A DNA stretch of 64,000 bases from positions 1 to 64,000 of the forward strand of contig NZ_KB899996.1 of NCBI RefSeq assembly GCF_000378505.1, read 5' to 3'. The translations under genes were made by a program, and so were the position numbers. The stretch comes from Modicisalibacter luteus DSM 23508 (GTDB lineage: Bacteria; Pseudomonadota; Gammaproteobacteria; Pseudomonadales; Halomonadaceae). The notes beneath the pieces were generated by a model. That model searched no databases. It was not told the origin of the DNA and saw only the letters and a list, made by a program, of their open reading frames with translations. This document shows, piece after piece, positions 1 to 64,000 of this stretch (its first letter is position 1; every line of letters starts with the position of its first letter).

Positions 1-89
1 CCTTTCTCAGCGAGCCGAGAAAAACCCCAACAGAAACAGCGCCTTGCGCCACCTTCACCGCCAACCACGTATGCCCGTCGTTGGCAGCG

Positions 90-165
90 GATGCGTACTT
101 TACGGATCTCGAGGCTCGCTGACAAGCCCTGTGTCATAAAATATTTGCGGGTACGTCATACCCTC
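90..165 (-). promoter_or_regulatory. Possible strong (rRNA-type) promoter reading out of the left edge
   Basis: On the minus strand TTGTCA (125-120) and TAAAGT (102-97) are separated by exactly 17 bases. An AT-rich stretch (AAATATTTTATGA, around 149-137) sits upstream like an UP element. In Pseudomonas an rRNA operon follows tyrS/tyrZ, so a 16S gene may start just beyond the left edge on the minus strand. No boxA antitermination sequence or rRNA is visible in the window, so the target is inferred. Confidence 0.4.
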
Positions 166-233
166 GTCATATCTTCGAATGCGACTTTATCCACAACTGG
201 TGTCTTGCCCCGCCATGTCACCGGGTGTGGATA

Positions 234-262
234 ACAAAAACGCCCGCACAAGGCGGGCAATA
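234..262 (-). terminator. Rho-independent terminator of tyrS
   Basis: Read on the minus strand, GCCCGC and GCGGGC form a stem around a CTTGT loop, followed by G and a run of five T. It lies about 30 bases after the tyrS stop codon and separates tyrS from whatever lies to the left. Confidence 0.8.
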
Positions 263-289
263 GGGACATTACTTGGCGTGTCGGCACTA

Positions 290-1489
290 TCAAGTCAGCG
301 TGACGCGGGCATAGCGCTTCTTTCCGGCCTGAATAACATAGGTCTTGCCTGTATCCAGCATATGGTCACGGGCCACAACCTCCCCATCGACCCTGACGCG
401 ACCATTACCCAGCATGTCCTTGGCCTGGGCACTGTTGTTGACCAGATTGGCCCGATTGAGTACTGCCGCTATGGGTGCTTGAGCCCCTCCCTCGAAATCG
501 ACGCTGACTTCCGGCAAGTCTTCGGGCAACTCACCTTCCGCCAATTGGTTACCTGCCGAGCGGTGCGCATTGGCCGCAGCCTCGTCGCCGTGATAGCGCG
601 CGATCAACTCACGAGCCAGCTCCATCTTGACATCACGCGGATTGGCGCCTGCTTCGATGTTGCGCTTGAGGGCCTCGATTTCCTCGTTGCTCTTCAGCGA
701 GAGCAACTCGTAGTAGCGCCACATCAGGCTATCTGGCATCGAAACCAGCTTGTTGAACATGGTACCCGGCGCTTCATCAAGGCCGACATAGTTGCCAAGC
801 GACTTGGACATCTTCTGCACGCCGTCGAGCCCTTCGAGCAGCGGCATGGTGATTACTACTTGGGGCTCTTGATCAAAATGCTTCTGAATTTCGCGGCCCA
901 TCAGCAAGTTAAACTTCTGATCGGTACCGCCAAGTTCGATATCCGCCTTCAACGCTACGGAGTCGTAGCCCTGCACCAGCGGATAGAGGAACTCATGAAT
1001 GGAGATGGATTGGTTGGACTTGTAGCGCTTCTCGAAGTCGTCGCGCTCAAGCATACGTGCCACCGTACTCTGGGCAGCCAGCTCGATCATGTCCGCAGCG
1101 GACATATCACTGAACCATTCTGCGTTGAAGCGCACCTCGGTCTTCTCGGGATCGAGGATCTTGAACACCTGCTCCTTGTAGGTCTGGGCGTTGGCCCGGA
1201 CTTCTTCTTCCGTCAGAGGCTTGCGAGTTACATTTTTGCCGGTGGGATCGCCGATACGTCCGGTGAAGTCCCCGATCAGGAAGATGACCTCGTGGCCCAG
1301 ATCCTGGAACTGGCGCATCTTGGTCAGCAATACGCTATGCCCGAGGTGAAGGTCGGGGGCAGTAGGATCGAAGCCGGCCTTGATACGCAGCTTGCGACCG
1401 GAAGCGAGCTTCTTCTCGAGCTCTTCCTCGAGCAGGATTTCATGAGCGCCGCGCTTGAGCAGCGCTAGCGCATCGGCAGCGTCGGTCAT
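290..1489 (-). CDS. tyrS: Tyrosine--tRNA ligase
   Basis: Cytoplasmic class I aminoacyl-tRNA synthetase that charges tRNA-Tyr with tyrosine. The 399-residue protein has the HIGH-type signature HLGH at about residues 48-51 and KMSKS at 226-230. A C-terminal S4 RNA-binding domain covers about residues 335-399. Length and the [13 protein letters not shown] block fit the TyrZ-like TyrS branch found in Pseudomonas and Halomonas. An in-frame upstream ATG at 1504 was rejected because its codons form the ribosome-binding site (GGAGAGG) of the ATG at 1489. It is divergent from anmK, as in Pseudomonas, and is followed by its own terminator. Confidence 0.97.
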
Positions 1490-1590
1490 CGTGTCCCTCT
1501 CCACTAAAAACGGTTATCTGTACGATTGGGGCGGGATGTTAGCATGTCTTGACTTGGCGGTTGAGCGCCCAACGAGAGGAGTAGTAGAGC

Positions 1591-2721
1591 ATGCCCCTTT
1601 TTATCGGCCTGATGTCCGGCACCAGCTTGGATGGTATCGACGCGGCACTGGTGCGCTGTGGTGAAGGCCCCGTGACTCTGATCGATGCCATTGGGCTCAC
1701 CATGCCCGAGGCTCTTCGCGAACGGTTACTCTCTCTATGTCTTGGACAGACGCTAAGTTTTGCGGAGCTCGCCCGCGCGGAAGCCGCCTTCTGTCAGCTC
1801 CAGGCCAAGGCCGTCGCACATCTGCTCGTCAAGAGCGGAACCCGCCCCGAAGCCATTGCCGCCATCGGCAGCCATGGCCAGACCATTGAGCATGCTCCCT
1901 ACGGTCACGATAGTGACAACGCGACGGCCTTTACCTGGCAGCTCGACAACCCCAGCCTGCTGGCTGAACTCACCGGTTGCCGAGTGGTAGCCGATTTCCG
2001 GCGTCGCGATCTGGCTGCTGGCGGCCAAGCCGCTCCACTGGCACCGGCATTTCATGCTGCGCTATTCAGCGACCCGCATGAGTGGCGCCTGGTCCTCAAC
2101 CTGGGCGGATTCGCCAATCTGACGCTACTTCCGCCGGATGCCAACGCTCCTGTCATTGGTTTCGATACCGGCCCCGCCAACGCTCTGCTCGATGCCTGGC
2201 ATGCACGTCACCGGACAGGGCACTACGACGCTGATGGGGCCTGGGCCGCCAGCGGCCGGGTCGACGCGGCCCTGCTCGACCGTCTACTGGACGAACCCTT
2301 TTTCCACCGTCCGCCACCCAAAAGCACCGGCCGCGAAGTGTTTCATCTCGACTGGCTGGCTGGCCACCTGAAAGGTCACGAGGCGCCAGAAGACGTCCAG
2401 GCCACGTTAGCCGAGCTGACGGCGGCCAGCGTGGCTTTAGGTGTCGAGCAGGCTATGCGTCAACAGGATGCCACAGGCCCCATGCGCCTGATTCCCTGTG
2501 GCGGCGGCGCGCACAACCGTGACCTGTTGGGCCGGCTGATCCGACGGCTACCGGATCTGGGGCTGATGCATTGCGAGGATGTCGGCTGGACGCCGGACTG
2601 GCTGGAAGCCGGGGCCTTCGCCTGGCTGGCCTGGCGACGCCTGGAAAACCTGCCGGGAAATCTGCCCTCCGTCACGGGCGCCAGCGGCCCACGCATTCTC
2701 GGGGGTGTCTACAGCGCCTGA
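1591..2721 (+). CDS. anmK: Anhydro-N-acetylmuramic acid kinase
   Basis: Peptidoglycan-recycling enzyme that opens the 1,6-anhydro ring of anhydroMurNAc and phosphorylates it to MurNAc-6-phosphate in the cytoplasm. The 376-residue protein begins with the family signature GLMSGTSLDGID (residues 6-17). It also has the internal FDTGPAN and the late CGGGAHN motif typical of the ASKHA-fold AnmK family, at normal length (about 370). An AGGAG ribosome-binding site lies 9 bases before the ATG. It is divergent from tyrS and convergent with pilU, whose stop codon is 18 bases away; no clear terminator lies between them. Confidence 0.96.
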   Translation: MPLFIGLMSGTSLDGIDAALVRCGEGPVTLIDAIGLTMPEALRERLLSLCLGQTLSFAELARAEAAFCQLQAKAVAHLLVKSGTRPEAIAAIGSHGQTIEHAPYGHDSDNATAFTWQLDNPSLLAELTGCRVVADFRRRDLAAGGQAAPLAPAFHAALFSDPHEWRLVLNLGGFANLTLLPPDANAPVIGFDTGPANALLDAWHARHRTGHYDADGAWAASGRVDAALLDRLLDEPFFHRPPPKSTGREVFHLDWLAGHLKGHEAPEDVQATLAELTAASVALGVEQAMRQQDATGPMRLIPCGGGAHNRDLLGRLIRRLPDLGLMHCEDVGWTPDWLEAGAFAWLAWRRLENLPGNLPSVTGASGPRILGGVYSA

Positions 2722-2738
2722 GAGCGGGCTACAATCCA

Positions 2739-3884
2739 TCAGAAGTCATCACCATCCCGCAGTGACAAGTGGCTCGGTGCATCTATGGCCTCGCCCCCTT
2801 CCTTGCGTGCACCGGCACCATACTTGATCATCAAGCGCAGCTCATTGGCTGAATCGGCATGTACCAGTGCCACGTCCTCGCTGATCTTGCCTGCCCGGTA
2901 AAGCTCATAAAGCGCCTGATCGAAGGTCTGCATGCCCTGATCGCGTGACCGAGCTATGACATTCTTGATCTCGGCCACGTCGCCCTTGCGGATCAGGTCG
3001 CTAATCAATGGCGAGCGCAGCATGATTTCGATGGCCGCATGACGCCCCTTGCCATCGGCAGCCGGCAGCAGCTGCTGAGCTACCACCGCCTTGAGGTTCA
3101 GCGATAGGTCCAGCCATATCTGGTCGTGGCGCTCGGACGGGAAGAAGTTGATGATTCGGTCCAATGCCTGGTTGGCGTTGTTGGCATGCAGCGTGGCCAG
3201 GCATAGATGCCCCGTCTCGGCGAAGGTCAGAGCATGCTCCATGGTCTCGCGGGTACGGATCTCGCCGATCAGGATGACATCCGGAGCCTGACGCAGCGTA
3301 TTCTTCAGAGCCACCTCGAACGATTCGGTATCGATGCCCACCTCGCGCTGGTTGATGATGGCGCGTCGGTGCGGATGGATGTACTCGATCGGATCCTCGA
3401 TGCAGATGATATGTCCGCCCACCGTCTCGTTGCGCTGCTGGACCATCGACGCCAAGGTGGTCGACTTGCCGGTCCCCGTGCCACCGACCACGAACACCAG
3501 GCCACGCTTTATCGAGGCCAGATCTCCTACCGCCGACGGCAGGCCGAGTGCATCGAGGCGAGGGATATCGAAGGCGATGCGACGGATGACCATCGCCATC
3601 TGACTGCGCTGGAAGAAAGCACTGACCCGGAAGCGCCCCTTGCCTTGCAGACTGAGCGCAAAATTGGCCTCACGCTCCTCGTCGAAGCGACCGCGCAAAT
3701 TATCGGGCAGTGCCCCCAGCACCAGCTCACGTACTTGTGCGATGGATAACGGCTTGTCGCCCAGCGGTACCAGCTTGCCATTGAGCTTTAGGTTGGGCGG
3801 CGCATTGGTCGAGATCAGCATGTCGGATGCCTGTTTGTCGACCATGATGTCCAATAACTGTTCCAGCCACTCTTTCGGCGTCAT
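2739..3884 (-). CDS. pilU: Type IV pilus retraction ATPase PilU
   Basis: Hexameric PilT/GspE-superfamily ATPase that assists PilT in retracting type IV pili, supporting twitching and DNA uptake. The 381-residue protein carries the Walker A motif GGTGTGKST, the Walker B region DVILIGEIR, and the AETGHLCLATLH block. Residues in the N-terminal PAS-like half (AFFQRSQ, IRRIAFDIP) separate PilU from PilT. The start at 3884 has a GGGAGGA ribosome-binding site. A longer in-frame reading to 4103 overlaps pilT and lacks support. It lies 58 bases downstream of pilT on the same strand, consistent with a pilT-pilU operon. The C-terminus is longer than that of PilT, as in Pseudomonas. Confidence 0.95.
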   Translation of the reverse strand: MTPKEWLEQLLDIMVDKQASDMLISTNAPPNLKLNGKLVPLGDKPLSIAQVRELVLGALPDNLRGRFDEEREANFALSLQGKGRFRVSAFFQRSQMAMVIRRIAFDIPRLDALGLPSAVGDLASIKRGLVFVVGGTGTGKSTTLASMVQQRNETVGGHIICIEDPIEYIHPHRRAIINQREVGIDTESFEVALKNTLRQAPDVILIGEIRTRETMEHALTFAETGHLCLATLHANNANQALDRIINFFPSERHDQIWLDLSLNLKAVVAQQLLPAADGKGRHAAIEIMLRSPLISDLIRKGDVAEIKNVIARSRDQGMQTFDQALYELYRAGKISEDVALVHADSANELRLMIKYGAGARKEGGEAIDAPSHLSLRDGDDF

Positions 3885-3942
3885 GCCCACCGTCCTCCCG
3901 GTTATCCACAGTCTCTGTCGGCTACAGCCGCCTTGGGTTGTA

Positions 3943-4983
3943 TCAATGCGCTTCGGGCAACAGGCCCTTGGCCTTGGTCTGAGCTTCCTGACGGGCGACC
4001 ACGTTTTCCGCCACCAATCGCGCCAGCGCCGTATCCAGGGTCTGCATGCCCTGGTTGCCGCCGGTCTGGATCGCCGAGTAGATCTGCGCCACCTTGTCCT
4101 CACGAATCAGGTTGCGTACCGCAGGCGTAGCGATCAGGATCTCATGGGCCGCCACCCGCCCGCCGTTCTGCCGCTTGAGCAAGGCCTGTGAAATCACTCC
4201 TTGCAGCGATTCGGAGAGCATCGAGCGCACCATGGCCTTCTCATCGCCCGGGAACACATCGATGATACGGTCAATGGTCTTGGCCGCCGAGGTGGTGTGC
4301 AGCGTGCCGAAGACGAGGTGGCCGGTCTCGGCGGCGGTCAGCGCCAGCCGGATGGTTTCCAGGTCGCGTAATTCGCCGACCAGGATCACGTCGGGATCCT
4401 CGCGCAGCGCTGAACGCAGGGCTCGACTGAAGCTTTGCGTGTCACGATGAACCTCGCGCTGGTTGATCAGGCTGCGCTTGCTGGTGTGCACGAATTCGAC
4501 CGGATCCTCGATGGTCAGGATGTGGTCATATCGCGTTTCGTTGATATAGTCGATAAGCGCCGCCAGCGTCGTGGACTTACCCGAGCCGGTCGGTCCCGTC
4601 ACCAGCACAAGGCCGCGCGGCAACGATGCCAGGCGTCGAAACACGTCGCCCAGGCCCAGCGTTTCCATGTTCAGCACCTCGGAGGGGATGGTGCGGAATA
4701 CTGCCCCCGAGCCGCGCCCATGATTGAAGGCGTTAACGCGAAAGCGCGCCACGCCGGGCACCTCAAAGGAGAAATCGGTTTCGAGGAATTCCTCGTAGTC
4801 GCGCCGTTGCCGGTCGCCCATGATGTCATAGATCAGCTTGCGGACCTCGCGATCATCCATGGCCGGCACGTTGAGTCGCCGTATGTCGCCATCGACGCGG
4901 ATCATCGGCGGCAGCCCGGCGGATAGGTGCAGATCCGAGGCCTTCTGCTTTGCCGAGAATGCCAGCAGTTCGGTAATATCCAT
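3943..4983 (-). CDS. pilT: Type IV pilus twitching motility ATPase PilT
   Basis: Inner-membrane-associated hexameric ATPase that powers pilus depolymerisation. The 346-residue protein matches family length (about 344). It starts MDITELLAF and has Walker A GPTGSGKST, Walker B DVILVGELRD, and the AETGHLVFGTLH and AIRNLIRE-like C-terminal blocks (here PAVRNLIREDK). The AGGGGA ribosome-binding site fits the start at 4983. It is divergent from the PLP-binding protein gene, with only 37 bases between start codons, so promoters must overlap or lie inside coding sequence. It is probably co-transcribed with pilU. Confidence 0.97.
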   Translation of the reverse strand: MDITELLAFSAKQKASDLHLSAGLPPMIRVDGDIRRLNVPAMDDREVRKLIYDIMGDRQRRDYEEFLETDFSFEVPGVARFRVNAFNHGRGSGAVFRTIPSEVLNMETLGLGDVFRRLASLPRGLVLVTGPTGSGKSTTLAALIDYINETRYDHILTIEDPVEFVHTSKRSLINQREVHRDTQSFSRALRSALREDPDVILVGELRDLETIRLALTAAETGHLVFGTLHTTSAAKTIDRIIDVFPGDEKAMVRSMLSESLQGVISQALLKRQNGGRVAAHEILIATPAVRNLIREDKVAQIYSAIQTGGNQGMQTLDTALARLVAENVVARQEAQTKAKGLLPEAH

Positions 4984-5020
4984 GCGGTTCCCCTGCTTTG
5001 CTACATAGGTCGAGTTCAGT

Positions 5021-5728
5021 ATGCCAGACGTTCAGGTCCGCGAATCACTCCAGCGTGCGCGACAGCGCCTGGCCGATGCCCTCGAGAGTGCCGGACGCCC
5101 CGCCGACGACGCCCGCCTGCTGGCGGTGAGCAAGACCAAGCCCGCCGCGCTGATCCGCGAGGCTTATGCCTGTCGCCAGCGCGACTTCGGCGAGAACTAC
5201 CTGCAGGAAGCCCTCGACAAGCAGGCCGAACTCACGGACCTGACGGATATCGTCTGGCATTTCATCGGTCCGCTGCAATCCAACAAGACCCGTGCCGTGG
5301 CCGAACACTTCGCTTGGGTACATAGCATCGATCGCGCCAAGGTCGCCCGGCGCCTGTCCGAACAGCGCCCGGCCTCCCTCGGCCCGCTGAATATCTGCCT
5401 GCAGGTCAACGTGAGCGGCGAGGAAAGCAAGTCCGGTGCCGCTCCGGAGGACATCGAGGCCCTGGCCGCCGAGATCATGACCCTTCCCAACCTGCGCCTT
5501 CGCGGTCTGATGGCGATTCCCGCACCGGCCTCGGATATGGCCGGGCAGCGTCGTCCGCTGGCCCGGCTGCGCCAGCTTCGCGAGGCGCTCCGTCAGCGCT
5601 ACCCGCAGGCCCCCCTGGATACGCTATCGATGGGCATGAGCGAGGATCTCGAGGCAGCCATCCTGGAGGGAGCCACCATGGTACGACTGGGCACAGCTAT
5701 CTTCGGCGCCCGTGCGCCACGCCCCTGA
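5021..5728 (+). CDS. YggS/PROSC family PLP homeostasis protein
   Basis: Pyridoxal-phosphate-binding protein of the YggS (PLPBP) family, which keeps vitamin B6 and amino/keto acid pools balanced and has no assigned catalytic reaction. The 235-residue TIM-barrel protein has the PLP lysine in LLAVSKTK (K38), the DFGENYLQE block, and the late GMSEDLEAAI and VRLGTAIFG motifs that bind the phosphate. It is the first gene of a plus-strand run with proC and yggT, the usual proteobacterial order. No strong Shine-Dalgarno sequence precedes the ATG, but the N-terminal alignment to the family supports it. Confidence 0.95.
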   Translation: MPDVQVRESLQRARQRLADALESAGRPADDARLLAVSKTKPAALIREAYACRQRDFGENYLQEALDKQAELTDLTDIVWHFIGPLQSNKTRAVAEHFAWVHSIDRAKVARRLSEQRPASLGPLNICLQVNVSGEESKSGAAPEDIEALAAEIMTLPNLRLRGLMAIPAPASDMAGQRRPLARLRQLREALRQRYPQAPLDTLSMGMSEDLEAAILEGATMVRLGTAIFGARAPRP

Positions 5729-5774
5729 TGCAGCCAATCACTGCCCGCCCCAACGACGACAGAGGATCCAACGC

Positions 5775-6602
5775 ATGGCAAGCCAAGTGACATTCATCGG
5801 TGCCGGCAACATGGCCAGCGCCATCTTCGGCGGTATGATCGACGGCGGCTACCCGGCCGATGCCATCACCGCGACCTCGCCTGACGAAACCTTTCTGGCC
5901 CCGCTGCATGAACGCTTTGGTATTCGCACCAGTACCGACAATGCCGCTGCCGTGATTAGTGCCGACGTAGTGGTGCTGGCCGTCAAGCCGCAGATCATGC
6001 GCGACGTGTGCGAAGGCATGCGCGAGGCCGTGCAGGAACGCAAACCGCTTATCGTCTCGGTCGCCGCCGGTCTGACCGCGGAGACGCTCGACGAGTGGCT
6101 GGGTGGAGGACTTGCCGTGATACGCTGTATGCCCAATACGCCATCGCTGGTCGGTGCCGGTGCCTCCGGGCTGTACGCCAACGCTCGGGTCAGCGATGAT
6201 CAGCGTCAGCTGGCCACAACGCTGCTTGAAGCCGTGGGCATCGTCGAATGGGTCGATGATGAGTCCCTGCTTGAGGCCGTCACCGCTGTCTCCGGCAGCG
6301 GCCCGGCGTATTTCTTCCTGATCTTCGAAGCCCTCGAGGAGGCCGGCAAGCGCCTCGGCCTGCCTGCAGAGAGCGCGCGTCGCCTGGCCCTGCAGACCGG
6401 CTACGGTGCTGCCCGCATGGCCCAGCAGAGCGAGTTTGACCCGGCCCGCTTGAAGCGCAACGTAATGTCACCCGGCGGCACGACCGAGCGAGCCATTGAG
6501 ACGTTCGAGGACGGGGGCCTACGTGAACTCTTCGACAAGGCCACCGAAGCCTGCGCTCTTCGCGCCCGGGAAATGGCCGAGGAACTCGGCAAAAAGCACT
6601 GA
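5775..6602 (+). CDS. proC: Pyrroline-5-carboxylate reductase
   Basis: Last step of proline biosynthesis: reduces 1-pyrroline-5-carboxylate to L-proline with NAD(P)H. The 275-residue protein has an N-terminal Rossmann motif FIGAGNMASAI. Its C-terminal dimerisation domain carries SGSGPAYFF and the family signature MSPGGTTERAI. The start at 5775 has the AGAGGA ribosome-binding site; an upstream in-frame ATG at 5712 would overlap the previous gene. Placed between yggS and yggT as in Pseudomonas and many other gammaproteobacteria. In a halophile proline also serves as a compatible solute, but nothing in the sequence shows osmotic control. Confidence 0.97.
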   Translation: MASQVTFIGAGNMASAIFGGMIDGGYPADAITATSPDETFLAPLHERFGIRTSTDNAAAVISADVVVLAVKPQIMRDVCEGMREAVQERKPLIVSVAAGLTAETLDEWLGGGLAVIRCMPNTPSLVGAGASGLYANARVSDDQRQLATTLLEAVGIVEWVDDESLLEAVTAVSGSGPAYFFLIFEALEEAGKRLGLPAESARRLALQTGYGAARMAQQSEFDPARLKRNVMSPGGTTERAIETFEDGGLRELFDKATEACALRAREMAEELGKKH

Positions 6603-6631
6603 ATTATTCCAATTCCATACGGAGGAGCCCC

Positions 6632-7222
6632 ATGGGCAGTCAATTGGGAAGCGCCGGCCTGATGCTGGTCAACACCCTGATCAACATCTACCTGTTCCTA
6701 CTGATGCTGCGTTTCCTGCTGCAGGCATCCCGGGCCGACTACTACAACCCGCTCAGCCAATCGGTGGTCAAGGTTACTCAGCCAGTGGTCAAGCCACTGC
6801 AGGGTTTCCTGCGTCCGATCGGCCGCTTCGATCTGGCTACCTTGGGGGCTGGTTTCATCCTCAAGGCGATCAGCATCATTGCCATCGTGCAGATCGCCCT
6901 GGGCGCAATGCCCCCCCTCGGCGGTGTCGCTATCGCCTCGCTTGCAGCCCTGGCCAGCGCCATCCTCAAGATTTACTTCTTCGCTCTGATCGGCATGATC
7001 ATCCTCAGCTGGGTGGCGCCTCAGGCCAGTCACCCCGGGGCGCTCCTGATCTTCCAACTGGTCGAGCCGATCATGGCGCCGGTACGCAAGGTCATCCCGC
7101 CGCTGGGCATGATCGACCTCTCACCGATCGTGGTATTTATCGCCATCAACCTGATCGACGGCATTGTGGTGGGCTCGTTGACGCGCGCTGCCGGTATTTC
7201 CGGCGCCCTGGTCGGCCTCTGA
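6632..7222 (+). CDS. yggT: YggT family integral membrane protein
   Basis: Membrane protein with two YGGT repeats, one near residues 8-90 and the second from about 105 to the end. Each has a pair of hydrophobic helices and the recurring phrase NPL.QP..KP..P-like (here residues 33-60 and its looser copy in the second half). At 196 residues it has the normal double-repeat length. Biochemical function is not established for the family; roles in osmotic protection and cell-division-related membrane organisation have been proposed. It follows proC by 29 bases with a strong GGAGGAG ribosome-binding site, so it is likely co-transcribed. A weak GC hairpin (about 7242-7258) follows. Confidence 0.9.
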   Translation: MGSQLGSAGLMLVNTLINIYLFLLMLRFLLQASRADYYNPLSQSVVKVTQPVVKPLQGFLRPIGRFDLATLGAGFILKAISIIAIVQIALGAMPPLGGVAIASLAALASAILKIYFFALIGMIILSWVAPQASHPGALLIFQLVEPIMAPVRKVIPPLGMIDLSPIVVFIAINLIDGIVVGSLTRAAGISGALVGL

Positions 7223-7333
7223 GGCGAGCCGGCCGCCTGGCCCCGGCAGTCGCCGGGGTCTCGTCGTTTCCGAAGGGAACGGTGTCAACGACCTTACACT
7301 CGCCTCATGCTGGATACTGGATAATACATAGAA

Positions 7334-8494
7334 ATGCCCGACACGCTTCCCGCCGATTCGGTCGGCCTGGTAACGCCCCAGCAGGCGCACTTCGACGAGC
7401 CGCTGGCCCTGGCCTGCGGCAAGACATTGCCAGCTTATGACCTGGTCTACGAGACCTATGGCAAGCTCAACGTGGAGCGCAACAATGCGGTCCTGATCTG
7501 TCATGCCCTGTCCGGCCATCATCACGCCGCCGGCTACCACAGCATGGACGAGCGCAAGCCCGGCTGGTGGGACGCCCATATCGGTCCTGGCAAGACCATC
7601 GACACCAACCGCTTCTTCGTGGTCTCGCTCAATAACCTCGGTGGTTGCCACGGCACCACCGGCCCGTGCAGCATCAATCCCGACACAGGCCGCCAATGGG
7701 GGCCGGACTTCCCGGTCATGACGGTCGGCGACTGGGTCAACAGCCAGGCCCGGCTGGCCGATCGCCTGGGCATCCAGCGGTTCGCCGCCGTAGTCGGTGG
7801 CAGCCTTGGCGGCATGCAGGTGATGCAATGGTCGCTGGCCTACCCGGAGCGCATCGCCAACGCTGTAGTGATCGCCGCCACGCCGCGCTTGTCGGCACAG
7901 AATATCGCCTTCAATGAGGTCGCTCGTCAGGCGATCCGCTCTGACCCCGACTTCCACGGTGGCTGGTACGCCGAACATGGCACCATGCCCAAGCGCGGCC
8001 TCAAGCTGGCTCGCATGGTCGGCCATATCACCTACCTGTCCGAGCATTCCATGGGCGCCAAGTTCGGACGCGACCTGCGCAGCGACGAGCTCAACTTCGG
8101 CTACGACGTTGAATTCCAGGTCGAGTCCTATCTGCGCTATCAGGGCGACATGTTCTCCACAGCCTTCGATGCCAACACCTATCTGCTGATGACCAAAGCC
8201 CTGGACTACTTTGATCCGGCCGCGGCCCATGGCGGTGACCTGGCAGCGGCACTCGCGCCGGCCAATTGCCCGTTTCTGGTGATGAGTTTCTCTACCGACT
8301 GGCGTTTCGCCCCGGAGCGTTCGCGTGAATTGGTCGATGCGCTGGTGAGGGCCGGTAAGCCGGTCAGCTATGCCGAGATAGAGTCGCCGCATGGGCATGA
8401 TGCCTTCCTGCTTCCGGATGTCCGCTATCAGGCCGTATTCGGGGGGTTCATGAAACGCGTGGCCCGCGATATCACACGGGCGGGAGACAAATGA
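7334..8494 (+). CDS. metX: Homoserine O-acyltransferase MetX (probably succinyl-CoA dependent)
   Basis: Alpha/beta-hydrolase-fold enzyme that acylates homoserine, the first committed step of methionine synthesis. The 386-residue protein has the nucleophile elbow GGSLGGMQ (Ser157), a downstream Asp in FSTDWRFAP and a His in SPHGHDAF, completing the triad. It also has the [12 protein letters not shown] block of MetX. In Pseudomonas-type bacteria with a metX-metW pair the acyl donor is usually succinyl-CoA; that choice is inferred here from context rather than residues. No clear Shine-Dalgarno sequence precedes the ATG at 7334, which is the only start matching the family N-terminus. It overlaps metW by 4 bases. 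Confidence 0.95.
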
Positions 8495-9102
8495 TGCGCG
8501 CCGATCTCAAGCTAATCTATGACTGGATACCGCAGGGCGCTCGCGTACTCGACCTTGGCTGTGGCGATGGCACACTGCTTGAGGCACTGGGCCGCGACAA
8601 GGACGTAAGGGGTTATGGCCTGGAAATTGACCCTGACGGCATCACTGCCTGCGTGGAAAGAGGCGTCAGTGTCATCGAACAGGACCTTGATGAAGGCCTG
8701 ACTAATTTCGAGGACAACGCCTATGATCTGGTCGTCATGACCCAGGCGCTTCAAGCGTTACGTCGCCCCGACAAAATGCTCGACGAGATGCTGCGCGTTG
8801 CCAACGAATGCATCATCACCTTTCCCAACTTCGCCTACTGGCGTCATCGCTTCTATCTGGGCTTCAAGGGTTACATGCCCGTCTCCAAGTCGCTACCGCA
8901 CGCTTGGTACGATACCCCCAACATCCACCTGTCGACCTTCAACGATTTTGAACAACTGTGCCTGGACAAAGGACTGATCATCAGCGACCGGGCGGTAGGC
9001 AACGGTGATCACGAAGGCAGCTGGACCACCCGCCTGTGGCCCAACCTGTTCGGCGAGACGGCGATATTCCGTGTCAGCCGAGGCAAGCCGGCAACTGACT
9101 AA
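8491..9102 (+). CDS. metW: Methionine biosynthesis protein MetW
   Basis: Class I SAM-dependent methyltransferase-fold protein (203 residues) with the SAM motif [15 protein letters not shown] (residues 19-33) and the MetW-typical [10 protein letters not shown] block. It is translationally coupled to metX through an ATGA overlap. MetW is known to partner with MetX and to be needed for full homoserine acylation in several proteobacteria; whether it methylates anything is unclear. Two adjacent ATG codons (8491, 8494) are possible starts. The first is given because it creates the usual 4-base overlap. Confidence 0.94.
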
Positions 9103-9138
9103 GCCTGGCGCAATGAGCCCATCGCAAGAGGACAGCCC

Positions 9139-9600
9139 ATGAAGCGGATAATGATAACGTCTCCTGTTGCAGGGCTCATCGGCTTGGCGGTGCTGTGGCT
9201 AGTGGCCAGCCTGGCGCACGCTGAGCAGGCCGAACATGTGGGCCGCTATCAGATCCACTACAGCGCGGTGAATACCAGCTTTCTCACCCCCGAGGTCGCG
9301 GCGGCCTACGATATTCAGCGCAGCAAGCGCACGGCACTGCTCAATGTCAGTGTGCTGGAAGCGCAGCCCGATGGTTCCAACCAGCCGGTCATGGCAACGG
9401 TTGAGGGACGAGTCGGCAATCTTGCCGGTCAATCGCAGCCGTTGTCGTTCCGCACAATCAGGGAAAAAAATTCCATCTATCAGTTGGCGGTCTTTCCTAT
9501 CCAGCGTGGCGAGCCGATGCGCTTCACATTGGATGTCTATTATGACCGCAACAAGGCGCCGGCCGAAGTGGCCTTCATCCAGCGCTTCTTCACCGATTGA
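9139..9600 (+). CDS. DUF4426 exported protein
   Basis: 153-residue protein with a hydrophobic signal peptide (about residues 8-27, cleavage near AHA-EQ), followed by a beta-rich DUF4426 domain. The domain shows the family phrases YQIHYSAVNTSFL and YDIQRSKRTALLNVSV. No function has been assigned to the family. It commonly sits directly after metW in Pseudomonas and Halomonas, as here (36-base gap, AGAGGA ribosome-binding site). Export points to the periplasm. It converges with the ChaN-like gene with only 10 bases between stops and no visible terminator. Confidence 0.88.
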   Translation: MKRIMITSPVAGLIGLAVLWLVASLAHAEQAEHVGRYQIHYSAVNTSFLTPEVAAAYDIQRSKRTALLNVSVLEAQPDGSNQPVMATVEGRVGNLAGQSQPLSFRTIREKNSIYQLAVFPIQRGEPMRFTLDVYYDRNKAPAEVAFIQRFFTD

Positions 9601-9610
9601 AGCCTGACCT

Positions 9611-10495
9611 CTACGCGAACCGTTGCCGCAACGCGGCACACTGATCCTCGTGCCGGACGGCGGGCGGCGTGAACCAGGCAATATCGAACGCCGGCCCATC
9701 ATCGACACTCGCCGGCAGGGCTGTCATCCAGTCCTGGCCGGGCGCCAGCTCTACCAGCCCCAGGCACAACGGCGCACTCTCGGTGTACAGGGCCACGCCG
9801 ATGTCACGACGGGCATGACCACTGCCGCAAACCAGTACGGGAATCGAGGGTAACGAGTCCAGAGCCGCCGCCATGGCGCGATCACGGGCCACCTGGGCCG
9901 CCAGCATGCCATCCAGCATCGAGTCGGGGAGTAACCCACAGTGGCCCTCGGCGATCGCCTGCCGCTGCGCCCGGGCGATGACATCCGGCAGTGATGGCGC
10001 CTGGTTGGCCATGACAAGGGATTGAATCGTCTCGCGGGGCAGATTGCCTGCCTGAAGCGATACACCAAGCTGGAATGCCTGACGCACCAGCGGACCATAG
10101 GCTGACCAGTCCCAGCCTCGCTGCCAGTCCAGCAATGCCATGAGTTCGGCATCCGGCAAATCGGCCAGGAGCACGCCGGGTATCCCCTGGATCACTGCCT
10201 GCTGTTTCTGGTCCAACATTTCCAGCGCCACGCCACCCAGCATCCCACGCGCAGCCAACTGCTCGATCAACCAGCGCTCAAGGCGGTGGTGCACGGGGTT
10301 GTCGTGACGCTCACCGATGATGACAGCCGGAGCGCCGACCAGCTCGGCAAGCAGCGTGTCGCTGGTCAGCCACTCGCCACGGCGTAGATCGCGGGCCTGG
10401 TGTACTGCGAAGGGCTTGCGTGCAGAGACACGACCCGGTATCGCAGCCGTCAGGGTCAGTAAGGCCAATGCACGCAGGCATTCGCGTCGCTGCAT
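9611..10495 (-). CDS. ChaN family haem-binding-like protein, probable Tat substrate
   Basis: 294-residue exported protein of the ChaN/DUF399 (Tiki/EreA-like) family. It shows the signature GERHDNPVHH near residue 55 and ALEMLDQKQQ shortly after. The family includes haem-binding lipoproteins (Campylobacter ChaN), but the catalytic or ligand role here is not proven. The N-terminus MQRRECLRALALLTL has a twin-arginine-like pair before a hydrophobic stretch and an AxA site (VSA), suggesting Tat export. There is no lipobox cysteine. The ATG at 10495 has a GAGG ribosome-binding site; longer in-frame starts overlap sfsA. It follows sfsA by 22 bases, possibly in one operon. Confidence 0.82.
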   Translation of the reverse strand: MQRRECLRALALLTLTAAIPGRVSARKPFAVHQARDLRRGEWLTSDTLLAELVGAPAVIIGERHDNPVHHRLERWLIEQLAARGMLGGVALEMLDQKQQAVIQGIPGVLLADLPDAELMALLDWQRGWDWSAYGPLVRQAFQLGVSLQAGNLPRETIQSLVMANQAPSLPDVIARAQRQAIAEGHCGLLPDSMLDGMLAAQVARDRAMAAALDSLPSIPVLVCGSGHARRDIGVALYTESAPLCLGLVELAPGQDWMTALPASVDDGPAFDIAWFTPPAVRHEDQCAALRQRFA

Positions 10496-10517
10496 TCCGC
10501 CACCTCGCTCGTCTTCC

Positions 10518-11276
10518 TTACTCCACCAGGCTGGGAGCCGCCACCTCTCGCTCCAGAGAGACCGGCAACGCTCGGGCCAGACGAATGGCAACCGGTCGTT
10601 GCTCATCGCGTTCCACGTCACAAGCGTAGGCTAGCACCTCGACACCGGCCCGACTGACACGACGCAGCGCCTCGGTGTAGCTCGGATCCAGATGCGCGGC
10701 CGGTGCCACGTCATCGATGCCGGTATGCGCCACGCAGAACAGCAACACGGCACGTTGTCCATTGGCAGCCAGCTGCGCCAACGTTTCGAGATGACGCGTG
10801 CCACGCGCACTCACTGCATCAGGGAAATAGCCATGCCCGTCGCTCTCCTTGAGCGTGACCTGCTTGACCTCGACGAAGGCGGTATCACGTTGTGGATCGT
10901 CGAGTCGAAAGTCGAGTCTGGCCCCCTCTACCTTGGCCTCGCGCTTCAGCCAGGCATAACCGGCCAACTCAGGGATTCGTCCCGCCAGCAGTGCCTCCTC
11001 GACGATGGCATTGGCGCGCCCGGTGTGCACCGACGCCAGGGCCACGCCACCGTCGGGCTGCGGCAGCTCGATGAGCTCCCAAGTCCAGGCCAGCTTGCGT
11101 GCCGGGTTGGTACTCGGTGCTAGCCACACCCGGCACCCCGGGACACTGACAGCACGCATCGAGCCAGTATTCGGACAATGTGCGACCACGACCTCGCCGT
11201 CGACGAGCTCCACGTCGGCCAGAAAACGCTTGTAGCGCCGGCGCAGGATGCCTGGTACGAGCCGCGGATACTTCAT
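10518..11276 (-). CDS. sfsA: SfsA family DNA/RNA nuclease-like protein
   Basis: 252-residue SfsA-family protein with an N-terminal OB-like region and a PD-(D/E)XK nuclease-like core. The visible core is REAKVEGARLDFRL followed by FVEVKQVTL. The early block HCPNTGSM is also diagnostic. E. coli SfsA was first named for sugar fermentation stimulation and later shown to bind and cleave nucleic acid; its cellular role is uncertain. The start overlaps the upstream aminotransferase stop by 4 bases (ATGA), so translation is likely coupled. The pairing with this aminotransferase near dksA is conserved in Pseudomonas. Confidence 0.95.
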   Translation of the reverse strand: MKYPRLVPGILRRRYKRFLADVELVDGEVVVAHCPNTGSMRAVSVPGCRVWLAPSTNPARKLAWTWELIELPQPDGGVALASVHTGRANAIVEEALLAGRIPELAGYAWLKREAKVEGARLDFRLDDPQRDTAFVEVKQVTLKESDGHGYFPDAVSARGTRHLETLAQLAANGQRAVLLFCVAHTGIDDVAPAAHLDPSYTEALRRVSRAGVEVLAYACDVERDEQRPVAIRLARALPVSLEREVAAPSLVE

Positions 11277-12445
11277 GCCGGCCCCGGTTGACGGGCCAGA
11301 AAGCGCTCGAGTCGCACCAAGGCTTCCTCGAGTCGCGCGGCCTCGTTGGTAAAGGCGATACGAACGTGGTGCTCACCGCCCCGCACGGCGAAATCGATGC
11401 CCGGCGTGATGGCTACATTCTCTTCCTCAAGCAGGCGCTGACAAAACGCCTGACTGTCGCGGGTGTATTGCGAAACATCGAGCCAAACGTAGAAAGCGCC
11501 CTGAGGCGGCTGCGATGGCGCCAGCCCCAGCCGCTCGAGTCCGGCCAGCAATACATCGCGACGACGGTGAAGCTCCCGGCGGCGGTTTTCAAGCTCCTCC
11601 CGACACTCGACGCTGAATGCAGCCAACGCGGCATGCTGCGATGGGGTCGGTGCCGCCAGGAAGACGTTCTGAGCCAGGCGCGACAACGGCTCGACAGCAG
11701 CCTCAGGGGCGACCAGCCACCCCAACCGCCAGCCGGTCATGCCGAAATATTTCGAGAAGCTGTTGATCACGAAGGCGTCCGGACTCAGCGCCGCGGCCGA
11801 TACTGGCTCGACGTCATAGGTCAGTCCCTGGTAGATCTCGTCGACCAGCAAGGTACCGCCATGCGCCCGGACGGCATCGATCACCGCCGAGAGGCGAGTC
11901 GCATCGAGGGTATGTCCGGTGGGGTTGGAGGGCGTGGCCAGCATTGCCAGACGCGTATCGTCACGCCAATGCGCATCGATCAGCCCGGCATCGAGCTGCC
12001 AGCCACTTTCGGGGCCCACCGGCACCGCATCGACATCTGCCTCGGCCAACGCCATGAAGTGGCGATTGCAGGGATAGGTGGGGTCGGCCATCAAGACGCG
12101 ATCGCCGCGCTGCGCCAGCAGCTGGCTGGCCAGCAGCAGTGCCCCGGAGGCGCCCGGTGTCACGAGGATTCGCGATGGGTCGACCCGTGCCCCGAAATGT
12201 TCGGCATAATGCTCGGCGATCGCCTCGCGCAGCGCTGGCAGACCCGCCGCCGGGGTATAACGGGTCAGCCCCTTGGCTAGCGCCTGCTGGCCAGCGGCGA
12301 TTACCGGTGCTGGGGTCGGGAAATCAGGCTCGCCCACTTCCAGGTGAATGACGTCATGTCCCGCCGCCTCGCGGGCCTGGGCCTGCTCCAACAGCCCCAT
12401 GACGCGAAAGGCGGCGACGCCCTCGACTCGTGCGCTCCAGTCCAT
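11273..12445 (-). CDS. Class I/II PLP-dependent aminotransferase
   Basis: 390-residue fold-type I aminotransferase. Visible catalytic features are the Schiff-base lysine in NSFSKYFGMTG (K232), the substrate-binding TPSNPTG (about N174), the cofactor aspartate in VDEIYQGL (about D202) and the PGASGAL cofactor-cup motif near residue 97. It belongs to the broad AspC/AlaA-like subgroup; the amino acid used cannot be read from sequence. The ATG at 12445 has an AGGAG ribosome-binding site. An upstream TTG at 12487 was rejected. It is divergent from dksA and coupled to sfsA. Confidence 0.9.
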   Translation of the reverse strand: MDWSARVEGVAAFRVMGLLEQAQAREAAGHDVIHLEVGEPDFPTPAPVIAAGQQALAKGLTRYTPAAGLPALREAIAEHYAEHFGARVDPSRILVTPGASGALLLASQLLAQRGDRVLMADPTYPCNRHFMALAEADVDAVPVGPESGWQLDAGLIDAHWRDDTRLAMLATPSNPTGHTLDATRLSAVIDAVRAHGGTLLVDEIYQGLTYDVEPVSAAALSPDAFVINSFSKYFGMTGWRLGWLVAPEAAVEPLSRLAQNVFLAAPTPSQHAALAAFSVECREELENRRRELHRRRDVLLAGLERLGLAPSQPPQGAFYVWLDVSQYTRDSQAFCQRLLEEENVAITPGIDFAVRGGEHHVRIAFTNEAARLEEALVRLERFLARQPGPA

Positions 12446-12543
12446 GCCGTCTCCTTGCTTTGAACCAATGCCGCCTGGCGACGTCAAACCGCCTATCTTA
12501 ACCGACTGTCGTCAAACTCTGCAGTTATCCGTTAGCAGAGCGG

Positions 12544-12600
12544 TTGCAAATGGCGGGCTTTTTCGCTAAATAAGCAAGGCTTCGGGTGGGCATGCCACCC
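12544..12600 (+). promoter_or_regulatory. dksA promoter and leader hairpin
   Basis: TTGCAA (12544-12549) and TAAATA (12567-12572) are separated by exactly 17 bases, predicting a transcript start near 12579. That gives a leader of about 105 nt before the dksA ATG. A small perfect hairpin (GGGTGG / CCACCC, 12584-12600) lies at the start of this leader. The roughly 240-base gap between the divergent aminotransferase and dksA holds no other recognisable feature. Confidence 0.55.
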
Positions 12601-12683
12601 AGCAGGTCGCTTTGGCCCTGTCGTTTCACCGCGACCTGACAGGCCGGGCATCGGCCCAAGTCACTTGAGAATGAGGCAGCCCC

Positions 12684-13121
12684 ATGCCAGTAGCAGAAAA
12701 GAAGCCGGAAGCGCCGAAGAAATTCACCCCGTACGAGCCGGCGCCGGGTGAAGAGTACATGAACGAGAAGCAGCTGGAGCACTTCCGCCAGATCTTGCTC
12801 GGCTGGAAACAGGATCTCATGGAAGAAGTGGATCGCACCGTGCGTCATTTGCAGGAAGACGCCAACAATTATGCCGATCCCGCCGATCGTGCCACCCAGG
12901 AAGAAGGCTTCAACCTGGAATTGCGCACCCGCGATCGCGAGCGCAAGTTGCTCAAGAAGATCAACGAGACCATCGAGAAGATCGACGAGGACGATTATGG
13001 CTTCTGCGAAGCCTGTGGGGTCGAGATCGGCATTCGCCGCCTCGAGGCGCGCCCTACCGCCACGCTGTGTGTCGATTGCAAGACCCTTGCGGAGCTGAAG
13101 GAAAAGCAGCTCGGCGGCTGA
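12684..13121 (+). CDS. dksA: RNA polymerase-binding transcription factor DksA
   Basis: Binds the secondary channel of RNA polymerase and, with ppGpp, reprograms transcription (rRNA down, amino-acid genes up). The 145-residue protein has a central coiled-coil pair with the tip-containing segment DPADRATQEE. A C-terminal four-cysteine zinc finger reads CEACG ... CVDCK. Length fits E. coli DksA (151), with no loss of zinc ligands. A GAGG ribosome-binding site precedes the ATG. It is followed by gluQ, the classical dksA-gluQ pair. Confidence 0.98.
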   Translation: MPVAEKKPEAPKKFTPYEPAPGEEYMNEKQLEHFRQILLGWKQDLMEEVDRTVRHLQEDANNYADPADRATQEEGFNLELRTRDRERKLLKKINETIEKIDEDDYGFCEACGVEIGIRRLEARPTATLCVDCKTLAELKEKQLGG

Positions 13122-13140
13122 TCACCGTCTCGCTTCACGC

Positions 13141-13170
13141 ACGGGCGCCCTAACGGCGCCCGTTTGCGTT
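13141..13170 (+). terminator. Hairpin after dksA, possible weak terminator
   Basis: A perfect nine-base stem (ACGGGCGCC / GGCGCCCGT) around CTAAC is followed by TTGCGTT, a poor U-tract. It lies 20 bases after dksA and ends 24 bases before gluQ. It may reduce read-through into gluQ rather than stop it, as reported for the dksA-gluQ junction in enterobacteria. Confidence 0.5.
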
Positions 13171-13193
13171 CCGTCACTCTGGAAGGAAACCCC

Positions 13194-14081
13194 ATGCCCG
13201 GTTACCGTGGCCGCTTCGCCCCGACGCCTTCCGGCCCCTTGCATTTCGGTTCGCTGATCGCCGCCTTGGCGAGCTTCCTTGATGCCCGGCATGTCGGCGG
13301 TTGCTGGCTAGTACGCATCGAGGACACTGACCCGCCCCGCTGCCCGCCGGGCGCCGATACCCAGATCCTGCGCCAGCTCGAAGCCTTCGGCCTGTATTGG
13401 GACGAGGAGGTGCGCTACCAGAGCACTCGCCATGCCGCCTACCAGAACGCCCTGGACCGGCTGGCGGCACAGAGTCTGGCCTACCCTTGCAGCTGCTCAC
13501 GCAAGCAGTGGCGTGAACATGCCGTTTACCCAGGCTGGTGCCGGGACGGCATCCGCCAGCCCGATCAACCGGTGGCCTGGCGGCTGCGTAGTGACCTCGG
13601 CCTACGCCCGGTGACCTGGCAGGATCGTCTGTTCGATGAACAGACCTTCGACCCGGCCCAGCTTGGCGACGTGGTACTCAAGCGCAAGGACGATCTATGG
13701 GCCTATCAGCTGGCCGTGGTCATCGACGATGCCGACCAGGGCATCAGCGATGTGGTGCGCGGCCATGACCTGCTCGACAATACGCCCTGGCAGCGCCAGC
13801 TGCAGGTTGCCCTCGGGTTGCCCGAGCCCCGCTATCTGCATCTGCCGCTAATCGTGGCCGACAATGGCCAGAAGCTCTCCAAGCAGAACCTGGCCCCGGC
13901 CCTGCCCACCCGCGACGACGCAGTGCGCACCTTACTCCATCAGGCACTGATCGCCCTCGATCAGGCGCCATCTGCCGAACTGGCCAGCGCTCCGGTCGCC
14001 GACCAGCTCGCTGCGGCCACCGCTGCCTGGGACGTCTCGCGTCTGAGGCCCGAAGTCTTCAAAGCCCAACCCCCTACCTAG
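13194..14081 (+). CDS. gluQ: Glutamyl-Q tRNA(Asp) synthetase
   Basis: Truncated GluRS paralogue that attaches glutamate to the queuosine base at position 34 of tRNA-Asp rather than to a 3' end. The 295-residue protein keeps the catalytic half of GluRS with RFAPTPSGPLHFGSL (HIGH variant HFGS) and a KMSKS variant KLSKQN. A zinc-binding CSCSRKQW...YPGWC segment is present, and the anticodon-binding domain is missing, which defines the family. The ATG at 13194 is used because the protein then begins directly with the conserved GRFAPTP strand. It lies between dksA and the cbr genes. Confidence 0.95.
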   Translation: MPGYRGRFAPTPSGPLHFGSLIAALASFLDARHVGGCWLVRIEDTDPPRCPPGADTQILRQLEAFGLYWDEEVRYQSTRHAAYQNALDRLAAQSLAYPCSCSRKQWREHAVYPGWCRDGIRQPDQPVAWRLRSDLGLRPVTWQDRLFDEQTFDPAQLGDVVLKRKDDLWAYQLAVVIDDADQGISDVVRGHDLLDNTPWQRQLQVALGLPEPRYLHLPLIVADNGQKLSKQNLAPALPTRDDAVRTLLHQALIALDQAPSAELASAPVADQLAAATAAWDVSRLRPEVFKAQPPT

Positions 14082-14149
14082 ACACAGGTCGAGTTGAGGC
14101 CAGGACGGCGGCTCCATAGACTGGAGGCGAATCCTCTGCGGCCGTGGCC

Positions 14150-14326
14150 ATGTACGTCTATCGCATCATGCTGTTCCTCGTCTTTGGTGGGTATCTGCTG
14201 TCACCCATGCTGATGAACGGCTGGGCATTGCCGGGAACGGCCTGGTATCGCCCCTTTTTGATCTGGGGCGGCCTGATCGCATTGACCGTATGGCTCGAGC
14301 AGAAGAGGAAGCTGGATGAGCACTAG
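14150..14326 (+). CDS. Small membrane protein upstream of cbrA (CbrX-like)
   Basis: 58-residue protein with two predicted transmembrane segments (about residues 6-25 and 36-51), ending in a charged tail [11 protein letters not shown]. Its 3' end overlaps the cbrA start by 11 bases, so cbrA translation is probably coupled to it. In Pseudomonas a small ORF named cbrX occupies the same place and is co-transcribed with cbrA; the assignment rests on position, size and topology rather than recognisable motifs. A GTG at 14144 is an alternative start. No strong ribosome-binding site is seen. Confidence 0.7.
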   Translation: MYVYRIMLFLVFGGYLLSPMLMNGWALPGTAWYRPFLIWGGLIALTVWLEQKRKLDEH

Positions 14327-17273
14327 CCTGGCGGGCCTGCTCGCACTCGGTATCGGTTACCTTGTCTTGCTGATGTGCTGCGCCCAGGCCGTGGAGCGCG
14401 GCTGGATACCGACACGTCTCATTCACCACCCGGCGGTCTACACCCTGGCTCTCGGCGTCTACGCCAGCGCCTGGGCCATCTATGGCAGCGTCGAGTTCGC
14501 CGCCAGTGCAGGCTACGGCTACCTCGCCTACTACCTTGGCGTCGCCGGTGCTTTCCTGCTGGGGCCGGTCATGTTGATGCCTATCCAGCGCATGACTCGC
14601 ACCTACCAGCTGGCCTCGCTGGCCGACCTGTTCGTGTTCCGCTTTCGCAGCCGCTGGGTGGGCACGCTGATCACCTTGGTGACCCTCCTTGCGGTTCTGC
14701 CCTTGCTGGCCCTGCAAATCCAGACCTTGGGCGAGGCAGTGCATCTGCTAACCCAGGCAGCCTCACCGAGCCTGCTGGCCTTGCTGTTCTGCCTCCTCAT
14801 TGCCGGACTCGCCCTGGCCTTCGGGGCGCGTCACACCCACCAACAAGCCCGTCATGACACGCTGATTGCCGTTATTGCCGTGGAGTCTCTGGTTAAACTG
14901 GCCGCCATGCTTACGCTTGGCGGCATCGCGCTTTATGGCATCTTCAACGGTCCGGCAGACCTACAGGCCTGGCTCGATGGGCCCGGTCTAGCCATGCAAG
15001 CCAGGACTGACCAGCTCGACTCGGGGCAGTGGCGCACCCTGCTCCTGCTGTTCTTTGCCGCCGCATTTCTCATGCCACACATGTTTCACATGGTCTTCAT
15101 CGAGACGCCATCACGTCGCGCCCTACTGCAGACCAGTTGGAGCCTGCCGCTCTACCTGCTATTGATGGCTCTGCCCATCCCGCTGATCCTGTGGGGCACG
15201 CAACGCCTGGGCATCGACACCACCACATCGGGCATCGCCTACCTGGCCTTCGCCCTCTCCGAGAGTCCTTGGGTCGACTCCCTGGTCTTCCTGGCTGGGC
15301 TGGCCGCCGCCAGCGGCACCATGATTCTGATCGCCCTGTCGTTGGCCGGGATGATCCTCAATCACGTCGTTCTGATCGCCCACCCACCCGATAACCGCCC
15401 GGATCTGTATCGCTGGTTGTTATGGTTGCGCCGTGCATTGATACTGGCGGTAATCCTGTCCGGCTGGCTGTTCTATCGCACGATCGGTATAAAACATGAC
15501 CTGGCCACCCTGGGCCTGGCAGCCTTCGTCGGCATGGCCCAGTGCCTGCCCGGCATGCTTGCCGTACTCTACTGGCCCGGCGCCAATCGCAAGGGAATGG
15601 TCAGCGGGCTGGCGGTCGGCTGCGCAATTTGGTTGCTCGGCCTGTGGTTACCGCTGTTGGCAGGCTACCCCGCTCTTGTGATCCTTCCTCCGGGCTTGGA
15701 AAGCCTCGAAGGTACGCCTGGCTGGTACGCCATCGCGCTGATCTCGCTGTCCAGCAACATCCTCGTCTTCATCCTGGTATCGTTAATAACCCCAACCTCG
15801 GAAGGCGAGCGTGCGGCGGCGGAAGCTTGCTCGGTAGAGGCAGTAGTCCACCCCAAGCGACATACCCTGGCGGCGAAGAACGGGGAAGACGTCAAGCGCC
15901 ATCTAGCCCAGGCCCTGGGCGCCGACGTTGCCGAACGGGAGGTGACCAACGCCCTCGAGGCGCTCAATCTCTCCCCGCTAGACGGTCGCCCCTACGCGCT
16001 GCGACGCTTACGCGACCGGCTGCAGGCCAACCTGTCAGGCCTGATGGGTCCGGCCGTGGCTCGGGATATCGTCGACCGCTTCCTGCCCTACCAACAGGAT
16101 TATCACGCCACGTCGGACATTCACTTCGTCGAGAGCCGCCTGGAAGCCTACCGCACGCGGCTCACAGGCCTGGCACGAGAGCTCGACGGCTTGCGGCGCT
16201 ATCATCGGCGGACCCTGGCCCAGTTGCCCATTGGCCTGTGTGCCTTTGGCGAGGACCGCGAATTGCTGATGTGGAATGACGCATTGGCCCGGCTTTCGGA
16301 CATCGAAGGCAGTAGCGTGATCGGTGCCCGATGTGAAAGCCTGCCCTCGCCATGGGCCGATCTGCTAGGCCGCATGATCGACTCAGCACACCCGCACCTC
16401 TACAAACGCGCCATCAATCTCACTGGGGAACTGCGTTACCTCAGCCTGCACAAGGCGATGCTGGCGGCGGAGGGCGATGATCGCGGCGGGACAGTGATCC
16501 TCGTGGAAGACCACAGTGAAATGAAATGGCTGGAAGATGAGCTGGTTCACGCCGAACGCCTGGCTTCTATCGGCCGCCTGGCCGCGGGTGTGGCCCATGA
16601 GATCGGTAATCCAATTACCGGTATTTCTTCGCTGGCCCAGAATCTGCGCTACGACACTGACGACCCCGGCCTGCATGAGACTGCGGATCAGATCCAGCAA
16701 CTGACCGAGCGAGTCTCGAGCATTGTCAGCTCACTGGTGGGCTTCGCCCATAGTGGGCGTCACCCGCAGGGCAGCCACACAACCCGGGTCAATCTCCATC
16801 AGCTGTGTGAGGAAGCGTTGCACTTGATCCGGCTGGCACGCTCGGGCCAGGATATTGTCTACAGCAACCGCTGCCCGCCAGAACTTGAGATCGACGGCAA
16901 TGCCCAGCGTCTCGTCCAGGTACTGGTCAACCTGATCGGCAATGCCCGCGATGCCAGCCAGCCTGGAGGACAAGTCGAGATCGACGCCTGGTCGTGCGAA
17001 GAGGGAGTGCGCGTATGTGTCACCGACGACGGGCATGGAATCGATGCTTCGATTCGCGACCATCTTTTCGAACCCTTCACTACCACCAAGGCACCCGGCC
17101 AGGGAACCGGGCTCGGTCTACCTCTGGTCTATAACATTATTCGTGAGCATCATGGCCATATCCAGATCGACTCACCTCCCCCGGACCGCACACACGGTAC
17201 CCGCATCACGGTGTGGCTGCCCCGAACACAACAGGACGGCGAAGACTCCGATGCCCCGGATTTTGATCGTTGA
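14316..17273 (+). CDS. cbrA: Sensor histidine kinase CbrA with SLC5-type transporter domain
   Basis: Large 985-residue membrane sensor. The first about 480 residues are a multi-helix sodium/solute symporter-like (SLC5/SSSF) domain. A linker/STAC-like and PAS region follows (about 580-730), then HisKA with GVAHEIGNP (His761). The HATPase_c domain has N-box [19 protein letters not shown] and [10 protein letters not shown]. CbrA with CbrB controls carbon/nitrogen balance; in Pseudomonas the transporter domain takes up histidine. It overlaps both cbrX-like (11 bases) and cbrB (23 bases), implying one transcript. No disruption is seen. Confidence 0.96.
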
Positions 17274-18630
17274 AGATGAAGCCATCATCCGCACGGCCCT
17301 GCGCCGGCTGCTGGAGCGCCATGACTACCAGATCAGCGAGGCCGGCTCGGTGGCGGAGGCGCTCGAGCACGACCCGCAACGCTTCGACCTGATTATCAGC
17401 GACCTGCGACTGCCCGGCGAAGAAGGAACCGCATTGATCGATGCCGCCACGCCCACGCCGGTGCTGATCATGACCAGCTATGCCAGCATGCGCTCCGCAG
17501 TGGACACACTGAAGCTGGGTGCGGTGGATTATGTCGCCAAACCCTTTGACCATGACGAGTTGCTCGCTACCGTGGCCAAGGTTCTGGAAGCTCATGCGCC
17601 TGCCCGCACACCGGTAGGGCCGGAACCCGCCGACAGCCCACCGCAGGAGATGATTGGGCGCTGCCCAGCCATGCAGGTGGTCTATACCCGCATTCGCAAG
17701 ACGGCCCCGGCGGATGTCACCGTCCTCATACAAGGTGAGTCAGGCACCGGCAAGGAACTCGTCGCCCGCGCCATCCACCGGCAGAGCCGGCGTGCCAAGG
17801 CTCCACTGATCTGCGTCAACTGCGCTGCCATTCCGGAAACGTTGATCGAGTCCGAGCTGTTCGGCCACGAAAAGGGCGCCTTCACGGGCGCCAGCGCCGC
17901 ACGAACCGGCTTGGTGGAAGCGGCCGATGGCGGCACGCTATTCCTGGATGAGATCGGCGAGCTACCCCTCGACGCCCAGGCGCGACTGCTGCGTGTGCTG
18001 CAGGAAGGAGAAATCCGCAAGGTCGGCTCGATCGAGACCCGCCATGTCGATGTCCGCTTGATCGCCGCCACACATCGTGACCTGAACCTGCTCTCCAAGA
18101 GCGGCGAATTTCGCCTCGACCTGTATTACCGCCTGAATGTCATGCAGATCGACCTCCCCCCCCTTCGCGATCGCGAGGACGACGTCCTCGAACTGGCTGA
18201 CGTGCTGCTCGATAGCGCCTGCCGCCGCCATGGCCGCGAGGGGCTCAAGCTGTCGCGTGCCGCCCGCCGCGATATTCGTGACTATCCTTGGCCGGGCAAC
18301 GTACGCGAACTTGAAAATGCTCTCGAGCGCGGGGTGATCCTGGCTGAGGGAAGCCTTATTCACCCGGATGATCTGGGCATCGAACCGGCCACCGGCATGC
18401 ACTCTTCTCCAGCCCAGACATCGACATCGACGCCCAATCCCCAAACGAGCAATGATGACGAGGATCTTTCCCTGGAAGATTATTTCCAGCACTTTGTACT
18501 CGAACATCAGGATCAGATGAGCGAGACCGAACTGGCCCAGAAACTGGGTATTAGTCGTAAATGCCTATGGGAGCGCCGCCAACGCCTGGGTATCCCTCGC
18601 AAGAAGAGTCCGCGCGGTCGCTCCGCCTGA
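17251..18630 (+). CDS. cbrB: Sigma-54-dependent response regulator CbrB
   Basis: 459-residue NtrC-family activator. Its receiver domain has the phosphoacceptor Asp51 (ISDLRLPG). The AAA+ domain has Walker A GESGTGKE (about 162-169) and the sigma-54-contacting GAFTGA loop (209-214), followed by Walker [11 protein letters not shown] Fis-type helix-turn-helix near the C-terminus reads [19 protein letters not shown]. It starts inside the end of cbrA (23-base overlap, different frame). In Pseudomonas CbrB activates the crcZ small RNA immediately downstream; here the next 700 bases hold a matching sigma-54 promoter and motif-rich RNA region. All catalytic residues are present, so it should be functional. 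Confidence 0.96.
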
Positions 18631-18721
18631 CGCAGCGTTTTCACGCGACCAAGGTATAAGACACCGCAGCTGTTAGCCAGTGACTATTTAGCAACCTATT
18701 TATCGGGTCGATTGCACCATT

Positions 18722-18772
18722 TGTTACCTTCCCACACAGCGGCCTCCCCAAACTGCACCACTCGGGGTAACA
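18722..18772 (+). promoter_or_regulatory. Paired TGTTACC / GGTAACA half-sites, candidate CbrB enhancer
   Basis: TGTTACC (18722-18728) and its exact inverse GGTAACA (18766-18772) lie about 150 and 100 bases before the predicted sRNA start. This is the usual distance for an upstream activating sequence of an NtrC-family activator. Between them and the promoter is an AT-rich segment (18811-18845) with an IHF-like AATCAA on the minus strand. From memory, CbrB sites in Pseudomonas contain similar TGTTAC/GTAACA elements. Assignment to CbrB is inference. Confidence 0.5.
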
Positions 18773-18845
18773 CCTGCCAAGGCAGTTACAATTCATCGGC
18801 ACGCGAACCACTATATGATATTGATTTTAAAGAATTAAAATTCAT

Positions 18846-18873
18846 GTGGCACAGCGGGTGCAATATACAACAG
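18846..18873 (+). promoter_or_regulatory. Sigma-54 (-24/-12) promoter
   Basis: TGTGGCACAGCGGGTGCA has the invariant GG (18848-18849) and GC (18860-18861) separated by exactly 10 bases, inside good matches to TGGCAC and TGCA. The expected start is near 18873. It lies downstream of cbrB, which encodes a sigma-54 activator, and directly before the motif-rich RNA region. Confidence 0.75.
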
Positions 18874-19363
18874 TAAGAAAAACAACAACCAGATGCCCAA
18901 GGTCACGAAGAACAACAAGACGTGAACCTGATGAATACCGGTAACAACAACGACAAATACTGGATAGATAATCGCCTGCACTGACACTACAACGACAACT
19001 GTCAAGCCAGGCGAGCCAACTCCAACTAGAACAAGAAGTTGGTCAACCGATAGCTCTATCGGGACGCGACGCTCCGCGCATGAAATCAACAATAACTATA
19101 GGTTTCGTCGGATGAGCACCTTTGGCAACAACGACAACAAGCCGAAGGGAGGCAGACACACTGCCGTCGTGGTTGGATTATTGTTTTGAATACGAGACGG
19201 TCGCACCAGGAAGATCGATAACGACAAGAAGAGTGCTTGCCTGATATATCGGATTGGTGACTGTGGTGCGTATTCAAGGCGATGCGCCATCACGAAGAAG
19301 AAACATCAGCATGGATGCTGAATGATTTGCTTAAAAGGGGAGGCTCACAAGCCTCCCCTTTCT
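18873..19363 (+). ncRNA. crcZ: CrcZ-like Hfq/Crc-sequestering small RNA
   Basis: About 490 nt with no credible ORF but nine clusters of A-rich triplets (AAC, AAG, AAT), all on the plus strand. They lie at 18881-18888, 18908-18919, 18943-18951, 18991-18999, 19030-19038, 19088-19096, 19127-19141, 19220-19231 and 19295-19303. The Pseudomonas CrcZ/CrcY RNAs carry such AAnAAnAA sites and sequester Hfq-Crc, relieving carbon catabolite repression. Position directly after cbrB, the sigma-54 promoter and the terminal hairpin all agree. The gene symbol is given by architecture, not by alignment; primary sequence conservation with Pseudomonas CrcZ was not tested. The number of motifs exceeds the five or six I recall for Pseudomonas. 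Confidence 0.75.
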
Positions 19364-19364
19364 G
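19332..19364 (+). terminator. Terminator of the CrcZ-like RNA
   Basis: An 11-12 base perfect stem (AAAGGGGAGGC / GCCTCCCCTTT) with a small CACA-containing loop ends in TTTCTGC. The U-tract is short but the stem is strong. It separates the RNA region from the pcnB promoter. Confidence 0.75.
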
Positions 19365-19402
19365 CATGCGTCATTGGTATGTCAGCCAAGGCTGACAAGG
19401 CT

Positions 19403-19430
19403 TTGCAAGCCCCTGGGGCTCCGCTACACT
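19403..19430 (+). promoter_or_regulatory. Candidate pcnB promoter
   Basis: TTGCAA (19403-19408) and TACACT (19425-19430) with a 16-base spacer predict a start near 19437. This lies just after the CrcZ-like terminator and before the preferred pcnB ATG. It would exclude starts upstream of 19437. Confidence 0.45.
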
Positions 19431-19465
19431 GGGCCCTTCAGTCCATGGCGAGCCGATATCGCGGA

Positions 19466-20866
19466 ATGCTTAAAGGATTTAGCCGCTTTTTTCACTATTC
19501 CGGTGAAGGTTTGAAGACCCTATTCGGTAACAATCAGGACAGCCGAGGCAACGTGCCGACGCTGAAAATCATTCCTCGACAAGATCATCCGATATCGCGC
19601 CAGATGTTTAGCGATAGCGCGTTGAAGGTGCTCTATCGTCTGCATAATGCAGGTTTCGATGCCTATCTTGTCGGTGGCTGCCTGCGCGATGCCATTCTCG
19701 GCAAGACTCCCAAGGATTTCGACGTGGCGACCGATGCCACGCCCGAGCAGATACGTGATCTGTTTCGCAACTCACGGATCATTGGCCGTCGCTTTCGTAT
19801 CGTGCATGTCCGCTTCGGTCGAGAAATCATCGAAGTCACCACGTTTCGAGGCCGTCCCAACGACGACCATGGCGAACACTTGGCCCAGCAGTCGGAGCAA
19901 GGCCTGCTGCTACGCGACAACGTATGGGGCAATATCGAAGAAGATGCCTTGCGCCGCGACTTTACCGTCAATGCGCTCTACTACAACATTGCCGACTTTT
20001 CACTGCATGACTGGGCCGGCGCAATGGACGACATTGAAAACCGTACCTTGCGCCTAATCGGTGATCCGCAAACACGTTACCGCGAAGACCCGGTACGCAT
20101 GCTGCGCGCTATCCGCTTTGTCGCCAAGCTCGACTTTATCATTGCCCCGGCCACCGAGGCGCCGATCCGCGAGATGGCCCCCTTGCTGCTGCAGATTCCT
20201 CCGGCCCGCCTGTTCGAGGAAGTCCTCAAGCTGTTTCTCTCGGGGTATGCCGTACAGACATTCCATAAGCTGCGTGAATATGGCTTGTTCGCCATGCTCT
20301 TTCCCGAGGCTGAAGAGGCCATGGATGAGCTGCCCTGGGCCAAGGAGCTAATCGTCCAGGCCCTGGCCAATACCGACGCCCGCATTCAGGAAGAGCGCCC
20401 GGTTACTCCAGCCTTCCTGTTTGCCGCTCTGCTCTGGCCCGGTGTTCAGTTACGTTACCAGCGACTGCATGCTGACGGCATGCCCGCGATACCGGCCCAA
20501 CAGACTGCATCGCATCAGGCCGTGTCGCGGCAGCTTCAGCACACTTCCATCCCCAAGCGCTTCAGCCTACCGATGCGCGACATATGGGACCTACAACAGC
20601 GGCTGCCCAAGCGGCGTGGCAAGCGGGCTTTCCAGACCCGAGAGCATCCTCGCTTCCGGGCAGCCTTCGACTTCCTGCTGTTGCGTGAAACCGCTGGCGA
20701 GATTCCCTCGGGATTGGGTGCCTGGTGGGAGGCCTTCCAGCAGGCCGACGAACACGAACAACGCCGCCTGCTGGGCAAGATCGACAGCGATCCGGCCGGG
20801 CAGGCCGATGTACGCAAACGTCGTCCGCGCCGTCGGCGGCGCAAGAATTCCCCCGGCTACGAGTGA
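19466..20866 (+). CDS. pcnB: Poly(A) polymerase I
   Basis: Adds 3' poly(A) tails that mark RNAs, including regulatory RNAs, for decay. The 466-residue protein has the class II nucleotidyltransferase core with VGGCLRDAILG and the catalytic DFDVATDA, followed by the tRNA/PAP head domain (RRDFTVNALYYN, EDPVRMLRAIRF). The tail is very basic (KRRPRRRRRK), typical of PAP I rather than CCA-adding enzyme. The frame stays open to 19322 with another ATG at 19445. The start at 19466 is preferred because it gives E. coli-like length and lies after the predicted promoter. It overlaps folK by 1 base. Confidence 0.93.
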   Translation: MLKGFSRFFHYSGEGLKTLFGNNQDSRGNVPTLKIIPRQDHPISRQMFSDSALKVLYRLHNAGFDAYLVGGCLRDAILGKTPKDFDVATDATPEQIRDLFRNSRIIGRRFRIVHVRFGREIIEVTTFRGRPNDDHGEHLAQQSEQGLLLRDNVWGNIEEDALRRDFTVNALYYNIADFSLHDWAGAMDDIENRTLRLIGDPQTRYREDPVRMLRAIRFVAKLDFIIAPATEAPIREMAPLLLQIPPARLFEEVLKLFLSGYAVQTFHKLREYGLFAMLFPEAEEAMDELPWAKELIVQALANTDARIQEERPVTPAFLFAALLWPGVQLRYQRLHADGMPAIPAQQTASHQAVSRQLQHTSIPKRFSLPMRDIWDLQQRLPKRRGKRAFQTREHPRFRAAFDFLLLRETAGEIPSGLGAWWEAFQQADEHEQRRLLGKIDSDPAGQADVRKRRPRRRRRKNSPGYE

Positions 20867-21351
20867 TGCACGTCGCCTACATTGGCTTGGGCAGCAACCT
20901 CGACGGTCCCGAGCAACGGATAGAACAGGCGCTGACTGCCCTGAACCGAATTCCGCTAACACGCCTCGTCACCGTATCGCCACGCTATGCCAGCTCCCCG
21001 ATCGGCCCGCAGGACCAGCCAGATTTCATCAATGCCGTGGCTTGCGTGTCGACCCGCTTGTCGCCCTTGGCGCTACTCGATCAACTGCAAGCCCTGGAAC
21101 AGGCTCACCGCCGTCGTCGACTGCGTCACTGGGGGCCGAGAACGCTGGATCTCGACGTGTTGACGTTCGACGATCAGTCCCTCGATCTGCCACGCTTGAA
21201 GGTGCCCCACCCCCGCATGCATGAACGCGCTTTCGTGCTGGTCCCCTTGGCGGATATCGCTCCCGACCTGATCATCGAAGGGACACCCCTGCAATTTTTG
21301 CTGACCCATGTCACGCATGGTGGCTTGCGATGCCTGTCACCCCAGAGGTAG
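20866..21351 (+). CDS. folK: 2-amino-4-hydroxy-6-hydroxymethyldihydropteridine pyrophosphokinase
   Basis: Folate-pathway enzyme (HPPK) that transfers pyrophosphate from ATP to 6-hydroxymethyl-7,8-dihydropterin. The 161-residue protein begins with the diagnostic YIGLGSNL, and contains YASSPIG, the QDQPDFINAV block and the HPPK signature WGPRTLDLDVL followed by PHPRMHERAFVL. The start at 20866 overlaps the pcnB stop (TGATG). The pcnB-folK-panB-panC order is conserved in Pseudomonas. folP, the next pathway step, is elsewhere in this window (36.7-37.5 kb). Confidence 0.96.
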   Translation: MHVAYIGLGSNLDGPEQRIEQALTALNRIPLTRLVTVSPRYASSPIGPQDQPDFINAVACVSTRLSPLALLDQLQALEQAHRRRRLRHWGPRTLDLDVLTFDDQSLDLPRLKVPHPRMHERAFVLVPLADIAPDLIIEGTPLQFLLTHVTHGGLRCLSPQR

Positions 21352-21364
21352 AGTTGTGCAGCTT

Positions 21365-21415
21365 TTGTTACCGATCCACACCTGCCTCAGCACGCGGTAA
21401 CAATAACGGTAACAC
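21365..21415. promoter_or_regulatory. Cluster of TGTTACC / GGTAACA half-sites before panB
   Basis: A perfect nine-base inverted repeat TTGTTACCG ... CGGTAACAA (outer ends 21365 and 21403) is followed by a second CGGTAACA ending at 21414. The same TGTTACC/GGTAACA element occurs ahead of the CrcZ-like promoter. No sigma-54 or good sigma-70 promoter could be fixed nearby, so which gene it serves (most likely panB) is inference. Confidence 0.45.
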
Positions 21416-21475
21416 TCCCCTGCATCCCGTGATCGTGGCGGGCAACGCCAGCCACAGGAGACGAGACCTGAAGCC

Positions 21476-22267
21476 ATGAAAAACGTCACTTTGAGCACGC
21501 TGCAGGCAGCCAAGCGCGCTGGCGAGCCGTTCAGCTGCCTGACCGCCTATGACGCCTCGTTCGCCCATGCTGCCAGCCAGGCCGGTATCGATGTGCTCCT
21601 GGTCGGCGATTCCCTGGGCATGGTACTGCAGGGCCATACCAGTACCCTGCCGGTCACCATCGACGACATCTGCTATCACACACGCTGCGTGGCCCGTGGC
21701 AAAGGGCGCAGCCTGCTGATGGCCGACCTGCCGTTCATGAGCAATGCCAGCCTGGAGCAGCTCATGCAGCATGCTGGCGCTCTGATGCGTGCCGGTGCCG
21801 AGATAGTCAAGATCGAGGGCGAGGCCTGGTTGGCCGATGGTATTCGCGAGTTGACCCGGCGTGGCGTCCCCGTCTGCGCGCACATGGGCCTGACCCCGCA
21901 AACGGTCCATCAGATGGGCGGCTACAAGGTTCAGGGCCGCGATGCAGCCCATGCAGAGCGGATTATCGACGATGCCCGCCAGTTGGTCGCTGCCGGCGCA
22001 TCGATCATTTTGCTGGAGTGCGTTCCCGCCAGCCTGGGCCGGGCCATGCGCGAGGCCATCGACGTTCCCGTTATCGGGATCGGCGCCGGCCCCGACGTCG
22101 ATGGCCAGATTCTGGTGATGCACGACGTGCTTGGTGTCAGTCTGGGCCGGATTCCGCGCTTTTCACGAAACTTTCTTGCCGATACCGGCTCGATCGGGGA
22201 TGCATTTCGCACCTATCATGAGGCTGTCAAGGCACGCCGCTTCCCTGCTGAGGAGCACAGCTTCTGA
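21476..22267 (+). CDS. panB: 3-methyl-2-oxobutanoate hydroxymethyltransferase
   Basis: First committed pantothenate step: transfers a hydroxymethyl group from methylene-THF to 2-oxoisovalerate, forming ketopantoate. The 263-residue TIM-barrel protein shows LTAYDASFA, VLLVGDSLGMV (metal Asp), the ICYHTRCV block, KIEGE, and the C-terminal IGIGAGPDVDGQILVMHD motif. Length is normal (264 in E. coli). It is coupled to panC by a 1-base TGATG overlap. The 124-base gap behind folK contains the half-site cluster described separately, suggesting that pan genes have their own regulation. Confidence 0.97.
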   Translation: MKNVTLSTLQAAKRAGEPFSCLTAYDASFAHAASQAGIDVLLVGDSLGMVLQGHTSTLPVTIDDICYHTRCVARGKGRSLLMADLPFMSNASLEQLMQHAGALMRAGAEIVKIEGEAWLADGIRELTRRGVPVCAHMGLTPQTVHQMGGYKVQGRDAAHAERIIDDARQLVAAGASIILLECVPASLGRAMREAIDVPVIGIGAGPDVDGQILVMHDVLGVSLGRIPRFSRNFLADTGSIGDAFRTYHEAVKARRFPAEEHSF

Positions 22268-23124
22268 TGTCTCTACTTACCCTCAACGATATCTCCTCAC
22301 TGCGCCGCGAAGTGCGGGATGCCCGTCGCCAGGGCAAATGCGTCGGTCTGGTACCCACCATGGGCAACCTCCATCCAGGACATCTGGCACTCGTCGAGGC
22401 CGCCAGAGCCCGGGCCGATGTGGTGATCGCGTCTATCTTCGTCAATCCTCTGCAGTTCGGACGTAACGAGGATCTCGACAACTATCCGCGCACGCTGAGC
22501 GAGGACCGAGCTGCGCTCGAGGCCGCCGGCTGCGACATGGTGTTTACCCCGACCAGCCAGATGCTCTATCCCAACGGGCTGGATGAGCAGACCACCATCC
22601 GCGTGCCTCGGGTTTCCGAAGGCCTGTGCGGTGCTCGCCGCCCCGGTCACTTCGAGGGCGTGGCCACGGTCGTTGCCATGCTCTTCAACCTGGTACAGCC
22701 GGACGTCGCCTGCTTCGGCGAGAAGGATTATCAGCAGCTGGCCGTGATCCGCAAGCTGGTCGCCGACCTGCACCTACCGATCGAGATCATCGGGGTGCCG
22801 ACCGTGCGCGCCGACGACGGTCTGGCCCTGTCCTCGCGCAACGGCTATCTCAACGAGGCACAGCGCGCCCAGGCACCGCGCCTCTACCAAGTTTTATGCC
22901 AAGCGCGTGATGACTTAGAGAGTGGTCGCTCGCCAGACGACGTTCTCCGAGAGTCGCTCGGCCATCTCGCCTATGGCAGTCTCAAACCCGATTACCTGGA
23001 GCTGCGACGCGCTGGCGATCTCGGCCCGGTAACCGATACGACCCGCGACGCCGTATTGTTGGGTGCGGTGCATCTGGGCAGTGCCCGCCTGATCGATAAT
23101 CTCAAGGTGGCCCTGCCGCGCTAG
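22267..23124 (+). CDS. panC: Pantothenate synthetase
   Basis: ATP-dependent ligase joining pantoate and beta-alanine to pantothenate. The 285-residue protein has the nucleotidylyltransferase motif [13 protein letters not shown] (HxGH), [17 protein letters not shown], and SSRNGYL near residue 185, which closes over the adenylate. The start overlaps the panB stop. The gene is followed by a 49-base gap and panD, so all three pantothenate-specific genes except panE are together. Confidence 0.97.
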
Positions 23125-23173
23125 GGCTTGTTCAAAGCGCATCGGGGCATTACGCAGAAGAAAGAGGACAACG

Positions 23174-23554
23174 ATGTATACCGTCATGCTCAAGGCCAAG
23201 CTCCACATGGCCCGTGTCACTCATGCTGTACTTAACTACGAAGGCTCTTGTGCCATCGACGGAGAGCTGCTCGACATGGCGGGCATTCGTGAAAACGAGC
23301 AGATCCAGATCTATAACGTCGAAAATGGCCAGCGTTTTACAACCTATGCGATTCGTGGCGAGGAAAGGTCACGAATCATCTCGGTCAATGGCGCCGCTGC
23401 CCACCTGGCCAGTGTCCAGGACCGCATCATCATCTGTAGTTACGGCCATTACAGCGAAAACGAGCTGGACGATCACAAACCGGCCCTGATCTACCTGCAG
23501 GAGGGCAATCAGATCAGCCACACCAGCCGCGCCATTCCCGTCCAGGTCGCCTGA
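23174..23554 (+). CDS. panD: Aspartate 1-decarboxylase proenzyme
   Basis: Makes beta-alanine from L-aspartate for pantothenate. The 126-residue proenzyme has the self-cleavage pair Gly24-Ser25 in YEGSCAID; Ser25 becomes the catalytic pyruvoyl group. The conserved Lys9, Tyr22, NGAAAHL and YGHYSE blocks are also present. An AGAGGA ribosome-binding site precedes the ATG. It is the last gene of the pan cluster. The roughly 170 bases after it contain an imperfect hairpin (GATGGCT/AGCCATC) without a U-tract. Confidence 0.97.
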
Positions 23555-23724
23555 CATCATTGCGGTGTTTGATGGCTGCAAATGAAGGGTAGCCATCCAC
23601 GCACGAGAATCTCCCACTACGACCAATCTACACGCAACATGCCACTTTTTAGCGATTGCCGCGATGCACAACAGTCTCCTATGCTGAAGGTGTAGTCGTC
23701 TGCCTTCGTTTCAAGGAGTTTCGC

Positions 23725-24903
23725 ATGCAAGACGTGGTCATCGTCGCGGCTCGCCGCACTGCCATAGGTACCTTTGGCGGCTCACTCGCCACGACCCCTG
23801 CCACCGAGCTGGGCGCCAAGGTAATCAGGGAGATTCTCGCCAGTACCGGCGTTTCGCCTGACCAGGTCGATGAAGTGCTGCTCGGGCAAGTCCTCACTGC
23901 CGGTGTCGGCCAGAACCCAGCACGCCAGGCCGCCATTCTTGCCGGCCTTCCCGATGCCGTTCCTGCCATGACTATCAACAAGGTCTGCGGGTCGGGGCTC
24001 AAGGCTCTCCATCTGGCTACCCAGGCCATTCGTCTTGGCGATGCAGATCTGATACTTGCCGGGGGCCAGGAAAACATGTCGCTATCGCCGCATGTCCTGC
24101 CCAATTCTCGCACTGGACAGCGCATGGGCGACTGGAAGGCCATCGACACCATGGTTCACGACGGCCTGTGGGATGCGTTCAATCAATATCACATGGGCAT
24201 TACCGCCGAGAACCTGGCCGAGAAGTACGGCATCACCCGCGAGCAGATGGACGAGTTTGCCGCCGCCTCCCAGCAGAAGGCCGGCGACGCCATTGACAGC
24301 GGACGCTTCAAGAGCCAGATCGTTCCCGTAGAAATTCCCCAGCGTAAGGGCGACCCACTTGTCTTCGATACCGATGAAGGCCCACGCAAGGGCACGACGG
24401 CAGACAAGCTGGCCGGCATGAAACCCGCCTTCAAGAAAGATGGCACGATCACCGCCGGTAATGCCTCAACGATCAACGACGGGGCTGCCGTGGCCATGCT
24501 CTGCTCCGAAGCCAAGGCTCGCGAGCTCGGCCTGGAGCCACTGGCACGCATCAAGGCCTACGCCAACGCCGGTGTCGATCCAGCGATCATGGGCATTGGC
24601 CCGGCGCCGGCCACACGTCGCTGCCTGGACAAGGCCGGCTGGTCCATCGACGAGCTGGACTTGATCGAGGCTAACGAGGCGTTTGCCGCCCAGGCCCTGT
24701 CGGTCAACAAGGAACTCGGCTGGGACCCCGCCAGGATCAACGTCAACGGCGGTGCAATTGCGCTGGGGCATCCCATTGGCGCATCGGGCTGTCGTGTCCT
24801 GGTCACGCTGGTGCATGAAATGATTGCGCGCGATGCAAAGAAGGGACTGGCCACGCTCTGCATCGGCGGTGGGCAGGGGGTCGCACTCGCCATCGAAAGG
24901 TAA
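23725..24903 (+). CDS. Acetyl-CoA C-acetyltransferase (thiolase)
   Basis: 392-residue biosynthetic-type thiolase that condenses two acetyl-CoA to acetoacetyl-CoA, or the reverse. It has the acyl-acceptor cysteine in [10 protein letters not shown] (about Cys88), the GGQENMS segment, the catalytic NEAFAAQ and [14 protein letters not shown], and the C-terminal CIGGGQG cysteine. In Halomonas such enzymes act as PhaA in polyhydroxybutyrate synthesis or as AtoB in ketone-body use. No phaB or phaC is adjacent, so the pathway is left open. The ATG at 23725 has an AAGGAG ribosome-binding site. A possible promoter is TTGCCG-N18-TATGCT at 23656-23685. Confidence 0.92.
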
Positions 24904-24953
24904 TTGGTAGAAAGCCGCTGTGCTCGGCCATGATTAACCAAGCGATTTACGCA

Positions 24954-24988
24954 AAACGCCCCTGCAAGCTTAGCCTGCAGGGGCGTTG
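24954..24988. terminator. Bidirectional terminator between the thiolase gene and pnp
   Basis: A perfect ten-base stem (CGCCCCTGCA / TGCAGGGGCG) is flanked by TTGTATT on the plus strand and TTTTGCG on the minus strand. It serves two convergent genes. Confidence 0.75.
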
Positions 24989-25026
24989 TATTACCGCTTT
25001 TTTGCCAGCATGTCGCTGGTGCTGAC

Positions 25027-27150
25027 TTACTCGGCCAGGGTGGCTTCGAAAGCGGCTTTTTCCTCGGCGGTAATTTCCTTGATCGACAGCTTTACACGGT
25101 TGCGGTTATCGATGTCGAGGACCTTGACGATGACTTCATCCCCTTCGTTGAGGAAGTCACGCACGTCATTGACGCGCTCCGGCACAATCTGAGAAATGTG
25201 CACAAGGCCGTCGGTTCCCGGCATGAAATTGACGAACGCACCGAAGTCGGCGATCCGCACTACCTTGCCGCGATACAGCTTGCCAATCTCGGCTTCGGCA
25301 GTAATGCCGAGTACCGTATCGATGGCGCGCTTGGCGGCGGCCTTGTCGTCTGCATAGATGCGTACGGTACCGTCGTCATCGAGATCGATGGAAGCGCCGG
25401 TATCCTCGCAAATCTTGCGAATCGTCGCGCCCCCCTTACCAATGACGTCACGGATCTTGTCCGGATCGATCTTGATAGTCGCCATGGACGGCGCGTTGAC
25501 GGAAACCTCCGCACGGCTCTGGGCAATCACCTGGTTCATTTCGCCAAGAATATGCAAGCGAGCATCATGGGCCTGTTGCAGGGCAGTTTCCATGATTTCC
25601 TCGTTGATGCCCTCGATCTTGATGTCCATCTGCAGGGCAGTGACCCCTTCGGCAGAACCGGCAACCTTGAAGTCCATATCGCCGAGGTGGTCCTCGTCAC
25701 CGAGAATATCGGTCAGCACGGCGAAGCCGTTGTCATCTTTGATCAGGCCCATGGCGATCCCCGCCACCGGCGCCTTGAGCGGCACACCAGCATCCATCAG
25801 AGCCAGTGAAGAGCCGCATACCGAGGCCATGGAACTGGAGCCGTTGGATTCCGTAATCTCGGACACAACGCGGATGGTGTAGGGAAATTCCTCATCACTA
25901 GGCAGCATGGCCTGGACCCCGCGACGCGCCAACCGGCCATGACCGATTTCACGACGCTTGGGTCCCCCCATGAAGCCGGCTTCACCCACACTGTACGGAG
26001 GGAAGTTGTAGTGCAGCAGGAACCGATCCTTGCGCTCACCTTCCAGCGACTCGATCAGTTGCGCATCGCGCAAGGTCCCCAACGTGGCGATGACCATCGC
26101 CTGGGTCTCGCCACGCGTAAACAGCGCGGAACCGTGTGTGCGCGGCAGCACGCCAACTTCAATATCCAGCGGACGAACGGTCTTGTTATCGCGTCCATCG
26201 ATACGCGGTTCGCCCGCGATCACGCGGCCTCGCACGACACGCTTTTCGAGGCTACCGAAGGCGGCGCTGACTTCCTCAGGCGTGAACTTGCTCTCCTCGC
26301 TGCCGGCAAGCTGTTCAATGGCTTCGGCCTTGAGTTCTGACAGTGCATCCTGACGCGCCATCTTGTCGGTGATGCGGTAGGCATCGCCAACCTTGGCTTC
26401 GAAAGCCTCGGCCACGGCATCCTTGAGCACGGTGTTCTCCGGCTCAGGTTGCCAGTCCCACTTGGGCTTGCCTGCCTCGGCAACGAGTTCATTGATGGCC
26501 TGGATGGCGACCTGCATTTCCTGGTGGCCGTAGAGTACGGCCCCCAGCATCTCGTCCTCGAGCAATTCCTTGGCTTCGGACTCGACCATCAGCACGGCTT
26601 TCTCGGTGCCAGCCACTACCATGTCGAGTTCGGAAGTCTGAAGTTCCTCGACACTCGGGTTGAGGAAATAGCCACGATCTTCGGTAAAGGCCACGCGCGC
26701 GGCGCCGATCGGACCACTGAACGGTATACCGGAAATCGCCAGCGCCGCCGAGGTGCCGATCATTGCGGGAATATCGGGATCCTGATTGCGGTCAGCAGAC
26801 AACACGGTACAGATGACCTGGACTTCATTCATGAAGCCCTTGGGGAATAGCGGGCGGATCGGGCGGTCGATCAGGCGCGAGGTTAACGTTTCCTTCTCAG
26901 TCGGACGTCCTTCACGCTTAAAGAAGCCACCGGGAATCTTGCCCACCGAGTACGTTCTTTCCTGGTAATGCACCGACAGCGGGAAAAAGTCCTGGCCCGG
27001 CTTCATGTCTTTCTTGGCCACAACGGTGCACAGCACTACGGCCCCGTCCATGGTGACCTGCACAGCGCCGGTGGCCTGACGGGCGACACGCCCGGTTTCG
27101 AGGGTAACGGTGCTCTGACCGTACTGGAATGTTTTCTTGACCGGATTCAC
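25027..27150 (-). CDS. pnp: Polyribonucleotide nucleotidyltransferase (PNPase)
   Basis: 3'-5' phosphorolytic exoribonuclease, a trimer in the RNA degradosome. The 707-residue protein shows two RNase PH-like domains ([17 protein letters not shown] in the first; the second with FPPYSVGE and the [13 protein letters not shown] phosphate site). An internal helical domain lies between them. KH domain [11 protein letters not shown] (about 563-573) and a C-terminal S1 domain [15 protein letters not shown] follow. The start is GTG with an AAGGAAG ribosome-binding site. It sits downstream of rpsO with a strong terminator between them, the standard rpsO-pnp arrangement in which PNPase autocontrols its leader. 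Confidence 0.97.
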
Positions 27151-27242
27151 GTGACTTCCTTCAACTTGTCTGTTTCATGTTTGGGCCTTTTGACTCGGCG
27201 ACCATTTTAGGAGTTCACAGGGTCAAGAGCTACCAGCGGCCC

Positions 27243-27280
27243 ATAAAAGAACAAGCAACCCCGTGGGGTTGCTTGTTCGA
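27243..27280 (-). terminator. Terminator between rpsO and pnp
   Basis: On the minus strand a 14-base perfect stem (GAACAAGCAACCCC / GGGGTTGCTTGTTC) with a two-base AC centre is followed by TTTTATGG. It lies 20-50 bases after the rpsO stop, as in E. coli, where read-through and RNase III processing in this interval feed pnp. Confidence 0.85.
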
Positions 27281-27301
27281 AGGTCTTGCGTTGTTGCGGT
27301 C

Positions 27302-27571
27302 TTAGCGACGCAGGCCCAAGCGCTGGATCAGCGACTGGTAGCGCTCGAGGTCCTTGCGCTTGAGGTAGTCGAGCAGCTTGCGGCGCTGGTTGACCATGCG
27401 AATCAGGCCACGACGGGAGTGGTGATCCTGCTTGTTGGTCTTGAAGTGATCCTGCAGGCCGTCGATATTGGCGCTCAGCAGGGCGACCTGAACTTCGGGG
27501 GAACCGGTGTCGTTATCACCACGACCGTATTCCTGGACGATTTCAGCCTTTTTCTCAGCAGTCAGTGCCAT
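27302..27571 (-). CDS. rpsO: 30S ribosomal protein S15
   Basis: Primary 16S rRNA-binding protein of the small subunit platform. The 89-residue protein matches the universal length, with the conserved [19 protein letters not shown] and RRKLLDYLK blocks. GGAG precedes the ATG. The 99-base gap behind truB holds hairpins that may be an S15 autoregulatory site. It is the penultimate gene of the rimP-nusA-infB-rbfA-truB-rpsO-pnp cluster. Confidence 0.98.
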
Positions 27572-27611
27572 CTGTTTCTCCAGTAAGCAATATGCCTAAA
27601 CGATGAATGTC

Positions 27612-27661
27612 GGAGACCACGCATATTTGCAGTCTCCATGGGTCGGCCACCAATCGGTGGC
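27612..27661 (-). promoter_or_regulatory. rpsO leader hairpins, possible S15 autoregulatory site
   Basis: In the minus-strand leader a stem GCCACC/GGTGGC (27661-27646) is followed by a longer stem GGAGAC...GTCTCC with an inner GCA/TGC pairing (27637-27612), ending 40 bases before the rpsO start. S15 represses its own mRNA in many bacteria through varied leader folds. These hairpins could be such a site or simply a weak terminator of truB. Confidence 0.35.
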
Positions 27662-27670
27662 TGGGATCGC

Positions 27671-28618
27671 CTACCCTGCGGTGGCGATCAGGCGACGCGG
27701 TGCAACCTCATCCGCCGCCGTGACGGTGACCAAGCCCAGAAACGCCTGGTCACGGTACAATCTCACCAGGCCTTCGTGTTCCAGCCCGGCAGTGTCAATT
27801 CTGGCGCGTTGGCCTTGCAACAACCGGTTCGCGGCGGCTTCATCGGCCTCGATCTTGGGCAGGTGCGATACCAAGACATCCATGGGTAGCAGCAAGGCTT
27901 CCCGCGACGCCTGATTCTCCCGACCTTCGATCTGCTCCAGCGTTAACATGCCCCCGTTAGCGACAGCGCCTCCGGCTTCTCCGGCAGAAACGCCGAAAGG
28001 GCCGGTTCTCAGGCGTCGCAGTGCGGTAATGTGGGCGCCACACCCTAACGCATGTCCGATGTCCTCGGCCAGGGTCCGGATGTATGTGCCCTTGCTGCAG
28101 GCCACCTCGAGATCGAATCCCTCGGTGTCGTGGGATAGAAGGCGCGTATCATAAACCGTCACACGCCGTGGTGCACGTTCAATCGACTTGCCTTGGCGAG
28201 CCAGTTCATAGAGCGGACGCCCCTGATGCTTGAGCGCCGAGTACATCGGCGGCACCTGCTCGATCTGGCCACGAAACCGCGTCAGTACATCTTCGACTTC
28301 CGTCTCGCTGAATGGCTTGACCATCCGGCGATCAACGACGGTGCCTTCAGCATCACCAGTGTCGGTGATTTCACCCAAGCGAACCCGGGTACGGTAGACC
28401 TTGTCCGATTCCAGCAGATGCGAGGAGAACTTGGTCGCTTCTCCAAAGCACACCGGCAACAAGCCGGTGGCCATGGGATCCAGTGTCCCGGTATGCCCCG
28501 CTTTCTGCGCCTGGAACAGGCGGCGCGCACGCTGCAAAGCAAAATTGCTCGACATGCCCTGAGGCTTGTCGAGCAGCAACACACCATTGACCGGCAAACC
28601 GCGACGGCGACGTGCCAT
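27671..28618 (-). CDS. truB: tRNA pseudouridine(55) synthase
   Basis: Isomerises U55 in the T-loop of all elongator tRNAs. The 315-residue protein has the N-terminal GVLLLDKPQGMSS and the catalytic aspartate block HTGTLDPMATGLLPVC. RPPMYSALKHQG-like (here VPPMYSALKHQG) and the C-terminal PUA-like region (ADEAAANRLLQGQR) follow. It overlaps rbfA by one base, so translation is likely coupled. This is normal length and order for gammaproteobacteria. Confidence 0.97.
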   Translation of the reverse strand: MARRRRGLPVNGVLLLDKPQGMSSNFALQRARRLFQAQKAGHTGTLDPMATGLLPVCFGEATKFSSHLLESDKVYRTRVRLGEITDTGDAEGTVVDRRMVKPFSETEVEDVLTRFRGQIEQVPPMYSALKHQGRPLYELARQGKSIERAPRRVTVYDTRLLSHDTEGFDLEVACSKGTYIRTLAEDIGHALGCGAHITALRRLRTGPFGVSAGEAGGAVANGGMLTLEQIEGRENQASREALLLPMDVLVSHLPKIEADEAAANRLLQGQRARIDTAGLEHEGLVRLYRDQAFLGLVTVTAADEVAPRRLIATAG

Positions 28619-29019
28619 CAGCGCTCGCCCTCGGAGCCAGGATCATCGTTATCGTTACGGGCACGATCGGACTCAACCGCCTGATCAATCAGCGACGATA
28701 GCTTGTGCCCCCGCGCCACGCTTTCATCGTAATGAAAGCGTAACTCAGGAACATGGCGCAGCTTGATGCGCTGGGCTATCTGGCTGCGCAGAAAACCGGC
28801 AGCCCGCTTGAGCACTGCCAAATTCTCTTTGATGCGCCCGGCATCGTCGTCACCCAACAGGGTCACATAAACATCGGCATAACCCAGATCGCGGCTGACG
28901 CTGACGCCACTCACGGTCACCATGCCCAGGCGCGGATCCTTGATCTCACGCTGGATGAGTACCGCCAGCTCCTGCTGGAGCTGGTCGGCCACCCGGTCGG
29001 TACGCTTGAACTCGCGCAT
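28618..29019 (-). CDS. rbfA: 30S ribosome-binding factor A
   Basis: Cold-adaptation/maturation factor that binds the 5' helix region of 16S rRNA in late 30S assembly. The 133-residue KH-like protein shows RVADQLQQELAVLIQREIKDPRLG and the strand YADVYVTLLGDD, then ELRFHYDESV near residue 100. The C-terminal tail is acidic and disordered-looking (NDDPGSEGER). It lies between infB (21-base gap) and truB (1-base overlap). Confidence 0.96.
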   Translation of the reverse strand: MREFKRTDRVADQLQQELAVLIQREIKDPRLGMVTVSGVSVSRDLGYADVYVTLLGDDDAGRIKENLAVLKRAAGFLRSQIAQRIKLRHVPELRFHYDESVARGHKLSSLIDQAVESDRARNDNDDPGSEGER

Positions 29020-29040
29020 CGGCTTGCTCTCCTCGGCGCG

Positions 29041-31605
29041 TTACAGGCTGCGCTCGACCCTGATCTGGTCGAAGACCTCGATCTTGTCGCCGACCTGGAC
29101 GTCGTTATAGTTCTTGACGCCGATACCGCACTCCATGCCGTTGCGCACTTCGTTGACGTCATCCTTGAAGCGACGCAGCGATTCCAGCTCACCTTCGTAA
29201 ATGACCACATTTTCACGCAGGACACGGATTCGCTTGTTGCGGTACACGGTACCCTCGACGACCATACAGCCGGCCACGGCGCCAATCTTGGGCGCTCTGA
29301 AGACATCACGCACTTCGGCCACGCCGACGATCTCTTCTTTCCACTCCGGTGCCAGCATGCCACTCATGGCCTGCTTGACCTCATCGATGAGCTGGTAGAT
29401 AACGCTGTAATAGCGAAGATCCAGTCCCTCACGCTCGATGATTTCCCGAGCGGCAGCGTCAGCACGCACGTTGAAGCCGACCACAATGGCGTCACTAGCC
29501 AGCGCCAGGTTGGCGTCGGTGCCGGTGATACCACCAACCCCGGACGACACCACGGCGACTTCCACCTCACCGGTGGACAGCTCTTCGAGGGCACCGCGGA
29601 TCGCTTCCAGCGAGCCCTGAACGTCGGCCTTGAGGACGATATTGACCTTGGCCACCTCGTCCTGGCCCATCTGCGAGAACATGTTCTCGAGCTTGGCCTT
29701 CTGCTGACGAGCCAGGCGCACTTCACGATACTTGCCCTGACGGAAGTTGGCGACTTCACGCGCCTTCTTGTCATCGGCCAGGACCATAAAGTCCTCACCC
29801 GCCTCGGGCGTCCCGTCGAGACCCTGAATTTCCACCGGCATGGCCGGGCCCACCGACTCGACCTGCTGACCCAGCTCATTGGTCAACGCGCGAATGCGGC
29901 CATAATGCAGTCCGGCAAGAACCATGTCGCCGCGACGCAAGGTGCCGTTCTGCACCAGCACGGTGGCGACCGGGCCGCGACCGCGGTCGAGACGTGACTC
30001 GACCACCACGCCCTTGGCGGGGGCGGCCGGCACAGCCTTGAGCTCAAGCACCTCGGAAACCAGCAGCACGGCTTCCAACAGCGCATCGATGCCTTCGCCG
30101 GTCTTTGCCGAGACGTGGACGAACTGCGTATCGCCGCCCCACTCCTCGGAAATTACACCGTGCTGGGACAGCTCGTTGCGGATACGGTCGAAGTCCGCCC
30201 CTTCCTTGTCGATCTTGTTGACGGCCACCACCAGCGGCACTTCGGCAGCCTTGGCGTGCTCGACAGCCTCGACGGTCTGCGGCATCACACCATCATCGGC
30301 CGCTACCACCAGAATGACGACGTCAGTAGCCTGGGCACCACGCGCACGCATCGCAGTGAACGCCGCGTGCCCCGGGGTATCCAGGAAAGTCACTCCGCCA
30401 TGCTCATCCTCGACATGGTAGGCGCCGATGTGCTGGGTAATTCCGCCTGCCTCACCAGTCGCCACCTTGGTACGGCGAATGTAGTCGAGTAGTGAGGTCT
30501 TACCATGGTCGACGTGGCCCATGACCGTAACGACCGGCGAGCGAGTGATCTCCTCGCCTTCGTAGGAGATCCCTTCGAGAACCTCGGTCTCCAGCGCATC
30601 GTCCTTGACCAGCTTGGGCTTGTGGCCCATCTCCTCAACGACGATCGCGGCGGTATCCTGATCGATCGTCTGGTTGATGGTGACTGCCGCGCCCATGGTG
30701 AACATAGCCTTGATGACTTCGTTGGCCTTGATCGCCATCTTGTCTGCCAGGTCGGCCACACTGATCGATTCAGGGATGGCCACTTCGCGCACGATCGGCT
30801 GCGTCGGCTTCTGGAAGGCATGTTTGCCGCCGCCACTGTCACGGCCACCACGACGGCTGCCACGGCGCTCGGCGCGCTTGACCTTCTTGCCACCCCCGCG
30901 CCGACGCTCGCTACGCTCCTCGCGATCCTCGTCACGGCTGGTATCGCGCCCCTTCTTGGCCGGCGCCTTCTTCTGGGCACGACGATTCTCGTTGCGCGGC
31001 TCCTTGGGAGGGGCCTCGACAACCGGCTCGCTGCTCGTCAGCTCAGGCTCGGCGGGGGTATGCTTGGGTGACCTAAGCGTAGGTGTAGGCTCTTCACGCT
31101 TTTGGGTCGCTTCCTGCGCCGCCTTGTCGGCAGATACCTGCTTGGCCGCCTCTGCCTCCCGGGCTTCTTCTGCAGCCTTGGCCTCACTTTCCGCCTGGGC
31201 ACGCGCCTCTTCAGCCTGTGCCTGTGCCCGTGCCTGCGTGTCCGCCATATCGCCGACCAGCTGACGTGGCCCCTGCTCGACCGGCTCGGGCTTGTCAGCT
31301 GCCTCTTCCTCGTCGCGCTTGACGTAGGTGCGCTTCTTGCGAACCTGCACCTCAATAGTCTTGCCGCGCTCACCACTCTTGATGCGACTCTTGGTCTTGC
31401 GCGTCAGAGTAATGCGGTTCTTGGGGGCACGCCCACCGCCGCCATGACTCTGAGTGAGATGGTCGAGCAGCCGCTGTTTATCCTCTTCGGAGACGGCATC
31501 GCCTTCGTTTTGGTGCGGAAGCCCCGCTTCTTTCATCTGTTCCAGAAGGCGGGAAGTATCACGCCCCACCTTGACTGCGAAATCTTTAACTGTCATTTCT
31601 GACAT
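29041..31605 (-). CDS. infB: Translation initiation factor IF-2
   Basis: GTPase that places initiator fMet-tRNA on the ribosome. The 854-residue protein has two IF2_N modules (start [11 protein letters not shown] and about 275-325). Between them is a highly charged, Ala/Glu/Arg-rich linker (about 100-265). The G domain has GHVDHGKT (363-370), DTPGHAAF and NKIDKE, followed by beta-barrel and C-terminal fMet-binding domains. The AGGAGGG ribosome-binding site 6 bases before the first ATG fixes the start; an internal ATG three codons later is possible. It is the centre of the conserved nusA-infB operon, next to the initiator tRNA gene upstream. Confidence 0.98.
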
Positions 31606-31632
31606 TACGACCCTCCTGAGCCCGTGACCTAG

Positions 31633-33126
31633 TTACTGTTCACTCTCGAACCAGGGCGCACGGGCGGTCATGATCAATGCCGCGGCGCGCTCTTCATCCA
31701 CGTCCTCGATGTCCTTGAGATCATCGATGGACTGCTCGGCAAGATCTTCCATGGTGACGATGCCACGGCTGGCCAGAATAAAGGCCAGGTGTCGATCCAT
31801 CCCGTCCATCTCGAGCAGATCTTCGGCGGGCTGGGCGCCATCCAGGACTTCCTCGGAAGCGATTGCCAGGTTCAACAGCTCGTCTTTGGCGCGTGCGCGC
31901 AGTTCTTCTATCAGGTCTTCATCGACTTCTTCGATCTCCAGCATCTCCTCGATAGGCACATAGGCCAACTCCTCGAGGGAGGTAAAGCCCTCTTCAACCA
32001 GTACCCGAGCCAACTCCTCGTCGATCTCGAGATGACTGATGAAGTACTCGACCAGGCTATCGATCTCTTGTTCGCGTTTGCCCTCGGCTTCGTCTTCGGT
32101 CATCACATTGAGTGCCCAACCCGTCAGCTCACTGGCCAACCGCACGTTCTGACCGCTGCGACCGATAGCCTGGGCAAGATTGTCTTCGGCAACGGCAACA
32201 TCCATTGAATGGGTGTCTTCGTCGACGAGAATGGAAGCAACATCGGCGGGGGCCATGGCGTTGATGACCAACTGTGCCGGGTTGTCGTCCCATAGGATAA
32301 TGTCCACGCGCTCATTCTGCAGCTCGTTGGACACTGCTTGCACACGCGAGCCGCGCATGCCAACACACGCACCGACCGGATCGATACGCTTGTCGTTAGT
32401 CTTGACGGCGATCTTGGCGCGCGAGCCGGGATCACGAGCCGCGCCCTTGATCTCGATAAGCTGCTCAGCGATTTCAGGCACTTCGATCTTGAACAGCTCG
32501 ATGATCAGTTCAGGACGCGTGCGCGACAAGATCAACTGCGAACCTCGCGCTTCCGGATCGACCTTCCACAACAGGGCACGCACACGCTCATTCATGCGGT
32601 AACGCTCCCCGGGGATCATCTCGCTGCGTGGCAGGAACGCCTCTGCGTTATCGCCCAGGTCGATGATCAATCCGTCGCGTGTCGTTTTCTTGACCGTACC
32701 GGCAACCAGCTCACCCTCGCGCTCGGCATAATGACGAACGATCTGGGCACGCTCGGCCTCACGCACCTTCTGCACGATGACCTGCTTGGCAGTCTGGGCA
32801 GCGATGCGCCCGAACGCAGCATTTTCGATCCGCTCCTCGACCACGTCACCCAAGGTTAGCGGGGGATCGCGCTGTTCGGCAAACGACTGCTTGATCTCTG
32901 CATCGGGATTCTCGAACTCGTCGTCCTCGATCACTACCCAGCGACGAAACGTCTCGTAGTCACCGGTCGCGCGATCGATCTTGACGCGCACGTTGACCTC
33001 CTGACCTTCGAAACGCTTGCGCGATGCGCTGGCCAATGCGGACTCGACCGCTTCGAAGATCACATCACGGGGCACGCCCTTCTCGTTCGAGATCGCATCA
33101 ACGACCAGCAGAATCTCTTTGCTCAT
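31633..33126 (-). CDS. nusA: Transcription termination/antitermination protein NusA
   Basis: RNA polymerase-associated elongation factor for pausing, termination and rRNA antitermination. The 497-residue protein has the N-terminal polymerase-binding domain ([12 protein letters not shown]), an S1 domain ([20 protein letters not shown]) and two KH domains. Two acidic helix-hairpin-helix repeats follow at the C-terminus (about 365-425 and 440-490), as in E. coli. Length matches E. coli NusA (495). It is 27 bases downstream of rimP and 27 bases before infB. Confidence 0.98.
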
Positions 33127-33153
33127 GCCTTAAGCCTCGCCAGAAAACAGTTC

Positions 33154-33618
33154 TTATGCATCGAACTGCGGGACCACCCGCGCCTGATCGATACTATCGA
33201 TGGGAAAGCAGTATTCCTCGCCGTCGAGGTGCAACAGCACCTCGTCGCCGTCGATACCGGCCAGCAGCCCCTTGTACTTGCGCCGACCCTCAAAGGGGGT
33301 ACGCAGACGCAACGACACGGTATTGCCCTTGTAGCGCTCGAATTGCGCCAGGGTAAAAAGCGGTCGGTCCATCCCCGGTGATGACACCTCAAGCTGGTAC
33401 TGACCGGGAATCGGATCTTCGACATCGAGAATGCCACTGACCTGACGACTGACATCGGCACAATGATCGACGGTGATCCCCTCAGGACTGTCAATGTAGA
33501 TTACCAGACGTGAGTGCTTGCCCTGGGCTAGATGTTCGATACCCCAGAGCTCGAAGCCCATGGACGTTACCACCGGTTCGATCAGCGCATCCAGCGCAGC
33601 GTTCTTGTTGCTCGCCAC
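33154..33618 (-). CDS. rimP: Ribosome maturation factor RimP
   Basis: 30S assembly factor. The 154-residue protein has the two-domain RimP/YhbC pattern: N-terminal LIEPVVTSMGFELWGIEH and ITVDHCADVSR, then LEVSSPGMDRPLF and a C-terminal Sm-like barrel ending FPIDSIDQARVVPQFD. The start codon is GTG, with AGGAG about 10 bases upstream. It is the first protein gene after the initiator tRNA; a terminator lies between. Confidence 0.95.
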   Translation of the reverse strand: MASNKNAALDALIEPVVTSMGFELWGIEHLAQGKHSRLVIYIDSPEGITVDHCADVSRQVSGILDVEDPIPGQYQLEVSSPGMDRPLFTLAQFERYKGNTVSLRLRTPFEGRRKYKGLLAGIDGDEVLLHLDGEEYCFPIDSIDQARVVPQFDA

Positions 33619-33714
33619 AGACGAAGGCTCCTACAGCAGTTGCATCAGGCACCTGACCGGGAGTAAGGAAAAAGCTAGGTGGCTGATTGGCGTTGGTGCC
33701 AGCGGAACGGACCG

Positions 33715-33749
33715 CTAACAAAAAGCCCCTTCTGAGGAAGGGGCCTTTC
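33715..33749 (-). terminator. Terminator/attenuator between the initiator tRNA and rimP
   Basis: On the minus strand a stem GCCCCTTC / GAAGGGGC with a CTCA loop, extended by AAAG...CTTTT, ends in a run of five T. It lies just after the tRNA 3' end. Partial read-through would allow the classical metY-rimP-nusA arrangement. Confidence 0.75.
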
Positions 33750-33759
33750 AGATAAAACT

Positions 33760-33836
<77 letters not shown>

Positions 33837-33849
33837 TCATAGCTTGGCG

Positions 33850-33879
33850 ATTATAGGAACTCGCTTGCCTGTAGGTCAA
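33850..33879 (-). promoter_or_regulatory. Promoter of the initiator tRNA
   Basis: TTGACC (33879-33874) and a perfect TATAAT (33855-33850) with an 18-base spacer on the minus strand predict a start about 7 bases before the tRNA 5' end. Confidence 0.75.
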
Positions 33880-33945
33880 GGAAAGCGCATCGCCACATCG
33901 TGCCAATCGTGCTTCTGAACGCCTGATAACCAGGCAATCTTCAGA

Positions 33946-34032
33946 TGGTGCCGAAGGGGGGACTTGAACCCCCACGACCATAAGGTCACTACCCCCTCAA
34001 GATAGCGTGTCTACCAATTCCACCACTTCGGC
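33946..34032 (-). tRNA. tRNA-Leu (GAG)
   Basis: An 87-base tRNA with a long variable arm (class II), anticodon loop TTGAGGG and anticodon GAG, T-loop GGTTCAAGTCC, and encoded CCA. It closely resembles E. coli leuU, which also lies just after secG. The acceptor stem GCCGAAG/CTTCGGC is fully paired. Confidence 0.95.
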
Positions 34033-34127
34033 ATCAGGGGACGAGAGTCAGACATCACACGTTATGTCTTTTCTCTCGTGGGTCGGCATTATCACGACCG
34101 ACCCGCACTACGATTGAGGTGTGGAGA

Positions 34128-34490
34128 TCACTCTCCGCTCTCCTCTAGCGCTGGCGCCGAATTATCCATACTTTGCGCACCATCGTCAAGTGTCGGTGCT
34201 GCATTGCGCTGTTCAATCACCTTGGCATCGGGAATGCCCTGCTCCGGTGCATCGCCAGCCTGGGAGGCAAAGTAGGCCAGTGCCAAGGACGTGGCAAAGA
34301 ATGCCGCCGCCAAGACACCGGTCAGCTTGGCCAGAAAGCCACCGCTCCCCCGGGATCCGAAGACTGTCTGGGAAGCACCACCACCGCCGAACGCGGCGCC
34401 GGCTTCGGCCCCCTTGCCCTGCTGCAGCAGGACGAGCGCGACCAGTGCGATGGCAATGGCCACGTGAATCATAAGAATCGCGATTTGCAT
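34128..34490 (-). CDS. secG: Protein-export membrane protein SecG
   Basis: Small subunit of the SecYEG translocon. The 120-residue protein has two transmembrane helices (about residues 2-22 and 53-72), joined by the conserved loop LLQQGKGAEAG and FGSRGSGGFL. A Pro/Ala/Glu-rich acidic C-terminal tail of about 45 residues follows. It lies 4 bases after tpiA and immediately before tRNA-Leu(GAG), the widespread tpiA-secG-leuU order. Confidence 0.96.
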   Translation of the reverse strand: MQIAILMIHVAIAIALVALVLLQQGKGAEAGAAFGGGGASQTVFGSRGSGGFLAKLTGVLAAAFFATSLALAYFASQAGDAPEQGIPDAKVIEQRNAAPTLDDGAQSMDNSAPALEESGE

Positions 34491-34494
34491 GTTT

Positions 34495-35244
34495 TCAACC
34501 TGCTGACTGACATATGGCTAGAAAATCGTTGGTCTTGAGCGATGCGCCGCCAATGAGACCACCGTCGATATCCGACTCGGCAAGCAGCTCGGCGGCATTG
34601 TCGGCCTTCATGCTGCCTCCGTACAGCAGACGCAGCCTTGCGGCCAGCTCGCTGTCATACTCGCCCAGGCGTGCACGAATCGCAGCATGTACCGCTTGGG
34701 CTTGAGAGGGTGATGCCGTGCGCCCGGTGCCGATCGCCCAGACCGGCTCGTAAGCGATCACCATGCGTGTACGCTGCTCGGCATCCAAGGCATTGAATAC
34801 TGCCTCGACCTGGCCAAGCACCACGGCTTCGGTCTGCCCTGCCTCACGCTGCTCAAGCGTTTCGCCGACACACAGCACCGGGACCAGCCCGGACGCCAGC
34901 GCTGCCTTGGCCCGCGCCAATACCGCTGCGTCGTCCTCATGATACATTGAACGACGCTCGGAGTGGCCGACCAGGACATAGCGCACGTCGAACTCGTTGA
35001 GCATCTCAGCGCTGACCTCGCCGGTATGCGCCCCCTTGGTCTCGGGGTTGAGCGTTTGCGCGCCAAGCGCAACCGCGGTACCGGCCAAAGCCGACTGCAT
35101 CGCCGCCAGATAGGGCGTAGGCGGGATCAGCGCCACTTCGACCGAGGTGGGCAACCCTGTCTCGGCAAAGGCCCGCCCGAACTGCTCGACCAGTTCCAGC
35201 GAGCCGTTCATCTTCCAGTTCCCGGCGATCAGCGGCATGCGCAT
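34495..35244 (-). CDS. tpiA: Triosephosphate isomerase
   Basis: Interconverts dihydroxyacetone phosphate and glyceraldehyde 3-phosphate. The 249-residue TIM barrel has the N-terminal AGNWKMNG (catalytic Lys), the catalytic His in GHSERR, the catalytic Glu in AYEPVWAIGTG, and the phosphate-binding LYGGSM and GLIGGASL. The ATG at 35244 fits the family N-terminus (MRMPLIAGNWK), with an AGGGA ribosome-binding site 8 bases upstream. A TTG two codons earlier was rejected. It follows glmM after a 76-base gap with a GC hairpin. Confidence 0.97.
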   Translation of the reverse strand: MRMPLIAGNWKMNGSLELVEQFGRAFAETGLPTSVEVALIPPTPYLAAMQSALAGTAVALGAQTLNPETKGAHTGEVSAEMLNEFDVRYVLVGHSERRSMYHEDDAAVLARAKAALASGLVPVLCVGETLEQREAGQTEAVVLGQVEAVFNALDAEQRTRMVIAYEPVWAIGTGRTASPSQAQAVHAAIRARLGEYDSELAARLRLLYGGSMKADNAAELLAESDIDGGLIGGASLKTNDFLAICQSAG

Positions 35245-35320
35245 GAACAAATCCCTTTCTCAAAGTGGTGCGAAATGTTATAGGAGCGCCCCGACCAAGA
35301 CAACCGCGGGGCGCGTGCTC

Positions 35321-36670
35321 TCAACCCATCAGGCGCTCGACATCAGTGGCGATACGCTGCGCCAGGGCCCTCACGTCGAAGCGCGGACGCCCCTCTACCA
35401 TGACCCGAATCAACGGCTCGGTTCCCGAGGGACGCAGCAATACGCGGCCGCTACCGCCGAGCTCCGATTCCACGGCAGCCACCGAGTTCTGAAGCGGCTC
35501 GCTCTCGAGCAGCGCCTGCTTGTCAGTCCCAGGCGTCAGACGCACGTTGACCAGCGCCTGAGGCGCCTTCTCGAAATCCTTGAGCAACGCGGCCAAGGGT
35601 TGCTCCTGACTGACCATGATCGACAGTACCTGCAGGGCCGAGACGATGCCATCCCCGGTAGACTGTACATGGCCACACACAATATGCCCGGACGACTCCC
35701 CGCCTAACTGCCAGCCCCTGGCTGCAAGCCGCTCCATGACGTATCGGTCACCCACTTTCGCGCGCTCGAAGGGAATGTTCAGTGATTCCAGCGCTGCGGC
35801 CAGACCGAAATTACTCATCAGCGTACCGACCACACCCCCACCCAGCTCACCACGTGAATGGCGATCCCTGGCGATCAGGTAGAGGATGTCGTCGCCATCC
35901 ACCTCGCGGCCGTCGGCATCCACAAGAATGACACGGTCACCATCACCATCGAAAGCGACCCCCAGATCGGCGCCACGCTCAATAACGGCAGCACGCAGGG
36001 ATGCCGGATGCGTCGAGCCAACCTTATAGTTGATGTTCAAACCATCCGGGTCAGCCCCAACCAGACTGACCTGTGCACCTAACTCACGAAACACGTTCGG
36101 CGCAATGTGGTAGGTCGCCCCATGCGCGCAGTCGAGCACAATCTTCAGTCCATGCAGGGATAGACGATGCGGCACAGTAGACTTGCAGAATTCGATGTAG
36201 CGTCCCGCCGCATCGTTGATACGCACTGCCTTGCCGAGGCGATCGGCAGGAACCGTTTCCAGCGGCTTCTCTAGTTCGTCCTCGATGCGCATCTCGATCT
36301 CATCGGGCAACTTGGTACCCTCGGCCGAGAAGAACTTGATGCCATTATCCTGATAGGCATTGTGCGAGGCGGAAATCACGATTCCGGCATCGGCACGGAA
36401 CGTGCGAGTCAGGTAGGCGATACCCGGTGTGGGCATCGGGCCGAGCAATGAGACATCGACACCCGCAGCCGAAAGTCCGGCCTCCAGGGCCGACTCGAAC
36501 ATGTAACCCGAAATGCGTGTGTCCTTGCCGATCAGCACCTTGGCGCGACCGCGCTGCTTGTCCAGCACACGCCCCATGGCCCAACCCAGCTTGAGCATGA
36601 AATCGGCAGTGATCGGGTACTCTCCGACCGTGCCGCGGATACCATCGGTACCGAAATAGCGTCGTGTCAT
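35321..36670 (-). CDS. glmM: Phosphoglucosamine mutase
   Basis: Converts glucosamine-6-phosphate to glucosamine-1-phosphate for UDP-GlcNAc and thus cell wall and LPS. The 449-residue alpha-D-phosphohexomutase has [10 protein letters not shown] at the N-terminus, the phosphoserine loop [12 protein letters not shown] (Ser102), the metal site DGDGDR, and the C-terminal [12 protein letters not shown]. The ATG at 36670 overlaps the folP stop (ATGA). The ftsH-folP-glmM-tpiA-secG order matches Pseudomonas. Confidence 0.97.
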
Positions 36671-37530
36671 TGGTTTTCGCCTTCCTGTAGCACGGCCCAA
36701 GTCATGTTTACCGCGTCCACGCAGGGGCCAACGTCGTGCACGCGAATGATACGAGCACCGCGCTCCACCGCGAGCGTCGCTAGTGCCAACCCACCCGGCA
36801 GGCGCTCCTCGACGGTGCGACCGAGCACCTTTCCGATCAAGCTTTTGCGCGACATGCCGACCAGCACGGGTAGTTCAAGATGTGCCAGGGCATCCATACG
36901 CTTGAGCAGACGCAGGTTATGCTCAAGCGTCTTGGCGAAGCCGAATCCCGGATCGACGATCAGGCGGTCGCGAGAGATACCGGCTGTTTCACAGGCCGCG
37001 ACCCGTTCGGCGAGAAATGTCGTCACTGCGTCTTCGACTGGCACGTCATAATGAGGGTCTCGCTGCATGTCGCCAGGCTCCCCCTGCATGTGCATCACAC
37101 ACACCGGCAATTGGCTGGCTGCTGCCGCATCAAGCGCACCGGGCCGACGCAGGGAACGCACGTCATTGAGCATACCCGCTCCCAGAGCAGTAACTTCCCG
37201 CATGACTTCTGGACAACTGGTATCTACCGATACCAACACATCGAGCTCGTTCACCAGCCGCTCAACGAGCGGAGCCACGCGATCCAGTTCTTCCTGTAAC
37301 GAAACCGGAGAGGCCCCAGGCCGGGTCGACTCGCCACCTACGTCAATAATAGCCGCGCCTTCGGCCAGCATGTGCTCGGCATGAGCCAAAGCAGCGTCGA
37401 TCGCGTTGAAGCGTCCTCCATCCGAGAAGGAGTCTGGCGTGGCATTGAGGATCCCCATGACACGGGGGCGAGATAAGTCGAGGGAGTGCCGCCCACATTG
37501 TAGAACGGTACTAGGGGGAAATTCTGACAT
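36667..37530 (-). CDS. folP: Dihydropteroate synthase
   Basis: Condenses p-aminobenzoate with the pterin pyrophosphate made by FolK; the target of sulfonamides. The 287-residue TIM barrel has [24 protein letters not shown] and [10 protein letters not shown]. The pterin-binding [14 protein letters not shown] and the sulfa-loop [10 protein letters not shown] are also present, with no obvious resistance insertion. It is coupled to glmM by a 4-base overlap. Its ribosome-binding site is weak. Confidence 0.97.
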
Positions 37531-37569
37531 TCTAAAACCCGATTGGCGGGAAAACTCACCTTCATGACG

Positions 37570-37598
37570 ACACTAGGCGCCCCGCAGGGCGCCTAGCA
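37570..37598 (-). terminator. Hairpin between ftsH and folP
   Basis: A perfect ten-base stem (CTAGGCGCCC / GGGCGCCTAG) around a four-base loop lies 16 bases after the ftsH stop. No U-tract follows on either strand, so it may act as an RNA-stability element rather than a terminator. Confidence 0.4.
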
Positions 37599-37613
37599 GC
37601 CAACCTCGGACAC

Positions 37614-39593
37614 TCAGTGCCCGGCCGGACCACCCAAGGGATCGGACGGACGCCGCGTACGGTCATCGCCCTCTTCCTCGCCATCGTCCACATCAGGGCC
37701 CTGCTGGTCAGGGCGCCCCTGGGAGCTCGGCTGCTCACTGACTGGCGAGCCAGGACCCGCATCATTGTCATCCCAGTCCTTCGGCGGACGCGGCTTCCGC
37801 CCCTCTATGATGTCCTTGAGCTGATCGGCATCGATGGTTTCGTACTGCATCAACGCCTCGGCCATTATATCGAGCTTGTCGCGGTTCTCTTCCAGCAACT
37901 GCTTGGCCTGGTTATAGCACTCGTCGATGATGCGGCGCACTTCCTTATCGAGGCGCGTCGTGGTCTCGCCCGACTTGAGCTTATTGCCACCCTGTCCAGG
38001 GCCGCCAAGGAACTGGTGAGACTCGTCCTCGTCGTACATGATCGGCCCCATCTCAGCCGACAGGCCCCATTTGGCCACCATGTTGTGAGCCAGTTCAGTA
38101 GCACGCTTGATATCGTTGGATGCCCCGGTGGTAACGCCATTCGGCCCCAGCGTCATTTCCTCGGCGATCCGGCCACCGAAAAGCGAGCAGATCTGGCTGA
38201 GAATTTGTTGACGGGAGAAGCTATAACGATCTTCCTCCGGCAGGAACATAGTCACACCCAACGCACGTCCGCGCGGGATGATAGTGACCTTGTAGACCGG
38301 ATCGTGCTCGGGCATCAGCAGACCGATAATTGCGTGACCGGACTCGTGATAGGCCGTGTTGAGCTTTTCTTTTTCGGTCATGACCATGGATTTGCGCTCG
38401 GCGCCCATCAGGATCTTGTCCTTGGCCATCTCGAGCTCTTCCATACTCACCAGGCGACGGTTACGACGCGCAGCGAACAGAGCCGCCTCGTTAACCAGAT
38501 TGGCCAGATCGGCACCGGAGAAGCCCGGCGTACCGCGAGCGATCAGGCTCGGCTTGACATCTTCGCCCAGCGGCACCTTACGCAGGTGGACGCCGAGAAT
38601 GTGTTCACGACCACGGATGTCGGGCAGCCCAACGGTGACCTGACGATCGAAGCGCCCCGGGCGTAGTAAGGCCGGATCGAGTACATCAGGACGGTTGGTC
38701 GCGGCAATAACGATGATGCCATCATTGGCCTCGAAACCATCCATCTCGACCAGCAGCTGGTTCAGGGTCTGTTCGCGCTCGTCGTGTCCACCACCCATGC
38801 CAGATCCACGATGGCGGCCTACAGCATCGATCTCATCGATGAAGATGATGCAGGGCGCCTGTTTCTTGGCCTGCTCGAACATGTCACGCACACGAGATGC
38901 GCCGACGCCCACGAACATCTCGACGAAGTCAGAACCCGAGATGGTAAAGAAAGGCACCTTGGCTTCGCCGGCAATCGCCTTGGCCAGCAGTGTCTTACCG
39001 GTCCCGGGCGGCCCCACCATCAAGACGCCACGAGGAATCTGGCCACCCAAGCGCTGGAACCTGCTGGGATCCTTGAGGAAGTCGACCAACTCCTCGACCT
39101 CTTCCTTAGCCTCGTCACAGCCAGCAACATCAGCGAAGGTGGTCTTTACCTGATCCTGAGTCAGCAGCTTGGCCTTGGACTTGCCGAAGCTCATCGGCCC
39201 GCCTTTACCTGCGCCACCGCCCTGCATCTGGCGCATGAAGAACAGGAAAATGGCCAGAATGATCAGGATCGGGAAACTGGCAATCAGTAGCCGTGTCCAG
39301 AGGCTCTGCTCCTCGGGTTTCTTGCCGATCACGTTGACATCGTTGGCCAACAGATCATCCATCAGCTTGGGATCTTGGGCCGCCGGACGAATGGTCTGGA
39401 ATTGCGAGCCATCCTGCCGTTCACCAGAGATTGTATAACCGTCAATGGTAACCGTACGGACCTGCCCTTCCTGGACCTGTTCGACGAACTGGGAATAGTT
39501 CATCGTCTGCGTCGTGCTATCGACACTGAAGTTGTTGAACACCGTCAGCAGAACCGCTGCGATGACCAACCAGAGAATCAGGTTCTTCGCCAT
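37614..39593 (-). CDS. ftsH: ATP-dependent zinc metalloprotease FtsH
   Basis: Membrane-anchored AAA+ protease that degrades misfolded membrane proteins and regulators such as RpoH and LpxC. The 659-residue protein has two transmembrane helices (about 4-22 and 101-120) flanking a periplasmic domain. Walker A is GPPGTGKT (194-201), Walker B FIDEIDA, the SRH arginines are in RPGRFDR, and the zinc site HESGH is at 416-420. The C-terminus is a long acidic, Pro/Gln-rich tail. The ATG at 39593 gives the usual [10 protein letters not shown] start. It is downstream of rlmE, the conserved rrmJ-ftsH pair. Confidence 0.97.
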
Positions 39594-39690
39594 GTCGTTC
39601 AAGGCAATACCCTCGTTGCATAATCTGACTGCCAAGCGTGCCCATGTTTGACACTACACCACGTAGGGGCGTTCAACCATGTTTGCAAGC

Positions 39691-40320
39691 TTAACCCTTG
39701 AAACCTTCCGCCAGCAGGTAGACTTCGCGGGAACGTGCGCGCGAGGCCTCCGGCTTGCGTGTGACTACCCGAGTAAAACTACCGCGCAGCTCCTTCAGGA
39801 AGTCGTCGAACCCTTCACCCTGGAAGACCTTGGTCAGGAAGCGCCCACCGGGTCTGAGCGTCTGCCGCGCCAGATCCAGAGCCAACTCTACAAGATACAT
39901 GGCCTGAGGCTGGTCGATGGCGGCCATGCCACTCATGTTGGGCGCCATGTCCGAGATAATCAAATCCACAGGACGTTCACCTAGCGCCCCGAGAATGGCC
40001 TCGAGTACAGCATCTTCAGTGAAGTCGCCCTGCACGAAGTCGACGCCGGCCAAAGCGTCCATTTCGAGAATATCCGAAGCGATCACCACACCCGTTGGCC
40101 CGACTTTTTCGGCAGCAATCTGACTCCAGCCACCCGGTGCGGCGCCCAGATCGATGACCGTCATGCCTGATTTGAGCAGCTTGTCCTTGGCGTCGATCTC
40201 GAGAAGCTTGTAGCTGGCCCGCGAGCGGTAGCCGTCCTGCCATGAGCGTTGGACATATTGATCGTCGAAATGTTCCTTGAGCCAGCCTGCGCTGCTCTTG
40301 CTGGAGGAAGTTCGAGCCAC
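39691..40320 (-). CDS. rlmE: 23S rRNA 2'-O-ribose U2552 methyltransferase RlmE
   Basis: SAM-dependent FtsJ-family enzyme (also rrmJ/ftsJ) that methylates U2552 in the A-loop of 23S rRNA during late 50S assembly. The 209-residue protein has [15 protein letters not shown] at the start, the SAM motif [13 protein letters not shown] and the K-D-K-E active-site set ([26 protein letters not shown]). The GTG at 40320 with AGGTGA upstream gives E. coli-like length; the frame stays open further upstream but is unsupported. It is divergent from yhbY, as in E. coli. Confidence 0.95.
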
Positions 40321-40532
40321 GAGTTCACCTGATTCGTTCGGGATGAATTCCCGGACATTGGAATGGCAGTGGAAGGCAACCCGGCACGCCATAACTATGA
40401 CTGTACGATAAAGCGGCACTTTGCATGAATCGACTTTCGCCGTACCATGGCGCGTTCAGCCGCTGCGGCGTTCGTGTCATCGCGGCGTCCGCCACCAAGC
40501 AATGCACGCCAACCGGGAACAGCCACGATACC

Positions 40533-40859
40533 ATGAGCTTGTCACAGGCACAAAAGAAAGCATTTCGCAGTATCGGCCATCATCTCGATCCGGTGGTCAC
40601 GGTTTCGGAGAACGGCGTATCGGAAGGCGTCATGGCCGAGCTCGATCGTGCCCTAACCGACCACGAACTGATCAAGATCAAACTGGCCGTGGGCGACCGC
40701 GAGATTCGCCGCCAAGTCATCGAGGAACTCGCCGCCGATGCACGCGCCGAGGTCATTCAGATTATCGGCAAGATGGCGCTGTTCTACCGGCGCAACCCCA
40801 AGGCCAATCCCAAGCTGTCCAATATCCAACGTTTCGAAGCACATCACGGGCGGCGCTAA
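40533..40859 (+). CDS. yhbY: YhbY/CRM-domain ribosome assembly RNA-binding protein
   Basis: Single CRM-domain protein that associates with pre-50S particles. The 108-residue protein has KKAFRSIGHHLDPVVTVSENGVS, the helix ALTDHELIKIKL, and the GKMALFYRRNPK strand. The family's GxxG-like loop appears here as IGKM. The start at 40533 (MSLSQAQKK) is used; the open frame upstream is longer but lacks family similarity. It is divergent from rlmE and convergent with greA. Confidence 0.93.
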   Translation: MSLSQAQKKAFRSIGHHLDPVVTVSENGVSEGVMAELDRALTDHELIKIKLAVGDREIRRQVIEELAADARAEVIQIIGKMALFYRRNPKANPKLSNIQRFEAHHGRR

Positions 40860-40901
40860 GTTGTTTCGCGCGAGCCACTACCCGGCTTGCCTCGTATCCG
40901 A

Positions 40902-40937
40902 GAAAAAAGCCCGCGACATCGTCGCGGGCTTTTTCGC
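40902..40937. terminator. Bidirectional terminator between yhbY and greA
   Basis: GCCCGCGAC / GTCGCGGGC with a three-base loop is flanked by six A and five T, giving good U-tracts in both directions for these convergent genes. Confidence 0.85.
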
Positions 40938-40951
40938 TCATGCTTCGGCGC

Positions 40952-41424
40952 CTAGAGATGCTCGACGCTCGAGATCTCGTACTCGACCTCGCCACCCGGG
41001 GTACGCACCAACGCCACGTCCCCCTCTTCCTTGCCGATCAGGGCGCGTGCGATCGGTGAGGTCACCGAAATCTTGCCCGCCTTGATATCGGCCTCGTCCT
41101 CACCAACGATCTGGTAACGTACTTCTTCGTCATTATCCAGGTTGATCAGCTCAACCGTGACACCAAAGATCACCTTGCCGGTCTTGGGCATCTTGGTGAC
41201 GTCGATCACCTGGGCTAACGACAACTTGGACTCGATCTCCTGGATGCGCCCCTCGATGAACCCCTGCTGCTCGCGTGCGGCGTGATATTCGGCGTTCTCC
41301 TTGAGATCGCCATGCTCACGAGCCTCGGCGATGGCATTGATCACCCGAGGACGCTCCACTCCCTTGAGCTGATTAAGCTCGTCCCGCAGGCGCTGTTCAC
41401 CTAAGACGGTCATCGGGACCTTGT

Positions 41425-41428
<4 letters not shown>
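40952..41428 (-). CDS. greA: Transcription elongation factor GreA
   Basis: Stimulates cleavage of backtracked transcripts in RNA polymerase. The 158-residue protein has the N-terminal coiled coil with the acidic tip ([21 protein letters not shown], catalytic D and E). The C-terminal FKBP-like domain has [17 protein letters not shown]. It overlaps carB by 4 bases (ATGA). The carA-carB-greA order is typical of gammaproteobacteria. Confidence 0.98.
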
Positions 41429-44655
<3,227 letters not shown>

Positions 44656-44710
44656 GACGATTCCCGCAGCTAATTCGGTAAAAACAGGTCAGGATGATGG
44701 AAAGGGAGGC

Positions 44711-45856
44711 TCAGCGCCGTTCCTTCATCATCCGCACGAAGCGATCGAACAGCGGCGACACGTCGCGTGGTCCCGGGCTCGCCTCGGGATGGCCCTGGAA
44801 GCTGAATGCCGGGCGATCGGTACGTTCGATGCCCTGCAGGGTGCCGTCGAACAATGAGCGATGCGTAGCACGCAAGTTCGGCGGTAGACTGGTCTCGTCG
44901 GCAGAAAAGCCATGGTTCTGGCTGGTGATCATGACGTGGCCAGTATCCAGATCCAGGACCGGGTGGTTGGCACCATGGTGGCCGTGGTTCATCTTTACTG
45001 TCTTGGCGCCGGAGGCCAGCGCCAATAGCTGATGCCCCAGGCAGATGCCGAAGGTCGGTGTGTCGGTGTCGATGATTTCGCGGATTGCCTCGATGGCGTA
45101 GTCGCAAGGCGCGGGGTCGCCCGGACCGTTGGCCAGCAGCACGCCGTCGGGGCTCATCGCCAGCACCTCGCTGGCCGGGGTCTGTGCCGGCACCACGGTC
45201 AGGCGACAGCCCCGCTCGGCCAGCATGCGCAGGATGTTGTATTTGACGCCATAGTCGTAGACCACGACATGGTATGGCCGCTCACCAGTGGTGGCATCGG
45301 CGTAGCCGTTGCCCAGCGCCCACTCGCCCTGGCTCCATTCGTAGACCTCTTTGCAGGAGACTTCCTTGGCCAGGTCCATGCCCTTGAGACCGGGGAACTC
45401 GCGGGCCACGGCCAGCGCGCGCTCGACCGCATCGTCGCCTTCGGCCTCGGGGCCTGCCAGGATCGCCCCGTTCTGGGCGCCCTTGTCACGCAGGATACGC
45501 GTCAGGCGGCGCGTGTCGATGTCAGCAATGCCGAGAATGTTCTGGCTCTTCAGGTAGGCATCCAGCGTCTGTTCGCTACGGAAGCTGCTGGCCAGTAACG
45601 GCAGGTCGCGAATCACCAGTCCGGCTACGTAGATTCGGTCGGACTCGACGTCTTCGATGTTCACCCCGGTGTTACCGATATGCGGATAAGTCAGGGTAAC
45701 GATCTGGCGCGCATAGGAGGGGTCGGTAAGGATTTCCTGGTAGCCGGTCATGGCCGTATTGAACACCACCTCACCGCTGGTCTGTCCATCGGCGCCGATG
45801 GCGCTGCCATGAAATACGCTGCCATCTTCCAAGGCCAGTATTGCGGGTCTGTTCAA
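44711..45856 (-). CDS. carA: Carbamoyl-phosphate synthase small (glutamine amidotransferase) subunit
   Basis: Hydrolyses glutamine and channels ammonia to CarB. The 381-residue protein has the N-terminal CarA domain ([24 protein letters not shown]). The class I amidotransferase domain carries the nucleophile in [11 protein letters not shown] and the catalytic His/Glu in [11 protein letters not shown]. The best start is TTG at 45856: it has GGAGGA 7 bases upstream and gives E. coli-like length. An upstream GTG overlaps that ribosome-binding site, and the frame open to 46015 runs through a terminator hairpin. Confidence 0.95.
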
Positions 45857-45888
45857 CGCAACGTCCTCCACTGCTTTTCGTAAGACTG

Positions 45889-45916
45889 GATGCAGCCCGC
45901 CGTCGCCGGGCTGCCG
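45889..45916 (-). promoter_or_regulatory. carA leader hairpin
   Basis: In the minus-strand leader of carA, GGCAGCCCG and CGGGCTGC form a stem around GCGACGG, about 35 bases before the ribosome-binding site. A promoter is not clear; CATACA near 45929 is one possible -10. In related bacteria carAB leaders respond to pyrimidines or arginine, but nothing here proves such control. Confidence 0.3.
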
Positions 45917-45974
45917 AAAGGGCCTTCTGTATGATGGACCTGACGAAACGTCGGATTCGTCATACGCGCAGGTC

Positions 45975-46024
45975 GTAAAAAAGCGGGACGAAACCTGAAA
46001 AAAGACCGGTTTCATCCCGCTTGT
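45975..46024 (-). terminator. Terminator between dapB and carA
   Basis: On the minus strand AAGCGGGATGAAACC pairs with GGTTTCGTCCCGCTT (15 pairs, one G-U wobble) around a T-rich loop, followed by TTTT. The wobble pair exists only in the minus-strand RNA, while the plus strand would have a C-A mismatch. The hairpin therefore acts toward carA, ending dapB transcripts. Confidence 0.8.
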
Positions 46025-46108
46025 TGTTCTGCTCGGTATACGAGGGCCTGCTGGCTTACCGAAGCCCGGCCAAATTGGCTGGAGTCTACAGGATTCGGCG
46101 CGGCGAGA

Positions 46109-46957
<849 letters not shown>

Positions 46958-47053
46958 TCAGGCAAGTATACCAATGCTGAACATGGGCGTCTGTCATGCA
47001 GACGCCACGCCGATGACGTAGGCTCGGAGAATAGCGCGACCAGAGGAGACACC

Positions 47054-48004
47054 ATGCGACGCTGGCCCCTTGTCATTCTGCTTATCCTGCTTGCGGGCTG
47101 TGCCCGGGATACTCACCGAACCCGCCTGGTCACCCCCAATGTCGATACGCTACCGAGCGGCATCACCTGGTGTGGCACTCTCGAGCTACCGGGCCAGTGG
47201 CAGGACGACACACCGACGGGCGGCCTCTCTGACCTGGCATGGGATGCCGACGAGAACCTGCTCTACTTGGTGTCGGATCGTGGCTGGCTGCATCGGGCCC
47301 GCCCCGTCTTCAGCGGCAACGAGATGATCGACCTGGAACCGCTCAAGACCTACGTACTGCGTGACATGGAGGGCCGTGCCCTGACTGAAACCGCTGCCGA
47401 TGCCGAGTCCCTGCTCGTCCAGCGCGGAGCCAACGGTGTGCGTGGCGATTCTGTCCTGCTGATCGGCTTCGAACGAGATCACCGCCTGCAGCGTTTTTTC
47501 CCCAATGGCACACCGGCAGGCCAGACGCTCTACTTCCGTGGGTTGCGTGGCGCCGGCGACAATCGAGGTGCCGAGGCCCTTGGCAGCCACCCTGACAGAG
47601 GCGTCATCGTCGGCCTGGAAAGCGCTCCGTCAGGCATGTCGAAAAAGACGAGCCGCCTGTTTGCATTAGATACCGGCCAGGAATGGGCCTACCCGCTAGC
47701 GGATGCCTCGGGCAGCGCCCTGACTGCGCTGGAAACCTACGGCAATGGGCTACTAGCCCTGGAACGCGCCTTTGCACCTCCCGCCCCGCTGGTCATCAGT
47801 CTGCGCGAGGTGCAGTTGAACGACGACGGTACGGCCTCGGCCAACACCCTCGTTCGGCTTTCCACCGGCGAAGGCTGGCGACTGGACAATTTCGAGGGGC
47901 TTACACACCTTGGCGACAACCGCTACCTGATGGTCAGCGACGACAATTTCAGCCTGATTCAGGAAACACTGTTGAGCTGCTTCGAGCTACCGGCCCATCC
48001 CTGA
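47054..48004 (+). CDS. Phytase-like/esterase-like lipoprotein
   Basis: 316-residue probable lipoprotein with a short signal and lipobox LLAGC (Cys about 16), followed by a beta-propeller-like domain of the phytase-like (esterase-like activity of phytase) family. Visible features are GGLSDLAWDADENLLYLVSDRG, ADAESLLV, NRGAEALGSHPD and the late DNFEGLTHLGDNRYLMVSDDNF. The repeated D-acid/strand pattern suggests calcium- or phosphate-binding propeller blades. Substrate is unknown. An AGGAG ribosome-binding site supports the ATG at 47054; longer in-frame ATGs lack a signal peptide. It stands alone between dapB and the RcnB-like gene. Confidence 0.8.
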   Translation: MRRWPLVILLILLAGCARDTHRTRLVTPNVDTLPSGITWCGTLELPGQWQDDTPTGGLSDLAWDADENLLYLVSDRGWLHRARPVFSGNEMIDLEPLKTYVLRDMEGRALTETAADAESLLVQRGANGVRGDSVLLIGFERDHRLQRFFPNGTPAGQTLYFRGLRGAGDNRGAEALGSHPDRGVIVGLESAPSGMSKKTSRLFALDTGQEWAYPLADASGSALTALETYGNGLLALERAFAPPAPLVISLREVQLNDDGTASANTLVRLSTGEGWRLDNFEGLTHLGDNRYLMVSDDNFSLIQETLLSCFELPAHP

Positions 48005-48109
48005 CGATACCGCGGGAATACCTTGCGATTTCCTTGCACGAATCCGTGCACGTTCTTGCGCAATCGCCGCTTACGCTGGGTCATGTGGAATTCGGACAAG
48101 GAGCCGAGC

Positions 48110-48532
48110 ATGCTGACCCGTAAACTCTTCAGTCTTGCCCTGAGCCTGGCAGTCACCACCGCTCCGCTGGCCTGGAGCGCCAGCGCCCTGGCTCATGGCC
48201 CCAACCCGGAGCCTGGCGATCCGCACTGGCAGACCGACAATAGAAACCAGACACCGCCCCGCCATGATGACAAGCCACGTCATGCACCTCAGCGTGGCCC
48301 CGATCGTCACGACAAGCACGACCACAAGCCATCCAGTCCACACCAGCACGCTTGGCGCGCCGGCAACACGCTCCCCCCGGCCTATCGCGACGAGCGTCAT
48401 GTCGTGCACGACTGGCATCATCACCATCTGCCCGAGCCGCCCCGCGGTCAGCGCTGGGTCAAGGTCGACGATAAATTCGTACTGATCGCCGTCGCCACCG
48501 GCATCATCGTCTCGGTATTGGCCGCACACTAG
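48110..48532 (+). CDS. RcnB-like periplasmic protein
   Basis: 140-residue protein with a signal peptide (cleavage near ALA-HG). A low-complexity His/Asp/Pro/Lys-rich segment follows (about 25-80). The C-terminal RcnB-type domain reads LPPAYRDERHVVHDW..HHLPEPPRGQRWVKVDDKFVLIAVATG. In E. coli RcnB is a periplasmic modulator of nickel/cobalt efflux by RcnA. No efflux gene is adjacent, so a metal role is only suggested by the histidine content. An upstream in-frame ATG (48023) would precede the signal peptide and was rejected. Confidence 0.8.
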   Translation: MLTRKLFSLALSLAVTTAPLAWSASALAHGPNPEPGDPHWQTDNRNQTPPRHDDKPRHAPQRGPDRHDKHDHKPSSPHQHAWRAGNTLPPAYRDERHVVHDWHHHHLPEPPRGQRWVKVDDKFVLIAVATGIIVSVLAAH

Positions 48533-48548
48533 CCGCAAAACGTTGTTC

Positions 48549-48590
48549 GCATAAAGAAGGCCCCAGCCATCTTCCGATGGCTGGGGCCAA
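48549..48590 (-). terminator. Terminator of dnaJ
   Basis: A 13-base perfect stem (GGCCCCAGCCATC / GATGGCTGGGGCC) with a GGAA loop on the minus strand is followed by TTCTTTATG, ending the dnaK-dnaJ transcript. It lies 19 bases after the dnaJ stop. Confidence 0.8.
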
Positions 48591-48606
48591 GCTGCATGGA
48601 GCTCAA

Positions 48607-49755
48607 TTACGGCTTCATGTCCTCGAAGAACTTCTTGACGCCGTCGAACCAGCCGTCCTTCTTGGGCGAATGGGTATTGCTATTGCCCAGGCTGTCTTGG
48701 AACTTGCGCAGCAGGTCCTTCTGGTGCTCGGTCAGGTTGACCGGAGTCTCCAGAACCACCTTACATATCAGATCGCCAGGCGGGCCACCACGCACCGGCT
48801 TGACGCCCTTGCCGCGCAAACGGAACAGCTTGCCGGTCTGGGTTTCGGGCGGAATCTTGAGCTTGACCCGGCCCTCCAGTGTCGGCACTTCCAGTTCACC
48901 ACCGAGAGCAGCATCGACGAAATTGATCGGCACTTCACAATGCAGGTGGCGCCCATCGCGCTCGAAGATCGGGTGAGCCTTGATGGCTACCTGAACGTAG
49001 AGATCGCCCGGCGGTCCACCGTTGGCCCCTGCCTCGCCTTCGTTGTTGAGGCGAATGCGGTCACCGGTATCAACCCCGGCGGGAATCTTCACCGACAGCG
49101 TGCGTGTCTCGCGGACACGGCCTTCGCCACGACATTCACGGCACGGCACCTTGATGACTTCGCCACGACCATGACAGGTCGGGCAGGTCTGCTGTACAGC
49201 AAAGAATCCCTGCTGCATACGCACCTGCCCCATGCCGTGACAGGTCGGACAGGTTTCCTTGCTGGAGCCGGGCTCGGCACCGTTGCCATCACAGTGACCG
49301 CACTCCACATGACGCGGCACACGAATATCAACGGTAGTACCGGTCACTGCATCTTCTAGGTCGAGCTCGAGATTGTAGCGCAAATCGGCGCCACGCTGCG
49401 GCGCGTTGGGGTTACGCCGGGCACCGCCGCCACCGCCGAAGATATCGCCGAAGACATCGCCGAAGATGTCACTGAATCCACCGGCTCCGGCCCCGCCAAA
49501 ACCGCCACCGCCGAAGCCTCCAGCCTGCCCGTCGACCCCAGCATGGCCGAACTGGTCATAAGCTGCACGCTTTTCGCTGTCGGCGAGCACTTCGTACGCC
49601 TCGGACACCTCGCGGAATTTCTCGGCCGAGGTGTCGTCGTCCGGGTTGCGGTCCGGATGGTACTTTTGGGCCAGGCGTCGGTAGGCCTTCTTGATTTCTT
49701 TCTGATCGGCGCTGCGCTCGACGCCCAGCACTTCGTAATAGTCACGCTTGGACAT
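48607..49755 (-). CDS. dnaJ: Chaperone protein DnaJ
   Basis: Hsp40 co-chaperone that delivers unfolded proteins to DnaK and stimulates its ATPase. The 382-residue protein has the J domain with HPD (KYHPDRNP), a Gly/Phe-rich linker (about 75-115), and four CxxCxGxG-type zinc repeats ([32 protein letters not shown]). The C-terminal substrate domains follow. It lies 90 bases after dnaK on the same strand; a GC-rich inverted repeat in that gap may attenuate transcription. Confidence 0.98.
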
Positions 49756-49845
49756 GGATCTGTCCGCCTCCGTGTCGGGTCCACGGAAACAGCAACGCGG
49801 GAGTCGTTTGCCCCCGCGCCGCCGTTACCGTGTCAGACGTTGTGG

Positions 49846-51768
49846 TTACTGCTTTTTCTGGTCGTCGTTGACTTCTTCGTACTCGGCGTCGACCACATCG
49901 TCTTCCTGCTTGGCGCCGTCGGCCTGGGCACCGCCCTGGGCGGCATCAGACTGCTCGGCGTAAAGCTTCTGCGCCAGGCTGCCAGAGGCTTCGGTCAGGG
50001 CGTCCAGCTTGGCCTGGATCGCCTCCTGGTCGTCGCCCTTGAGCGCTTCCTCGAGCTCTTTGATCGCGCTTTCGATCTTTTCCTTTTCGGCGGCAGATGC
50101 CTTGTCGCCTGCCTCGTCGAGGGTCTTGCGCGCGGCGTGGATCATACCGTCGGCCTGGTTGCGCAGCTGAACCAGCTCCTCGAACTTCTGGTCCTCGGCG
50201 GCATGCGCCTCGGCGTCGCGAACCATCTGATCGATTTCCTCGTCGGTCAGACCGCTGGAGGCCTTGATGACGATCGATTGCTCCTTGCCGGTGGCCTTGT
50301 CCTTGGCGGACACATTGAGGATACCGTTGGCATCGAGGTCGAACGCCACCTCGATCTGGGGTACACCACGCGGTGCCGGCGGAATGTCGGCCAGATCGAA
50401 GCGTCCCAGCGACTTGTTCTGGCTGGACTGCTTGCGCTCACCCTGCAGCACGTGAATGGTCACGGCCGTCTGGTTGTCATCCGCGGTCGAGAAGGTCTGT
50501 GTCTTCTTGGTCGGGATGGTGGTGTTCTTCTCAATCAGCGGAGTCATCACGCCGCCCAACGTCTCGATACCCAGCGTCAGCGGAGTCACGTCAAGCAGCA
50601 GTACGTCCTTGACGTCGCCGCCCAGCACGCCGCCCTGAATCGCCGCACCGATGGCCACGGCTTCGTCCGGGTTGACGTCCTTGCGGGCGTCCTTGCCGAA
50701 GAACTCGGCCACCTTGGACTGCACCAGCGGCATGCGGGTCTGACCGCCGACCAGAATGACGTCGTCAATCTCGGCGTTGGAAAGGCCGGCATCGGCCAGA
50801 GCGGTCTTGCACGGCCCCAGCGACTGCTTGACCAGATCCTCGACCAGCGACTCGAGCTTGGCACGAGTGATCTTGACGTTCAGGTGCTTGGGACCGGTGT
50901 TGTCGGCCGTGATGTACGGCAGGTTGACCTCGGTCTGCTGCGCGCTGGACAGCTCGATCTTGGCCTTCTCGGCGGCTTCCTTGAGGCGCTGCATGGCGAG
51001 GTTGTCGCCGGACAGGTCGATGCCGCTGTCAGCCTTGAACTGATCGACCAGATAGTTGATCAGCTTGAGATCGAAGTCTTCACCGCCCAGGAAGGTATCG
51101 CCATTGGTGGCCAGCACCTCGAACTGGGTCTCGCCGTCAACATCGGCCACTTCGATGATCGAGATGTCGAAGGTACCACCGCCCAGGTCATACACGGCAA
51201 TGGTCTTGTCACCACGTGACTTGTCCATGCCATAGGCCAATGCGGCCGCGGTCGGCTCGTTGATGATGCGCTTGACCTCGAGCCCGGCGATACGACCGGC
51301 GTCCTTGGTGGCCTGGCGCTGCGAGTCGTTGAAGTAAGCCGGCACCGTGATGACTGCCTCGGTGACGGTTTCACCCAGGTAATCCTCGGCCGTTTTCTTC
51401 ATCTTCTTGAGTACTTCGGCGCTAACCTGCGGCGGCGCCAGCTTCTTGCCCTTCACCTCGACCCAGGCATCCCCGTTATCGGCCTCGGCGATCTTGTAGG
51501 GCACCATCTTGATGTCCTTCTGGACCACGTCGTCCTTGAAGCGACGACCGATCAGACGCTTGATCGCGTACAGGGTGTTGGTCGGATTAGTAACCGCCTG
51601 GCGCTTGGCCGCCTGGCCGACCAGCGTTTCACCATCGTCGGTGTAAGCGATGATCGACGGCGTAGTGCGTGCGCCTTCGGCGTTTTCGATGACTTTCGGC
51701 TTATCACCGTCGAGCACGGCGACACAGGAGTTGGTTGTCCCCAGGTCAATACCGATGATGCGTCCCAT
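49846..51768 (-). CDS. dnaK: Chaperone protein DnaK (Hsp70)
   Basis: ATP-dependent Hsp70. The 640-residue protein shows the three Hsp70 signatures: [24 protein letters not shown] and [11 protein letters not shown]. The substrate domain and a C-terminal lid follow, with an acidic Gly/Ala-rich tail ending in [14 protein letters not shown]. The ATG at 51768 has GAGGTGAT upstream; an ATG two codons earlier is unnecessary. A sigma-32-like promoter lies in the 119-base gap after grpE, so dnaK can be made independently of grpE. Confidence 0.98.
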
Positions 51769-51830
51769 AATCACCTCGAAGATTCGTTGCTTGCCTGTTC
51801 ATTGCGGCTTTCACCGCGTCTTTGTCGTCT

Positions 51831-51860
51831 ATGTGGGGACTCGGCCGAACCTTTCAAGGG
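51831..51860 (-). promoter_or_regulatory. Sigma-32 heat-shock promoter of dnaK
   Basis: On the minus strand CTTGAA (51858-51853) and CCCCAC(AT) (51838-51831) are 14 bases apart, matching the RpoH consensus CTTGAAA / CCCCAT. It lies between grpE and dnaK. Confidence 0.7.
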
Positions 51861-51887
51861 CTGAAGGGCCGCTCCCCTGACAATTGA

Positions 51888-52529
51888 CTATTTTGCCGCC
51901 TGACTGACCACCACCATGGCCGGACGGACGAGGCGGCCATTGAGCAGGTAACCTTTCTGCATCACATCCATGACAGTGTTGGGCTCCATATCGGGATTGG
52001 GCACCATGGCCATGGCTTCGTGATATTGCGGGTCGAAGGGTTCGCCCTGGGGCTCGACGGTCTCGACACCAAACTTGTTCAAGGTATCGAGCTGAAGCTT
52101 CAGCGTCATCGACACACCTTCGCGGTGTACTTCGCTGGCATCCTCACCCATCGACTCGAGCGCCTTTTCCAGGCTGTCGACAACGGGCAGCAGCTCCTTG
52201 ACGAACTTCTCGAGGGCGAACTTGCGCGCCTTCTCCACGTCCTGCTCGGCGCGGCGACGTACATTTTGTGCCTCGGCCGCAGCGCGTAGCGCCTGGTCTT
52301 TCGCCTCACCGAGAGCCTGCTCGAGCTCTGCGACCTTGGCTGCCAGTATCTCGGCTTCAGGATCGGCAGGCGTATCGGCTTCATGAGCATTCTCGTCGGC
52401 CACAGCCTGCTCGTCGGTATCGGCACTGGCCTCGTCGAGCTGGCCTTCAAGGGGCTCGGCTTGTGGCTCGACATCGTGCTCGCTGCACTCGAGCTCCTCG
52501 TCCATACGCGTCTGTGGATCTTTGGCCAT
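51888..52529 (-). CDS. grpE: Nucleotide exchange factor GrpE
   Basis: Homodimeric thermosensor that releases ADP from DnaK. The 213-residue protein has an acidic, disordered N-terminal region (about 1-60), a long helix/coiled coil ([19 protein letters not shown]...), the family block [15 protein letters not shown], and a small beta domain ending in [16 protein letters not shown] precedes the ATG. It heads the grpE-dnaK-dnaJ cluster and is divergent from recN. Confidence 0.97.
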
Positions 52530-52591
52530 GTCGCTCTCCTGAAAACGTCAAACGGCCCGCAGGCCGCGTTGATTGGCGGTTTGCCACCTAT

Positions 52592-52617
52592 ATGGGGTTG
52601 CCGCCGACGAACTCAAG
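52592..52617 (-). promoter_or_regulatory. Sigma-32 heat-shock promoter of grpE
   Basis: On the minus strand CTTGAG (52617-52612) and CCCCAT (52597-52592, continuing ATA) are separated by 14 bases, the same geometry as the dnaK promoter. It lies about 65 bases before the grpE start. Confidence 0.75.
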
Positions 52618-52730
52618 GGGCGAGACCGGATACGACACATGGGTGATTGAAGGCATGGCATGGACTACTGTATAAACGCACAGACAGCGAAACCTGACGC
52701 CCAAGAACCAAGACGCGCCCGGAGGTGGCC

Positions 52731-54404
52731 ATGCTGGTACAGCTTGCGATTCGCGATTTTGCTATCGTCGACAGTCTCGATCTCGACCTGCTCGGCGGCA
52801 TGACAGCCATCACCGGCGAAACCGGGGCGGGCAAATCGATCCTGCTCGGCGCACTGGGCTTGAGCCTGGGCGAGCGCGCCGATGCCGGTAGTGTACGCCA
52901 CGGCACCAAGCGCGCCGATATCACCGCTCGCTTCGACATTGCCAGCCTACCGGCGGCACAGGCCTGGCTCGATGCGCGCGAACTGCCTAGCGATGACTGC
53001 CTGTTGCGTCGGGTGATCACTGCCAGCGGCCGTTCCAAGGCGTGGATCAACGGCCAGCCGTGTACGGTAGGCGATCTCAAGGAACTCGGCGAACACCTCA
53101 TTGAAATTCACGGCCAGCATGCTCATCAGGCGTTGCTGCGCGAAGAGACTCACTTACGCCTGCTCGATGACTTCGCGGGCCAAACCCGCGCCGTCGCCGA
53201 ACTCGGCGAGCTGTATCGGCACTGGCAGGGGCTACGCCGCAAACTCAAGCGGCTTTCCGATACCAGCGACGAGATCCAGTCCCGTCGCCAGTTGCTGCGC
53301 TACCAAGTCGAAGAGCTCGACGTGCTGGCCCTGAATGAAGGTGAGCTCGAAGCGCTGGAACAGGAGCAGGAAGAACTGGCACATGCCGAGGAAATTCTGC
53401 GCGAGGCCCAGTTCGCCGCCGACTGCTGCGACCATGATGAGAGCGGCGCCCTGAACCTGCTACACCAGGCCCTGACCCGACTCGGCAACCTGCCCGGTGC
53501 CAACCGTGGCCCGCTCGCCGAAGCCTGCACCATGCTGGGCGATGCACGCATTCAGATCGAGGAGGCTGCCCGCGAGCTGCGCCACTTCGCCGAAGGTACA
53601 GAACTCGACCCGGAGCGCCTGGCCACTGTCGAGGATCGCCTTGGCGAAGTGCACCGCATCGCCCGCAAGCATCATGTCTTGCCCGAGGAACTGGCCGAGC
53701 TGCACGGTAAGCTGCGAGCCGAACTCGATTCGCTGGAAGGTGGCGACACCGACCTTGAAGCTCTGACTGCCGAGGTCAAGACAGTACGCGACGATTATCG
53801 CGCCCGCGCACGTACCATCGGCGAGACGAGACGTCAGGCCGCTGCGGCTTTCGCCAATGAAGTACAAGATCAGCTCGGCTTTTTGGCCATGGGCAAGACC
53901 AGTTTCGAGATCGAGATCATGGCTCGAGAAACACCCCAGCCGGACGGCATGGATAGCGCTCGCTTTTTGATCAGCGCTAACCCGGGCCAGCCTGCCCGTC
54001 CGCTGACCAAGGTCGCCTCGGGCGGGGAACTGTCACGCATCAGCCTGGCCATTCAGGTCGTCGCGGCTAGCCACAGCACGATTCCCAGCCTGGTCTTCGA
54101 CGAAGTCGACGTGGGGATTTCCGGTGCCACGGCAGAGATCGTCGGGCAGCTCCTGAGAAGACTCGGCCACTCGGGCCAGGTGCTGACCGTCACTCACCTG
54201 CCACAGGTGGCCGCTCAGGCCCACCAACATCTACACATCGAAAAGCAGGCTCAGGAAGACGTGACGCTGACTCACATGGCACTGCTCGATGAAGCCGGCC
54301 GCGTTCGCGAACTCGCTCGCATGCTGGGCGGGGTACACCTATCGGATCGCACTCTGGCCCATGCCCGTGAAATGCTGGACGCAAGCCAGCATCAACACCA
54401 CTGA
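52731..54404 (+). CDS. recN: DNA repair protein RecN
   Basis: SMC-like ATPase that tethers DNA ends in double-strand break repair. The 557-residue protein has Walker A TGETGAGKSILLGAL (about 30-44) at the N-terminus and a long central coiled coil. The C-terminal ABC signature (VASGGELSRISLAIQ) is followed by Walker B LVFDEVDVGISG. GGAGG 5 bases before the ATG at 52731 fixes the start; an in-frame GTG overlaps that site. No clear LexA box was identified in the grpE-recN gap. It is followed by a bidirectional terminator shared with fur. Confidence 0.97.
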   Translation: MLVQLAIRDFAIVDSLDLDLLGGMTAITGETGAGKSILLGALGLSLGERADAGSVRHGTKRADITARFDIASLPAAQAWLDARELPSDDCLLRRVITASGRSKAWINGQPCTVGDLKELGEHLIEIHGQHAHQALLREETHLRLLDDFAGQTRAVAELGELYRHWQGLRRKLKRLSDTSDEIQSRRQLLRYQVEELDVLALNEGELEALEQEQEELAHAEEILREAQFAADCCDHDESGALNLLHQALTRLGNLPGANRGPLAEACTMLGDARIQIEEAARELRHFAEGTELDPERLATVEDRLGEVHRIARKHHVLPEELAELHGKLRAELDSLEGGDTDLEALTAEVKTVRDDYRARARTIGETRRQAAAAFANEVQDQLGFLAMGKTSFEIEIMARETPQPDGMDSARFLISANPGQPARPLTKVASGGELSRISLAIQVVAASHSTIPSLVFDEVDVGISGATAEIVGQLLRRLGHSGQVLTVTHLPQVAAQAHQHLHIEKQAQEDVTLTHMALLDEAGRVRELARMLGGVHLSDRTLAHAREMLDASQHQHH

Positions 54405-54438
54405 GCCTTGCGCCACGCCTGAGCAGCCTTATAAACAT

Positions 54439-54472
54439 ATAAAAAGCCACGGCATTGACCGTGGCTTTTTAT
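54439..54472. terminator. Bidirectional terminator between recN and fur
   Basis: AAAAAGCCACGG and CCGTGGCTTTTT form a perfect 12-base stem with a CATTGA loop, giving U-tracts in both directions for the convergent genes recN and fur. Confidence 0.9.
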
Positions 54473-54489
54473 AGCATTCCTCAGGTTAT

Positions 54490-54945
54490 TCAGCGGCGAT
54501 GCCCGCCTCCTTCCTGACGACGTGTAGCGTTCGACCCCTTGGGGCGTACATAGAGAACCAGAGCGTGATCGACCAGCTCATAGCCGCGCTCCTCGGCCAA
54601 CTCACGCTGACGGCGCTCGATTTCCGCATCGTAGAACTCGACCACTTCGCCGGTTTCCAGGCACAGCATATGATCGTGATGTTCTTCCTGCGACATCTCG
54701 AATACGGCATGGCCGCCATCGAAATTATGACGCACGACCAAGCCAGCGGATTCAAACTGCGTCAATACGCGATACACTGTTGCCAGGCCAACGTCTTCGC
54801 CCGCGTCGAGAAGTGCCTTGTAAACATCCTCGGCACTCATGTGAAGATCTTCTTCGCGAGTCGCCTCCAGGATCTGCAGAATCTTGACTCGGGGCAAGGT
54901 GACCTTTAGACCTGCCTTGCGTAATTCCTGGTTTCTATCGGCCAT
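54490..54945 (-). CDS. fur: Ferric uptake regulator Fur
   Basis: Iron-responsive transcription repressor. The 151-residue protein has the winged helix (KVTLPRVKILQIL ... DVGLATVYRVLTQF) and the regulatory-site histidines HHDHMLCLETGEVVEF. It keeps one cysteine in the position where E. coli Fur has CxxC, and lacks the C-terminal cysteine pair, so the structural Cys4 zinc site is absent, as in Pseudomonas Fur. The C-terminus is Arg/Gly/His-rich. The ATG at 54945 fits family length; the open frame upstream crosses the divergent bamE promoter region. A TATACT-like -10 lies in the shared gap. Confidence 0.96.
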   Translation of the reverse strand: MADRNQELRKAGLKVTLPRVKILQILEATREEDLHMSAEDVYKALLDAGEDVGLATVYRVLTQFESAGLVVRHNFDGGHAVFEMSQEEHHDHMLCLETGEVVEFYDAEIERRQRELAEERGYELVDHALVLYVRPKGSNATRRQEGGGHRR

Positions 54946-55018
54946 GGTTGCTCTTCGCAGTAACTTATTGACTCGAGTATAATCGACCAAAGCAAACGAT
55001 AGTGAAAGATAGGGGCAA

Positions 55019-55456
55019 ATGCAAAACCTGATTAAAACAGTCACTTTTACACTCGCCCTCTCGATGATGAGTGGGTGCAGTTATCTCGGTGTCTACAAGC
55101 GTGATTTACCCCAGGGCAACCTGGTGACGCAGGACATGGTCAGCCAGCTGCAACCGGGCATGAGCCGCGAGCAGGTCCAGCACGTGATGGGCAGCCCGCT
55201 GTTGCCGGCGCCTTTCGATGCCAGCCAGTGGGACTATGTCTTCCGACTCGACGAAGCTTACGGAGACGTCAAGCAGCGCCGCGTGACGTTGACCTTCGAC
55301 AACAACCGGCTTGTGGACATCAATGCCTACGGCGATATGCAGGCCGATATGAACCTGTCGCCAGAAGCCAGTGACACCATCCCAATGGATGAAGGCGGTC
55401 CTGCGACCCCGGCCATGCCACAGAGCGTTCCCACCACGGGCAACGATCCTCTCTGA
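55019..55456 (+). CDS. bamE: Outer membrane assembly factor BamE (SmpA/OmlA)
   Basis: Lipoprotein component of the BAM complex that inserts outer membrane beta-barrels. The 145-residue protein has a signal peptide with lipobox MSGC (Cys about 19). The SmpA/OmlA domain follows with LQPGMSREQVQHVMGSPLL and WDYVFRL. A Pro/Ala-rich tail extends beyond the family domain. Divergence from fur across a short promoter region (TATAAT at 54979-54984) is the conserved fur-omlA arrangement of Pseudomonas. It converges with rnfH. Confidence 0.95.
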   Translation: MQNLIKTVTFTLALSMMSGCSYLGVYKRDLPQGNLVTQDMVSQLQPGMSREQVQHVMGSPLLPAPFDASQWDYVFRLDEAYGDVKQRRVTLTFDNNRLVDINAYGDMQADMNLSPEASDTIPMDEGGPATPAMPQSVPTTGNDPL

Positions 55457-55471
55457 AGGCTCTGCCTCAGG

Positions 55472-55771
55472 CTAACGCGATGCGTCAGCGGCCCGCTTGG
55501 CGCGCGCCTGCTTGGGGTCGATGAGCAGCGGCCGGTAAATTTCCACACGATCTCCAGCTTGCAACACATGCTGCTCGGGATCGCGCAAGCGTTTACCGAA
55601 GATACCCAATGGCGCCTGAGTAAAGGTGTTTTCGGGTAGATCGGGAAAATATTGCCCCATGTCGGCAAGCTGCACTGCAGCCTGTGCCGTGGTACCCGTG
55701 GGAACAGAAAGACTAATGATCTTCTGGCGGTCAGGCAGTGCGAAGGCCACTTCGACAGTTATGCCAGGCAT
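55472..55771 (-). CDS. rnfH: RnfH/RatB family ubiquitin-like protein
   Basis: 99-residue beta-grasp protein whose function is unresolved. It shows the family start MPGITVEVAFALPDRQ and the late GDRVEIYRPLLIDPKQARAKRA. The ATG at 55771 has GGAG 5 bases upstream and aligns with the E. coli start. Open reading further upstream would overlap ratA by more than 10 bases. It follows ratA on the same strand, the widespread smpB / ratA-rnfH-bamE neighbourhood. Confidence 0.92.
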   Translation of the reverse strand: MPGITVEVAFALPDRQKIISLSVPTGTTAQAAVQLADMGQYFPDLPENTFTQAPLGIFGKRLRDPEQHVLQAGDRVEIYRPLLIDPKQARAKRAADASR

Positions 55772-55793
55772 GTCGCTCCGAATTTCCGTCAGC

Positions 55794-56228
55794 TCATCGC
55801 CCATAGATCTCATCGGCTCGCTGAGTAAACGCATCGACCAGTTGTCCGGCGACCTGGCTGAATAGCTTGCCGAAGGCCATCCCCAGCAGACGGTTGGAGA
55901 ACTCGAAATTCATCTCCAGGCTGACCTTGCAGGCCTGCTCCCCCATCGGCGTGAATAGCCATTGCCCATTCAGGCGTTTGAACGGCCCCTGCACCAGTGA
56001 AAGCTCGATACGCTCAGGTTCATACAAATCATTGCGCGTAGTGAAACTCTGCTCGACGCCAGCCTTGGCCAGTGTCAACTCACCCACCAGATGCGCCTGG
56101 TCTCGCTCTATGAGCCGAGCACGTCGGCAGCCGGGAAGAAATTCCGGATAACTTTCGAAATCATTGACCAAATCGAACATGGTTTGGGCGGAATGCCGCA
56201 CCAGGGCGGACCGATTGACCGTTGGCAT
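55794..56228 (-). CDS. ratA: RatA family START-domain protein (type II toxin RatA / CoQ10-binding-like)
   Basis: 144-residue START/polyketide cyclase-fold protein. It begins [10 protein letters not shown] and has [17 protein letters not shown]-like (here [18 protein letters not shown]) and [15 protein letters not shown] near the C-terminus. E. coli RatA has been reported to block 70S ribosome association; the homologous eukaryotic Coq10 binds ubiquinone. Which role applies here is unknown. The GGAGAGG ribosome-binding site supports the ATG at 56228. It is divergent from smpB. Confidence 0.93.
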
Positions 56229-56409
56229 GCACCTCTCCGCTATCATCAATGAACCGGGCACCATACTGGCCCGGCACAACCTGCGTACTATGGTAGACGA
56301 ACCGTTAAGCGTATCATGGCAAACTTCGACGCCAAGGCCTGGAAGGATATCATGCCTCACCCCATATCGGAGGCCTGGCGGACATTGGCACAATGAGACA
56401 CGAGGACGC

Positions 56410-56886
56410 ATGGCCAAGAAAAAAGCCAAGGTAGGTGACAACGTCATCGCCCTCAATAAGAAGGCGCGCTTCGAGTACCACATCGAGGAGTCCTTCGAGG
56501 CCGGGCTGGCCCTGGCCGGGTGGGAGGTGAAGAGCCTGCGCGCCGGCAAGGCCCAGCTCACCGACACCTATATTCTGGTCAAGAATGGCGAAGCCTGGTT
56601 GCTGGGCAGCCACATTACGCCATTGAATACTGCCAGCACGCATGTGGTGGCCGACCCAACGCGCACCCGCAAGCTGTTGCTGCATCGCAAGGAAATCGCC
56701 AGGATCTTCTCGCGCACGCAGGATAAGGGTCATACCTGTGTGCCGCTCAAGCTGTACTGGAAAAAAAACCTGATCAAGTGCGAGTTGGCTCTGGTGACCG
56801 GCAAGAAGCAGCACGACAAGCGGGCCACCGAGAAGGAACGTGACTGGAATCGCCAGAAGGCACGCATCATGCGTGAAAGCAAGTAA
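56410..56886 (+). CDS. smpB: SsrA-binding protein SmpB
   Basis: Partner of tmRNA in trans-translation: folds like an anticodon-stem mimic and recruits alanyl-tmRNA to stalled ribosomes. The 158-residue protein has [27 protein letters not shown]-type start, [11 protein letters not shown], and a basic C-terminal tail ([21 protein letters not shown]) that enters the decoding site. GAGG precedes the ATG at 56410. It is followed within 60 bases by ssrA, so both partners are adjacent. Confidence 0.97.
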
Positions 56887-56901
56887 GGGAGTGGGTTGGA
56901 C

Positions 56902-56930
56902 TTGCAGCCACCCGCACCAACTGATAACAT
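56902..56930 (+). promoter_or_regulatory. ssrA promoter
   Basis: TTGCAG (56902-56907) and TAACAT (56925-56930) with a 17-base spacer predict a start near 56937, a few bases before the mature tmRNA 5' end. Confidence 0.5.
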
Positions 56931-56942
56931 ATACAGGTTACA

Positions 56943-57323
56943 GGGGGCGACATGGCTTCGACGCCGATGACAACCTCCTAGGTGCATGCCGAGAGCGTGA
57001 TGTATCTCGTAAATCCAACATCACAATTAAATAGTCGCAAACGACGAAAACTACGCTCAGGGCGCTCTGGCAGCTTAAAAACTGCTGGTAGTTAGCCTGG
57101 CCCCAAAGCGATGTGCCTATCCATCGTGGAGGGGAGATGAGCTAAAGCTGATAGGATCGCGGTTGACGGCGCCTTCCCGTTAACCGTTAACACTTAGAAG
57201 GATCGCGGTATGGAATCCTGCCCGTCGGAGTTCATGCCGTTAAATCAAAAGACGGACCTAAGCATGTAGAGCCGAAGAGCGCGTGTCGGCGGACGCGGGT
57301 TCAATTCCCGCCGCCTCCACCAG
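56943..57323 (+). ncRNA. ssrA: Transfer-messenger RNA (tmRNA)
   Basis: 381-nt one-piece tmRNA for ribosome rescue. The 5' acceptor strand GGGGGCG pairs with CGCCTCC before an encoded ACCA 3' end. The T-arm GGGTTCAATTCCC and the 5' GACATGGCTTCGACG block are canonical. The tag reading frame at 57037-57078 (GCA resume codon to TAA) encodes ANDENYAQGALAA, which ends in the ALAA-type degradation signal and is three residues longer than the E. coli-type tag through the extra QGA. It lies directly after smpB. Confidence 0.97.
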
Positions 57324-57333
57324 ACACCCCACG

Positions 57334-57361
57334 AAAGAGCACCTCCGGGTGCTTTTTTCGT
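57334..57361 (+). terminator. ssrA terminator
   Basis: AGCACC / GGGTGCT with a short TCC-containing loop is followed by six T, 11 bases after the tmRNA 3' end. Confidence 0.85.
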
Positions 57362-57660
57362 TTCTGAAGCAGGGATAGGACAATTCTTAGCGTGATCTGA
57401 TTCACCCACCAGATCGCCTCCCCGCACCGAACGGGCTTTCAATGAAGTCGGTACTGTTCCTAGCATCTCTCCATCATGAGCGGTTGAAGGAGGGCTAGCT
57501 AAGTCAGCGCCTCCGCCAGGCGTTAAGCCTCCTTACGCTTACCCCGGACACTCTCTTACCGAGACGAGGGGACGCCCTCATGAAACGCAGAGAACCGCCC
57601 CCCTCCATGATTACCGTAAAGCGATCAAAGCCGCGATGGTTGCCTTATTGCCACTGTCTC
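57362..57660. other. Gene-free stretch after ssrA
   Basis: About 300 bases with no credible ORF. A plus-strand start at 57580 soon runs antisense through the next gene. An imperfect inverted repeat (GCGTTAAG / CTTACGC, about 57521-57540) is present. I see no copy of the tmRNA 3' end here that would mark an attachment site. Confidence 0.4.
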
Positions 57661-57999
57661 CTAGTTACTCGAGATAGGTGTCAAGGGCTCGTCATCCTGA
57701 TCAGGGTCGTGCTCGAAGCTTACATTGATTGTATCTTGCGTTATTGCCGTATTACTGTCGGCCTTGGCCTCGATACTCAGGTCACTGGACTGAACGATGC
57801 CATCAAGGACAGTGGAGGTCAGGGAGAGGCTGAAGCGAGGCTCCTGGTAGGCGTAGAGAAACTCGTGTTGCGTACATTTGTCACCTAGCACCCGCATGCC
57901 GCCTTCCTTGTAGACCAAATCCTTCGCATCAATGTGGACGAGATCTTCTTTCGCGGTGCCCACCTGAACGGTGATGCTCCCCTCTAGCTTCAATGGCAT
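57661..57999 (-). CDS. Hypothetical protein, possibly phage-derived
   Basis: 112-residue protein I do not recognise. It has no signal peptide or membrane segment, is rich in alternating hydrophobic/polar strands (GSITVQVG, FSLSLTSTVL, DTINVSFEHD) and ends in an acidic tail. This suggests a beta-sandwich, as in phage structural proteins, but that is speculation. An AGGAGG ribosome-binding site gives a strong start at 57999. It lies 120 bases after another short gene on the same strand and inside the accessory strip behind ssrA, a common integration site. Confidence 0.6.
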   Translation of the reverse strand: MPLKLEGSITVQVGTAKEDLVHIDAKDLVYKEGGMRVLGDKCTQHEFLYAYQEPRFSLSLTSTVLDGIVQSSDLSIEAKADSNTAITQDTINVSFEHDPDQDDEPLTPISSN

Positions 58000-58119
58000 G
58001 CTTATCCTCCTACATCCTTTGACGATTATCTCCAACCTACTCCCATCCGGATGCGGCGCGGCCCCGGACAATGATTCCATTCACTTGAGTGTAGTGGTGT
58101 GCCCTCCTTTCATGGCTCA

Positions 58120-58449
58120 TCAGCCGCCGTTCACATCCAGCCAGGCCCTATCCATTGCCTGGATCACTTCGATGAAGGCGTCAGGCGCAACCGAAAGCTC
58201 CTGAACCTCCATATAGGCCGTTATTTCTTCGAATGAGATGGGCTCAGGGTGTAGCCCCGCTGCTCGTGTCTTGGATAGTGCAGCGAAGGCTTTAAAATAC
58301 CAGCGCCCAGTTTCATCCAACGCCTCAATAATGTCCCTGGCGTCCTCTTCGCTTCCCGCCTGGGTCTGCCGGATCGCATCGGTCAGCATGGCCTTGCGCT
58401 GCTCCATTGGCATACCGTCGTGGTTAAGCGGCGCGTCAGGAGGCTGCAT
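58120..58449 (-). CDS. Hypothetical protein, resembles phage tail-assembly-chaperone-type small proteins
   Basis: 109-residue helical, acidic protein. After a flexible start it reads DIIEALDETGRWYFKAFAALSKTRAAG, then ISFEEITAYMEV and IEVIQAMDRAWLD. The pattern of two helical blocks around a Gly-Leu-His-Pro turn reminds me of small phage tail assembly proteins, but I cannot place it in a named family with confidence. An AAGGAG ribosome-binding site supports the start at 58449. It is followed on the same strand by the 112-residue unknown. It could be a domesticated phage fragment. Confidence 0.6.
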   Translation of the reverse strand: MQPPDAPLNHDGMPMEQRKAMLTDAIRQTQAGSEEDARDIIEALDETGRWYFKAFAALSKTRAAGLHPEPISFEEITAYMEVQELSVAPDAFIEVIQAMDRAWLDVNGG

Positions 58450-58552
58450 AACATATTCTCCTTCCGATGGATGTTACGTGCTAGAACTTCCTCTCTTTTA
58501 GCCTCGCAGGTTGGCGCATGAAAGCAAGGTCGTGGCCAACAACACACAAGCG

Positions 58553-58586
58553 CAAGAAAGCCCGGACGCGGGGCCGGGCTTTCTGA
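58553..58586. terminator. Bidirectional hairpin terminator in the accessory strip
   Basis: AGAAAGCCCGG and CCGGGCTTTCT form an 11-base stem with a GC-rich loop. On the minus strand it follows the 70-residue zinc-ribbon gene and ends TTTCTTGC. Confidence 0.65.
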
Positions 58587-58613
58587 GCACTTCAGTTCCA
58601 TTTACCTTGAGGC

Positions 58614-58826
58614 CTAATGAACCCTTTGCCCCCAACGCGTGCCAGCGGAGGACAACATGTAGGTGATGGCTTGCGATGCCTGGGTGTAGGCAGGCACGCT
58701 GACAAGAGCATAATCGGATTGCCGGCAATGCGGGCAAGGCGGCTTGCTGGGGGTTAACGCGTCCATGTAGAGCATGGACTCACAGTGACGACATACATAA
58801 AGTGCACGACTTGCAACAGCATCCAT
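58614..58826 (-). CDS. Small zinc-ribbon protein
   Basis: 70-residue protein with two CxxC knuckles (Cys12/15 and Cys31/34: CRHC ... CPHC) spaced like a rubredoxin-type zinc ribbon. A 35-residue tail with no membrane segment follows. Function unknown; such ribbons often bind nucleic acid or protein partners. The ATG at 58826 has AGGGG 6 bases upstream. The frame stays open upstream to 59030 but would cross the terminator of the neighbouring gene. It appears monocistronic, with its own terminator. Confidence 0.65.
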   Translation of the reverse strand: MDAVASRALYVCRHCESMLYMDALTPSKPPCPHCRQSDYALVSVPAYTQASQAITYMLSSAGTRWGQRVH

Positions 58827-59004
58827 TGCGACCCCTAGGCGATCCCTACCTCCGGCCAGTACGTCTGGCTTCTTCGCAAACAAGAGTGGCACCCGCATCA
58901 CTATTCGTCGAGATGAAAAGCACTCATGGCGAAGCGCGAGGGGGAATTGGTGCGCAAGACAAGCAACGGGGCAAGACAGCCATACTGGTGACGGAGACCA
59001 TAAG

Positions 59005-59028
59005 CAAAAAAGCCACCTGCCGGTGGCC
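59005..59028 (-). terminator. Terminator of the 67-residue zinc-ribbon gene
   Basis: On the minus strand GCCACC / GGTGGC with a GGCA loop is followed by six T, 43 bases after the gene's stop codon. Confidence 0.7.
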
Positions 59029-59070
59029 AATTACTACAGGCTTGCCTACATAAGAAGGCGGCACGATAGC

Positions 59071-59274
59071 TTATGAGGCCAGGCGACCCCATTGTCCATG
59101 CTGTGCCAACCGGCGTTTGGCGTGCGCCATCGTCTCTTCGAGCGAGTCACTCCGACACTTGAATGCATGACAGTCGGCACAGCGGACATCCTGCTCCACC
59201 TCATTCAGGGTGGGGATCATGAAGCGCTCTCCGCCGCACACATTGCAGCGCAGTTCCAGCGTTACCTTAAGCAT
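59071..59274 (-). CDS. Small zinc-ribbon protein with five cysteines
   Basis: 67-residue protein with CNVC (Cys10/13) and CADC (Cys32/35) plus Cys40, followed by a charged helix (SLEETMAHAKRRLAQHG). Function is unknown. It resembles phage Mu Com-like or general zinc-ribbon regulators only in cysteine spacing. The preferred ATG at 59274 has a purine-rich GGGAAAG upstream; an ATG 12 codons earlier is possible. A TATAAT (59314-59319 on the minus strand) lies 40 bases upstream, preceded by a TGTACA repeat described separately. Confidence 0.65.
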   Translation of the reverse strand: MLKVTLELRCNVCGGERFMIPTLNEVEQDVRCADCHAFKCRSDSLEETMAHAKRRLAQHGQWGRLAS

Positions 59275-59332
59275 TGGGCTTTCCCTTTCCATACAATGCA
59301 ACGTTTTCATTATACCCTGTCAAAAAAATTTC

Positions 59333-59352
59333 GCTTGTACAACTTGTGTACA
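59333..59352. repeat. TGTACA-ACTTG-TGTACA repeat
   Basis: Two copies of the palindrome TGTACA separated by ACTTG lie in an AT-rich region upstream of the minus-strand TATAAT that serves the 67-residue zinc-ribbon gene. It also lies about 180 bases before the plus-strand channel gene. It looks like an operator for a dimeric regulator. Confidence 0.35.
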
Positions 59353-59526
59353 GATATACTTTTTTATTCACAAATAAACCGTCAGACTAGAGCCTGTATC
59401 AGGCAAAATGGAAAGTGCGCGTCCCAAGAGCCGGCGCCCAGCGCCTCGACGCTTTTCCCAGAACGTCCCCCTGACATCAACTCGTGAGACGATGCGGGCT
59501 GACCCCCGCCAACATGGAGGTTCGTA

Positions 59527-61908
59527 GTGTTACTACCGCGCTTGAAAGCACGGTTGAGTCATTGGCTTGCGCTCATGTTGCTACTACTCATGGCAATGCC
59601 GGCCTTGGCCCAACAGGCAGAGACCACAGAGGGAGGCACCGCCAGCGACACGGTGGCTTACTCCACTCTGGCCGACCTGCTCGAGAACGATGCCACACGC
59701 CAACACCTGATCGAGCAATTACGCACCCTGGCCAGTGACGGCTCCGTCCCAGCCATTGAGGCACCCGGTGTGATTGCGGCTCAAGAGGCCAGCGCGCCAG
59801 ATCCCGCCGAAACCTCCCTGGCCCGACGCCTGGCCGAGACCACCAGCGAGATCGCCAGTGGCCTGGGCCACCAGTTCACTGCACTGGTCGAGGCCCTGGG
59901 CAGTCTAGTCACCTCGGCCAGCACCGATGCGGGACCACGGATCAGCATGGCCGAGATCACCGATGCGGCCTTGAACCTGGCAATGGTCATCATTGCGACC
60001 TTTGTCACCTTCATGATCTTGCGCAGTTTGGCGAGACCACTATTCAGCCGGGTCAGTCACTGGTCGCAGCACAGTAGTGGACGTAGCCCTTTGCTACGTG
60101 TCATCGCTGCCGTAGCGTTTGCCGCCCTGATTGATGTCATTGTCGTCGCCCTGGCTTATGTCGGCGGCAACCTGATCGCTACCTTCCTGATCGGTGAAAC
60201 GGGTGAGCTCTCAACGCGCGCCTCGCTGTTCCTCAATGCCTTCCTGATCATCGAACTCATCAAGGCGGCGATTCGCATGCTCTTCTCGTCTCGCTACGAG
60301 GGACTGCGCTTATTACCGGCCTCGACCCAGGAGGCCGCACACTGGAACCGCTGGCTGGCCACATTGACCGGCTTTGTAGGCTACGGCATGCTGGTAGTCG
60401 TACCCATCATCAACTTCTACCTCTCGCCAGCGCTGGGACGCGGTATAGGCCTGATCATCATGCTACTGGCCTTCGCCTACGCGACCGTCTTTGTACTGAA
60501 GAATCGACTCAAGCTGCGCCATGCATTGGAAGCGCGTGCCGCCAAGGCCAGCATGGGTGCCTCGCGTGTCGCCCTTACCCTGCTGGCCAAAACCTGGCAC
60601 TGGCTCGCCATCGCCTACTTCCTGATCGTCCTGTTGCTGAGCATAGTACGGCCCGAAGATGCACTGCCCAGTGTCATGCTGGCTACCCTGCAGACTTTGA
60701 TCATCGTTGGCATCGGCCTACTGCTCTCTGGGGTACTGACTCAGTTGATAGGCAAGCGCATCATGCTTTCCGATGATCTGCGCCGCAAGCTGCCTAAGCT
60801 CGAGGTGCGGTTGAATGCTTATATTCCTACTTTCCTCAAGGTGATCCGAGCCATCATCCTGATCACCGTGGTACTTCTGGTGCTGAATGCCTGGGGTGTG
60901 TTCGACCTGGCAGCCTGGTACGCCACCGATGCGGGCGCAGGAACCGTCAGCAAATTGATCGATGTGATCATTATTCTGGTCATCGCGGCCGCCCTGTGGA
61001 TTGCCTTGGCTAGCCTGATCGAACATCGCCTGAGTCCCGAAACCGGCACCGGCGAGCCTTCTGCCCGCGCCAAGACGCTGCTCAGCCTGTTCCGCAATGC
61101 CTTGGCGATCGCCCTGATCACCATGACCGGCATGATCGTACTGGCCGAAATCGGTATCAACATCGGGCCGCTGATTGCCGGCGCTGGGGTGCTGGGCCTG
61201 GCAATAGGCTTCGGTGCCCAGAAGCTGGTTCAAGACATCATCACCGGCATCTTCATCCAGGTGGAAAACGCCATGAACACCGGTGACGTGGTATCAGTGG
61301 GCGGCATCACCGGCACGGCCGAGCGCTTGAGTATCCGCTCGGTGGGCATTCGCGACCTGTCCGGCACCTATCACATCGTGCCGTTTTCCAGCGTCGACAC
61401 GGTGTCCAACTACATGCGCGAATTCGGTAACCACGTTGGTGAATACGGCATCGCCTATCGCGAGAACATCGATCACGCCATTGAACATCTCCAGGCCGCT
61501 TTCGAGGAACTCAAGGCTAGCGAGGAGCACGGCAACAAGATCCTGGCGCCGCTCACCGTGGCGGGGGTCACTGCCTTGGCGGACAGCTCGGTGAATATCC
61601 GCGTAATCATCAAGACCACCCCCGGCGATCAATGGGGCGTAGGACGCGCCTACAATCGTCTGGTCAAGATGCATTTCGATGCCGCCGGTATCGAGATTCC
61701 GTTCCCGCATACCACGCTGTACTTCGGCGAGAACAAGGACGGTACGGCACCGCCGGCCCATCTGCGCCTGGCCGAGGACCGTCGCCAGGCAGTGGAGACA
61801 CAGCCGGAACGACCCGACGACACGTCGGGCACCGAAACCTACCGGGCAAGCGATCCATCCCACCGCAAGCCGGATGCGGATGACATAGACGACCCCCAAG
61901 CACGTTGA
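59527..61908 (+). CDS. Large MscS-family mechanosensitive channel (YbiO-like)
   Basis: 793-residue membrane protein with a signal peptide (ending near PALA-QQ), a periplasmic region and about ten further hydrophobic helices. The conserved MscS pore helix and beta domain follow: IGPLIAGAGVLGLAIGFGAQKLVQD, then IFIQVENAMNTGDVV. The C-terminal cytoplasmic cage follows, and the tail is hydrophilic and Pro/Arg/Asp-rich. Size and topology fit the moderate-conductance YbiO group rather than small MscS. Such channels release osmolytes on hypo-osmotic shock, important for a halophile. The start is GTG with GGAGG 8 bases upstream. Confidence 0.92.
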   Translation: MLLPRLKARLSHWLALMLLLLMAMPALAQQAETTEGGTASDTVAYSTLADLLENDATRQHLIEQLRTLASDGSVPAIEAPGVIAAQEASAPDPAETSLARRLAETTSEIASGLGHQFTALVEALGSLVTSASTDAGPRISMAEITDAALNLAMVIIATFVTFMILRSLARPLFSRVSHWSQHSSGRSPLLRVIAAVAFAALIDVIVVALAYVGGNLIATFLIGETGELSTRASLFLNAFLIIELIKAAIRMLFSSRYEGLRLLPASTQEAAHWNRWLATLTGFVGYGMLVVVPIINFYLSPALGRGIGLIIMLLAFAYATVFVLKNRLKLRHALEARAAKASMGASRVALTLLAKTWHWLAIAYFLIVLLLSIVRPEDALPSVMLATLQTLIIVGIGLLLSGVLTQLIGKRIMLSDDLRRKLPKLEVRLNAYIPTFLKVIRAIILITVVLLVLNAWGVFDLAAWYATDAGAGTVSKLIDVIIILVIAAALWIALASLIEHRLSPETGTGEPSARAKTLLSLFRNALAIALITMTGMIVLAEIGINIGPLIAGAGVLGLAIGFGAQKLVQDIITGIFIQVENAMNTGDVVSVGGITGTAERLSIRSVGIRDLSGTYHIVPFSSVDTVSNYMREFGNHVGEYGIAYRENIDHAIEHLQAAFEELKASEEHGNKILAPLTVAGVTALADSSVNIRVIIKTTPGDQWGVGRAYNRLVKMHFDAAGIEIPFPHTTLYFGENKDGTAPPAHLRLAEDRRQAVETQPERPDDTSGTETYRASDPSHRKPDADDIDDPQAR

Positions 61909-61928
61909 TTGCGTCGCCTGGGTACAAG

Positions 61929-61958
61929 AAGGGCTGCCGATCCGGCAGCCCTTTTTTC
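61929..61958 (+). terminator. Terminator of the MscS-family gene
   Basis: GGGCTGCCG / CGGCAGCCC with an ATC loop is followed by six T, 22 bases after the stop codon. Confidence 0.9.
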
Positions 61959-62129
61959 GTGAGCATAGCGAACGCAGAATTACTGAGTCGTTATCAGCAT
62001 TACCACACTAAGCAGCACAGCGATGCCCCCCGCAACCACCCTGGTACGACCGCCCGGTGATTCCCCTGCTCCCGACTCGATGGAGGTCTGCGCGGCGCTG
62101 GTGCCCAGTGGGGGTGGCTTACTCAGGGC

Positions 62130-62157
62130 ATAAAAAAGGGCGCCATGCGGCGCCCAG
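62130..62157 (-). terminator. Terminator of the hemX-hemY transcript
   Basis: On the minus strand GGGCGCC / GGCGCCC with a GCAT loop is followed by six T, about 20 bases after the hemY stop codon. The 170 bases between this and the channel-gene terminator hold no gene I trust. Confidence 0.88.
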
Positions 62158-62177
62158 GAGAGCAAAGCGAAGTCGGC

Positions 62178-63401
62178 CTACCGGTTGCTGTCGCTGGGTT
62201 GCGGCAGTGCAGGCAGTGACTTGTCGAGCAGTTCGACACTCTGGCGGTAGTAAAGCTGGCTCTTGTTATGCTCGCCCAAATTGGCAAACAGACGAGCCAG
62301 CTCGGCACAGACCACGCCACTCGGACGCTGACGCTGGCTGGCCTCGAAGTATTCCTGCGCTTTGCCCCAATAGGCATTGCGCAGCGATAACCGCCCTAAG
62401 GTCAACAGGAGGTCAGGATCGTTGGGGCGCTCCTGTAACCATTTCTCGGCGTAGGCCAGCTGACGTCCGGGATCGACATTGAGCAGCCCGTAACGCAGCA
62501 CAAGGCGGCTGTCCCAGCGCTCCTTGAGAGAATGCCGCAATAGCCGTTCGGCAATGCCCTCCTCCTTGCCTCTTACCAACGCCTCGGTATACAGCCCGAC
62601 CAGCTCAACATCACTGCGCAGATGATCGGGCATGTCCGCCCACAGGTTGCGGACCCGCTCGACATTGCCGGGGTGACGCGCCGCCTGCAGGATCAACTCG
62701 CGATAGGCACGCTGCTCCAGCTCGTGGCGCTCTTCCTGTGTGACCAGTTGCTGACGAGCCATGCGCGGCATTAGCCGGCGGATACCTTCCCAGTCGTTGA
62801 CGCTCAGGTAGGCCTGCTTGAGCAGCTTGAGTACCTGCGGATGCTCGGGCAGTTGTTTCTCGAGGCGCGTCAACGTCGCCAAGGCCTCCTCGAATTGCTG
62901 ACGATCGAGCATCAGCTGGGCCTGGACCATGCCTACGGCTGTATCGGCGCCTTCGGTGCTGTTGTGCGCGCGGCGCAGCAGCGTGTCGGCCTGCTCGTAG
63001 CGCCCCTGATAATGGGCAGCCAGCGCGGCAGACAGGTAGTTGACCAATGGCGTACTAGAGTCGTCTGCCGCCTTGGTCAGTGCCTTTTCGGCGCGCTTCC
63101 AGCGACCTTCGGCCAGCGCCACCAGGCCACGCACGGTACGGCGCATGGCATTGCGGTTGCGGTTGCGGCTGTTCCAGACCTTGAGACGGCTGACCGGGCG
63201 GCGCATGCGCATCAATAGGCGCAACACGAAATGCAGCACGAAGAATACGCCCAGTAGCACCACGAGCCCGAACCAGAACGAGGTCTGGAAAGAGGTGTCG
63301 CCCACGCGCACCAGCCAGTAGCCGGGCAATGACTGCATCAACTGGCCTAGCAAGGCACCCAGTGCCAGGCCGATAACGACGATGAGGATCAGCTTTCTCA
63401 T
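62178..63401 (-). CDS. hemY: HemY protein (TPR-containing, haem biosynthesis-associated)
   Basis: 407-residue inner-membrane protein of the gammaproteobacterial HemY family (unrelated to Bacillus protoporphyrinogen oxidase HemY). It has two N-terminal transmembrane helices (about 4-24 and 41-62) and the HemY_N region with RRPVSRLKVWNSRNRNRNAMRR-like basic stretch. A long cytoplasmic/periplasmic array of TPR-like helices follows (e.g. GRWKRAEKALTKAADDS, GRYEQADTLLRRAHN). Exact role in haem metabolism is unresolved. It is coupled to hemX by a 4-base overlap. Confidence 0.93.
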   Translation of the reverse strand: MRKLILIVVIGLALGALLGQLMQSLPGYWLVRVGDTSFQTSFWFGLVVLLGVFFVLHFVLRLLMRMRRPVSRLKVWNSRNRNRNAMRRTVRGLVALAEGRWKRAEKALTKAADDSSTPLVNYLSAALAAHYQGRYEQADTLLRRAHNSTEGADTAVGMVQAQLMLDRQQFEEALATLTRLEKQLPEHPQVLKLLKQAYLSVNDWEGIRRLMPRMARQQLVTQEERHELEQRAYRELILQAARHPGNVERVRNLWADMPDHLRSDVELVGLYTEALVRGKEEGIAERLLRHSLKERWDSRLVLRYGLLNVDPGRQLAYAEKWLQERPNDPDLLLTLGRLSLRNAYWGKAQEYFEASQRQRPSGVVCAELARLFANLGEHNKSQLYYRQSVELLDKSLPALPQPSDSNR

Positions 63402-64000
63402 GCGTCACCACTCCCGCCGCCTTGGCGACGTGTCATGAAATCTCGCAGGGCCTGCAGCGACTGGCTGATGTCCGGCAGCTCAGGGCGAATCGTCTTGTCC
63501 ATCAGTGAGCGAAGCGTGTCCAGGACCTGCTGAACGCCATCACTCTCGGTGTCATAGTAACCCTCGATCAGGGTGACTGCCTTCTCCAGGCTGGCCTGAT
63601 AGAGCTCGGGGTTCGCCTGAAGCAATGCCAACTGGGCCTGCTCCAGCTGCAGACGTACATTCTGGCGCAGGTAGGATTCCTGCTCAGGCGTCATCAAGGC
63701 TTCCAGGGCCTGGTCATGACGGCGCACGACGACCAGCTCCTTGATCTCCTGCCACAGACGAGACAGTTGCTGCTGCCAGGCACCCTCGACCGTGGAGGTG
63801 TCGCCTCCCTCGGCGGCGATCTGCTCAATGTCCTGCTGCAAGGGCAGCTTGGCAAGCTGCTCCTGCTGCGCCATGAGTTGCAGGTAAAGCCCCGTACGGT
63901 CAATGTTGGGTACCGATTGCAGTTCACCCAACTCGGATTGGATGGCACGCCGCACCGGCGTCAGGGCAGGGTTGTCGGTCTGAGCCAAACGCTCATCGGC
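63398..64000 (-). CDS. hemX: HemX (uroporphyrinogen-III C-methyltransferase-like), 3' part
   Basis: C-terminal about 200 residues of HemX, open to the right edge of the window; no start codon lies inside (a TTG at 63988 is read as an internal Leu). The visible part is helical, with the family phrases PNIDRTGLYLQLMAQQEQL and QLEQAQLALLQANPELYQASL. HemX anchors a complex with HemY in haem-synthesising gammaproteobacteria. It normally lies after hemC-hemD, which should be found just beyond the window. Confidence 0.9.
   Translation of the reverse strand, partial: ADERLAQTDNPALTPVRRAIQSELGELQSVPNIDRTGLYLQLMAQQEQLAKLPLQQDIEQIAAEGGDTSTVEGAWQQQLSRLWQEIKELVVVRRHDQALEALMTPEQESYLRQNVRLQLEQAQLALLQANPELYQASLEKAVTLIEGYYDTESDGVQQVLDTLRSLMDKTIRPELPDISQSLQALRDFMTRRQGGGSGDA

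Follow-up and report, generated by a model that had tools for sequence, protein, structure and literature searches.

Does the gap between cbrB and pcnB encode an RNA of the CrcZ type, and if so, how closely does it resemble the CrcZ known from Pseudomonas? A first-pass annotation of the window (the whole stretch of 64,000 nucleotides analysed here) had proposed an Hfq/Crc decoy RNA in this gap. The genes and putative sites that bear on the proposal, apart from the 3' end of the RNA, are as follows:

13194..14081, + strand: gluQ, tRNA glutamyl-Q synthetase, the upstream neighbour (NCBIfam GluQRS above cut-off)
14316..17273, + strand: cbrA, sensor histidine kinase (HisKA and HATPase_c domains)
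17251..18630, + strand: cbrB, sigma-54-dependent response regulator (Response_reg and Sigma54_activat domains)
18722..18727, + strand: CbrB subsite F1, TGTTAC (exact match to the published subsite)
18767..18772, + strand: CbrB subsite R2, GTAACA (exact match to the published subsite)
18847..18862, + strand: putative sigma-54 -24/-12 box TGGCACAGCGGGTGCA, TGGCAC-N6-TGCA, GG-N10-GC (10 of 12 consensus positions)
18873..19363, + strand: predicted CrcZ-type RNA (A-rich array, fold stability, comparison of 47 such RNAs, window included)
18872..19305, + strand: nine A-rich (ARN-repeat) clusters, proposed Hfq distal-face sites (motif scan, unpaired probability)
19466..20866, + strand: pcnB, poly(A) polymerase (TIGR01942 above cut-off)

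The gap between cbrB and pcnB

The candidate RNA lies in a gap bounded by the cbrB stop at 18630 and by pcnB, which begins at about 19466. The CrcZ-like position claimed for it was borne out: the gene order, gluQ-cbrA-cbrB-RNA-pcnB, is a layout common to Pseudomonas fildesensis. The window CbrB is 64% identical to the product of the P. fildesensis gene that precedes an Rfam-confirmed CrcZ, and it matched no NCBIfam family over cut-off among the matches listed (25 families). CbrA shares 49% identity over 977 residues with the product of the gene upstream of P. fildesensis cbrB, and 73% with its Halomonas maura counterpart; no Pfam match to an SLC5/SSF transporter domain was found in it, even at E 10. 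A Halomonas-type host had also been suggested, and of the 80 loci kept, the closest one from a named relative is indeed that of H. maura (80% in CbrB), which is why we call the window's family Halomonadaceae.

On the + strand, no ORF of at least 60 amino acids touches the gap besides a listed pcnB ORF from 19322, a mechanical start that falls inside the RNA. The - strand holds three ORFs of 85, 63, and 65 amino acids; in an alignment of 39 loci, counting the window, their frames are open and in phase in only 3, 4, and 4. Where relatives were inspected (7 RNAs), some had + strand ORFs as long as 88 amino acids, at positions that do not correspond. With a mis-started pcnB on one strand and poorly kept frames on the other, we agree with the earlier statement that the gap contains no credible gene. 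Elsewhere in the window, Rfam identifies ordinary RNAs, namely an S15 leader (27515-27640, - strand), a tmRNA (56943-57322, + strand), and two tRNAs (33763-33836 and 33949-34032, - strand).

The strict motif AANAANAA has nine overlapping matches on the + strand of the RNA, which make up six clusters, and one match on the - strand. When one wrong A is allowed, the six strict clusters are joined by three with one mismatch, at positions of about 18872, 18905, 18943, 18991, 19024, 19085, 19127, 19220, and 19292 in all, so the nine one-strand clusters of the first-pass annotation hold. In 5000 dinucleotide shuffles of 18873-19363 the mean was 0.54 clusters and the maximum 3, and none reached 6. When 1271 overlapping 491-nt segments per strand (step 50) were ranked, the RNA site was the richest, with 6 clusters; the best segments elsewhere in the window, within lists of the top 12, had 3 on the + strand and 1 on the - strand. 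Fold stability relative to shuffles was z -5.3 on the + strand and -3.8 on the - strand. The corresponding RNAs of the family span 432-552 nt and carry 6-9 strict clusters each (47 RNAs, 362 clusters), with a median centre-to-centre spacing of 45 nt. Strict clusters have a mean predicted unpaired probability of 0.90 vs 0.35 for the remainder of the 47 RNAs, and 235 of the 362 fall in predicted hairpin loops. Because A-rich 8-mers in shuffles of three of the RNAs reach 0.71-0.73, part of this effect is due to composition.

A promoter of the expected kind is predicted upstream. Counting 12 nt from the C of GC in the box at 18847-18862, the rule for sigma-54 starts, gives a predicted start at 18873, the same start as had been assigned to the RNA beforehand. 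The box scores 10 against the sigma-54 consensus, and since shuffled versions of the gap attain 10 in 111 of 2000 cases (and 9 in 478 of 2000), the case for it rests on conservation. The best sigma-54 score in 39 Halomonadaceae gaps was 9 in four, 10 in 25, and 11 in ten; scores of at least 10 thus occur in 35 of 39 gaps vs 95 of 1950 shuffles. The first A-rich cluster begins 1-2 nt past the predicted start in 41 of the 47 RNAs. Consensus sigma-70 and terminator scans gave nothing useful for a + strand RNA.

The CbrB consensus appears in passages of a 2022 review as TGTTAC-N12-14-GTAACA-N15-19-GTAACA (PMC8871633); set against this triple, F1 and R2 are present in the window and the middle subsite, R1, is degenerate. 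Exact F and R subsites were found at all 39 loci with both CbrB and the RNA (the window, 37 relatives, and H. maura, L041), with F at -126 to -124 and R at -81 to -79 from the box in 36 of these; as the loci are related, they do not amount to 39 independent tests. Neither the sigma-54 box, nor the CbrB subsites, nor the conserved 3' stem described below had figured in the first-pass annotation.

We consider it quite probable, judging from sequence comparison, that this locus encodes an Hfq/Crc decoy of the CrcZ type, which CbrB and RpoN drive and to which a family-specific module has been added.

The 3' domain

The added module lies in the 3' part of the RNA, which in 47 RNAs (39 with CbrB, 8 without) comprises three helices, a GGA-loop hairpin, and a terminator-like hairpin:

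19169..19293, + strand: conserved 3' domain (pair counts, 15-mer conservation, model matches)
19169-19176/19287-19293, + strand: helix 1 (pair counts)
19180-19194/19269-19283, + strand: helix 2, 15 pairs (pair counts, 15-mer)
19197-19203/19258-19264, + strand: helix 3 (pair counts)
19306..19321, + strand: helix 4, hairpin with GGA in the loop, putative CsrA/RsmA-type ANGGAN (pair counts, fold)
19337..19363, + strand: helix 5, terminator-like hairpin (19337-19358) and short U tail (pairs)

In an alignment of these RNAs (A2), the 42 pairs of the structure were formed in 94.5% of 1949 cells vs 39-54% in slid versions, a comparison that favours the structure because it was derived from the same 47 sequences. 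Nineteen pairs changed on both sides (shuffle mean 7.7; none of 500 shuffles reached 19), and 59 cells showed both-side changes vs a shuffle mean of 18.3; the covariation measures exceeded all 500 shuffles, which take no account of relatedness. In helix 5, 7 of 8 pairs have changes on both sides. The strong terminator hairpin of the first-pass annotation is real and covaries, but it is followed by only a short U tract (UUUCU) and is absent from the output of the terminator scan. The rule for placing terminators failed in 5 of the 47 RNAs, whose ends were set by a sequence landmark.

Helix 2 is nearly invariant. Nine of its pairs never vary and none changed on both sides, so the case for this helix rests on complementarity. 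Three pairs are U-G in 43-46 of the 47 RNAs; on the other strand these would be A-C, which points to the + strand as the RNA. One pair is U-G instead of U-A in 16 of 47 RNAs, through a change in the 3' arm, and a single RNA of the 47 departs in its 5' arm; conservation of the 5' arm beyond what pairing demands suggests that it has a partner. The helix 2 15-mer, ATTGTTTTGAATACG, occurs exactly in 265 of 275 family genomes (genome-wide, with sites listed in part; three genomes have two), and its reversed control gave 0 among the matches listed. In 29 order-level genomes the 15-mer had no exact match, and one-mismatch matches numbered 19 vs 10 for the reversed control. Of 15 genomes searched with a model built from 28 of the 47 RNAs (R1), scoring 150 candidates in each, six, all members of the family, gave a single match apiece, and G030, G031, G036, and six genomes from other families gave none. 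R1 also gave nothing below E 0.5 at 41 loci that either lie outside the family or lack the 15-mer.

Such conservation raises the alternative that the RNA is at heart a structured regulator, in which the 3' domain does the main work by base pairing or protein binding and the A-rich clusters are ordinary Hfq landing sites. The exact 15-base arm and the excess conservation of its 5' strand speak for this. Against it, the clusters keep their number, their strand bias, and their unpaired state throughout the 47 RNAs, and two family genomes, G030 and G031, do without the stem yet have A-rich clusters upstream of pcnB. We regard this alternative as unlikely and prefer the decoy reading; within it, the 3' stem would probably make the RNA more stable or give it a second partner.

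The GGA-loop hairpin invites a further comparison. Its loop contains ANGGAN, a CsrA/RsmA-type motif, and the minimum-energy fold narrows the loop to UGGA. ANGGAN hairpins are found in 35 of the 47 RNAs, at a mean of 0.79 per RNA vs 0.10 per RNA in shuffles, and the window RNA has one; the hairpin may connect the Csr system with the Crc system. It could even be proposed that the RNA is an RsmZ-like sponge for CsrA/RsmA, which replaces or supplements an Hfq role, and the PrrB/RsmZ model (RF00166) does give a sub-threshold match of 16.3 bits vs a gathering score of 44. Known CsrA sponges carry several GGA hairpins each, however, and with fewer than one per RNA on average a sponge of this kind is very improbable here. 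The protein-titrating logic of RsmZ and CsrB is shared with the proposed decoy, as is the single ANGGAN hairpin; unlike in those RNAs, the main repeats are A-rich Hfq motifs rather than GGA hairpins.

Relationship to CrcZ and distribution among relatives

The Rfam CrcZ covariance model, which the first-pass annotation had named as a check, did not recognise the RNA: the score was 14.1 bits (E 0.26) vs a gathering score of 95, and the RNA is therefore not filed under RF01675. Lowering the Rfam bar to make it a member was rejected. An Rfam search over the whole window and a relaxed-threshold search over the gap returned no accepted RNA family at the RNA site. Among 20 relatives, RF01675 passes in P. 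fildesensis (L039, 349.6), Serpens gallinarum (L044, 272.1), and L157 (306.8), and it fails in 17 others, including H. maura and two Gilvimarinus. In P. fildesensis, Rfam also places a P36 sRNA match between cbrB and crcZ (L039, 5474-5534).

In other respects the RNA resembles CrcZ (RF01675; Pseudomonas, Azotobacter). It lies directly downstream of cbrB, behind a predicted sigma-54 promoter with exact F1 and R2 subsites; it has several A-rich motifs suited to the distal face of Hfq (six strict predicted sites, or nine when one mismatch is allowed); and crc, hfq, and rpoN are present in the same genome. It differs from CrcZ in missing the Rfam model, in its length, in the degenerate middle CbrB subsite, and in the covarying 3' stem. 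The P. aeruginosa CrcZ is described, in passages of one report, as 407 nt long with six A-rich stretches (PMC4063720). At about 490 nt the RNA is longer than this, as had been claimed. The claim that it is also richer in motifs stands for the nine clusters counted with a mismatch, but the strict count of six equals that of P. aeruginosa, under counting rules that differ. The proposed mechanism is also that of CrcY and CrcX, paralogous RNAs found in P. putida and P. syringae; a single copy was detected here, in G000 (one similarity match, and one model match with 150 of 1278 candidates scored). We conclude that the RNA is CrcZ-like by position, predicted promoter, motifs, and partners, and that synteny makes common descent likely, though short of proof from the sequence. 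Two points appear to be new, namely the mismatch to the Rfam CrcZ model and a covarying 3' stem that was not found in Pseudomonas loci.

CbrB was searched in 78 genomes, and within the family was called present at 508 bits or more and absent when the best match, to paralogues, reached at most 330 bits. It is present in 39 of 49 family genomes and absent from 10, and in 38 of the 39 a box and array lie between cbrB and pcnB. We also compared the stretches that follow cbrB in 65 other genomes with an orthologue (38 from the family, 27 from the order) and at 8 of the 80 kept loci, those with at least 60% identity, looking for a sigma-54 box of at least 9/12 followed by at least three clusters within 480 nt. 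This layout was found at 39 of 40 Halomonadaceae loci (window, L118-L155, and L041), with clusters beating shuffles in all 39 (at most 2 of 200). Outside the family, 17 of 27 order-level loci and 5 of 7 named loci had it, and the clusters exceeded shuffles at 10 of the 27 and 5 of the 7, respectively; the box chosen was the one with the most clusters after it, a rule that favours matches, and the failures at L156, L176, and L040 run into a contig end. The layout, as predicted here, is thus wider than the Pseudomonadaceae, with weaker evidence outside the Halomonadaceae. G036 (L150, L193) encodes a CbrB orthologue and Crc, yet lacks an A-rich array both downstream of cbrB and upstream of pcnB; its CbrB match has one in-frame stop. 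In G014 (L037, 449-2856), cbrB directly follows gluQ, cbrA is missing, and no full-length CbrA match exists genome-wide; this orphan cbrB has retained the CbrB subsites and the downstream RNA, and G014 is an intermediate state.

The ten CbrB-less genomes (G016, G020, G022, G028, G029, G030, G031, G039, G043, and G048) belong to seven genera. Their best CbrA matches are partial, at 31-36%, to a longer protein, and all ten encode Crc. A full RNA, comprising the A-rich clusters and the 3' stem behind a sigma-54 box, is predicted upstream of pcnB in 8 of the 10, from five genera (L183-L189, L191). By eye, a GluQ-like ORF lies upstream at the three CbrB-less loci with ORFs listed, and the one at L188 proved to encode a class I tRNA synthetase. 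None of the nine CbrB-less loci with a placeable promoter (G031, with no clear promoter, is excluded) has the exact pair of CbrB subsites, and a lone TGTTAC is found elsewhere in two of the nine. The predicted subsite pair therefore disappears along with CbrB, and the box and RNA stay. As the RNA is complete in most of these genomes, its role goes beyond CbrAB. The ten genomes appear to have lost CbrAB, rather than never having had it. A takeover by NtrC was considered and found unsupported: GCACCA, from the NtrC consensus, is upstream at 9 of 9 CbrB-less loci but also at 29 of 39 CbrB-bearing loci.

Persistence upstream of pcnB, on the same strand, even where cbrAB is missing could mean that the sequence is a long pcnB leader or attenuator instead of a separate RNA. 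This would sit poorly with the conserved terminator-like hairpin, which closes the RNA about 100 nt before pcnB, and with the separate RNA that occupies the same position in the known system, so that we think it slightly less probable still than the CsrA sponge. Chance A-richness of a non-functional spacer is scarcely credible given the cluster shuffles, the covariation (with its control blind to relatedness), and conservation across the family.

With the CrcZ-type decoy as the preferred reading, we tentatively suggest an elaboration of it, at somewhat below even odds: the RNA may be a two-part regulator, a decoy joined to a 3' stem module (with the CsrA-type hairpin beside it) that senses or controls something else, and in the five CbrAB-less genera (and, for the clusters alone, in two more) it may have been rewired to another sigma-54 activator or signal.

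Protein partners, proposed mechanism, and significance

A search for crc and hfq had also been named as a check. The 4.53-Mb genome of the window has one Hfq match, one RpoN match, and five PF03372 proteins. One of the latter, L005 (1447-2211, - strand), is Crc-like: its best match is to solved Crc structures (4jg3, E 3.3e-77), and it shares 48% identity with P. aeruginosa Crc and 29% with XthA of the same genome. The nuclease motifs of XthA are gone from it (GDFN is GTWH, QETK is QNLK). NCBIfam labels this homologue exodeoxyribonuclease III over cut-off, a likely source of wrong annotation. Its neighbours encode an RNase PH protein and a phosphoribosyltransferase resembling PyrE, as in Pseudomonas. 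Among the Crc residues examined in passages of one study, R140, E142, E193, R196, R229, and R230 are kept, and K155, M156, F231, and R233 are changed (PMC6422490). Crc was found in 49 of 49 same-family genomes. Over residues 1-77, Hfq is close to PDB 1u1s, the P. aeruginosa protein, with Y25 replaced by F25. In P. aeruginosa Hfq, according to passages of one report, Y25D causes defective binding of a CrcZ fragment (PMC4063720).

These parts suggest how the RNA might work. When the preferred carbon source is scarce, CbrA would activate CbrB, which with RpoN would transcribe the RNA. Each A-rich cluster would bind the distal face of one Hfq hexamer, and Crc would join the complex. The RNA would thereby draw Hfq and Crc off the A-rich ribosome-binding sites of catabolic mRNAs, and carbon catabolite repression would be relieved. 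From the sequences we infer transcription of the RNA, its start and end, its binding by Hfq and Crc, the relief of catabolite repression, and a role for the 3' stem. Among 47 crude window ORFs, three had the motif near the start (the mis-started pcnB, a 155-codon ORF, and a carA-like ORF at 44711-46015, - strand), and none was a convincing target mRNA. In the carA-like ORF, AACAACAA precedes the listed start, which is closely followed by a hairpin with a T run; this start, well before the first domain, is probably too far upstream.

Passages of the 2022 review call CbrAB unique to Pseudomonadaceae and describe the cbrA-cbrB-crcZ order only in Pseudomonas and Azotobacter (PMC8871633), and the abstract of another report has "exclusive of the Pseudomonads" (PMC6296734); passages of a preprint deal with CbrA in Pseudomonas (PMC13022988). 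The predicted CbrA and CbrB proteins of the Halomonadaceae genomes contradict this exclusivity. No report of a CrcZ-type RNA in Halomonadaceae was found among the matches listed, in a literature whose subscription papers mostly fell outside coverage, and the passages seen of PMC9049629, PMC5073097, and PMC7918813 describe none. The first-pass claim of a CrcZ-type decoy circuit outside the known genera fits with the position, motifs, box, subsites, Hfq, RpoN, and Crc.

The conserved 3' stem would represent an RNA domain without a known partner, and the CbrAB-less genera that keep the RNA would offer a natural experiment on other ways of driving a decoy of this kind. If the proposal is true, the carbon-repression decoy is much older, and spans a family of halophiles, some of which have been engineered for bioplastics (titles in the reference list of PMC9049629).
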